Source: Clostridiaceae bacterium (GTDB lineage: Bacteria; Bacillota; Clostridia; Acetivibrionales; DTU013). From it: a stretch of 38,768 nt of DNA. A model generated the notes under the pieces. It saw only the letters and a list, made by a program, of their open reading frames with translations. It was not told the origin of the DNA and did no database searches. Of the stretch, positions 1 through 38,768 are shown piece by piece. The stretch lies in the NCBI GenBank assembly GCA_012519745.1, contig JAAYPO010000049.1, forward strand, positions 1 through 38,768. Direction: 5' to 3'. Both the position numbers and the translations under genes were made by a program. How positions within the stretch are numbered: position 1 is the first letter of the stretch; each line of letters starts with the position of its first letter.

Positions 1-146
1 AACATACTCAGAAAGTATCTGTGTAGAACTGGCATTGCCAGTCCAGCAGTAGTGGGGTTGGACACCCCAATGATGTACAGATGGAGCTCACACGAAGGCT
101 TCATCTCGAATCAGAAGCTCGCCATTTCAATGGCGATGTAGTTCAC
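1..146 (+). mobile_element. Probable right end of an IS200/IS605-family (TnpB-type) element
   Basis: The segment holds three hairpins in a row: ACTGG/CCAGT at 28-42, TGGGGT/ACCCCA at 53-69, and a perfect 8-bp hairpin TCGCCATT-TC-AATGGCGA at 119-136. The last is followed by TGTAGTTCAC, ending at 146. A subterminal hairpin followed by a GTTCAC-type end is typical of the right end of TnpB-bearing IS200/IS605 elements, where the same DNA encodes the 3' scaffold of the omega (guide) RNA. The tnpB gene itself would lie left of the window; frame 1 is open until a stop at 139-141, but I do not recognise its translation as TnpB. The call rests on the end structure alone, so the exact boundary and family are uncertain. 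Confidence 0.5.
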
Positions 147-199
147 GAAAGAATGATTGAATAAAATATCGAGTAAAATAAAATTATGCATAAAAAATG

Positions 200-228
200 T
201 AGACAAGCAATAATTGGTATGGTAATAT
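200..228 (+). promoter_or_regulatory. Probable sigma-A promoter of the pyr operon
   Basis: A -35 box TAGACA (200-205) and a -10 box TAATAT (223-228) are separated by 17 bases. Transcription would start about 235, a few bases before the PyrR-binding loop, which is where the pyr leader RNA should begin. The spacing is ideal and the -35 differs from consensus by one base; the -10 is weaker. Confidence 0.55.
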
Positions 229-244
229 AAATTAAATTTAAGAG

Positions 245-280
245 CAACCTTTTAATTAGTCCCGAGAGGCTGGAAGGGTA
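245..280 (+). promoter_or_regulatory. PyrR-binding loop in the pyr leader RNA
   Basis: AGTCCCGAGAGGCT at 258-271 matches the conserved PyrR-binding loop, roughly ARUCCnGnGAGGYU. It is closed by ACCTTT (247-252) pairing with AAGGGT (274-279). In the Bacillus model, UMP- or UTP-bound PyrR stabilises this anti-antiterminator stem so that the downstream terminator forms. The terminator at 327-355 completes the switch. Confidence 0.85.
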
Positions 281-326
281 TTTGAAATAATTGCAGAAAT
301 TAGAGGTGAACACCTTTGATTATCAT

Positions 327-355
327 GCTTCCTGCCTGCGGCAGGAAGCTTTTTT
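327..355 (+). terminator. Attenuator terminator in the pyr leader, before pyrR
   Basis: A perfect 10-bp GC-rich stem, GCTTCCTGCC-TGC-GGCAGGAAGC, is followed by a run of six T. It lies between the PyrR loop and pyrR and is an intrinsic terminator by form. Its position and the upstream PyrR loop make it the regulated attenuator of the operon. Confidence 0.9.
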
Positions 356-405
356 ATTATTCCCGGCCGGTAATGGCACCGGCAGAAAAAGGAGGCGTCC
401 CGGAC

Positions 406-960
406 ATGATAGATAAAGCTGAGATAATGGATGAAAACGGTATAATGAGGGCAGTGACCAGGATAGCTCACGAGATAATAGAAAAGAACAAGGGGGTGGA
501 GAATGTCCATCTCATTGGGATACAAAGACGGGGAGTTCCGCTGGCAAAACTGATTGCAGACAAGATATATGAGGTAGAGGGAACGGAAGTACCCGTAGGT
601 ATATTGGACATTACATTCTACAGGGATGACCTCAGTATGCTGGCAGAGCATCCGGTTGTAAACGGTACTGAAATAAACTTCTCAGTGACCGACAAAATCA
701 TCGTACTGGTGGATGACGTATTATACACAGGCAGGACTGTCCGTTCGGCTATTGATGCAGTAATGGATATAGGCAGGCCCAGGATGATACAGCTTGCCAT
801 ACTCATTGACAGAGGACATAGGGAACTGCCTATAAGAGCTGACTATGTCGGCAAGAATGTGCCTACATCGAAGACAGAGATGGTGAATGTCAAGCTTGTG
901 GATATCGACAACGTCAATATCGTCACATTGAGTGATTTGGAATCAGGGATGAGACATTGA
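406..960 (+). CDS. pyrR: PyrR bifunctional regulator / uracil phosphoribosyltransferase
   Basis: This 184-residue protein has the normal PyrR length. It binds pyr mRNA at the leader loop and promotes termination when UMP or UTP is high; many members also make UMP from uracil and PRPP. The PRPP-binding motif [12 protein letters not shown] is intact, and [10 protein letters not shown], typical of PyrR, is present near the N-terminus. The open frame extends upstream to 316, but that part runs through the attenuator terminator, so I use ATG 406, which has a GGAGG site at 391-395. It is the first gene of the operon, and an intrinsic terminator follows directly after its stop. Confidence 0.95.
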
Positions 961-985
961 GTAAGGATTTATCCTTACTTTTTTT
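961..985 (+). terminator. Intrinsic terminator between pyrR and pyrB
   Basis: GTAAGGAT-TT-ATCCTTAC starts on the base after the pyrR stop and is followed by seven T. It should reduce read-through from pyrR into pyrB. I see no clear PyrR-binding loop directly before it, so whether it is regulated or a constant damper is open. Confidence 0.8.
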
Positions 986-1025
986 GTAGTGATCTTTCTG
1001 GATAACATGAAAGGCGGTATAGAGC

Positions 1026-1964
1026 ATGAATCTAAGATCAAAGGACCTGCTTGGTTTGAAGGACCTGGCAGCCGAAGAGATCGAATACATTCTGGACACG
1101 GCAAAGACCATGAAGTACATCATCACTTCAAACAGTAAAAGAACGCCTCATCTTCAGGGAAAGTCCATTGTTACGCTCTTTTATGAAAACAGCACAAGGA
1201 CCAGGCTTTCCTTTGAGCTTGCCTCCAAGTATATGAGCTCAAGCTCTGCAAACATCTCTTCCTCAGGCAGCAGCGTGGCAAAGGGTGAATCATTGATAGA
1301 CACCGGGAAGACAATAGATATGATGGGGACAGATGTGATCGTCATCCGCCATCCTCAGTCGGGAGCGCCTCACCTGCTGGCCGGAAATGTAAATGCATCG
1401 GTCATAAATGCAGGTGACGGTATGAATGAACATCCGACGCAGGCATTGCTGGATATGTTCACAATGAGAGAAAAAAAGGGTGCGCTGAAGGGTCTGAAGG
1501 TTGCTATACTTGGAGATATATATCACAGCAGGGTGGCCAGGAGCAATATATGGGGATTGACGAAAATGGGCGCAGAGGTTTCTCTGGCAGGTCCTGCAAC
1601 ACTTCTGCCGCCGGAGATAGAAAGGACAGGGGCAAAGGTTTTCAGCACTATACATGAAGCAATGATCGATGCCGATGTAGTGATGTCCCTCAGGCTGCAG
1701 CTGGAAAGACAGAAAAAAGCTCTGTTCCCAACGGTCCGCGAATACTCACGGTTCTTCGGACTCGATGACAACAGGCTGCAGCTGGCAAAAAAAGATGCTC
1801 TGATCATGCATCCGGGGCCTGTGAACCGAGGAGTAGAGCTTACAAGCTCTGTGGCCGACAATGATAGCTCGGTGATCAATGAACAGGTCACAAACGGAGT
1901 CGCCGTAAGGATGGCATTGCTGTATTTATTGACCAGGAGGGGAACACATGAAGCTGCTAATTAA
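1026..1964 (+). CDS. pyrB: Aspartate carbamoyltransferase, catalytic chain
   Basis: The 312-residue enzyme condenses carbamoyl phosphate with aspartate to carbamoyl aspartate, the committed step of pyrimidine synthesis. Visible family motifs are the carbamoyl-phosphate loop STRTR at residues 56-60, HPTQALLD in the middle, the MRLQ-type segment (SLRLQLERQ), and [10 protein letters not shown] near the C-terminus. Length is normal. No pyrI regulatory subunit lies nearby, so it is likely an unregulated Bacillus-type trimer. Its end overlaps the start of pyrC by 17 bases, which suggests translational coupling. The start ATG 1026 follows an AAAGGCGG site. Confidence 0.95.
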
Positions 1965-3234
1965 GAAGGGTCATATAATAGATGCCAAGACAGGCGTGGA
2001 CGGAATATTCGATCTGCTGGCGGAAGACGGCAAAATAGTCGGGATATCAAAGGATATCGAAACTGACTTCTGTGAGATTATTGACGCATCCGGAAAATAC
2101 GTACTGCCCGGGCTTGTGGATGCACATTGCCATTTAAGGGACCCGGGGTTTGAGTACAAGGAGGATATCGAAAGCGGGACCAAAAGCGCAGCAAAGGGCG
2201 GCTTCACGTCAATAGCATGTATGCCTAACACCAACCCGGTAGCAGATAATGAATCAGTAATAAAATATATTATAAACAAAGCGAAGCAGGAGGGCTGCGT
2301 AAACGTATTTCCCATCGGAGCCGTCACAAAGGGGCAGAAAGGTGAGGAGCTGGCTGAGATCGGCGAAATGAAATTTGCAGGTGCAGTGGCTGTGTCAGAT
2401 GACGGCAGGCCTGTAAAGAGTGCTTCTCTCATGAAAAAGGCAATGCAGTATGCTTCCATGTTCGATATTGCCGTGATATCACACTGTGAGGATCTGGATC
2501 TAGCAGAAGAAGGGGTAATGAACGAAGGATACACCTCTACGATCCTGGGACTTAAGGGAATACCTGCAGCAGCTGAGGAATCAATGGTTGCAAGAGACCT
2601 GATCCTGGCAGAGTATTTAAAAATACCTATCCATATCGCCCATGTGAGCACGGCACTTTCAGTAGAATTGATCAGAAACGCCAAGAGCCGCGGAGTAAAG
2701 GTGACCTGTGAAACCTGTCCCCATTATTTCTCTCTGACTGAAGAGGCATGTCTGGGGTACGATACCAATGCCAAGGTCAATCCGCCGCTTCGGACGCAGA
2801 AAGATGTCGAAGCGATCATAGCCGGTATCGCCGACGACACTATAGATATCATTGCAACGGACCATGCACCTCATCATATCGATGAAAAAAGATTGGAATT
2901 CAGCCTTGCCGCAAATGGTATTGTCGGGTTTGAGACAGCATTGCCCCTGGCGGTCACCTATTTAGTAAGGCCAGGTGTGATCACGATGAACAAGCTGGTA
3001 GAAAAAATGTGCCACAATCCTGCAAGATTGCTCAGTATAAGCAAGGGCTCACTGGAGGTGGGAGGCACTGCCGATATTACAATAGTCGATGTAGATGATG
3101 GATTTACAGTGGACACCGATAGTTTTTCATCCAAATCGAAGAATTCACCATTCGGAGGAATGAAGCTCTTTGGTTCGGTTTGGGGGACCATTGTAGGAGG
3201 TAAGCCAGTGGTAAGTGAAAAAATACTGTTGTGA
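1948..3234 (+). CDS. pyrC: Dihydroorotase, class I
   Basis: This 428-residue zinc amidohydrolase cyclises carbamoyl aspartate to dihydroorotate. It shows the metal-binding HCHLRDPG motif (His60 and His62), CMPNTNP, a second metal histidine region [14 protein letters not shown], and DHAPH with the catalytic aspartate. Length and motif order fit the class I (Bacillus-type) enzyme. It begins inside the end of pyrB, at ATG 1948 behind an AGGAGGGG site, so the two are almost certainly translated together. Confidence 0.95.
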
Positions 3235-3302
3235 CCTGACACGATCGGTATACACCTGATGAAAGGCTGAAAAAATGAAACGATAAAAAAAGGAGAAGGG
3301 CA

Positions 3303-4253
3303 ATGTTTGTTGACAGACTGATAACAGCAATCAAAAAGTATGATAATCCGACTGTAGCAGGTCTTGATCCAAAGCTGGACTATGTGCCGGCAGCCATCAG
3401 GGACAAAGCCTTCAGGGCTCATGGTGAGGGCTTCAGAGGGGCAGCAGAAGCAATCACCGTGTTCAACAAGCGGCTTATCGACGCATTATGCGATATAGTG
3501 CCTGCAGTAAAGCCACAGCTTGCATACTATGAAATGTATGGTACTGAGGGCATCAGAGCTTTTGAAGAAACCTGCCGCTATGCCAGGACAAAGGGACTGC
3601 TTGTTATCGCAGATGGAAAGAGAAACGACATCGGTTCTACCGCACAGGCTTACTCAACCGCTTATCTCGGAAGAACAAAAATAGAGACAAATGAGAGTCC
3701 GGCCTTTGATGCAGACGCCCTTACAGTCAATCCATATCTTGGGTATGATGGCATCAAGCCCTTTATAGACGATTGCGTTTCGTATGAAAAAGGTATTTTT
3801 GTACTGGTGAAGACTTCTAACAAGTCATCGGGTCAGCTCCAGGATCTGGTCACCGAGGATGGGAAGCATATATATGAAAAGGTTGCAGAGATGGTAGACG
3901 AATGGGGAAGCCAGGCTATGGGCCAAAATGGCTATAGCAGTGTGGGAGCTGTAGTCGGTGCCACCTGGCCGGATCAGGCGGCAGTACTCAGAGGGATAAT
4001 GAAGAAGGCATACATACTGGTGCCTGGCTATGGTGCCCAGGGCGGCACTGCTGCAGATGCAGTACGTTCGTTTAACGATGACGGTCTGGGGGCGGTGATA
4101 AACGCTTCAAGAAGTATTATGTGCGCCTGGAAATCGGAAAGGTGGAAGGGAAAATATACTGAGGACAGCTTTGACCATGCGGCCAGAGAGGAAGCAATAA
4201 GAATGCGCAACGAGATCCGCCAGGCACTATCAGAAAGGGACATTTCTCACTAA
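3303..4253 (+). CDS. pyrF: Orotidine 5'-phosphate decarboxylase, long (type 2) form
   Basis: The 316-residue enzyme decarboxylates OMP to UMP, the last step of the pathway. It is longer than the roughly 230-residue Bacillus form and matches the long type-2 subfamily. The catalytic motif reads [12 protein letters not shown], where type 1 has DAKRGDI; the Lys and Asp needed for catalysis are kept. AGLDP near the N-terminus and VPGYGAQGG near the C-terminus (phosphate binding) are also typical. ATG 3303 follows AAAAGGAGAAGG. The last codons carry the string AAAGGGACATTTCTCA, which recurs in the inverted repeat upstream of miaB. Confidence 0.93.
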
Positions 4254-4278
4254 AGAGGAATACCGAAAGGAGATAAGC

Positions 4279-7200
4279 ATGCCAAGACGTAATGATGTCA
4301 ATAAGGTCATAGTGATAGGTTCGGGACCGATAGTGATCGGTCAGGCTGCAGAATTTGACTATGCAGGCACACAGGCCTGTCAGGCATTGAAGGAAGAGGG
4401 AGTTACTGTAGTACTGGTGAACAGTAATCCCGCTACCATAATGACTGATACAAACATCGCAGATAAGGTCTATATTGAGCCATTGAACACTGACACAATA
4501 AAGAAGATCATTATAAAAGAGAAGCCGGACAGCATGCTCCCAACACTGGGAGGCCAAACAGGGCTGAATCTGGCTATGGAACTGGCTGAATCCGGATTTT
4601 TAGCTGAGCATGGTGTAAAACTCCTTGGAACAGCTACAGAAGCCATAAAAATGGCAGAGGACAGGCAGGCATTCAAAGACACGATGGAAAGTATAGGAGA
4701 ACCGTGCATAGCAAGCAAGGTCGTATCAACCGTAGATGATGCCCTTGCCTTTGCAGAGGAGATCGATTATCCTGTCATCGTCAGACCTGCCTATACCCTG
4801 GGCGGCAGCGGAGGCGGCATCGCATATGACAGGGGACAGCTGACCGAAACGGCAACTAATGGTCTTCGGCTCAGCCGTGTTGGCCAGGTGCTGATAGAAA
4901 AATGCATATCCGGCTGGAAGGAAATAGAGTATGAGGTCATGCGGGATGGCAAGGGCAATGTAGTGACTATCTGCAGTATGGAGAATGTCGATCCCGTCGG
5001 CGTCCACACGGGTGACAGTATCGTAACTGCTCCCTGTCAGACACTTTCGGACAGAGAATTTCAGATGCTGCGCACTGCAGCCCTCAACATTATCACAGCC
5101 CTTGGCATAGAGGGAGGGTGCAATGTTCAGTTTGCACTGCATCCCACAAGCTTCGAATATGCAGTCATAGAGGTAAACCCTCGCGTAAGCCGTTCTTCAG
5201 CACTGGCATCGAAAGCGACCGGATATCCCATAGCAAGAGTTTCAACTAAAATTGCGATAGGTTATTCCCTGGACGAGATAAAAAATGCAGTTACCGGAAA
5301 GACCTTTGCATGCTTTGAGCCTGCAATAGATTACATTGTGCTCAAAATACCCAAATGGCCCTTTGACAAGTTCGTCAAGGCAAGAAGGACCCTGGGGACG
5401 CAGATGAAAGCCACCGGCGAGGTCATGTCCATAAGTGATTCCTTCGAAGGAGCATTGATGAAGGCAATCAGGTCACTGGAGCTTGGAAGGTACACTCTGG
5501 AGCAGGATATATACAAAAAGCTGGATGACGGTGAAATAGAGGATAAGCTCTATAATATCGATGACGAGAGGCTCTTTGTCATAGCCGAAGCCCTTAGGAG
5601 AGGCACATCGGTAAAACATATCAGCGATATAACAAAAATCGATGAGTTCTTTCTCAACAAAATTTTCAAAATAGTGAAAATGGAGGAGAACCTTAAAGTA
5701 CAGACAAGGGACACATTGACCTCGGAGCTGCTGAGGGAAGCAAAAAAAATGGGCTTTACCGACGCATTGATAGGCAGTTATATCGGATCTGACAGAAAAT
5801 ACATCAGGGAGCTTAGAAAAAAACATGGGATAAATGTGACCTTCAAGACAGTTGATACCTGTGCTGCAGAATTTGAGGCCGTTTCACCATATTATTATTC
5901 CACATATGATCAGCACAATGAAGTCAGGCAGACTGACAAAAAGAAGGCATTGGTTATCGGTTCGGGACCTATAAGGATCGGTCAGGGAGTCGAGTTTGAC
6001 TATTGCTCCGTCCATTCGGTGTGGGCACTGAAGGAGCAGGGTTATGAAACCATAATAGCAAACAATAACCCTGAAACGGTCAGTACTGATTTTGACACTT
6101 CTGACAGGCTGTATTTCGAGCCTCTGACCATAGAGGATGTGGAAAACATAATAGAGTGTGAAGAGCCGGAGGGAGTGATCGTCCAATTTGGCGGACAGAC
6201 TGCCATTAAGCTTGTGAATCAGCTGAGCGATATGGGAGTTGCGATACTTGGAACACAGGCACAGGACGTAGATGCGGCCGAAGACAGGGAGAGGTTCGAC
6301 AACATACTCGAAGAGGCAGGCATACCGCGGCCGAAGGGGAGGACGGTCTACACGCTGCAGCAGGCTCTGGCAGCAGCCAATGAGCTGATATATCCTGTAT
6401 TGGTGCGTCCCTCATATGTACTTGGCGGACAGGGTATGGAAATCGCATACAGTGATAAAGATGTGATGGAGTTTATGGAGATAATAAATCGTGTCAAACA
6501 GGAGCACCCGATTCTGATAGATAAATACATGATGGGCAGAGAGATAGAGATAGATGCTATATGTGACGGTGAAAACATACTCATCCCCGGAATAATGGAG
6601 CATCTTGAGCGGGCGGGTGTCCACTCGGGTGACAGTATTTCGGTATATCCGACGATTTCCATAAGCCAAAAAACAATACAGCAGATCATCCAATACACTG
6701 AAAAATTGGCAAAGGCTCTTAATGTGCTTGGGATGATAAACATCCAATATGTTTTATATAACGAGGAGCTGTATGTGATAGAGGTGAATCCCAGATCCAG
6801 CCGTACAGTACCATATATCAGCAAGGTCACGGGCATACCCATGGTGGATGTTGCCACAAAGATCATCACCGGTAAAAAGCTCAGTGATTTCGGTTATGGT
6901 ACCGGTCTGTATAAAAATGCCGAATATTGGGCCGTCAAGGTTCCTGTGTTTTCCTTTGAGAAGCTCCATGACGTCGACACCAGTCTGGGACCGGAAATGA
7001 AGTCTACCGGTGAGGTCCTTGGTATAGGCAGGACATTCCATGAAGCCCTGTATAAAGGGATAGCCGCTTCGGGCATGAAGCTGCCTGCAAAGAACGGAGG
7101 TATACTAATGACCGTGAGGGATTCCGACAAGACCGAGCTTCTGGAGATAGCAGAGCAGTTTGAAAAGCTTGGCTTTACTCTGTGGGCCACCGGCAGGACC

Positions 7201-7500
7201 GCCAATATGCTGAATATGCACGGGATCGCCACAAACGCCGTCAAAAAAATCGATGAGGGCTCTCCAAACATACTGGATCTGATATCCTCAGGGAGGATCA
7301 GTCTGGTGATAAATACACCTACAAAGGGCCGTCAGCCTGAACGTGATGGTTTCAAAATACGCAGGAAGGCAGTGGAAATGTCAATACCATGTCTCACCTC
7401 CCTTGATACCGCAAGAGCAGTCCTTGACTGCATAGAACTGGAAAACAGCGGAGCGGATATGGATGTGAACGATTTGAGCATATTTGATGCTAAATACTGA
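4279..7500 (+). CDS. carB: Carbamoyl-phosphate synthase large subunit
   Basis: The 1073-residue protein has the full normal length, with two ATP-grasp halves. The N-terminal half begins with a [20 protein letters not shown] segment, and the repeat in the second half has [15 protein letters not shown] near residue 560. Each half has its PxLGGQTG/PxFGGQTA-like nucleotide loop, and an MGS-like allosteric domain forms the last 130 residues. It makes carbamoyl phosphate from bicarbonate, ATP and ammonia; the ammonia normally comes from glutamine through CarA. No carA gene lies before it or anywhere in the window. The gene follows pyrF by 25 bases and has an AAAGGAG site. Confidence 0.97.
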
Positions 7501-7519
7501 ATCAGCCCAGGAGGATAAA

Positions 7520-8305
7520 ATGTCTAAGCATATGACAAACATAATAACAGGCATAGCAGAGATCGCAGAAGGGATTTTCAGAATGAGGATATCCTCCGGA
7601 TATATCTCTGCAAATGCAAAGCCGGGGCAATTTGTAAATATCAAGTGCTGCGAAGGAAATGATGCACTTCTGAGACGTCCTATAAGCATTTGCTCCGTTG
7701 ACAGACCGGGTGACACCTACGATATCGTCTTTCAAAAAAAGGGCGGCGGCACCGGGATGCTGGCAGGAAAAAAGCCCGGTGACCGTATTGATGTGCTGGG
7801 ACCTCTGGGAAATAGTTTCGATACTGGTGCAAGGCACCGCAGGATAGCCGTTGTTGGCGGCGGTATAGGCGTATTTCCACTGCTGTTCGTGCTCGATGAC
7901 AGCAGGGCTATAGTAAGGAGGTCGTACCTTGGGTTCAGAACGTCAAAGCTGGTGGTGCTTGAAAATGAATTCAGGTTCAGGTCAAGTTCACTTGAAATAG
8001 CCACAGATGACGGTTCATACGGTACGAAAGGCTTTGCTCCCGATATACTTAGGCGTGACATTTCTGTTGAGGATTTTGATATGATCTATGCCTGTGGTCC
8101 CGAACCAATGCTAAGGAAGGTATCACAACTAGCCGGAGAACATAACATAGAATGTCAGATCTCTCTTGAGCAGCGTATGGGATGCGGTTTTGGCACATGT
8201 CTGGCCTGCGCCTGTAAAACAGCCAATGGAGAAGACGGGTGGAAATACAGCCATGTGTGCAAGGACGGACCTGTTTTCAACAGCAGGAGCATTATATTCG
8301 ATTGA
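7520..8305 (+). CDS. pyrK: Dihydroorotate dehydrogenase electron-transfer subunit PyrK
   Basis: This 261-residue FAD and [2Fe-2S] protein passes electrons from PyrD to NAD+. The flavin motif RRPISIC, the GGGTGML loop, the nucleotide-binding GGGIGVFPL and the C-terminal cluster ligands in MGCGFGTCLACAC plus a later HVCKDGPVF are all present. The open frame begins at 7484 inside carB, but ATG 7520 has AGGAGG a few bases before it and gives a normal N-terminus, so I use it. It is next to pyrD, its partner in the type-1B heterotetramer. Confidence 0.94.
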   Translation: MSKHMTNIITGIAEIAEGIFRMRISSGYISANAKPGQFVNIKCCEGNDALLRRPISICSVDRPGDTYDIVFQKKGGGTGMLAGKKPGDRIDVLGPLGNSFDTGARHRRIAVVGGGIGVFPLLFVLDDSRAIVRRSYLGFRTSKLVVLENEFRFRSSSLEIATDDGSYGTKGFAPDILRRDISVEDFDMIYACGPEPMLRKVSQLAGEHNIECQISLEQRMGCGFGTCLACACKTANGEDGWKYSHVCKDGPVFNSRSIIFD

Positions 8306-8368
8306 ATCATTCCCTAAAAAGATCGATTTATTGCATTCGGGGAAGGACAGATGATGGAGGATGGTATA

Positions 8369-9283
8369 ATGGATATCGATATGTCGGTGGATATATGCGG
8401 AATAAAGCTGAAAAACCCGGTCATAGCAGCTTCCGGAACATTTGGCTTTGGCAGGGAGCATGCCGGATTTATTGACATCAACAAGCTGGGAGGCATCAGC
8501 GTAAAAGGCCTGACTCTCAAGCCGCGGATGGGCAATAGGCCTCCGAGGGTGGCAGAGACGCCTGCAGGGATGCTCAACAGCGTGGGATTGCAGAATCCGG
8601 GAGTACACTATTTTATAGAAAATGAGCTGCCCTTTTTGCGGCAGCATACAGCTGCGGTGATAGCAAATATTGCGGGAAATACCATCGATGAGTATTGCGA
8701 AATGACAGAGATATTGTCGGATGCGGATATCGATGCTATCGAGCTGAATGTATCATGTCCGAATGTCAGGGAAGGCTGTATCGCTTTTGGAACTACACCT
8801 GCGGGCATAACAGAAATAACACAGCAGGTAAAGAGATATGCGAAAAAGCCTCTAATAGTCAAACTGACTCCAAATGTATCAAGCATTGCTGATACGGCAG
8901 CCGCTGCGGAGTCTGCAGGGGCCGATGCTGTTTCTTTGATAAATACGCTCCTTGGGATGGCAATAGATGTTGAAACAAGGAGGCCGGTGCTGGCCAACAA
9001 TACGGGCGGATTATCAGGTCCGGCAGTCAAGCCTGTCGCAGTCAGGATGGTATATGAAGTATCCAGGACTGTAAAAATCCCTGTCATCGGTATGGGAGGC
9101 ATTTTCTGCGGCAATGACGCAGTGGAGTTCATGCTTGCAGGTGCCGACGCGGTAATGGTGGGAACAGCAAATATGATATACCCTGATGCGTGTATAAAAG
9201 TGTGCATGGGTATAGAACAATATGTAAGGAAGCTAGGCTATAGCAGAGCTGCCGATATTACCGGCAGCCTGGAAATGAATTAA
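8369..9283 (+). CDS. pyrD: Dihydroorotate dehydrogenase, type 1B catalytic subunit
   Basis: The 304-residue FMN enzyme oxidises dihydroorotate to orotate. NVSCPNV carries the catalytic Cys that separates class 1 enzymes from class 2, and AASGTFGFG, GLTLKPR and GMGGI are further family segments. Pairing with pyrK makes it the NAD-linked 1B type. An in-frame ATG at 8351 is also possible; I prefer ATG 8369 because GGAGG at 8356-8360 sits 8 bases before it. Confidence 0.94.
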   Translation: MDIDMSVDICGIKLKNPVIAASGTFGFGREHAGFIDINKLGGISVKGLTLKPRMGNRPPRVAETPAGMLNSVGLQNPGVHYFIENELPFLRQHTAAVIANIAGNTIDEYCEMTEILSDADIDAIELNVSCPNVREGCIAFGTTPAGITEITQQVKRYAKKPLIVKLTPNVSSIADTAAAAESAGADAVSLINTLLGMAIDVETRRPVLANNTGGLSGPAVKPVAVRMVYEVSRTVKIPVIGMGGIFCGNDAVEFMLAGADAVMVGTANMIYPDACIKVCMGIEQYVRKLGYSRAADITGSLEMN

Positions 9284-9302
9284 TGATGAACGGGGTGATA
9301 TA

Positions 9303-9992
9303 TTGAGGACCAGACTCTTATTTGTAAGGCATGCAGAGGCAGAAGGGAATATGATAAGGCGATTCCACGGGTGGACAGATTCTCAGATCACCGACAAAGG
9401 CCGGCTTCAGGCACAGCGTGTGGCTGAGAGACTGAAGGATATGCCTATAGATGTCATATACTCCAGCAGCCTGCGCAGAACGATGCAAACTGCCGGCTAC
9501 ATTGCCGAAGCAAAGGGTATGGAGGTCATTACAACAGAGAATCTTAAAGAGATCAACGGCGGTGACTGGGAGGATCTAAGCTGGAATGAGCTTGAGCAGA
9601 GATGGCCTGAAGAATACAGTACATGGGAAAATGATCCCCATAAGCACAGGATGCCTAATGGCGAGTCAATGGAAGAGTTTCAGCAAAGGCTGATAGATGA
9701 GGTAATGTATATTATCCGGCACAATGAGGGGAAGAACATATGCATCGTGACTCATGGCACCGCTATCAGGGCGATGATATGCCATTTCAGAGCATGTACG
9801 CTGGAAGAAATGATCAATGTAGCATGGTGTGACAATACCGCAATAACGATAATCGACTATGAAGACGGGGTATTCCATACTGTGACGGAGGGTGATGCAT
9901 CCCACCTTGGTAAAGATCTTGCAACGATAGTGAATCAGGAATGGTGGGAGGAATATGTAAAGAAGCTGAAGTCCAGAAAGGGTCATAAATAA
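9303..9992 (+). CDS. Histidine phosphatase superfamily protein inside the pyr operon
   Basis: A 229-residue branch-1 histidine phosphatase (phosphoglycerate mutase-like). The phosphate-accepting motif is FVRHAEAEGN near residue 8, followed by GWTDSQITDKGRLQA, the YSSSLRRTMQTA segment, an acidic pair in the NLKEINGGDWE region, and the second histidine in VTHGTAIRAM. This domain alone cannot tell a phosphatase from a mutase, and the substrate is unknown. The start is TTG 9303, 17 bases after pyrD; pyrE follows by 19 bases. Its place between pyrD and pyrE suggests a role tied to nucleotide metabolism, but that is inference from context. Confidence 0.85.
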   Translation: MRTRLLFVRHAEAEGNMIRRFHGWTDSQITDKGRLQAQRVAERLKDMPIDVIYSSSLRRTMQTAGYIAEAKGMEVITTENLKEINGGDWEDLSWNELEQRWPEEYSTWENDPHKHRMPNGESMEEFQQRLIDEVMYIIRHNEGKNICIVTHGTAIRAMICHFRACTLEEMINVAWCDNTAITIIDYEDGVFHTVTEGDASHLGKDLATIVNQEWWEEYVKKLKSRKGHK

Positions 9993-10011
9993 GCAGACGG
10001 AGGTACTGATC

Positions 10012-10863
10012 GTGTCTAATGAAAAACTGATAAACTGGCTGTTTGAGACCAATGCTGTCAGGGTTTGCCCTGAAGGTGAGCCGTTTTGGTATACCTCAGG
10101 GACGATAGGACCATATTACATAAATACGCATTTCCTGTATGGCAGCCAAGACAAAGCACTGGGACTGCTTGAGAAAATAGATGCAGAAAAAGCCAATAAG
10201 CTGAGATGTCCTGAAAGGCTGCTGCCGGCAGTGGAAGCCAACTATGCTTCTGACATGATATACAAGGGGCTTATCGACGGAATGCTGGATTTCATAAAAG
10301 GAAACGTCAATGTTGAAGAAATCGATTTTGTTTCAGGAGGGGAGAGAAGGGATTGGTTTTTCTCACTTCTTGTGGCAAAGTTCCTTGAAAAGCCTCATAT
10401 CACTATATATAAGGATTTATCCGCAGTCATAACGGAGAATGGTGAGACCAGGACCGCAGAATCGATCTGCGGCGCCAGGGTACTGCATGTCGCAGATCTG
10501 ATCACAGAAGCCTCCAGCTATGAAAGAGCCTGGATACCTGCAATAAAGAAGATTTGCGGACTGATGACAGCCAGTATCGTCGTTATCGACAGGATGCAGG
10601 GAGGAGCTGAGCTGCTGGAGAAAAATGATGTTTGCTCCTTTGCGATGGTCTCCATCAATAAAGACTTTTTTAACAAGGCTCTTAAGCTTGGGCATATCAC
10701 AAAGGGTCAGTATGATATGCTGCTTGAATATACCGCCGATCCGCGGGAATCTATGAGAAGCTTTATCAAAGAGCATCCCGAATTTCTTGAAAATGCTCTG
10801 AAGGCAGACAGCCGGACCAGAGAACGCGCACAGCGTTGTATCGATAAGGGGATATACGAATAA
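10012..10863 (+). CDS. pyrE: Divergent orotate phosphoribosyltransferase-like protein
   Basis: The 283-residue protein sits where pyrE is expected, and its N-terminal part (FWYTSGTIGPYYINT) resembles OPRT. It is some 80 residues longer than ordinary PyrE. The PRPP-binding motif, normally like VDDVITTG, reads VLHVADLITEASSY, so one of the two acidic residues and the TTG loop are changed. The segment FVSGGERRDWFFSLL takes the place of the usual glycine-rich loop, and the Lys-x-His-Gly catalytic loop is not visible. It may be a divergent OPRT, or a relative with a changed reaction or a regulatory role. GTG 10012 follows CGGAGG. No other pyrE lies in the window. Confidence 0.65.
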   Translation: MSNEKLINWLFETNAVRVCPEGEPFWYTSGTIGPYYINTHFLYGSQDKALGLLEKIDAEKANKLRCPERLLPAVEANYASDMIYKGLIDGMLDFIKGNVNVEEIDFVSGGERRDWFFSLLVAKFLEKPHITIYKDLSAVITENGETRTAESICGARVLHVADLITEASSYERAWIPAIKKICGLMTASIVVIDRMQGGAELLEKNDVCSFAMVSINKDFFNKALKLGHITKGQYDMLLEYTADPRESMRSFIKEHPEFLENALKADSRTRERAQRCIDKGIYE

Positions 10864-10994
10864 GGATATTCTCACAAAATCTGCTCCGCAGCATTCACCA
10901 TGTTCACAGACAAGGGCATTTTCGTTCTTTGCTAAGTATTTTGACCATTGCATAAATGTTTGAACTGAGTATACCATGTCTTTGGATTTTTTAC

Positions 10995-11023
10995 TTTACA
11001 TTTTTTAATTATATTAATATAAT
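10995..11023 (+). promoter_or_regulatory. Strong sigma-A promoter for the T-box transcript
   Basis: TTTACA (10995-11000) and a perfect TATAAT (11018-11023) are 17 bases apart. Transcription should start around 11030, about 20 bases before T-box stem I, as expected for a T-box leader. Confidence 0.8.
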
Positions 11024-11044
11024 ACTATCTAATGATTAAGTGCA

Positions 11045-11343
11045 AAAACAAATGCTGTGAAGAGGGATAGTAAGCTATCAAAATGCATCAGCAGAGAGCC
11101 CTGTTGGTGGAAAAGGGTGTTGCAGATATAGCTGAACAGGCCTTGGAGCATTGCACCGAAAAGCATCGTGCCCAGTAGGCTGCAACGGAAGCAACCGTTA
11201 TATTGCATGTCACTTTCCGAGGGAGATGCAAACCCTTTGGAAGTACTTAAAAGGCCTATGCTGTAAAGCAATGGCGAACCGGGGTGGCACCACGAAGCAC
11301 AGCTCTCGTCCCCAGGAGATATTCCTGGCGATGAGAGCTTTTT
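11045..11343 (+). promoter_or_regulatory. T-box leader upstream of the MetRS-like gene
   Basis: Stem I closes by AATGCT (11051-11056) with AGCATT (11147-11152). It has the AGTA strand (11069-11072), the distal AGAGAGCC and GGTGGAAAA elements, and the opposite GAA strand (11134-11136). The T-box proper reads GGGGTGGCACCACG (11281-11294), with UGGC as the bulge that pairs with the tRNA acceptor end. A terminator follows at 11301-11343. The bases after GAA are CAGG; by position the specifier reads CAG or AGG, and no AUG is present on that strand. UGGC predicts a G discriminator base. The class is certain; the amino acid is not. Confidence 0.92.
11301..11343 (+). terminator. T-box regulated terminator
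   Basis: AGCTCTCGTC (11301-11310) pairs with GATGAGAGCT (11330-11339), with an inner CCAGGA/TCCTGG stem, and is followed by TTTTT. The 5' arm lies directly after the T-box sequence, so antiterminator and terminator are mutually exclusive, as in other T-box leaders. Confidence 0.9.
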
Positions 11344-11381
11344 ATTTATTCAATGCGATAACATTAATTGGAGGTAGGATC

Positions 11382-13409
11382 ATGAAAGAGGATAGAACAT
11401 GTACCGCCGCTAGACCGGCATTCCCCAAGAGGGCTGTTGTTACAGCCGGAATGCCATATGGCAATAAGGAGCTTCATCTTGGGCACATCGGGGGTGTATT
11501 TGTTCATGCGGATACCTTTGCAAGATTTTTAAGAGACAGGATAGGAAAGGAAAATGTGATTTTTGTATCGGGAACTGACTGCTACGGCTCTCCAATACTG
11601 GAAAGCTACAGACAGCTGGTGGCCGATGGAGATTTTGAGGGAACCCTGGATGACTTTGTCCTGATGAATCACAACAAGCAAAAGGATGTACTAAATAAGT
11701 ACAATATCAGCAATAACCTTTTTGCAGCATCAAGCATAGGAAGGGCTTCGGAGATCCACCATACGTTCTCTGACTGGTTCATCACTACGCTATATGATCA
11801 TGGACACCTTCAAAAGATCACAACTCTTCAGTTTTTTGATACGGAAAGGCAGGTTTTTCTCAATGGACGGCAGGTCACCGGACGCTGCCCTATTGCAGGC
11901 TGTTCGTCAGAAAGAGGCTATGCGGATGAATGCTCTCTGGGTCACCAGTATATGCCCTCAGAGCTGATAAATCCGATAAGTGCGCTGTCAGGCAAGACAC
12001 CCGAAATGAAGGAAGTCACCAACTGGTACTTTAAGCTGGAGAATTTTCAGAAGCTGCTGGAAGCATGGGTGGAGAGCATGGAAGAAAAGCCGGGTACCAG
12101 AGCATTCGTACCAAAGAGCATAAGGGAGTTTCTGGAGCTGCCTGTCATATATGTAAAAAAGGAATTGACAGAGCTTTTAGATTCCATGGCAGATGAACTG
12201 CCGGAGCATCAAATAATTGACGAAGAGAAAAAATCCTCAGTCAGGGTAGTGTTCAAGCAGCTGTCAGACAGGGAGAAGGCCTGCAAGATGCTGGCCGAAA
12301 AATCGATACGCTTCAGGACCGGAAAAACACTTGTTCCATTCAGGCTCACAGGGAACATAGAATGGGGAGTACCTGCACCAAAGCTTGAAGGTATGGAGGA
12401 TCTGACCATATGGGTCTGGCCGGAGTCCTTATGGGCACCTATATCCTTTACAATGGCATGCCTTGAGGAGCAGGGCCGCATAGAGGATGGTGCCTGCTGC
12501 GACAATACCACATGGAAGGACTGGTGGTGCTCCAGAGAATCGAAGGTCTATCAGTTCATCGGTGAAGATAATGTGTATTTTTACGGGCCTGCCGAAATGG
12601 CTATGTTTATGGCTCTCAATGAGGATGGCCCTTCAGCTGACCCTGCAGAAGGCAAGATGCAGCTGCCTGAGCTGATCGTCAACAATCACCTTCTGTTTCT
12701 TGATAAAAAAGCCAGCAGCAGCGGTGCGGTCAAACCTCCAAAAGCCGAGGAGCTGCTGGAATACTATACTGCAGAACAGCTGAGGGCACATTTTCTGGGG
12801 TTGGGTCTTGGTATCAGGAGCGTGGGCTTTCAGCCGAAGCCTTTGAACCCAAGGGCAAATGCAAGGGACAGCGATCCTGTGCTCAAAGAGGGCAATCTGC
12901 TCTCTAATGTATTCAACAGAGCAGTCCGTTCATGCTTTTACACAGTACAAAAATATTATGATTCCGTGATACCGGTGATAGATGTCAGCAGTGAGATATT
13001 GGAGGGTGCAAGGAATGTCATATTGGAATATGAGAAACTGATGTCACAGCATCAGTTCCATGTGATGATGAATCTAATGGATGACTATATCCGAGGTATC
13101 AACAAATATTGGACGAAGCTCATGCGTGAAGCAGATGACAATAATGATGCTGACCTTAGATCAAGAGTGCTTGCAGATTCCTTCCACATGGTAAAAACAG
13201 CTGCAGTGCTGATGCATCCTATTGCCCCGGAGGGCACTGAAATGATCAGGGAATACCTTGGGTTTGGAGAGGATTTCTGGAGCTGGGACAGAATTTTTGA
13301 CACAGTATATGATTATATGGATGATCCATACAGGTATAAGCTGAAATTCCTTGAGCCAAGGACAGACTTTTTCATAAAGCACCACAGCCAGCTTAAGGAT
13401 GCTAAATAG
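11382..13409 (+). CDS. Methionyl-tRNA synthetase-like class I aminoacyl-tRNA synthetase paralogue
   Basis: A 675-residue class I synthetase related to MetRS. TAGMPYGNKELHLGHIGG near residue 20 carries the HIGH-type motif, and a zinc-knuckle-like set of Cys and His occurs in GRCPIAGC and ADECSLGH. The KMSKS loop, however, reads DKKASSSG: the second, catalytically important Lys is Ser. In the anticodon domain the usual Pro-Trp after the Asn-x-Tyr helix (here INKYWTKLM) is not seen. It may charge a different tRNA, be weakly active, or act on another acceptor. The frame is open back to 11151 but crosses the T-box; ATG 11382 has GGAGGT 7 bases upstream. It is controlled by the T-box leader before it. 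Confidence 0.8.
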   Translation: MKEDRTCTAARPAFPKRAVVTAGMPYGNKELHLGHIGGVFVHADTFARFLRDRIGKENVIFVSGTDCYGSPILESYRQLVADGDFEGTLDDFVLMNHNKQKDVLNKYNISNNLFAASSIGRASEIHHTFSDWFITTLYDHGHLQKITTLQFFDTERQVFLNGRQVTGRCPIAGCSSERGYADECSLGHQYMPSELINPISALSGKTPEMKEVTNWYFKLENFQKLLEAWVESMEEKPGTRAFVPKSIREFLELPVIYVKKELTELLDSMADELPEHQIIDEEKKSSVRVVFKQLSDREKACKMLAEKSIRFRTGKTLVPFRLTGNIEWGVPAPKLEGMEDLTIWVWPESLWAPISFTMACLEEQGRIEDGACCDNTTWKDWWCSRESKVYQFIGEDNVYFYGPAEMAMFMALNEDGPSADPAEGKMQLPELIVNNHLLFLDKKASSSGAVKPPKAEELLEYYTAEQLRAHFLGLGLGIRSVGFQPKPLNPRANARDSDPVLKEGNLLSNVFNRAVRSCFYTVQKYYDSVIPVIDVSSEILEGARNVILEYEKLMSQHQFHVMMNLMDDYIRGINKYWTKLMREADDNNDADLRSRVLADSFHMVKTAAVLMHPIAPEGTEMIREYLGFGEDFWSWDRIFDTVYDYMDDPYRYKLKFLEPRTDFFIKHHSQLKDAK

Positions 13410-13440
13410 GGTATCCTGTTATGCTAAGGAGGGGGTCGGA

Positions 13441-14748
13441 TTGAGAAAGATAATAATAATATTAGCGGCAGCACTTCTGCTTACAGGCTGTAAATTGTCA
13501 ATAAGACAAAAATCAGGAAGTGATGATCAGCCGGATATTACAGCAGACGGCCCTGTCGGCGTTCAGGATCATGCGGTCGGGTCCGATGCAAGCGAAGGGC
13601 TCAATAGCCAGCCGGCTGCGGCACAAATGGATGAGACTGTACAAGAGTCTGATGTGACAAATACCGTTATAGCTGATGATGAAAATACTGATGCCGTCAG
13701 GAGCATCTGGGATTCTTCGGTCAGGAAGGAATCTATAACGGGGAGCTGGTATGCTGGTATGATAGGAGATGTCAGCATACATGCAAGGTTTGACATATCA
13801 GAGGACAGGCTGACAGGCACCTACTATTACGACAAATATAAAACAGAGATACCCTTGGAGGGATACATAGACGATGTGATCAAGGGCATGCTTATGATGC
13901 ACCTGAATGAAGATACAGATGAAAAGGGGTCTATTTATGCTTTGTTCAGGACAGAGGAGTATGTGCAGGGGTTCTGGAGATCAGGTGAGACCCTTTACCC
14001 AATGTACCTGATCAAAGAGGGATCGGATGTAGAACCTCCAAAGCCTGCAGCAGCTGATATGCTGGCATACAAGGGCTTATGGTATGGCAGCCGCAGCTAT
14101 TATTCAGGGGGAGAGGCCATTTTTACGCCGCTGTTCAGCGATCTTGTATTCTATGATCTGAGTGCATACAACGGCGGCAGCTCAGGATGGCTCGAAAGCT
14201 TTGGTGTTCTCGAAAATGGAAGCTTTAAGACAGTATTTGTTGATAAAACCTATGAGGGCAATGAAAATGTTATGTTCAGCTTTAAATTAAAGGATAAGAT
14301 CCTTGTCCTTGAGTCAAACATGTATGATTATATGTGCGGTATGGGAGTCACATTTCCTGCCGAGTACACCAGAGAAAGAATGGATGTGCCGATACCCAGC
14401 GCACAGGATGCCGGGATCGTTGACTCGGAAGAAATGGAAAGGATATTCAGGGAGATCACAGGAGATGACTTTGAAAATTTCATATCATATACACAATTTG
14501 TACAGTACGAGGATATCACCCTCGATGGCAGGCCGGCTGCTGCAGGGACATCGTATTTGAGGGGGATACCTGGTATGTGTTTTTATGTTGTTGCAGATAA
14601 TAAAATATACGCTGCATTTAATGACTTTGGTACTGTTCGTTATTATACGAATGACAAGAAATATGCCAAGGATCTGCCTGAGCCGATAAAGGAATGGGTT
14701 CCGGACTGGAATGCAGAAATACGTTACAACTACAAGGAAGTAAAATAA
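13441..14748 (+). CDS. Lipoprotein of unknown function
   Basis: A 435-residue predicted lipoprotein. TTG 13441 stands just after AGGAGGGGG and gives a short signal peptide with a lipobox LLLTGC, so lipid attachment at the Cys is likely and the mature protein should sit on the outer face of the membrane. The next 80 or so residues are acidic and low in complexity, like a flexible linker. The rest looks globular, with Tyr- and Gly-rich strands such as GLWYGSRSYYSGG, but I recognise no domain. It follows the MetRS-like gene by 31 bases and precedes another lipoprotein gene by 14, so the three are probably one transcript. Confidence 0.8.
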   Translation: MRKIIIILAAALLLTGCKLSIRQKSGSDDQPDITADGPVGVQDHAVGSDASEGLNSQPAAAQMDETVQESDVTNTVIADDENTDAVRSIWDSSVRKESITGSWYAGMIGDVSIHARFDISEDRLTGTYYYDKYKTEIPLEGYIDDVIKGMLMMHLNEDTDEKGSIYALFRTEEYVQGFWRSGETLYPMYLIKEGSDVEPPKPAAADMLAYKGLWYGSRSYYSGGEAIFTPLFSDLVFYDLSAYNGGSSGWLESFGVLENGSFKTVFVDKTYEGNENVMFSFKLKDKILVLESNMYDYMCGMGVTFPAEYTRERMDVPIPSAQDAGIVDSEEMERIFREITGDDFENFISYTQFVQYEDITLDGRPAAAGTSYLRGIPGMCFYVVADNKIYAAFNDFGTVRYYTNDKKYAKDLPEPIKEWVPDWNAEIRYNYKEVK

Positions 14749-14762
14749 TACCAGGGTGAAAA

Positions 14763-16109
14763 ATGAATTTCTTAATAAAAATATCGATAATAGTGCTTCT
14801 GACAGCTTCAATAATGTCAGGCTGCGGGTCTGGGACCGGCTCGGGAGACAATACCGGCGGGATGGACCGTCCTGACAGTAATGTCAGTGATGGCACTGAA
14901 AATCAACAAAACAATACACAGGATGAAAAGGACGGCAACAGCGGAGATATCGATAATGATGATGGCCGGCCTGATGGATCAAAAACCGACGATAGTCCTC
15001 CGGGATATGAAGATGATATAGCAGCCAGAATAAAGGAAATGACACTGGATGAAAAAATCGGTCAGATGTTCATAATCGGCTTTGACGGTACCGTGATAAG
15101 CGATGAACTGACCCAGATGCTGAAAACAAGATCTCCGGGGGGAGTTATACTTTTTGGGAGAAATGTGAAAAGCCCTGACCAGCTGCTCGAATTGATAAAT
15201 TCGATAAAACGGGCCAATAGCGGCAGGGAGCCACTGTTTATATCTGTGGACGAAGAAGGCGGCAGAGTGAGCAGAATGCCGGATGTACTCAGCGATATCC
15301 CGTCGGCAGCAGAGATAGGTGAATATGGTGATACCGGGGTAACATATGAAGTTGGTATGCTTCTGGCAGATGAAATATCTTCCTTTGGCTTCAATATGAA
15401 TTTTGCACCTGTACTCGACATATTCAGCAACCCCGATAACACTGTTATAAGTGACAGATCCTTTGGCAATACGGCCCAGGCTGTAAGTGAGCATGGGGTA
15501 CAGCTAATGAAGGGGATCCGCGATAAAAACGTCATACCTGTAGTAAAGCATTTCCCAGGCCACGGAGATACAGTGGCTGATTCTCATTCGGAGCTGCCGG
15601 TGGTGAACCATGATATGGAGCGTCTGGCCGCCATTGAACTGGTACCTTTCAAAAAAGCAATAGATGAGAATGCAGATGCAGTAATGGTAGGGCACTTATT
15701 GATGAAGAGCATCGATCCTGAGAATCCGGCCACTATGTCTGAGGCCATAATAAAAGGGCTTTTGAGGGAACAGATGGGTTTTGACGGTGTAGTTTTGACA
15801 GATGACATGACAATGGGCGCCATAACTAAGAAATATGATATCGGTGATGCGGCGGTAAGCTCAGTGGCCGCAGGAAGTGATATGATCCTGGTCTGTCATG
15901 GCTTCGATGATCAGATAAAGGCTATAGATGCTGTCAGATCAGCTGTTGAGACTGGATATATCGATGAGGCCGGAATAGATGAAAGCGTTGCAAGGATACT
16001 GAGGCTAAAGGCGAAATACGGGCTGGATGACAGGATTATTGACAGTGTTGACACCGAAGGACTAAACAAAAAAATTGATGGACAATTGGCCAAATGGTAT
16101 AATGAATAA
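14763..16109 (+). CDS. nagZ: Beta-N-acetylhexosaminidase, GH3 lipoprotein (NagZ-like)
   Basis: The 448-residue protein has a signal peptide ending in a lipobox (IMSGC), then about 65 Asp/Gly/Asn-rich linker residues, then a GH3 domain. GH3 marks are KIGQMFIIGFDG, GGVILFGRN, FISVDEEGGRVSRM, NFAPVLDI, DRSFG, the KHFPGHGDTVADSH loop that supplies the general acid in NagZ, and the nucleophile Asp in LTDDMTMGAI. Such enzymes release N-acetylglucosamine from peptidoglycan fragments; here it would act outside the membrane during wall recycling. It lacks the C-terminal domain of Bacillus NagZ. Confidence 0.88.
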   Translation: MNFLIKISIIVLLTASIMSGCGSGTGSGDNTGGMDRPDSNVSDGTENQQNNTQDEKDGNSGDIDNDDGRPDGSKTDDSPPGYEDDIAARIKEMTLDEKIGQMFIIGFDGTVISDELTQMLKTRSPGGVILFGRNVKSPDQLLELINSIKRANSGREPLFISVDEEGGRVSRMPDVLSDIPSAAEIGEYGDTGVTYEVGMLLADEISSFGFNMNFAPVLDIFSNPDNTVISDRSFGNTAQAVSEHGVQLMKGIRDKNVIPVVKHFPGHGDTVADSHSELPVVNHDMERLAAIELVPFKKAIDENADAVMVGHLLMKSIDPENPATMSEAIIKGLLREQMGFDGVVLTDDMTMGAITKKYDIGDAAVSSVAAGSDMILVCHGFDDQIKAIDAVRSAVETGYIDEAGIDESVARILRLKAKYGLDDRIIDSVDTEGLNKKIDGQLAKWYNE

Positions 16110-16136
16110 GTGAACTTGACAGGGGAGGATAATCAA

Positions 16137-16198
16137 AAAGGGACATTTCTCAGCCCCAAAAACTGCAAAAACTGCTTCGTGTAGAGAAGTGTCCCTTT
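16137..16198 (+). repeat. Imperfect inverted repeat between nagZ and miaB
   Basis: AAAGGGACATTTCTC (16137-16151) and GAGAAGTGTCCCTTT (16184-16198) pair over 15 bp with one G-U, around a 32-base loop. The T-run after it is short (TTTACATT), so it is a poor terminator. The left arm recurs as AAAGGGACATTTCTCA at the end of pyrF. It may be a small dispersed repeat. Confidence 0.7.
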
Positions 16199-16215
16199 AC
16201 ATTAAAGGAGAACAA

Positions 16216-17625
16216 GTGAGTACAAGAGAGGATATAATCGTCTCAGATGACGAAATGACCAGGCAGGAAGCGTTCATGCACTCTGTCCGGGAAATGAATC
16301 CTGAAGCCGATAAAAAATACACCATCAGCACATATGGCTGCCAGATGAATGAAAACGATTCTGAAAAGCTGGCCGGCATGCTTGAATCAATGGGTTACAA
16401 GCATACGGACGAGCTTGAGGAAAGCGACCTGATACTGTTCAATACCTGCTGTGTCAGAGAAAATGCCGAACTGAAGGTATACGGCCATCTCGGGTCGCTG
16501 AAGGCACTCAAGGCACGACGGCCGGACATGATCATTGCTGTGTGCGGATGTATGATGCAGCAAAAGGATGTAGTCCAACACATCCTAAAGAAGTACAAGC
16601 ACGTGGATCTAATATTCGGCACCCACAATATGCACAGATTTCCCGAATTGCTGTACCAGGCATTGAATACTGATGCTGCTGTAGCTGATGTCAGTGCTTC
16701 AGAAGGGTATATAGCAGAAGGCATACCTATAAAGCGTGAACATGGTGTCAAGGCATGGCTGACAATCATGTACGGCTGCAACAACTTCTGTTCATACTGC
16801 ATTGTACCATATGTACGGGGCAGGGAGAGAAGCCGCAGGATTTCCGATATTATTGATGAGGCAAAGCTTTTAGGACATCAGGGTTATAAGGAGATAACGC
16901 TGCTGGGGCAGAATGTCAACTCGTATGGACTGGACCTTAATGACGGCACAAGCTTTTCGAAGCTTCTTCGAGGACTTGAGGATGCTGAGGGGATAGAAAG
17001 GATACGCTTCATGACCTCTCACCCCAAGGACCTGTCCGATGATCTGATCTATGCAATGCGCGACTGCAGCAAGGTTTGCGGACATCTCCACCTGCCGGTC
17101 CAGGCAGGCAGCAACAGGATACTTCATGAGATGAACCGCAAATATACCAGGGAGCACTATTTTGATCTGGTCAACAGGATAAGGGAGCAGATACCTGACA
17201 TATCCCTCACAACTGACATAATCGTAGGCTTCCCCGGTGAATCGGATGAAGATTTTGAACAAACCTTGGATCTGATCAGAAGAGTCAGGTACGATTATGC
17301 ATATACCTTCCTGTATTCAAAGCGCACGGGAACTCCTGCTGCCAAGAAATCAGAACAGGTCAGTGAGGAGATAAAAAAGGCAAGGTTTGATGCTCTTCTT
17401 GAGCTGCAAAACAGTATCAGCAGGGAGATAAACAGCACCCTTGCCGGAAAGCAGCTGGAGATACTGGTGGAGGGACGCAGCAAAAACAATATAAGCATGA
17501 TGACCGGACGTACAAGAACAAATAAAATCGTTAATTTCAAAGGAGAAACAGGACTTACCGGCAGGCTTGCAACGGTAAAAATCGAAAAAACCGGTACCTG
17601 GTCCCTGGACGGAAGTCTTGTCTAA
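16216..17625 (+). CDS. miaB: tRNA-2-methylthio-N6-dimethylallyladenosine synthase MiaB
   Basis: A 469-residue radical-SAM methylthiotransferase that adds the 2-methylthio group to i6A37 in tRNAs reading codons that begin with U. The N-terminal UPF0004 domain holds the auxiliary cluster ligands Cys42 (TYGCQMNEND), Cys78 (NTCCVRENA) and Cys112 (VCGCMM). The radical-SAM ligands are Cys188, Cys192 and Cys195 in YGCNNFCSYC, and a TRAM domain ends the protein. The frame is open to 16189, inside the inverted repeat; GTG 16216 has AAAGGAG 6 bases before it and is preferred. MiaA, which makes its substrate, is in the same cluster. Confidence 0.95.
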   Translation: MSTREDIIVSDDEMTRQEAFMHSVREMNPEADKKYTISTYGCQMNENDSEKLAGMLESMGYKHTDELEESDLILFNTCCVRENAELKVYGHLGSLKALKARRPDMIIAVCGCMMQQKDVVQHILKKYKHVDLIFGTHNMHRFPELLYQALNTDAAVADVSASEGYIAEGIPIKREHGVKAWLTIMYGCNNFCSYCIVPYVRGRERSRRISDIIDEAKLLGHQGYKEITLLGQNVNSYGLDLNDGTSFSKLLRGLEDAEGIERIRFMTSHPKDLSDDLIYAMRDCSKVCGHLHLPVQAGSNRILHEMNRKYTREHYFDLVNRIREQIPDISLTTDIIVGFPGESDEDFEQTLDLIRRVRYDYAYTFLYSKRTGTPAAKKSEQVSEEIKKARFDALLELQNSISREINSTLAGKQLEILVEGRSKNNISMMTGRTRTNKIVNFKGETGLTGRLATVKIEKTGTWSLDGSLV

Positions 17626-17647
17626 CTAATAAACGGAGGCTGGATGT

Positions 17648-18034
17648 ATGGATGTTTTGATAAAAGCTAAGGAACTCGGTGAATCCCTTGCGGCTTCACC
17701 TGTGGTAAAAAGACTAAGAAGCGCTGAGACAGCACTTGAGGCCGACGACCGCGGCATGTCGCTGCTGGAGGATCAAAGATTGCTTCAGATGGAATTGATA
17801 AAGGCGACCAGGGAAAAGAACGCCGAAGTCGACCTGAAGGATATCAAGGATATGTTGCTGGGCAAACAGAAGGAAATAGACGAATATCCATTGACCCATG
17901 AATATATGGAAGCAAAGGCTGAGTTCGATGATTTGATGAAAAACATAAATGATATCATCACCTTCGCTGTGACAGGCGAAGCATGCTCGCCCTCCAAATG
18001 CTCTTCCTGCGGCGGAGGCTGCAGCCACCAGTAA
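17648..18034 (+). CDS. ymcA: YlbF/YmcA family protein with C-terminal cysteine cluster
   Basis: This 128-residue helical protein belongs to the YlbF/YmcA family by its pattern and by synteny: in Bacillus subtilis ymcA also follows miaB and precedes mutS-mutL. There, YmcA, YlbF and YaaT form a complex that carries iron-sulfur clusters and affects RNase Y, competence and sporulation. Here the C-terminus has four cysteines, C113, C118, C121 and C125 (ACSPSKCSSCGGGCSHQ), a likely metal or Fe-S site. Because YlbF and YmcA are paralogues, the symbol is by position; it could be the YlbF form. Confidence 0.8.
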   Translation: MDVLIKAKELGESLAASPVVKRLRSAETALEADDRGMSLLEDQRLLQMELIKATREKNAEVDLKDIKDMLLGKQKEIDEYPLTHEYMEAKAEFDDLMKNINDIITFAVTGEACSPSKCSSCGGGCSHQ

Positions 18035-18059
18035 AAAACAGAAGTGAGGTCGGTTAGTT

Positions 18060-20675
18060 GTGCCATTATCTCCAATGATGCAGCACTATATAGATACAAA
18101 GGAGCAATACAAGGACTGTATCCTTTTATACAGACTCGGAGATTTTTATGAAATGTTCTTCGATGATGCGACCCTTGCGTCCCGTGAGCTTGAAATAACG
18201 CTGACAGGACGCGATTGCGGGCTGGATGAGCGGGCTCCCATGTGCGGTGTGCCCTATCATGCAGTGGAAGGGTATATATCAAAGCTGATCTCCAAAGGCT
18301 ATAAAGTAGCGATCTGTGAACAGATGGAGGATCCTGCCCTGGCAAAGGGGATCGTCAGAAGAGAGGTCATCAGGGTAGTAACGCCGGGAACCATCACAGA
18401 AACCTCGATGCTCGATGAAAAGAAGAACAACTATCTGGTGTCCATATATGCAAAAGGGCACATGTATGGGTTTGCGGCTGTCGATGTATCTACCGGAGAT
18501 TTTTCAACAACCAGGATCACCTGGGGCAATACGCTAAGTAAGCTTCTTGATGAGACAGCAAAATATTCGCCGGCCGAAATAATCACAAATCAGGCCTTCT
18601 ATTCTTCACCTGAAGCAATGGCCCAGTTTAAAAAGCGTTTCAATTCATATATTTCACATTTAGAAGACCAGTACTTCGATGACGGCTTCTGCCAGGACAT
18701 TTTAACTCAAAAAATGGGTGATGGCATGCTGCCGGCGGAAGTATCGGAGCTTTCGATAAATGCCTGCGGCGCGTTGATGTATTACCTTGAGCAGACACAA
18801 AAGGCCGGTTTGGAGCATATCAGACAGATAACGCCATACAAGCTGGAAGAATACATGATGCTTGACATGGCCACCAGAAGGAACCTGGAGCTAACCGAAA
18901 CCATGCGGGAAAAGGCTCGTAAAGGGACATTGCTGTGGGTCCTGGACAAAACGATGACATCAATGGGAGCCAGGACACTCAGACGATGGGTGGAGCAGCC
19001 GCTGCTGAACACCTGTGACATTAATGAACGACTTGATGCAGTAGCAGAATTTGCTGACAAATTCATGGTGCGCATGGAACTGAGGGAGTATCTGAAAAGG
19101 GTCTATGACATAGAAAGGCTCATCAGCAAAGTGGTTCTTGGAAATGCCAACTGCAGGGATCTGATCGCTCTGAAAAACTCTCTTCAGCAGGTACCTTACA
19201 TAAAGGGAATGCTGGACTCCTGCAGCTCAGCCATGGTTTCTGAGAATAACAGGATGATGGAGGCTATGGAAGATATCACTGACCTGATCGAAAGATCCAT
19301 AGCCGATGATCCGCCTATAACAGTAAAAGAGGGCGGGCTGATCAAGTCCGGGTATGATGAAGAGGTGGACAGGCTCAGGGATGCTGCTGCCAACGGCAAA
19401 CAGTGGATAGCCTCCCTGGAGGCTGAGGAAAGAGAAAGAACAGGCATAAAGAATCTTAAAATCGGCTTCAACAAGGTTTTCGGATACTACCTTGAGGTCA
19501 CCAGATCATATTTCGAGCTTGTTCCCCAGGAATACATAAGAAAACAGACGCTGGCCAACTGTGAACGGTATGTCACCCAGGAGCTCAAGGAGATGGAGGA
19601 GACGATACTGGGTGCAGAAAACAGGATAACAGAACTGGAATACCAGCTGTTTACAGATATTAGGAATACTGTAGCCGCGGAGGTCGGAAGGATAAAGAGG
19701 ACAGCTTCGTGCATAGCTGAGCTGGATGTATTGTGTTCTCTTGCAGAGGTTGCAGACAGGGAAAAATACTGCAAGCCGCAAGTCAATAATGAGGGACTGA
19801 TCAGGATAGAGGGGGGCAGGCATCCCGTAGTGGAAAAAATGCTTGATCCAGGTGCCTTTGTACCCAATGATACGGTCTTGGACATGTCTGAGAACAGGCT
19901 GTCCATCATTACCGGTCCAAACATGGCCGGTAAGTCCACATATATGCGCCAGGCCGCGCTGATCGTGCTCCTGGCTCAGATCGGCAGCTTCGTTCCGGCC
20001 GATTCTGCGGTGGTAGGTATTGTCGACAGGATATTTACCAGAGTGGGTGCATCCGATGACCTGGCAGCGGGCCAGAGCACATTTATGGTAGAGATGTCGG
20101 AAGTGGCGGGAATACTGGAAAACGCAACATCAAGGAGCTTGTTGGTCCTCGATGAGATCGGCAGAGGCACAAGTACCTTTGACGGCCTCAGTATTGCCTG
20201 GTCCGTCATCGAATACATATCCGATGCCGAGAAGGTTGGGAGCCGGACTCTTTTTGCCACACATTACCACGAACTGACAGAGCTTGAGGGCAAACTGCCC
20301 GGAATCAAAAATTATTGTATAGCTGTGAAGGAAAAGGGTGACGATATCATTTTCCTCAGAAAAATCATCCGGGGAGGAGCTGACGGCAGTTACGGCATCC
20401 AGGTAGCCAAGCTGGCAGGATTGCCCCAGTCTGTCACTGACAGGGCAAAGGAGCTGCTGAAAGAGCTTGAGGATGCAGATATCAGCAAGCATCGTATAAG
20501 ACGCAAAAAACAACAGTTTGAAGGACAGGTAGAGCTCTTTATACCTGAGGGCAATAGTGACAGGATCGGCAAAGAAGTACTGGAAGAGCTCAAAACACTT
20601 GATATATCAACGATTACTCCACTGGATGCCATGAATGTCATATACAGGCTGCAGCAAAAAGCAAGAAAGGGTTGA
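18060..20675 (+). CDS. mutS: DNA mismatch repair ATPase MutS
   Basis: An 871-residue MutS of normal length. The mismatch-reading GDFYEMFFDDA (Phe-x-Glu) is close to the N-terminus, GPNMAGKST is the Walker A loop, LLVLDEIGRGTSTFDG is Walker B plus signature, and FATHYHEL follows. It recognises mispairs and recruits MutL. The start is GTG 18060, which gives MPLSPMMQHY, a typical MutS beginning. It overlaps or abuts mutL, so the two are translated together. Confidence 0.97.
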   Translation: MPLSPMMQHYIDTKEQYKDCILLYRLGDFYEMFFDDATLASRELEITLTGRDCGLDERAPMCGVPYHAVEGYISKLISKGYKVAICEQMEDPALAKGIVRREVIRVVTPGTITETSMLDEKKNNYLVSIYAKGHMYGFAAVDVSTGDFSTTRITWGNTLSKLLDETAKYSPAEIITNQAFYSSPEAMAQFKKRFNSYISHLEDQYFDDGFCQDILTQKMGDGMLPAEVSELSINACGALMYYLEQTQKAGLEHIRQITPYKLEEYMMLDMATRRNLELTETMREKARKGTLLWVLDKTMTSMGARTLRRWVEQPLLNTCDINERLDAVAEFADKFMVRMELREYLKRVYDIERLISKVVLGNANCRDLIALKNSLQQVPYIKGMLDSCSSAMVSENNRMMEAMEDITDLIERSIADDPPITVKEGGLIKSGYDEEVDRLRDAAANGKQWIASLEAEERERTGIKNLKIGFNKVFGYYLEVTRSYFELVPQEYIRKQTLANCERYVTQELKEMEETILGAENRITELEYQLFTDIRNTVAAEVGRIKRTASCIAELDVLCSLAEVADREKYCKPQVNNEGLIRIEGGRHPVVEKMLDPGAFVPNDTVLDMSENRLSIITGPNMAGKSTYMRQAALIVLLAQIGSFVPADSAVVGIVDRIFTRVGASDDLAAGQSTFMVEMSEVAGILENATSRSLLVLDEIGRGTSTFDGLSIAWSVIEYISDAEKVGSRTLFATHYHELTELEGKLPGIKNYCIAVKEKGDDIIFLRKIIRGGADGSYGIQVAKLAGLPQSVTDRAKELLKELEDADISKHRIRRKKQQFEGQVELFIPEGNSDRIGKEVLEELKTLDISTITPLDAMNVIYRLQQKARKG

Positions 20676-20677
20676 AA

Positions 20678-22657
20678 ATGGGAAATATCATAATTCTGGA
20701 TGAGAACACCGCAAATAAAATAGCAGCAGGAGAGGTAGTAGAAAGACCTGCCTCCGTCATAAAGGAGCTGGTGGAGAACTCCATTGATGCAGGTGCCAAC
20801 AATATCAGTGTTGAGATCCGCAATGGGGGCATATCCTTTATCAGGATAACAGACAACGGATGCGGCATCTCTGAGGATGATGCGGAGCTGGCATTTGAGC
20901 GTCATGCCACCAGCAAGATAAGAAGAGCTGATGATCTTGAATCTATCACCAGCATGGGTTTTAGAGGCGAAGCACTGGCAAGTATCGCAGCAGTATCTTC
21001 AGTAACGCTCATGACCAGGGTGAAAGATTCGGTCCAGGGCATATCTGTCACGGTCAAAGGCGGCTGTATCACAGATTTGAGTCCAGCAGGATGTCCAGTC
21101 GGCACATCCATAACTGTGAAGGAGCTGTTTTTCAACACTCCGGCACGATACAAATTCTTAAAAAAGGACACAACAGAAGCAGGGTACATCATTGACATCC
21201 TCAGCCGTATCGCTTTGTCGCATCCCGAGATCTCGTTCACGTTGGTGAATACAGGAAGCAGAGTGCTTCATACGCCGGGCAACGGGGATCTGAAGAGTAC
21301 GGTTTTCAGTGTTTACGGTGCAGAAACTGCAAGACATCTGCTGGAGGTAGATTACCGGGATGAGCAATTCAGGATAAAAGGCTTTGTGGGAAAAGCTGAG
21401 ATAGCCCGTTCAAACAGAAATCATCAATCGATATATATAAACAAACGATATATTCGCAATAAAACCATTACATCTGCAATAGATACAGCTTTTTCGACGT
21501 TTATAATGAAGGGCAGATATCCCTTCGTACTGCTTGACATAGAAGTGAATCCTTCCAATGTTGATGTCAATGTGCATCCCTCAAAAATGGAGGTAAAGTT
21601 TTCAAACGATCAGGAGGTTTTCAGGGCAGTATATCACGCAGTGAACAACGCACTGCTGTCCCAGTCGTCAGTCAGGACTCTGCCAGATACAGCAAAGTCC
21701 GGCGACAGCTTTAGGTTCACCGGCAGCAGCGGTGCTCATGCTTCCGATAAGCGACATGAAAGGAAGGAAGGACCCTCTTATTCCCAGCAGGAGTTTGAAT
21801 GGGTGCGAAATGAGCTTCACAAAAAAAGAGAGGCGGCTATATCCGGCAATAGCGTCAACGCGGCGAGAGATATGGTTCGAAACGAATCGGACAGAGGAGC
21901 AGATAACGTTTTGCTGCAGAAAGAAAGCGATGCTGATGGGGCAAGGACAAATGTTTATTCCGTGGAGGACGAGAGCAGGAACGATCCTGTTGTTGCCGAG
22001 CCTTCCCCTAAAGCCGATATTTCCGACACCGAAAATGAAGCCCGGGAGGCTGACTCATCAGCTGCCGGCCGTGAAATATTCAAAAACACCAGGATCATCG
22101 GCCAGGCGTTTTCTACATACATTCTCCTTGAAGGGGAGGATGAGCTTTATCTGCTGGATCAGCATGCTGCCCACGAGAGGATCAGATATGAAGAGCTGAA
22201 GAAGTCCTTTGAAAAGGATCAGCCATTTACACAGATGCTGTTGTCAGTAATTCATGTCGACCTTACAAGCAGTGAATACCAATTTGCATTAAGTGAGTCG
22301 GAATTGTTTGAAAGACTTGGCTTTTCCTTTGAGAGCTTTGGTACCAATTCCATTATTCTGCGCTCGGCTCCCTTTATTGATGATGGAGCTGATATAAGAA
22401 AGGGATTCCTTGATATCCTGAACTTTGTTATGTCAGGCAGCAGTGGTGATAAGAGAGCAATTACAGATGAGGCTCTTTTCAGGATGGCATGCAGATCTTC
22501 CGTTATGGCTCACAAAAAGCTGGATCCAAGAGAAATAGAAGCATTGCTCCAAAGCCTGTCGTCATTGGAAAACCCGTTTACATGCCCCCACGGACGCCCT
22601 GCTGTCCTTAAGCTGAGACGTTACGAACTGGAAAAATTGTTCAAGCGGATTGTATAA
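20678..22657 (+). CDS. mutL: DNA mismatch repair protein MutL (endonuclease type)
   Basis: The protein has 659 residues from ATG 20678, which has AGAAAGG 7 bases before it; a TTG at 20672 overlapping the mutS stop is the alternative. The N-terminal GHKL ATPase has ENSIDAG, DNGCGI and FRGEALASI. A linker of about 100 charged residues leads to a dimerisation domain with the endonuclease motif DQHAAHERIRYE and the C-terminal CPHGRP. These mark the nicking type of MutL found in bacteria without MutH. Confidence 0.96.
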   Translation: MGNIIILDENTANKIAAGEVVERPASVIKELVENSIDAGANNISVEIRNGGISFIRITDNGCGISEDDAELAFERHATSKIRRADDLESITSMGFRGEALASIAAVSSVTLMTRVKDSVQGISVTVKGGCITDLSPAGCPVGTSITVKELFFNTPARYKFLKKDTTEAGYIIDILSRIALSHPEISFTLVNTGSRVLHTPGNGDLKSTVFSVYGAETARHLLEVDYRDEQFRIKGFVGKAEIARSNRNHQSIYINKRYIRNKTITSAIDTAFSTFIMKGRYPFVLLDIEVNPSNVDVNVHPSKMEVKFSNDQEVFRAVYHAVNNALLSQSSVRTLPDTAKSGDSFRFTGSSGAHASDKRHERKEGPSYSQQEFEWVRNELHKKREAAISGNSVNAARDMVRNESDRGADNVLLQKESDADGARTNVYSVEDESRNDPVVAEPSPKADISDTENEAREADSSAAGREIFKNTRIIGQAFSTYILLEGEDELYLLDQHAAHERIRYEELKKSFEKDQPFTQMLLSVIHVDLTSSEYQFALSESELFERLGFSFESFGTNSIILRSAPFIDDGADIRKGFLDILNFVMSGSSGDKRAITDEALFRMACRSSVMAHKKLDPREIEALLQSLSSLENPFTCPHGRPAVLKLRRYELEKLFKRIV

Positions 22658-22709
22658 ATTGCAGGCATATGGTTACAATTGGTAGGTAGAGAGGGGGTAT
22701 GAGCGCTTA

Positions 22710-23654
22710 ATGGAGCCTGTTATTATTATCGCAGGCCCGACTGCATCCGGAAAGACAGGACTGTCCATTGAACTGGCAAAGCTGATAAACGGGAGCATCA
22801 TTTCTGCAGACTCAATGCAGATATACAGATTCATGGATATCGGTACCGCAAAACCGGATGAAAAAGAAAGATCGGGCATCAGGCATTATTTGATCGATGA
22901 AGTAGATCCCGATGAGAACTTCAGTGTTGCAAGATTTCGTGAGCTTGCTCTGGGATATATTGAAGAAATCATAAGGGAAGGCAGGCGTCCCATAATTGCC
23001 GGCGGCACAGGACTTTACATAAATTCTCTTTTGTACAATATCAATTTTTCCCAGACTATATGCGACGAAGAGCTGAGGGATTCACTGAGAAGAGAGGCGC
23101 AAGAGAAGGGAAACAGATATCTTTATGAAAGGCTGCTTGCTATGGATCCTGTGACAGCCTCAAGAATACATGAAAACGATGTAAAGAGAGTCATTCGTGC
23201 AATTGAAGTGCATACCCATACGAATAAACCGATCTCCGAGCATGAAAAAATGTCCAGACTTGAACCTGCACCCTACAGATACATTGTCTTCGGTTTGAAC
23301 TGGGACAGGGAAAGGCTGTATCGGCGCATTGAAGCCCGTGTGGACAAAATGATGGCAGACGGACTGGTGGACGAAGTCAGGCATCTGGCGGAAATGGGTT
23401 ATGACAAGGGGACGACAGCAATGCAGGCTATTGGCTACAAGGAAGTACTGAGATACCTCAGGGGCGAGAGTACACTGGAGGAAACTGTTGAGATCCTGAA
23501 AAGGGATACAAGACGTTACGCCAAAAGACAGCTGACCTGGTTCAGAAGGATTCGGGAAATAAACTGGATAGATATGGACGAAAGTACCGATATCAGTGCG
23601 GCTGCCAAAAAAATAATCCATCAGTGTATTGCAACACATGGAATAATCTTGTAG
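22710..23654 (+). CDS. miaA: tRNA dimethylallyltransferase MiaA
   Basis: The 314-residue enzyme adds the dimethylallyl group to A37 of tRNA, the step before MiaB. It has the P-loop GPTASGKT, then SADSMQIYRFMDIGTAKP, IIAGGTGLYINSLLY, and the C-terminal AMQAIGYKE segment. ATG 22710 is 12 bases after the GAGGGGG purine run. A 3-codon frame (22699-22710) ends in TAATG, sharing the A of the miaA start, which hints at coupling. Confidence 0.95.
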   Translation: MEPVIIIAGPTASGKTGLSIELAKLINGSIISADSMQIYRFMDIGTAKPDEKERSGIRHYLIDEVDPDENFSVARFRELALGYIEEIIREGRRPIIAGGTGLYINSLLYNINFSQTICDEELRDSLRREAQEKGNRYLYERLLAMDPVTASRIHENDVKRVIRAIEVHTHTNKPISEHEKMSRLEPAPYRYIVFGLNWDRERLYRRIEARVDKMMADGLVDEVRHLAEMGYDKGTTAMQAIGYKEVLRYLRGESTLEETVEILKRDTRRYAKRQLTWFRRIREINWIDMDESTDISAAAKKIIHQCIATHGIIL

Positions 23655-23723
23655 AATTAAACTGATTTTAACTTGCTCTCGGGTCTAAAGTCGAAGTGTT
23701 ATAAGATTAAGGAGGATATTCAG

Positions 23724-23963
23724 GTGAACAAGGCTAACATTAATTTGCAGGATGTATTTCTGAACCAGGTGAGGAAAGAGCACATTCCCGTGACCATCTA
23801 CCTTACGAATGGATTTCAGCTCAAAGGCCTGGTAAAGGGCTTCGACAATTTTACTGTCGTTCTTGATACCGATGGAAAACAGCAGTTGGTTTACAAACAC
23901 GCAATATCGACCATCAGCCCTATGAAATTGGTCAACTTTATTTTTAATGACAACAGAGAATAG
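23724..23963 (+). CDS. hfq: RNA chaperone Hfq
   Basis: A 79-residue Sm-like protein that forms hexamers and helps small RNAs meet their targets. Sm1 ([18 protein letters not shown]) and Sm2 ([10 protein letters not shown]) are both present; the latter stands where many Hfq have YKHAIST. The frame is open to 23673, but GTG 23724 has AGGAGG 9 bases upstream and gives the normal length. Its place after miaA is the common Firmicute order. Confidence 0.95.
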
Positions 23964-23993
23964 AGGCTGTTGTCACATTTCAGGACATGCTGG

Positions 23994-24015
23994 CCGGTAT
24001 TCTTTTAAATGCCGG
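23994..24015 (+). other. Small hairpin downstream of hfq
   Basis: CCGGTATT-CTTTTA-AATGCCGG is an 8-bp stem with one G-U, 30 bases after the hfq stop. No T-run follows, so it is not a terminator. It could protect the 3' end or be a processing site. Confidence 0.5.
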
Positions 24016-24056
24016 TTATGATGAGTGATGCGAAAGACACTATTTGAAATAAAAAG

Positions 24057-24091
24057 GAGGCCTGCACAATAATTTGTGTGAGCCTCTTTTT
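24057..24091 (+). terminator. Bidirectional terminator between hfq and lexA
   Basis: GAGGC at 24057-24061 pairs with GCCTC at 24082-24086, and CACA pairs with TGTG inside. TTTTT follows on the plus side, and on the minus side the flank AAAAA reads as TTTTT. It therefore can end hfq and lexA transcripts, which converge here. Confidence 0.75.
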
Positions 24092-24118
24092 CGTTGTTTT
24101 ATAGAAAGCCCGGCAATA

Positions 24119-24769
24119 TCACAGCTTTCTGAATACACCGATGACCTTGCCGAGTATTGAAAGGTCATCGCGGACTATGATGGGATCCATGAAACTGTTT
24201 TGGGGCTGAAGCCTGACATGATCCCTTTCTTTGTAGAAGGTCTTTACTGTGGCTTCATCGCCTATGAGTGCAACGACGATCTCGCCGTTTTGAGCTGTGG
24301 GCTGCTGTTTGACAAGGACAAGGTCCTTGTCAAGTATACCGGCCTCCACCATACTGTCACCCTGGACTCTAAGCATAAACGCTGTGGAATTTTGTACAAA
24401 ATCAACAGGGAGCGGGAAGGTGTCCTCAATGTTCTCGACTGCCAGGATGGGCATTCCTGCTGTGACCTTGCCGACTATGGGAACATCCACCATTTCTCTG
24501 GCTGAGTAGTAATCCTTCTGTATGTCATTATCCTTGCGGGCCGTCTTCCTGTTGCCCCCGATAACTCTGAGAGCTCTCGGCTTTGTCGGGTCCTTGGCGA
24601 TAAGTCCGTTCTTTTTGAGCTTTTCAAGATAGCCGTGTACTGTGGAGGTGGATTTGAATCCGACAGCGCTGCATATCTCTCGTACTGAGGGCGGGTAACC
24701 CTTTTCCTCTACCTGCCTGTTTACAAAATCGAGTATCTGCTGCTGTTTATCGCTGAGTTTTTTATTCAT
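24119..24769 (-). CDS. lexA: LexA repressor of the SOS response
   Basis: A 216-residue LexA. The N-terminal winged helix ([14 protein letters not shown]) binds SOS boxes; the C-terminal peptidase domain has the Ala104-Gly105 cleavage site in VTAGMPI and the Ser139/Lys176 pair in QGDSMV and ATVKTF. RecA on single-stranded DNA triggers self-cleavage. ATG 24769 is used because AAGGAG lies 8 bases upstream; ATG 24778 is too close to it. It is divergent from the yneA-like gene, with LexA boxes in between. Confidence 0.96.
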
Positions 24770-24816
24770 TCCATACACTCCTTCATAATAATGGACATGA
24801 GAATATTTTCAAATTC

Positions 24817-24845
24817 ATTATATTAGAAAAAAAAATAAAAGTCAA
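24817..24845 (-). promoter_or_regulatory. lexA promoter
   Basis: On the minus strand, TTGACT (24840-24845) and TATAAT (24817-24822) are 17 bases apart. A degenerate LexA box (24843-24856) overlaps the -35, so LexA should repress its own gene. Confidence 0.75.
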
Positions 24846-24856
24846 ACAAATGTTCG
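24843..24856. promoter_or_regulatory. Degenerate LexA box at the lexA -35
   Basis: CAAACAAATGTTCG differs at one position from the Gram-positive consensus CGAAC-N4-GTTCG. It overlaps the lexA -35 box. Confidence 0.65.
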
Positions 24857-24864
24857 AAAACATA

Positions 24865-24893
24865 TTGACACAGAACGGGTGTTCGATTATAAT
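24865..24893 (+). promoter_or_regulatory. Promoter of the yneA-like gene
   Basis: TTGACA (24865-24870) and TATAAT (24888-24893), 17 bases apart, are a full consensus promoter. The spacer contains a LexA box, so this promoter should be tightly off until DNA damage. Confidence 0.88.
24873..24884. promoter_or_regulatory. LexA box within the promoter spacer
   Basis: GAACGGGTGTTC fits GAAC-N4-GTTC exactly and lies between -35 and -10, where a bound repressor excludes RNA polymerase. Confidence 0.9.
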
Positions 24894-24901
24894 CATTAAT
24901 A

Positions 24902-24913
24902 GAACAAGTGTTC
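24902..24913. promoter_or_regulatory. Second exact LexA box, near the transcription start
   Basis: GAACAAGTGTTC fits GAAC-N4-GTTC exactly. It begins 9 bases after the -10 box and ends 14 bases before the ATG of the yneA-like gene. Confidence 0.9.
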
Positions 24914-24927
24914 TGGGAGGTTTTAGT

Positions 24928-25212
24928 ATGAACAGAAGATATGTATTAAAAAACCACAGACGATTTTACATATTCATAATGCTCCTTACAGTGCTTACTA
25001 CTATTATATTATTATCAACAGTAGTCAACGGGTCTGATTCATACAACGAATATGAAACCATCACTGTAAAAAGAGGAGATACATTGTGGGATCTGGCCGA
25101 AGAATACTCTGACAGTACCGATATCCGTGCATACATAAGGAAAATAAAGAAGATAAACGATATGTCGGACAGCAGCATATACGAAGGAGACCTTCTAAAG
25201 CTGCCGCTATGA
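24928..25212 (+). CDS. yneA: SOS-induced cell division inhibitor, YneA-like
   Basis: The 94-residue protein has a basic N-terminus, one membrane segment (about residues 13-33) and a C-terminal LysM domain (from about residue 44, TVKRGDTLWDLAEEYS). This layout and the divergent place beside lexA match YneA of Bacillus, which blocks septation during the SOS response. The frame is open to 24850 but crosses the promoter and boxes; ATG 24928 follows GGGAGG. Sequence identity with YneA is probably low, so the name rests on domain order, context and LexA control. Confidence 0.85.
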   Translation: MNRRYVLKNHRRFYIFIMLLTVLTTIILLSTVVNGSDSYNEYETITVKRGDTLWDLAEEYSDSTDIRAYIRKIKKINDMSDSSIYEGDLLKLPL

Positions 25213-25280
25213 TCAGTCGTCCTGACACTCTGACATTACGGACTGTTGGCAGCCCCATTACAGGAGTCAGGCAGATCATC

Positions 25281-27107
25281 CTATTTGTCGGCTTCGTTTA
25301 GCACAGGTTCTTTCTGCTGCATTTCATTGAGCAGACATTGCCAGACATCCATATCGAATCCACTGTTTTGCTCATCCTGATAGTCCGGGATAAGCCCGAG
25401 CCTCCACAGAGAGATCCCCTGGATGCCGAAAAACCTGGCAAGTCTGGTTTTTGCCATTACACTTCTGCTGTTTTCATACCACACGATATTCTGAGTACCT
25501 TTGTTTATATCCTCATACTTTAGATATGGATTTTCATAAACCTTATGGTAATCAAAGATTATCTCCGGATCTCTGTTAAGGAGCTTCATGAAGTTTTCCA
25601 GGTTAAAGCTAAGAGGCATCGAATTGACAGTCTGACCGTTTTTTTGCTGCCATACGGTCCAGTCAAATGAGATCTGGAGCATGATACGACTTTTGTCCTG
25701 TACACCGGTCTGTTCATCCGTCACAGATCTCAGAGCATAATAGACATCCTCAATGGGGGTCAGAGGTGTTATGCTGATACCTCTTTCCATTTCTGATTTT
25801 GTAAGCCTTTTGGCATCGTAGTCATGAGCCATCAGTATCACTTTATCGGCCAGGGTGCCAATAGTCCTGTAATCGTATCCATCGATGCTCACAGCACTTC
25901 TCTTTGGGTGTATGAGGGGATGTACGGCCACATATAGCTTTTTCTCGTCCCGGTCCAGTACAGCCCTCAGATCCTTTAGAAATCTGTTAAAATTGTCTTT
26001 TGACTGCTGGCCTCTGAGTCCCTCGAAATCTATTACCACTCCGTCGAAGGAGCCTGTTTCACCATCTCGTGACACTTCCTTCAATGCTTCTGATATATCG
26101 CTGATGACCTTGCCGTAGACATCAGGATCCTCAAGGATGTACTCAAGGAGGTCATATTGCTGACCTGTGGCAGGATCGTTGATCTTGGTGCCGCGGCTTG
26201 CATATACCATGAGTAATGCAGGCACCCCTGCGTCTTTAGCAGCAGATAGTCTGTCATTGAAGCCCACAGGGAGATAAAACTCATTAAAGCCCAGGGAATT
26301 ATTGCTGATGTTTAGTACCACGCTATTATTTTTAGTATCATAACTCAATCTGCTCCAGCCAAAGCAAACCGAAGAGAGGTCCTTTATTTTTTCCTTTTGA
26401 GAAGAGGAACTGATGGCATAAAATCCATTGAGAGCATTTATTTTTATGTCCATGGCATCTTGCATCCTAATGAACATGACAGCGGCATGCTCCCGAAAAA
26501 TACCCTCTGAGGGACCATAGCCCTCAGCTGGGCTGATTATGCCAAAATCCTCGGCGATAGTGAAATATCCCTTGTTGGCCGTAATACTGTCAAATTGATT
26601 TTCGATATAGCTGATCCTCCCGGCAAGCTCCCTGTAACCAAGCCCATTGACGATCATAACAACTGCCTCTTCCAGGGTTATGGGATCATTGGGCCTGAAG
26701 GCTTCATTTTCATCTGAAATGATCCCTTGGATGAGGGCTGCTTCCACAGGGGCAAAATAATATTTTTGGCTGTCCAGGTTGTCAGAAAATGATCCATTTT
26801 CAGGAGTCAGCATGTCTATTTCAAGCAAATTGACTAACATTGTTATAAATTCGCCCCTGGTGATCGTTTGGTTATATCCGAAGCGATTATTGCCGATGCC
26901 GTTGGCTATACCCATTTGTCGAAGCTCGTGGATCGCTCCATAGGCATAGCTGTCAGATGGGACATCAGAAAAGGGCAGGGAATTGTCAAATATGGGCTTG
27001 TTGTTTGAAACATACTGTGCATAGGACAAAGCTGACAGCGATATCATCAGTGCAAACAGGATAAAGCAGCTTATCAGATTCAGATTTTGCTTTATTTTTT
27101 CTATCAT
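25281..27107 (-). CDS. S-layer-homology and glycoside hydrolase family 18 protein
   Basis: A 608-residue exported protein. A signal peptide or anchor (about residues 10-30) precedes three SLH repeats (about 45-95, 105-160, 170-220), which attach proteins to secondary wall polymers. From about 240 to 590 it resembles GH18 proteins of the YaaH/YdhD type: FDGVVIDFEG places Asp355, Asp360 and the catalytic Glu362; the usual second Asp is Val358. This group acts on spore cortex or peptidoglycan and less often on chitin. ATG 27107 follows GGAGC. Its end converges on the yneA-like gene. Confidence 0.85.
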   Translation of the reverse strand: MIEKIKQNLNLISCFILFALMISLSALSYAQYVSNNKPIFDNSLPFSDVPSDSYAYGAIHELRQMGIANGIGNNRFGYNQTITRGEFITMLVNLLEIDMLTPENGSFSDNLDSQKYYFAPVEAALIQGIISDENEAFRPNDPITLEEAVVMIVNGLGYRELAGRISYIENQFDSITANKGYFTIAEDFGIISPAEGYGPSEGIFREHAAVMFIRMQDAMDIKINALNGFYAISSSSQKEKIKDLSSVCFGWSRLSYDTKNNSVVLNISNNSLGFNEFYLPVGFNDRLSAAKDAGVPALLMVYASRGTKINDPATGQQYDLLEYILEDPDVYGKVISDISEALKEVSRDGETGSFDGVVIDFEGLRGQQSKDNFNRFLKDLRAVLDRDEKKLYVAVHPLIHPKRSAVSIDGYDYRTIGTLADKVILMAHDYDAKRLTKSEMERGISITPLTPIEDVYYALRSVTDEQTGVQDKSRIMLQISFDWTVWQQKNGQTVNSMPLSFNLENFMKLLNRDPEIIFDYHKVYENPYLKYEDINKGTQNIVWYENSRSVMAKTRLARFFGIQGISLWRLGLIPDYQDEQNSGFDMDVWQCLLNEMQQKEPVLNEADK

Positions 27108-27206
27108 TATTGCTCCGGATTTCTTCTCATTATATCTTATATTTTGACATTTCTCACCCTAAGTTTACCATATAAGAATGAATATCTGCAATATATCAGG
27201 GGAGTA

Positions 27207-27215
27207 TGTTATAAT
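27207..27215 (+). promoter_or_regulatory. Extended -10 promoter for the cysteine desulfurase operon
   Basis: TG-T-TATAAT is an extended -10, with TATAAT at 27210-27215. The -35 (TGCAAT at 17 bases) is poor, as is common with extended -10 promoters. Confidence 0.5.
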
Positions 27216-27277
27216 AGGAAAGACAGTCATAAATCAATTATTACTGGCTGACGATGACTTGATACAAGAGGTTTGCA

Positions 27278-28453
27278 ATGGGATCTGAAATATATCTGGA
27301 TAACAGTGCCACAACAAGGCAATATGATGAAGTGACTGAATTTATATCAGATACGGCGGCAAATAAGTATGGCAATCCATCTTCACTCCATTCAAAAGGC
27401 ATTGAGGCCGAAAAGCTGATAAAAAACGCAAGAGAAGGCATAGCGCGTACTATGGATGCAGAGCCTTCGGAAATATATTTTACTTCCGGAGGGACCGAAT
27501 CCAACAATCTGGCTATAATAGGCTATCTGGAAGCTAATCCGAGAAAGGGAAAACATATAATAACCGTAAAAACAGAGCATCCTTCGGTGCTTGAAGTGTT
27601 CCGACACCTGGAAACCAAAGGTTTCAGAGTGGACTATCTTGATGTGGATGAAACCGGACTGATACATCTGGAGCAGCTGAAGCAGCTGATCAGCAGTGAA
27701 ACAGCTCTTATCAGTGTAATGCTTGTCAATAACGAAACCGGGACTATTCAGCGTATCGACGATATCTCTGGTGTCAGAAATGAAATGAATCCTCAGACAG
27801 TTATACATGCAGATGCTGTGCAGGCATATGGAAAAACAGTGCTGCAGCCTGCAAAAGCCGGAATAGGGCTGATGTCTGTCAGCTCCCATAAGATTCATGG
27901 ACCTAAAGGTATCGGGGCATTATATGTATCTAAGAGGATCAAAATAAAGCCGCTGTTTTATGGCGGCGGTCAGGAGGCCCTGCTTCGCTCCGGCACGGAA
28001 AATGTACCGGGAATAGCCGGATTTGGACTGGCAGCGGAAATAGCGCACAAAAAAATGAAAGAGAACTACAGACTGGCTGCTTCATTGAAACAGCTGTTTA
28101 TAGATGAGCTTGCTGTATCAGGCATATCACACCGGGTTAATTCCAGGTCTGATGCATTGCCCCATATACTGAATATTTCCTTTGAGAATGTCAAGTCGGA
28201 GGTTTTGCTTCATCATCTGGAGCAGAGAGGGATATTTGTATCTACGGGCTCGGCATGCTCTTCACATAAAAACAACAAAAGCCATGTACTTACTGCAATG
28301 GGGATTCCGCAAGGGTTGGTCGACGGCTCTGTCAGGTTCAGCTTTTCGGGATATAATACAAAAGAGCAGATCCGCTTGACAGTGGAGGCGCTGAAGGATA
28401 TTATTCCAATGATAGATATAAGCAGAAACAGAAAAACCAGGAGGAAGCAATGA
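27278..28453 (+). CDS. Cysteine desulfurase, NifS/IscS family, partner of ThiI
   Basis: A 391-residue PLP enzyme that takes sulfur from cysteine as a persulfide. YLDNSATT opens the protein, Lys205 in SSHKIHGPKG binds PLP, and Cys327 in STGSACSSHKNN is the sulfur-accepting residue. It overlaps thiI by four bases (ATGA), as nifZ-thiI do in Bacillus, so its likely job is to feed sulfur to ThiI for 4-thiouridine at tRNA position 8 rather than general Fe-S cluster assembly. No iscU or sufU lies in the window. Confidence 0.93.
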   Translation: MGSEIYLDNSATTRQYDEVTEFISDTAANKYGNPSSLHSKGIEAEKLIKNAREGIARTMDAEPSEIYFTSGGTESNNLAIIGYLEANPRKGKHIITVKTEHPSVLEVFRHLETKGFRVDYLDVDETGLIHLEQLKQLISSETALISVMLVNNETGTIQRIDDISGVRNEMNPQTVIHADAVQAYGKTVLQPAKAGIGLMSVSSHKIHGPKGIGALYVSKRIKIKPLFYGGGQEALLRSGTENVPGIAGFGLAAEIAHKKMKENYRLAASLKQLFIDELAVSGISHRVNSRSDALPHILNISFENVKSEVLLHHLEQRGIFVSTGSACSSHKNNKSHVLTAMGIPQGLVDGSVRFSFSGYNTKEQIRLTVEALKDIIPMIDISRNRKTRRKQ

Positions 28454-29679
28454 AAAAAGTCATCCTTGTCAGATATGGCGAAATAATGCTAAAAGGCTTG
28501 AACAGGCCTGTGTTTGAAGATAGATTGGTGAGCAATATAAAGAAGTCCCTCAACGGCCTTGGAAAGGTCGCCGTAAAGCGTTCACAGGCCAGGATATATA
28601 TCGAGCCTGCAGAGGAAGGCTTCGATTTTGATAAAGCTGTGGACAGACTTGTCAAGGTGTTCGGTATAGTATCTGTGAGCATCGTACTCAAGATAAAATC
28701 AGAATTTGAAGAGATCAAAAGGTGTTCACTGATAATGGTACAGGAGCATATCGATACACTGATCAGGCGCAATGCAATGAAGCAGGGTGCTGCACCTATG
28801 TCAAGGGATGTGCCGGCCTCGATCAGTTTCAAGGCAGAGGCTAAAAGAGGAGATAAAAGCTTCCCCATGCAGTCACCCGAGATATGCAGTGAGCTTGGAG
28901 GATACCTGCTTGATAATATCCCTGCACTAAAGGTGGATGTACATGATCCGGACTTTATTATTTATGTGGAGGTCAGAGAACATACCTACATATATTGTGA
29001 TATCATACCTTCAAACGGAGGGCTGCCCATCGGCACCAACGGAAGGGCAGTGCTGCTGCTCTCAGGAGGTATAGACAGCCCTGTTGCCGGATGGATGATG
29101 GCAAAAAGAGGCCTGGAAATAGAGGCCGTCCATTTTTACAGCTATCCATATACCAGTGAGCGCGCAAAAGACAAGGTGATTTCGCTGGCCAGGATACTTG
29201 CGCGCTATTGTTACCGAATAAAGCTCCATATCGTACCCTTTACTGATATACAGCTGGAGATAAACAACAAGTGCCCGGAGGATCAGATAACGATAATAAT
29301 GCGAAGAGCCATGATGAGGATCTCACAGACCATTGCAGAGAAAAATGGAGCAATGGCGCTGATAACCGGTGAGAGCCTTGGACAGGTGGCAAGTCAGACA
29401 CTTCACGGACTTGCAGTATCAAATGCTGCTGTTACGATGCCTGTATTTAGACCTTTGATCGGTATGGACAAAAATGAGATAATAGATATTGCCAGAAGGA
29501 TCGATACCTTCGAGACCTCCATCCTTCCATATGAGGACTGCTGTACGGTATTTGTGGCAAAGCATCCAAGGACAAGACCAAAGCTGGACGATATATTGAA
29601 TCATGAAAAAGGTCTGGAGCTGCAGGAGCTGATGGATAAAGCTGTAAGAGATACCGAAACTATCATCGTTACCGAGTAA
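28450..29679 (+). CDS. thiI: tRNA 4-thiouridine synthetase ThiI
   Basis: The 409-residue enzyme activates U8 of tRNA with ATP and replaces oxygen by sulfur. The N-terminal ferredoxin-like and THUMP domains precede a PP-loop, LLLSGGIDSPVAGWMM. GESLGQVASQTL follows. It lacks the C-terminal rhodanese domain of the E. coli enzyme, as is usual in Firmicutes, so sulfur must come directly from the desulfurase encoded just upstream. Confidence 0.95.
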   Translation: MKKVILVRYGEIMLKGLNRPVFEDRLVSNIKKSLNGLGKVAVKRSQARIYIEPAEEGFDFDKAVDRLVKVFGIVSVSIVLKIKSEFEEIKRCSLIMVQEHIDTLIRRNAMKQGAAPMSRDVPASISFKAEAKRGDKSFPMQSPEICSELGGYLLDNIPALKVDVHDPDFIIYVEVREHTYIYCDIIPSNGGLPIGTNGRAVLLLSGGIDSPVAGWMMAKRGLEIEAVHFYSYPYTSERAKDKVISLARILARYCYRIKLHIVPFTDIQLEINNKCPEDQITIIMRRAMMRISQTIAEKNGAMALITGESLGQVASQTLHGLAVSNAAVTMPVFRPLIGMDKNEIIDIARRIDTFETSILPYEDCCTVFVAKHPRTRPKLDDILNHEKGLELQELMDKAVRDTETIIVTE

Positions 29680-29753
29680 TTACCACGCATGTACTATATG
29701 TGCATTTGACAACAATATACTATACTATATGGGTTTCGGAGAGGTTGTTGTCA

Positions 29754-31166
29754 ATGGCTGGTACTGATAGCAATAAAATGCGCAGGGCAGTTCTGATTTT
29801 TGCGGCTCTTTTAGTTGTTCTTGCGTCAGCTTTTATGATATTGACCTATTACTATACAGGAGACACTATCAGAAAGGGCATCAGTATAGAGGAAACGGAT
29901 GTATCATGGCTTTCCGAAGTGGAAGCAAGGCGGCTTGTCAGTACCAGATTAAAGGAAAGTGTTCCGGCGAAAAAGCTTGCTCTTGTATATGGGCAACGTA
30001 AGTGGGAAGTAGAGCTGGATGAGATCGAATATGCTTTTAAAGTCGATGACGCCATACAGCAGGCTTTTCAAATGGGCAGGGACGGAAGCATATTCCAAAA
30101 GGTCTACAGCTCAGTAATGATTTCCAGAAACGGACATCAATTTGAGGTGGAGGAGAGCTTTAACAAGGAGAAGCTGAGAAAAATACTTGAATCTATAAAA
30201 AAAGAATGTGATTCTACAGCAAAGAATGCTGAAATGATATATAATAATGGAAAATTCACTTTCAAGCGTGAAAGGACCTACCGAAACCTTGATGTTGACA
30301 GAAGTCTTGAATTGGTGGAAGACAAATTACTAAACAGAGATTTCAGCGAAGCTGCCTTAATCGTCGATGAGAGGAAACCGGAGATCACATATGATAAAAT
30401 AAAAGTAATAGACAGTGTATTATCGAGCTACAGTACAAAATTCAACAGGAGTGATATAAACCGGACCGATAACATAAAGCTTGCCTGCAGCAGGATCAAC
30501 AACAAGCTGGTGATGCCTGGAGAGACATTCTCGATGAACAGCATACTGGGACCCCGGACACATGAAAATGGTTACAAACAAGCGCCTATAATTTTTAAAA
30601 ACGAGTTGGTGCCCGGAACGGGAGGCGGTGTGTGCCAGGTTTCGTCAACATTGTATAACTCAGTACTGCTGGCAGGCCTGGATGTGACAGAACGGGAACA
30701 CCACTCAATGACACTGAGCTATATCAGTCCGGGCAGGGATGCCACCATAACCGAAAGCTCCATAGATTTTAAATTTGTCAACAATCTGGAGCATCCTGTC
30801 TGTATAAGCGCAGTGGTCAGTGGAAATTTGCTGAAGATAAGTATATTAGGCAAAAAAAACAACGATGGGGTTGAAATAAGGCTGCGAACCAAAACTATCG
30901 GCACATATAAACCTAAACCGGAAAAAGTTGTTGTAGATCACTCATTGCAGTATGGACAGAAGGTCATCGAACAGAAACCAAGGAATGGTATACGCGTAGT
31001 TTTATACAGAGAGGCCTATAAGGACGGAAAGCTGCAGTGGCGCGAAAAACTGACTGAGGATTACTACAAGCCTCTCCAGGGGATCACGAAAGTGAGCAGC
31101 GATTTATACCATCAGTACATGGTACAATCCATGGCAGAGATGAAAAATACTACGAATATACAATAA
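29754..31166 (+). CDS. VanW-family membrane-anchored protein
   Basis: A 470-residue protein with a short cytoplasmic start, one membrane segment (about 12-34), a putative peptidoglycan-binding type 4 region (about 45-230), and a VanW domain with the strongly conserved GPRTHENGYKQAP, PGTGGGVCQVSSTLYN and EREHHSMTLSYI. The C-terminal 90 residues look like a G5-type strand domain. VanW is named for its place in some vancomycin clusters; its activity is unknown. ATG 29754 is chosen over the open frame from 29700 because GGAGAGG precedes it by 9 bases. Confidence 0.88.
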   Translation: MAGTDSNKMRRAVLIFAALLVVLASAFMILTYYYTGDTIRKGISIEETDVSWLSEVEARRLVSTRLKESVPAKKLALVYGQRKWEVELDEIEYAFKVDDAIQQAFQMGRDGSIFQKVYSSVMISRNGHQFEVEESFNKEKLRKILESIKKECDSTAKNAEMIYNNGKFTFKRERTYRNLDVDRSLELVEDKLLNRDFSEAALIVDERKPEITYDKIKVIDSVLSSYSTKFNRSDINRTDNIKLACSRINNKLVMPGETFSMNSILGPRTHENGYKQAPIIFKNELVPGTGGGVCQVSSTLYNSVLLAGLDVTEREHHSMTLSYISPGRDATITESSIDFKFVNNLEHPVCISAVVSGNLLKISILGKKNNDGVEIRLRTKTIGTYKPKPEKVVVDHSLQYGQKVIEQKPRNGIRVVLYREAYKDGKLQWREKLTEDYYKPLQGITKVSSDLYHQYMVQSMAEMKNTTNIQ

Positions 31167-31195
31167 AAAGATCATAGAACTGGGGACGAGGGTCA

Positions 31196-31864
31196 ATGAA
31201 TGATAGTTTATACGGTAAAGAGGTCGATTGTCCGGTCTGCTCAAAAAAGTTCAATGTAACAAAGGTAAAATCTAGGGCCTGCAAGGTCTTGAAGAGGGAT
31301 TCGGATTTCTGCGTCCATTATGAAGGCATAAATCCGATACTTTATGATGCGTGGGTTTGTGAGAACTGCGGCTATGCTTCACAAGCAGACAAGTTTCTTG
31401 ATATAACACCCAGAGAAGCTGACAGGCTAAAGGATAACCTGATGCCAAGATGGAAGAAGCGCAGCCTTGATGGTGAAAGGGACATAGATACAGCAATAGA
31501 AGCCTTCAAGCTCGTACTTATCAGTTACCAGTTCCGCGAAGCAAAATCAAGCGATCTGGCCAGGGTATGCATGCGCATAGCATGGCTGTACAGGTACAAG
31601 GGCGATGAAGAGGAACTCAAATTTATCGGCTTTGCACTTAAGCATTACAAGGATACATATGAAAAGGAGAACTTTCCTGTGGACAAGCTGGATGAATATA
31701 CATGTATGTATATGATAGGAGAGCTTTGTTTCAGGACCGGCAGCTATGAAGAGGCGGTAAAGTGGTTCAGTCGTCTTATAAGCTCAGAACAGGCAAGGAA
31801 GAAGCCCACATTGATCGAAGCTGCCAGAGACCAGTACCAATTGGTGAAGGAAAAGCTTAAATAA
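31196..31864 (+). CDS. DUF2225 protein: zinc ribbon plus TPR-like helices
   Basis: A 222-residue cytoplasmic protein. The N-terminus has Cys pairs, CPVCSKKF and later CENCGYAS, that should form a zinc ribbon; the rest is TPR-like helix pairs (for example YMIGELCFRTGSYEEAVKWF). It fits the DUF2225 family of Firmicutes, whose function is unknown. It lies 29 bases after the VanW-family gene and 15 before the AIR-synthase-like gene, so the three may share a transcript. Confidence 0.8.
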   Translation: MNDSLYGKEVDCPVCSKKFNVTKVKSRACKVLKRDSDFCVHYEGINPILYDAWVCENCGYASQADKFLDITPREADRLKDNLMPRWKKRSLDGERDIDTAIEAFKLVLISYQFREAKSSDLARVCMRIAWLYRYKGDEEELKFIGFALKHYKDTYEKENFPVDKLDEYTCMYMIGELCFRTGSYEEAVKWFSRLISSEQARKKPTLIEAARDQYQLVKEKLK

Positions 31865-31879
31865 ACGGATGGTGTACTT

Positions 31880-32860
31880 ATGGAAATAGGAAAGGTGCCT
31901 AACAGCACACTGGAAAGAATCGTTTTCAATAAATTGTTGAAAAACCGCAGTGAAGTCATGATACGGCCCGGTATAGGCATGGATTGTACTGCCATTGATT
32001 TTGGCAGCTATGCCTGTGTTATGTCAAGCGATCCTATCACCGGAACGGCAATGGAGATAGGAAGGCTGGCTGTTCATATAAACTGCAATGATATTGCATC
32101 CTGCGGTGTTGAACCTCTGGGGCTCCTGGTCACGATACTGTGCCCGGCCGGCTCTTCGGAGAATGACCTGGAAATGATAATGAGCCAGCTGTCATCTGCA
32201 GCTCAGTCTGTCAATGTGGATATACTGGGGGGACATACCGAGATCACTAATGCGGTGACGCGGTTTGTGATCACATGTACTGCTGTGGGCCGCTGCCGTA
32301 AAGATGAGCTGATAACCACTGATGGCGCCAGGGATGGTGACAGCCTTGTGCTCACAAAGCATGCAGGTCTGGAGGGAGCTTCTATAATCGCCCATGAAAA
32401 AGAAAGTGAGCTGATAAAGGCATTGGGGATACAGACAGTGAATGAAGCAAAATCCTTTATCGAACAGATAAGTGTGGTCAAAGATGGTCTGACTGCAGCC
32501 GATTTTGGTGTAAATGCAATGCATGACATTACTGAAGGCGGTGTTCTGGGAGCAGTCTGGGAGCTTTGTGAAGCATCGGGCACAGGTGCGGACATTTATG
32601 CAGAAAAGATCCCTGTGGATATGTCAACCCGAAAAATATGTGAATACTATGATATAGACCCTCTCAAATTGATTTCAAGCGGCTGTATGCTGATATCCGC
32701 CGCCGATGGAGAAGGCCTTGTCAAAAGGCTGGATTCCGAAGGTATTGAAGCCTGTGTCATAGGGAGACTGAACAATACGGGCAAAAGGAGAATAATATCG
32801 TCAAATGGGATCAAGGAGATAGACTCTCCGGGAAGTGATGAATTGTATAAGGTTTTGTAA
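31880..32860 (+). CDS. AIR synthase-related protein (PurM/HypE superfamily)
   Basis: A 326-residue protein of the ATP-using PurM/HypE/SelD/ThiL superfamily. GIGMDCTAIDFG, LAVHINCNDIASCGVEPLG and GGHTEIT are typical of the N-terminal half; MHDITEGGVLGAVWEL belongs to the C-terminal half. It looks closest to the HypE-like group, but the C-terminal Pro-Arg-Ile-Cys tail of true HypE is absent, and no hyp, pur or thi genes are nearby. Its substrate is unknown. Confidence 0.8.
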   Translation: MEIGKVPNSTLERIVFNKLLKNRSEVMIRPGIGMDCTAIDFGSYACVMSSDPITGTAMEIGRLAVHINCNDIASCGVEPLGLLVTILCPAGSSENDLEMIMSQLSSAAQSVNVDILGGHTEITNAVTRFVITCTAVGRCRKDELITTDGARDGDSLVLTKHAGLEGASIIAHEKESELIKALGIQTVNEAKSFIEQISVVKDGLTAADFGVNAMHDITEGGVLGAVWELCEASGTGADIYAEKIPVDMSTRKICEYYDIDPLKLISSGCMLISAADGEGLVKRLDSEGIEACVIGRLNNTGKRRIISSNGIKEIDSPGSDELYKVL

Positions 32861-32874
32861 GAGAATATCAAAAC

Positions 32875-32903
32875 TTGACAGAAATTTTCAATATGTTTAT
32901 AAT
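32875..32903 (+). promoter_or_regulatory. Strong promoter of the glyA leader
   Basis: TTGACA (32875-32880) and TATAAT (32898-32903) at 17 bases are perfect consensus boxes. It lies about 80 bases before the riboswitch aptamer. Confidence 0.88.
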
Positions 32904-32982
32904 AATTCTTGCTGAAAACAAGAAGAATTGAATAAATGCGGATGATTGCCATGGAAGGGATACCGACTGTGTCAGGACGCAC

Positions 32983-33062
32983 CTCTGGAGAGACCGTCAA
33001 GGCGCCGAAGGGGCAAATTCCCGAAAATATCAGGGAAGCATCTCTCAGGCAAAAGGACAGAG
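32983..33062 (+). promoter_or_regulatory. Glycine riboswitch, single aptamer, upstream of glyA
   Basis: P1 pairs CTCTG (32983-32987) with CAGAG (33058-33062). GGAGAGACCG, GCCGAAGGGGCAA and CTCTCAGGCAAAAGGAC are the conserved core strings of the glycine aptamer. Only one full aptamer is visible. A terminator hairpin lies at 33092-33118. Glycine binding probably changes termination before glyA. Confidence 0.92.
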
Positions 33063-33091
33063 TAAGGTCATATAATATGTATGAGTTTCAG

Positions 33092-33118
33092 AGGTCAAAT
33101 CCGGCGGATTTGACCTTT
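33092..33118 (+). terminator. Expression-platform hairpin of the glycine riboswitch
   Basis: AGGTCAAATCC-GGC-GGATTTGACCT is a perfect 11-bp stem followed by TT and later TATTT. The T-run is weak, but the place between aptamer and glyA fits a regulated terminator. Confidence 0.7.
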
Positions 33119-33155
33119 AGTATTTAACTAATAAATGAGAGTGTGGAGGTAGCTT

Positions 33156-34394
33156 ATGTATCAGATTGACAGGATCAGATCAATTGACCCGGAAGTGGCA
33201 GAAAGTATCGAGAATGAGGTAAACAGGCAGAGGAACAATCTGGAACTTATCGCTTCTGAAAATTTTGTTGAAGAGGCGGTACTGCAGGCTCTTGGAACTC
33301 CACTTACCAATAAATATGCTGAAGGCTATCCAGGAAAAAGATATTACGGCGGCTGTGAGCACGTTGATGTTATAGAGCAGCTTGCTATTGACAGAGCAAA
33401 GGCGATCTTTGGAGCGGATCACGCCAATGTACAGCCTCATTCCGGAGCGCAGGCCAATTCGGCCGTATACTTTGCGATGCTGGACCCGGGAGATGTGATA
33501 CTTGGCATGGATCTCTCCCATGGCGGCCATCTGAGCCATGGTATGAAGCGCAACATATCCGGTAAATACTACAGGTCGGAATTTTATGGAGTCAGAGAAG
33601 ACACAGGACATATAGATTATGATGCGCTCCATAAAAAGGCGCTGGAGGTCAGACCGAAAATATTGGTTGCCGGTGCAAGTGCATATCCAAGAATAATAGA
33701 TTTTAAGGCATTCAGGGAGATCGCAGATGAATGCGGTGCATATCTGATGGTAGATATGGCGCATATCGCAGGTCTTGTTGCGGCAGGACTCCATCCGAGC
33801 CCGGTGCCATATGCCGACTTTGTCACTACCACCACTCACAAGACCTTGAGAGGTCCGAGGGGCGGCATGATACTCTGCAAACAGGAATATGCAAAAGCTG
33901 TCGATTCAGCTGTGTTCCCCGGAACACAGGGCGGGCCCCTCATGCATGTGATCGCCGCAAAGGCTGTTAGCTTCAAGCTGGTCATGGGTGATGGATTCAA
34001 GGCTTATCAGCAGCAAATACTCGATAATGCCAGGGCTTTATCAAATGCATTGATTAGTGAGGGTTTTGAGCTTGTTTCCGGCGGAACAGACAATCACCTG
34101 ATGCTTGTGGATCTGAGCAATTTTGATGTGACCGGCAAGCTGGCGCAGCATTTGCTGGATGAGGTAGGCATCACTGCAAATAAGAATACGGTTCCTTTTG
34201 AGAAGCAAAAGCCGACAGTTACAAGCGGGATCAGGCTTGGCACACCTGCTGTGACGTCAAGAGGAATGAATGAAGAGGATATGAAGGAGATCGCAAAGCT
34301 GATAAAGATGGCTTTGACGGATTTTGATAATTCGGCGGAGCAGGTGAGGCAGAGGGTAAGTGCTCTTTGTGAAAGGTATCCTTTGTACCGTTGA
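33156..34394 (+). CDS. glyA: Serine hydroxymethyltransferase
   Basis: A 412-residue PLP enzyme that interconverts serine and glycine with tetrahydrofolate and is a main source of one-carbon units. [25 protein letters not shown], the PLP-lysine motif [15 protein letters not shown] and PGTQGGP are all intact, and length is normal. ATG 33156 follows GTGGAGG. The glycine riboswitch before it implies that its level follows glycine supply. Confidence 0.97.
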
Positions 34395-34438
34395 TTTTCG
34401 CGATTATGAGCAATAATTATTGAATAAAAGCCTTGAAA

Positions 34439-34479
34439 GGACTAAGATAATAGGGATAGGGTATTATCTTAGTTCTTTT
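34439..34479 (+). terminator. Intrinsic terminator of glyA
   Basis: GGACTAAGATAATA (34439-34452) pairs with TATTATCTTAGTTC (34462-34475) over 14 bp with one G-U, then TTTT. It ends the glyA transcript and separates it from the structured region that follows. Confidence 0.85.
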
Positions 34480-34490
34480 GACATAATGAA

Positions 34491-34816
34491 AGTGCCGCCG
34501 GTCACGATAGGGTGAAGCGTCAGGGTTGCTTATTTCGATCATATTTTAAAGCACCTGCTGATGCGGCTCGATAAGCAAGCCCTGCCGCTTACGACAGCGG
34601 TATGTAAGAGAATTCGCGATATGTGGAAGACCGGCGGCGCTGTTTGTGGAGACTGTGTTTCATGCTTCGCAGCCCTTCTTCTGCGCAGGTAGTAGAGTGG
34701 GAGGGACTGCAATACCCGTGAGACAAGACCGCTATTTACAAAGATTTTATTTGTCAAAGGGCACAATGAAGTTAGTGCTTTGAAACACAGTCGGAATAAA
34801 TAGTGCCGTCGGTCAC
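34491..34816. ncRNA. Candidate large structured non-coding RNA or repeat element between glyA and rarA
   Basis: No convincing gene lies in 34480-34855. AGTGCCGCCGGTC (34491-34503) pairs with GACCGGCGGCGCT (34629-34641). Inside that, CAGGGTTGCTTAT (34521-34533) pairs with ATAAGCAAGCCCTG (34571-34584), and CCGCT/AGCGG forms a hairpin at 34585-34600. A second domain is closed by GACTGTGTTTCA (34651-34662) with TGAAACACAGTC (34781-34792), and inside it CGCAG/CTGCG, ACAAA/TTTGT and GCAC/GTGC hairpins are possible. A near copy of the first segment, AGTGCCGTCGGTCAC, stands at 34802-34816. Strand and ends are unknown; 6S RNA is often near rarA, but the fold is not the usual single rod. Confidence 0.55.
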
Positions 34817-34855
34817 ATTAGAGAGAAGGAAAAGAGTAAAGGTCAAGGAGGAGAC

Positions 34856-36145
34856 ATGGTGCAGAAGAAAGAGCCGCTGGCTTACAGGATGAGCCCAAGG
34901 ACAATAGATGAATTCGTCGGTCAGGAGCACATCACCGGTAAAGGCAGGCTGCTCTACAGAATGATAAAGGCCGACAGGATGTCTTCAATAATACTATACG
35001 GCCCTCCTGGCACCGGCAAGACATCACTTGCCAGGATAATCGCAGCCACGACCAAATCCAGCTTCGAAAAGCTCAATGCAGTCACAGCTGGAGTTGCTGA
35101 TATAAAAAGAATAGTATCGGACACACAGAACCCAATGCTCAATCCGAGTGGCAGAACAGTACTTTTTGTTGATGAGATACACAGGTTCAACAAAGCTCAA
35201 CAAGACGCATTGCTGCCTTATGTCGAAAACGGCACTATAGTACTGATTGGTGCAACAACTGAGAATCCATACTTTGAAGTGAATAAGGCGCTGATTTCCA
35301 GATCTTCGGTATTTATGCTGAAGCCGCTGAACGCCGCTGATATCGAAAAAATCGTAAGGTCAGCTCTGGCAGATAAAGAAAGAGGCCTTGGCAGCTACGA
35401 CCTTGTAGTTGAAGATGAAGCTGTCAGCTATTTGGCTGACATATCAAACGGCGATGCCAGAAGCGCTCTAAATGCTATTGAGCTTGCTGCAGTGACTTCC
35501 GATATCGAAAGTGACGGGCGTATACATATTACACTCAAAATCATCGAGGAGTGTGTACAGAGAAAGTCAATAACCTTCGATAAATCCGGAGAGGCCCATT
35601 ATGATAACATCAGCGCATTCATAAAATCCATGCGGGGCAGCAACCCCGATGCAGCTCTTTTTTACCTTGCAAGAGCGCTTTATGCCGGAGAGGATCCCGA
35701 ATTCCTCATAAGGCGCATCATTATTTGCGCCTCGGAGGATGTAGGTATGGCAAACCCTGTCGCATTACAGGTGGCAGTTGCCGCAGCCCAGGGGATACAC
35801 ATGATAGGCATGCCGGAAGCAAGGCTGTTGCTGGCACATGCAGCGGTTATAGTAGCAACTAGTCCAAAGAGCAACTCCTGCTATAAAGCATTGGGTAAAG
35901 CCGCCACAGATGTTGAAACCAAAAGGACAGGAGAGGTGCCCATGCATTTGAGGAATGCTCCTGTCAAGGGAATGTCGGATCAGGGATATGGGAAAGGATA
36001 CAAGTATGCCCATGATTACCCGGGGAATATCGTCAAGCAGGAATACTTCCCGGAGGGAATGGAAGGAACGATATACTATGAGCCTACCTCAAACGGATAT
36101 GAAGCAAGGATAAAGGAATGGCTTGAAAGGTTTAGGAATAGCTGA
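34856..36145 (+). CDS. rarA: Replication-associated recombination ATPase RarA (MgsA)
   Basis: A 429-residue AAA+ ATPase related to clamp-loader subunits and RuvB. It acts at stalled replication forks. GPPGTGKTS is Walker A, VLFVDEIHRFNK is Walker B, GATTENPYFEVN is sensor 1 and the C-terminal MHLRNAPVKGM and tetramerisation region are present. ATG 34856 has AAGGAGGAG before it. The structured region upstream is the main oddity of its context. Confidence 0.95.
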   Translation: MVQKKEPLAYRMSPRTIDEFVGQEHITGKGRLLYRMIKADRMSSIILYGPPGTGKTSLARIIAATTKSSFEKLNAVTAGVADIKRIVSDTQNPMLNPSGRTVLFVDEIHRFNKAQQDALLPYVENGTIVLIGATTENPYFEVNKALISRSSVFMLKPLNAADIEKIVRSALADKERGLGSYDLVVEDEAVSYLADISNGDARSALNAIELAAVTSDIESDGRIHITLKIIEECVQRKSITFDKSGEAHYDNISAFIKSMRGSNPDAALFYLARALYAGEDPEFLIRRIIICASEDVGMANPVALQVAVAAAQGIHMIGMPEARLLLAHAAVIVATSPKSNSCYKALGKAATDVETKRTGEVPMHLRNAPVKGMSDQGYGKGYKYAHDYPGNIVKQEYFPEGMEGTIYYEPTSNGYEARIKEWLERFRNS

Positions 36146-36218
36146 ACGGATCAATGACTCAGCGAGAATACAGGTAACCTGTCTGCTTTAAGGCAGTATA
36201 AATAACGGAGGAAATGTT

Positions 36219-36482
36219 ATGAAAAGAAGGATTATTGCATGGGCTTTGCTGGCTGGTTTTGTACTGCTGCTATTGAATGTTATGTTTATTAAGTTTTACT
36301 GGCAGCTCAGCATGGTAATATATATTATAATCGCTTTTGCCTTTCTTATATACAACAGCAAAGCCACCAGGGAAAGGGAAGAAAAGATCAGCATGGGTGA
36401 CGGCAGCAAAGATATTGATGGTACTGACAGCAATTTGAACGTCACCGGAGAAATGGATGGAACCGAAAGCGATACTGAGTGA
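36219..36482 (+). CDS. Small membrane protein with acidic tail
   Basis: An 87-residue protein with two close membrane segments (about 7-26 and 29-46) and a charged, Asp/Glu-rich tail of 40 residues. I recognise no family. The AACGGAGGAAATG site before ATG 36219 is good, and larA follows by 15 bases, so it is probably expressed with that gene. Confidence 0.75.
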   Translation: MKRRIIAWALLAGFVLLLLNVMFIKFYWQLSMVIYIIIAFAFLIYNSKATREREEKISMGDGSKDIDGTDSNLNVTGEMDGTESDTE

Positions 36483-36497
36483 AGGGGAGTAAGGTAT

Positions 36498-37748
36498 ATG
36501 CATTTCAAATATGGATATGGAAAAGGATATAAAGAGTTTGACATAAAAGACGAAAATGTAATGGCTGAATTGAGTCAGAATAGCGTCGGATATGAGCTCA
36601 CAGGAACAGATGAAGTTAGGCGGGCTCTGGGTGACCCTATCGGAACGCCGAGGCTCTCTGAAATCGTAAAGCCGGGTGAAAAGGTCGTTATTGTCACAAG
36701 TGATATCACAAGACCTATGCCAACAAAGACTGTACTTCCCACAGTAATGGAGGAGCTTGAGGCTGCCGGGGCGGAGTATAAGGACATAACGGTGGTGTTT
36801 GCACTTGGAAGCCATAGGAAGCATTCCGAAGATGAAAAAAGATACCTTGTAGGCGATGAAATATATGAAAAGGTCACCTGTATAGACAGTGATGTAAAAC
36901 GATGCAGGATGCTTGGGACCACGTCCCGGGGAACCCCCGTTGAAATATTCGACATAGTCGCAGATGCAGACCGCATCATTTGCCTGGGAAATATTGAATA
37001 TCACTATTTTGCAGGCTACAGCGGCGGAGCAAAGGCCATAATGCCTGGAGTTTCCACAAGAGGTGCCATCCAGGCCAACCATAGCGCCATGGTAATGGAT
37101 GCCGCCAGGGCAGGAGCACTGGACGACAACCCTGTAAGGCTTGATATAGAAGAGGTAGCGCGATTTGTCAAAATCGATTTTATACTCAATGTAGTACTGG
37201 ATGAAGGCAAAAATATTATAAAGGCAGCAGCAGGACACTATTTACATGCCCACAGAGAGGGGTGCCGCTTTCTCGATGGATTGTACAAGATAAATATTCC
37301 CGGGAGAGCCGATATAGTTATCACTACACCCGGAGGCTTTCCAAAGGATATCAACCTGTATCAGGCTCAGAAAGCTCTTGACAATGCAAAGCATGCTGTA
37401 CGCGACGGCGGTATAATCATTCTGCTTGCCTCATGTACCGAGGGCTATGGTGAAGCTGTATTTGAACGTTGGATAAGGGAAGCCTCCTCGATGGATGAGC
37501 TTGTGACGAAGATCAAGTCAAACTTTGAATTAGGCGGGCACAAAGCTGCTGCAATTGCTCTGGTGGAAAAGAAGGCAAGGGTGTTCATCGTATCGGATAT
37601 GGCTCGGGAGATGTCGGAGAAATTATACATGGAGCCCTTTGACAGTATGGAGGAGGCACTGGATAAGGCCTTTGAAGCTATGGGACCGGATGCTCGTGTG
37701 CTGCTGATGCCTCATGGAGGATCCACATTGCCTGTTGTGAATAAATAA
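36498..37748 (+). CDS. larA: LarA-family protein (nickel-pincer lactate racemase family)
   Basis: A 416-residue member of the LarA family. Residues matching the nickel-pincer nucleotide and catalytic set of Lactobacillus LarA appear in order: His106 (GSHRKH), His169 (EYHYFAGYSGGAKAIMPG), Lys179 in the same stretch, and His195 (QANHSAM). Members racemise lactate or other 2-hydroxy acids. The cofactor-building genes larB, larC and larE are not in the window, so the true substrate and cofactor supply are open. Confidence 0.88.
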   Translation: MHFKYGYGKGYKEFDIKDENVMAELSQNSVGYELTGTDEVRRALGDPIGTPRLSEIVKPGEKVVIVTSDITRPMPTKTVLPTVMEELEAAGAEYKDITVVFALGSHRKHSEDEKRYLVGDEIYEKVTCIDSDVKRCRMLGTTSRGTPVEIFDIVADADRIICLGNIEYHYFAGYSGGAKAIMPGVSTRGAIQANHSAMVMDAARAGALDDNPVRLDIEEVARFVKIDFILNVVLDEGKNIIKAAAGHYLHAHREGCRFLDGLYKINIPGRADIVITTPGGFPKDINLYQAQKALDNAKHAVRDGGIIILLASCTEGYGEAVFERWIREASSMDELVTKIKSNFELGGHKAAAIALVEKKARVFIVSDMAREMSEKLYMEPFDSMEEALDKAFEAMGPDARVLLMPHGGSTLPVVNK

Positions 37749-37780
37749 AGAGCCCCCGCCTTTGGAGCGTTCACTTAGGG

Positions 37781-37805
37781 ATTATTGAAAACAACGATAA
37801 TTTTT
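37781..37805 (+). terminator. Probable terminator of larA
   Basis: ATTATTG-AAAACAA-CGATAAT is a weak 7-bp stem (one G-U), followed by TTTTT. It is 32 bases after the larA stop. Confidence 0.55.
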
Positions 37806-37836
37806 GAGCGACATCCTCAAGCGGCGACAACAGAAG

Positions 37837-37879
37837 GACCACACAACAGGCTTTTGATAGTCTGCTGTGTGGTCTTTTT
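37837..37879 (+). terminator. Hairpin copy 1, terminator-like, before the DUF6809-like gene
   Basis: GACCACACAACAG (37837-37849) pairs with CTGCTGTGTGGTC (37862-37874), then TTTTT. The stem is strong. A near-identical hairpin is at 38241-38276. On the minus strand it would lie just past the end of the DUF6809-like gene, but without a good T-run. Confidence 0.75.
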
Positions 37880-37884
37880 CTGCT

Positions 37885-38166
37885 TTAGGCATCCTCACCG
37901 CTGTCCATCAGCGTGACAAGCATAAGCCTACCGCCGAGCCGGAAAGCATAGGAGAATATCTCCAATTCTATTAAGCCGTACATTTCATTGACGCAGTCAT
38001 CGTATTTTTCGAGCGTCTCCCGTTGTTCTTCCGTCATGGAATCGTGTAGCCGATCCCGGTTTCGCCCCATTAGTTTGATCAGTTCTTTGATTGCCCGGCT
38101 GCTTTCCTTGCTCTGTTCCTGGGGGTTTATATTCCCATACCAGAACTCTTCAAGTATGTTGCCCAT
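37885..38166 (-). CDS. DUF6809-like small helical protein
   Basis: A 93-residue protein, mostly helical, that begins MGNILEEFWYGNINP, like the DUF6809 family of small clostridial proteins of unknown function, often in or near mobile DNA. It contains a Lys/Arg-rich middle (KELIKLMGRNRDR) and a hydrophobic end. AAGGAGGTGTGAT before ATG 38166 is a strong ribosome site. A hairpin copy stands on either side of the gene. Confidence 0.7.
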   Translation of the reverse strand: MGNILEEFWYGNINPQEQSKESSRAIKELIKLMGRNRDRLHDSMTEEQRETLEKYDDCVNEMYGLIELEIFSYAFRLGGRLMLVTLMDSGEDA

Positions 38167-38240
38167 ATCACACCTCCTTGCAGCGAGACACTATGCCATA
38201 GAAGGTGCGATAAGTCCAGATAACAAACTGTGAACAGAAA

Positions 38241-38276
38241 GACCACACAACAGGTTGCAGAATCTGCTGTGTGGTC
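38241..38276. repeat. Hairpin copy 2, between two minus-strand small genes
   Basis: GACCACACAACAG (38241-38253) pairs with CTGCTGTGTGGTC (38264-38276). Arms equal those of copy 1 (37837-37874), while the loops differ (10 versus 12 bases). TTTTC on the plus side and TTTC on the minus side make it a weak terminator in both directions. Confidence 0.7.
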
Positions 38277-38285
38277 TTTTCATTA

Positions 38286-38399
38286 TTACCATTTTCGTTT
38301 TCTGCGCCTACGCCGTTTGGGCGGGTCATACTTTTTGCCGTATTGCAGTGCAAACATAAGTACAAATGGAGACAGAAGGATATATAACAACATTTCCAT
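38286..38399 (-). CDS. 37-residue membrane peptide with Arg/Lys-rich tail
   Basis: A short frame with a good ribosome site: AGGAG seven bases before ATG 38399. The first 20 residues (MEMLLYILLSPFVLMFALQY) are hydrophobic, enough for one membrane span. The C-terminus, after GKKYDPP, is almost all Arg and Lys and ends in Trp. It lies 29 bases after the partial gene upstream on the same strand, and the DUF6809-like gene follows. The function is unknown; it could be a membrane-anchored nucleic-acid- or lipid-binding peptide, or toxin-like. Confidence 0.55.
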   Translation of the reverse strand: MEMLLYILLSPFVLMFALQYGKKYDPPKRRRRRKRKW

Positions 38400-38428
38400 A
38401 CAAGCGCTCCTATATCAAAGAGAAAGCG

Positions 38429-38768
38429 TCAGCCATGAAAAGCAGCTACTACCGCATCTTTGAGTTTCTTCAGCAGGCCACGATTGGCAAGTTCTTCTTC
38501 CACCATTGCCTTATACTTTTTATAGACATATTCTTCAATGTCTTTTTCGGTCATGCAGTCGAGAAGCATTACGCTGCCGAGTTTTGACAACAATTTGGCA
38601 ATTTCTGCAAAGTGCTTGGTATTCTCCTCCATCTGAGGATACTCCGTCATTACACGTTTTTCCGCCTTCAAAGCGCCGAGAACGATCATTTTCTCACTGG
38701 AGAAAGAACGCCAGGTCAGTTCTCTGAAGCGGAGAGGATTCTCGATAACGAATTTTGTGAGTTCATAT
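38429..38768 (-). CDS. Hypothetical protein, 3' part only (gene runs off the window)
   Basis: The frame is open from the right window edge to the stop at 38429, giving the last 112 residues; an internal ATG at 38689 is possible but is not needed. The sequence is helical and charged, with segments such as LTKFVIENPLRFREL and YKAMVEEELANRGLLKKL. I recognise no family. Its place upstream of two small genes on the same strand suggests a shared transcript in an accessory element. Confidence 0.55.
   Translation of the reverse strand, partial: YELTKFVIENPLRFRELTWRSFSSEKMIVLGALKAEKRVMTEYPQMEENTKHFAEIAKLLSKLGSVMLLDCMTEKDIEEYVYKKYKAMVEEELANRGLLKKLKDAVVAAFHG

Follow-up and report, generated by a model that had tools for sequence, protein, structure and literature searches.

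A MetRS-like gene behind a tRNA-Gln-sensing T-box in Clostridia, most likely encoding a class Ia glutaminyl-tRNA synthetase

Known routes to Gln-tRNA(Gln) and the locus under study

To our knowledge, only two ways to Gln-tRNA(Gln) are recognised, either a class Ib GlnRS or a GluRS combined with an amidotransferase. The formation of the antiterminator upon pairing with uncharged tRNA is established T-box biology. The 2024 AARS Online table contains no MetRS-type enzyme for tRNA-Gln (PMC11580382), and no description of the MetRS-like KASSS family analysed here was found in a search of the open-access literature.

The window (the whole analysed stretch of 38,768 nucleotides) belongs to a 3.07-Mb assembly in 138 contigs (G000, 99.99% complete). 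It carries a MetRS-like gene behind a T-box of the tRNA-Gln type (Table 1), and the encoded enzyme is most likely a class Ia GlnRS that attaches glutamine to tRNA-Gln in one step. The protein resembles MetRS (class Ia) in its whole-chain fold, HIGH motif, Asp52, Trp253, zinc-knuckle cysteines and a helical anticodon domain that keeps N391 and R395, but its family differs from MetRS by KASSS, a changed pocket, the lack of Pro-Trp, an insertion of about 70 residues, a Gln specifier and metG scores under the cut-offs. With GlnRS (class Ib, TIGR00440) it has in common the proposed product Gln-tRNA(Gln), the place beside gltX and a mutually replaceable distribution; unlike GlnRS, which has a beta-barrel, its anticodon domain is of the MetRS helical type, and no sequence relationship to GlnRS was detected beyond class I. 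The indirect route (GluRS with GatCAB) would have the same outcome, the supply of Gln-tRNA(Gln), but uses different proteins, and several carriers of the MetRS-like gene are without GatB. PyrN (the MetRS-like domain of a hydrazine synthetase, PDB 9l8v) is likewise a retooled MetRS fold, in its case for glutamate; however, PyrN acts together with a cupin and needs no tRNA, and is only weakly similar to the family (E 2.7e-10). The leader has all the parts of RF00230 T-boxes and differs from them by a glutamine specifier ahead of a MetRS-like gene.

Table 1. Features of the MetRS-like locus (positions in the window)
Feature	Position	Strand	Evidence
T-box leader, tRNA-Gln type	11048..11316	+	Rfam RF00230, 106.2 bits (gathering 93), E 1.2e-22
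Specifier region: GAA, codon CAG (11137-11139), G, strand CCUU of a 4-bp helix, GGAGC	11134..11149	+	Sequence; register from other G000 T-boxes and homologous leaders
Antiterminator bulge UGGC, complementary to a GCCA 3' end (discriminator G73)	11285..11288	+	Sequence, RF00230; tRNA-Gln of relatives ends GCCA
Intrinsic terminator hairpin (11301-11339) and U run	11301..11345	+	Fold -27.3 kcal/mol, z -7.7
Ribosome binding site GGAGG	11370..11374	+	Sequence
Proposed glutaminyl-tRNA synthetase of MetRS-like type, 675 aa (ATG to stop)	11382..13409	+	Family alignment; model pLDDT 88, MetRS fold
Putative zinc-knuckle region: Cys169, Cys174, Cys184, His188, invariant in family	11886..11945	+	Alignment; zinc binding inferred
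Family-specific alpha/beta insertion, about 70 residues (251-320)	12132..12341	+	Alignment, structure model
KASSS (residues 443-447), replacing KMSKS	12708..12722	+	Invariant in 30/30 homologues

The T-box leader and its specifier codon

T-boxes were searched with the Rfam covariance model RF00230 (gathering score 93). The covariance model and the fold gave a complete T-box in the window, with Stem I, an antiterminator with its UGGN bulge and a downstream terminator, in agreement with the sequence-only reading, which had credited the leader with all T-box parts. The search returned 19 matches in G000, with as recognisable targets trpE, trpB (twice), ileS, pheS, DAHP synthase, cysE-cysS, ilvB, tyrS, metG, valS, thrS and the aspS2-gat operon. 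Registers were assigned visually from the covariance-model alignments, an automatic pattern being too loose as a control. In the leaders with known targets, the 3' strand of the specifier loop consists of the codon, one base, four paired bases and a GGAGC-like sequence, and the codon so placed is the expected one (UGG, AUC, UUC, UGC, CUC, UAC, AUG, GUC, ACC, AAC); the serS leader fits this rule only with a 5-bp helix.

Applied to the window leader, the rule gives CAG-G-CCUU-GGAGC. Because the other G000 T-boxes and the homologous leaders fix the register, the predicted specifier can be regarded as settled, namely CAG (Gln). The GAA at 11134-11136 is indeed followed by CAGG, from which the earlier reading had derived CAG or AGG, and not AUG, as specifier: CAG stood, AGG (Arg) was rejected on the strength of the register calibration and the CAA of homologous leaders, and no register placed AUG in the specifier loop.

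Homologous loci were collected by scanning genome contigs across several phyla (identities 40-69%). All 12 readable leaders upstream of family members, from at least six separate lineages, carry a Gln codon, and their specifiers vary at the third base only. The same CAG was found in three (the window, L053, L309) and CAA in nine (L076, L078, L158, L159, L162, L163, L305, L306, L322). The bulge is UGGC in nine of the 12, as in the truncated leader of L320, and UGGU in the other three (L076, L305, L306). UGGC had been taken to predict a tRNA with G at the discriminator position; this fits G73 of tRNA-Gln, and the tRNA-Gln of two relatives (G031 and G065) ends in GCCA. A point against the main reading is that no tRNA-Gln gene was found in the G000 assembly, from which other tRNAs are missing as well. 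The idea that an unusual tRNA dedicated to the enzyme is encoded next to it was dropped: none lies in the window, and Rfam models detected only a tRNA-Leu near L072 and a tRNA with a long variable arm near L084.

In the proposed mechanism, uncharged tRNA-Gln would pair with the leader at two places, through its anticodon with CAG (CAA elsewhere) of the specifier loop and through its GCCA end with the UGGC bulge; this would stabilise the antiterminator and allow production of the synthetase, which would then charge tRNA-Gln with glutamine; with charged tRNA-Gln, the terminator would form. A synthetase paralogue for another tRNA, sensed through the charging of that tRNA, was what the sequence had first suggested; all follow-up tests are in accord with this and identify the tRNA concerned as tRNA-Gln.

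The MetRS-like protein family

The AlphaFold model of the window protein (pTM 0.89; pLDDT in Table 1) matches MetRS structures over the whole chain (E. coli MetRS 8bru: Z 33.9, 523 residues, 22% identity). The metG cut-offs are not reached (NF001100, 221.8 vs 587; TIGR00398, 174.7 vs 336), and the GlnRS profile TIGR00440 gave no match at E 0.001. In the tree, the family forms one clade next to MetRS (100/100) on a long stem, and its position among the MetRS types is not fixed.

Residues were counted on an alignment of 30 homologues, with E. coli MetRS numbering for the pocket and the anticodon domain, and the roles of the pocket residues were taken from PMC10535265. Five columns of the methionine pocket differ invariantly from the E. 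coli enzyme, with M for L13, S for A256, L for P257, P for Y260 and Y for H301. P at 260 and Y at 301 were present in 30/30 family members; in the ordinary MetRSs of G000 and G065, these two positions still hold Y and H. D52 and W253 are kept in all 30, and HIGH in 29; L086 (4986-6908) reads FHYI instead. The whole family shares N391 and R395 in its anticodon domain, and R582-E583 of the window protein occupy the positions of E. coli P460-W461, which bears out the reported lack of the anticodon Pro-Trp. The insertion closes with a conserved GKTLVPFRLTGN stretch.

The replacement of KMSKS by KASSS was also correctly noted and is an invariant signature of the family. The lost second Lys had been taken as a mark of an altered enzyme, a point that did not hold: the ordinary MetRS of the genus, encoded by the metG of G000 (L021), reads KISTS for KMSKS, so this loss alone is not diagnostic, and its use as proof of altered chemistry is weakened.

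Since the side chains of Met and Gln are similar in length, a switch from one to the other is plausible. The MetRS pocket is changeable, because the MetRS-like domains of hydrazine synthetases activate other amino acids, glutamate included. If the glutamine reading is right, the family would represent a natural change of specificity from Met to Gln and of anticodon from CAU to YUG.

Distribution, exchange with glnS and alternative explanations

Among 393 Clostridia genomes, each at least 90% complete, 47 carry the MetRS-like family, and the contig scan found 20 loci, spread over Clostridia, Erysipelotrichaceae, Turicibacter, Spirochaetales, Deltaproteobacteria, Planctomycetota and Ozemobacteraceae. 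The MetRS-like gene largely replaces glnS. In genus g1, two genomes (G000 and G002) have the MetRS-like gene and only GluRS, without glnS (no glnS above the cut-off in a profile search of G000), and two (G001 and G003) have a tandem gltX-glnS without the MetRS-like gene. In genus g5, the gene is present and glnS absent in G147, G183 and G397; G049, G078 and G265 are without it, and their glnS adjoins gltX. G251 and G201 also have glnS without the MetRS-like gene.

In one set of 23 carriers, a full glnS was found in two (G122, G190) and a fragment in one (G055, at a contig edge; G055 and G022 are the same contig set); in another set of 23 genomes, glnS was found in G013 and G017. The glnS-positive comparison genomes (n=7) were picked by kinship, and the Fisher test on the first set (glnS in 2/22 carriers, the fragment genome set aside, vs 5/5; p 2.6e-4) is therefore indicative only. 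The four genomes with both the MetRS-like gene and a full glnS (G013, G017, G122, G190) speak against the main reading. The MetRS-like gene directly adjoins gltX at L070, L082, L085/L314, L313 (G162) and in G095 and G278, and is one gene away from it at L086.

Also against the main reading, most carriers retain gatB, and in these the indirect route may operate. At the level of the searches, GatB and GlnRS were both undetected in six drafts (G018, G019, G023, G024, G025, G026) and in the closed genome G318, which has the MetRS-like gene with a CAA T-box. Both were also undetected in G031, which was left out of the count and set aside as a decisive genome (72 kb of its sequence lies outside coverage and its ordinary MetRS is not visible). 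G065 (822,011 bp, zero masked bases) was read completely: it contains tRNA-Gln(CUG), an ordinary MetRS (contig C4), one GluRS, AspRS, AsnRS and the MetRS-like gene, GatA and GatB gave no tblastn match at E < 0.1, and a GlnRS query recovered GluRS alone. None of the classes in a 2014 survey of 366 bacterial genomes combines a single GluRS with the absence of both GlnRS and GatCAB (PMC3927822). Arg358 of T. thermophilus GluRS was considered as a sign of a discriminating GluRS; G065 has Arg at that column, which was not relied upon.

From the regulation, the exchange with glnS, the gltX linkage and the absence of alternatives, we infer that the enzyme aminoacylates tRNA-Gln and that glutamine is its substrate. 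It would be a second, independently evolved GlnRS, of subclass Ia and derived from MetRS, which probably makes Gln-tRNA(Gln) directly and as the sole route in some bacteria; it probably replaces the canonical GlnRS and, in some genomes, GatCAB too. Against this stands L086, which has lost HIGH in a genome (G023) where GatB and GlnRS were both undetected. If true, Gln-tRNA(Gln) would have a third enzyme lineage, GlnRS and Glu-tRNA amidation would not be the sole solutions, and an enzyme of the genetic code machinery would have been displaced by a non-orthologous one, as in the case of class I and class II LysRS; annotations would have to be corrected in about one-eighth of the sampled Clostridia genomes.

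It is unlikely that the enzyme is a MetRS-derived analogue of GluRS2, by which tRNA-Gln would be charged with glutamate and then amidated by GatCAB. The gltX linkage and the Gln T-box fit such an enzyme, as does the gatB kept by most carriers, and PyrN was solved with a glutamyl-adenylate analogue (PMC11705231), but Glu-tRNA(Gln) would be unconvertible in G065, G318 and several drafts, where GatB is absent. Moreover, the gatB operon of G000 (contig C112, L017/L092), in which an Asn (AAC) T-box is followed by an archaeal-type AspRS, gatA and gatB, tells against it; because this operon starts with the Asn T-box and the archaeal-type AspRS, GatCAB of G000 may serve tRNA-Asn.

We consider it quite improbable that the protein activates an amino acid independently of tRNA and is induced on glutamine starvation, on the model of the hydrazine synthetases, whose known MetRS-like domains need no tRNA and take Gly, Ala, Ser, Glu or Tyr as substrate (PMC11705231). 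The altered KMSKS and anticodon Pro-Trp would suit this role; however, a Pfam scan found no cupin in the window protein and seven neighbours, the gene is retained in a 0.82-Mb genome (G065), trades with glnS and adjoins gltX, and the anticodon domain has N391 and R395 in every family member.

It is very doubtful that the protein binds tRNA-Gln as a non-catalytic or auxiliary partner of GluRS: such a role would account for the gltX adjacency, the loss of HIGH in L086 and the altered KMSKS, but HIGH, D52 and W253 are kept at the frequencies given above, and genomes without GatB and GlnRS would be left without a route to Gln-tRNA(Gln). An ordinary MetRS paralogue (for drug resistance, for example) with a misread leader is scarcely credible, despite the MetRS fold (Z ~34) and the NCBIfam metG matches, against the scores all under the curated cut-offs, the Gln specifiers in 12/12 leaders, the replaced methionine pocket and the ordinary metG that was sought in G000 and found on contig C123 behind an AUG T-box of its own.

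Other regulatory elements were observed alongside. In the window, a PyrR binding site (244-358) precedes a cluster of pyrimidine genes, the end of which lies a short distance before the T-box, and a glycine riboswitch aptamer was found at 32975-33070 (51.6 bits). Elsewhere, L003 carries a T-box (1501-1772) with an apparent Ala codon GCA ahead of genes for an Lrp-type regulator and an aminotransferase, and L019 of G000 has a THF riboswitch (1915-2016, 87 bits) near a weak T-box match.
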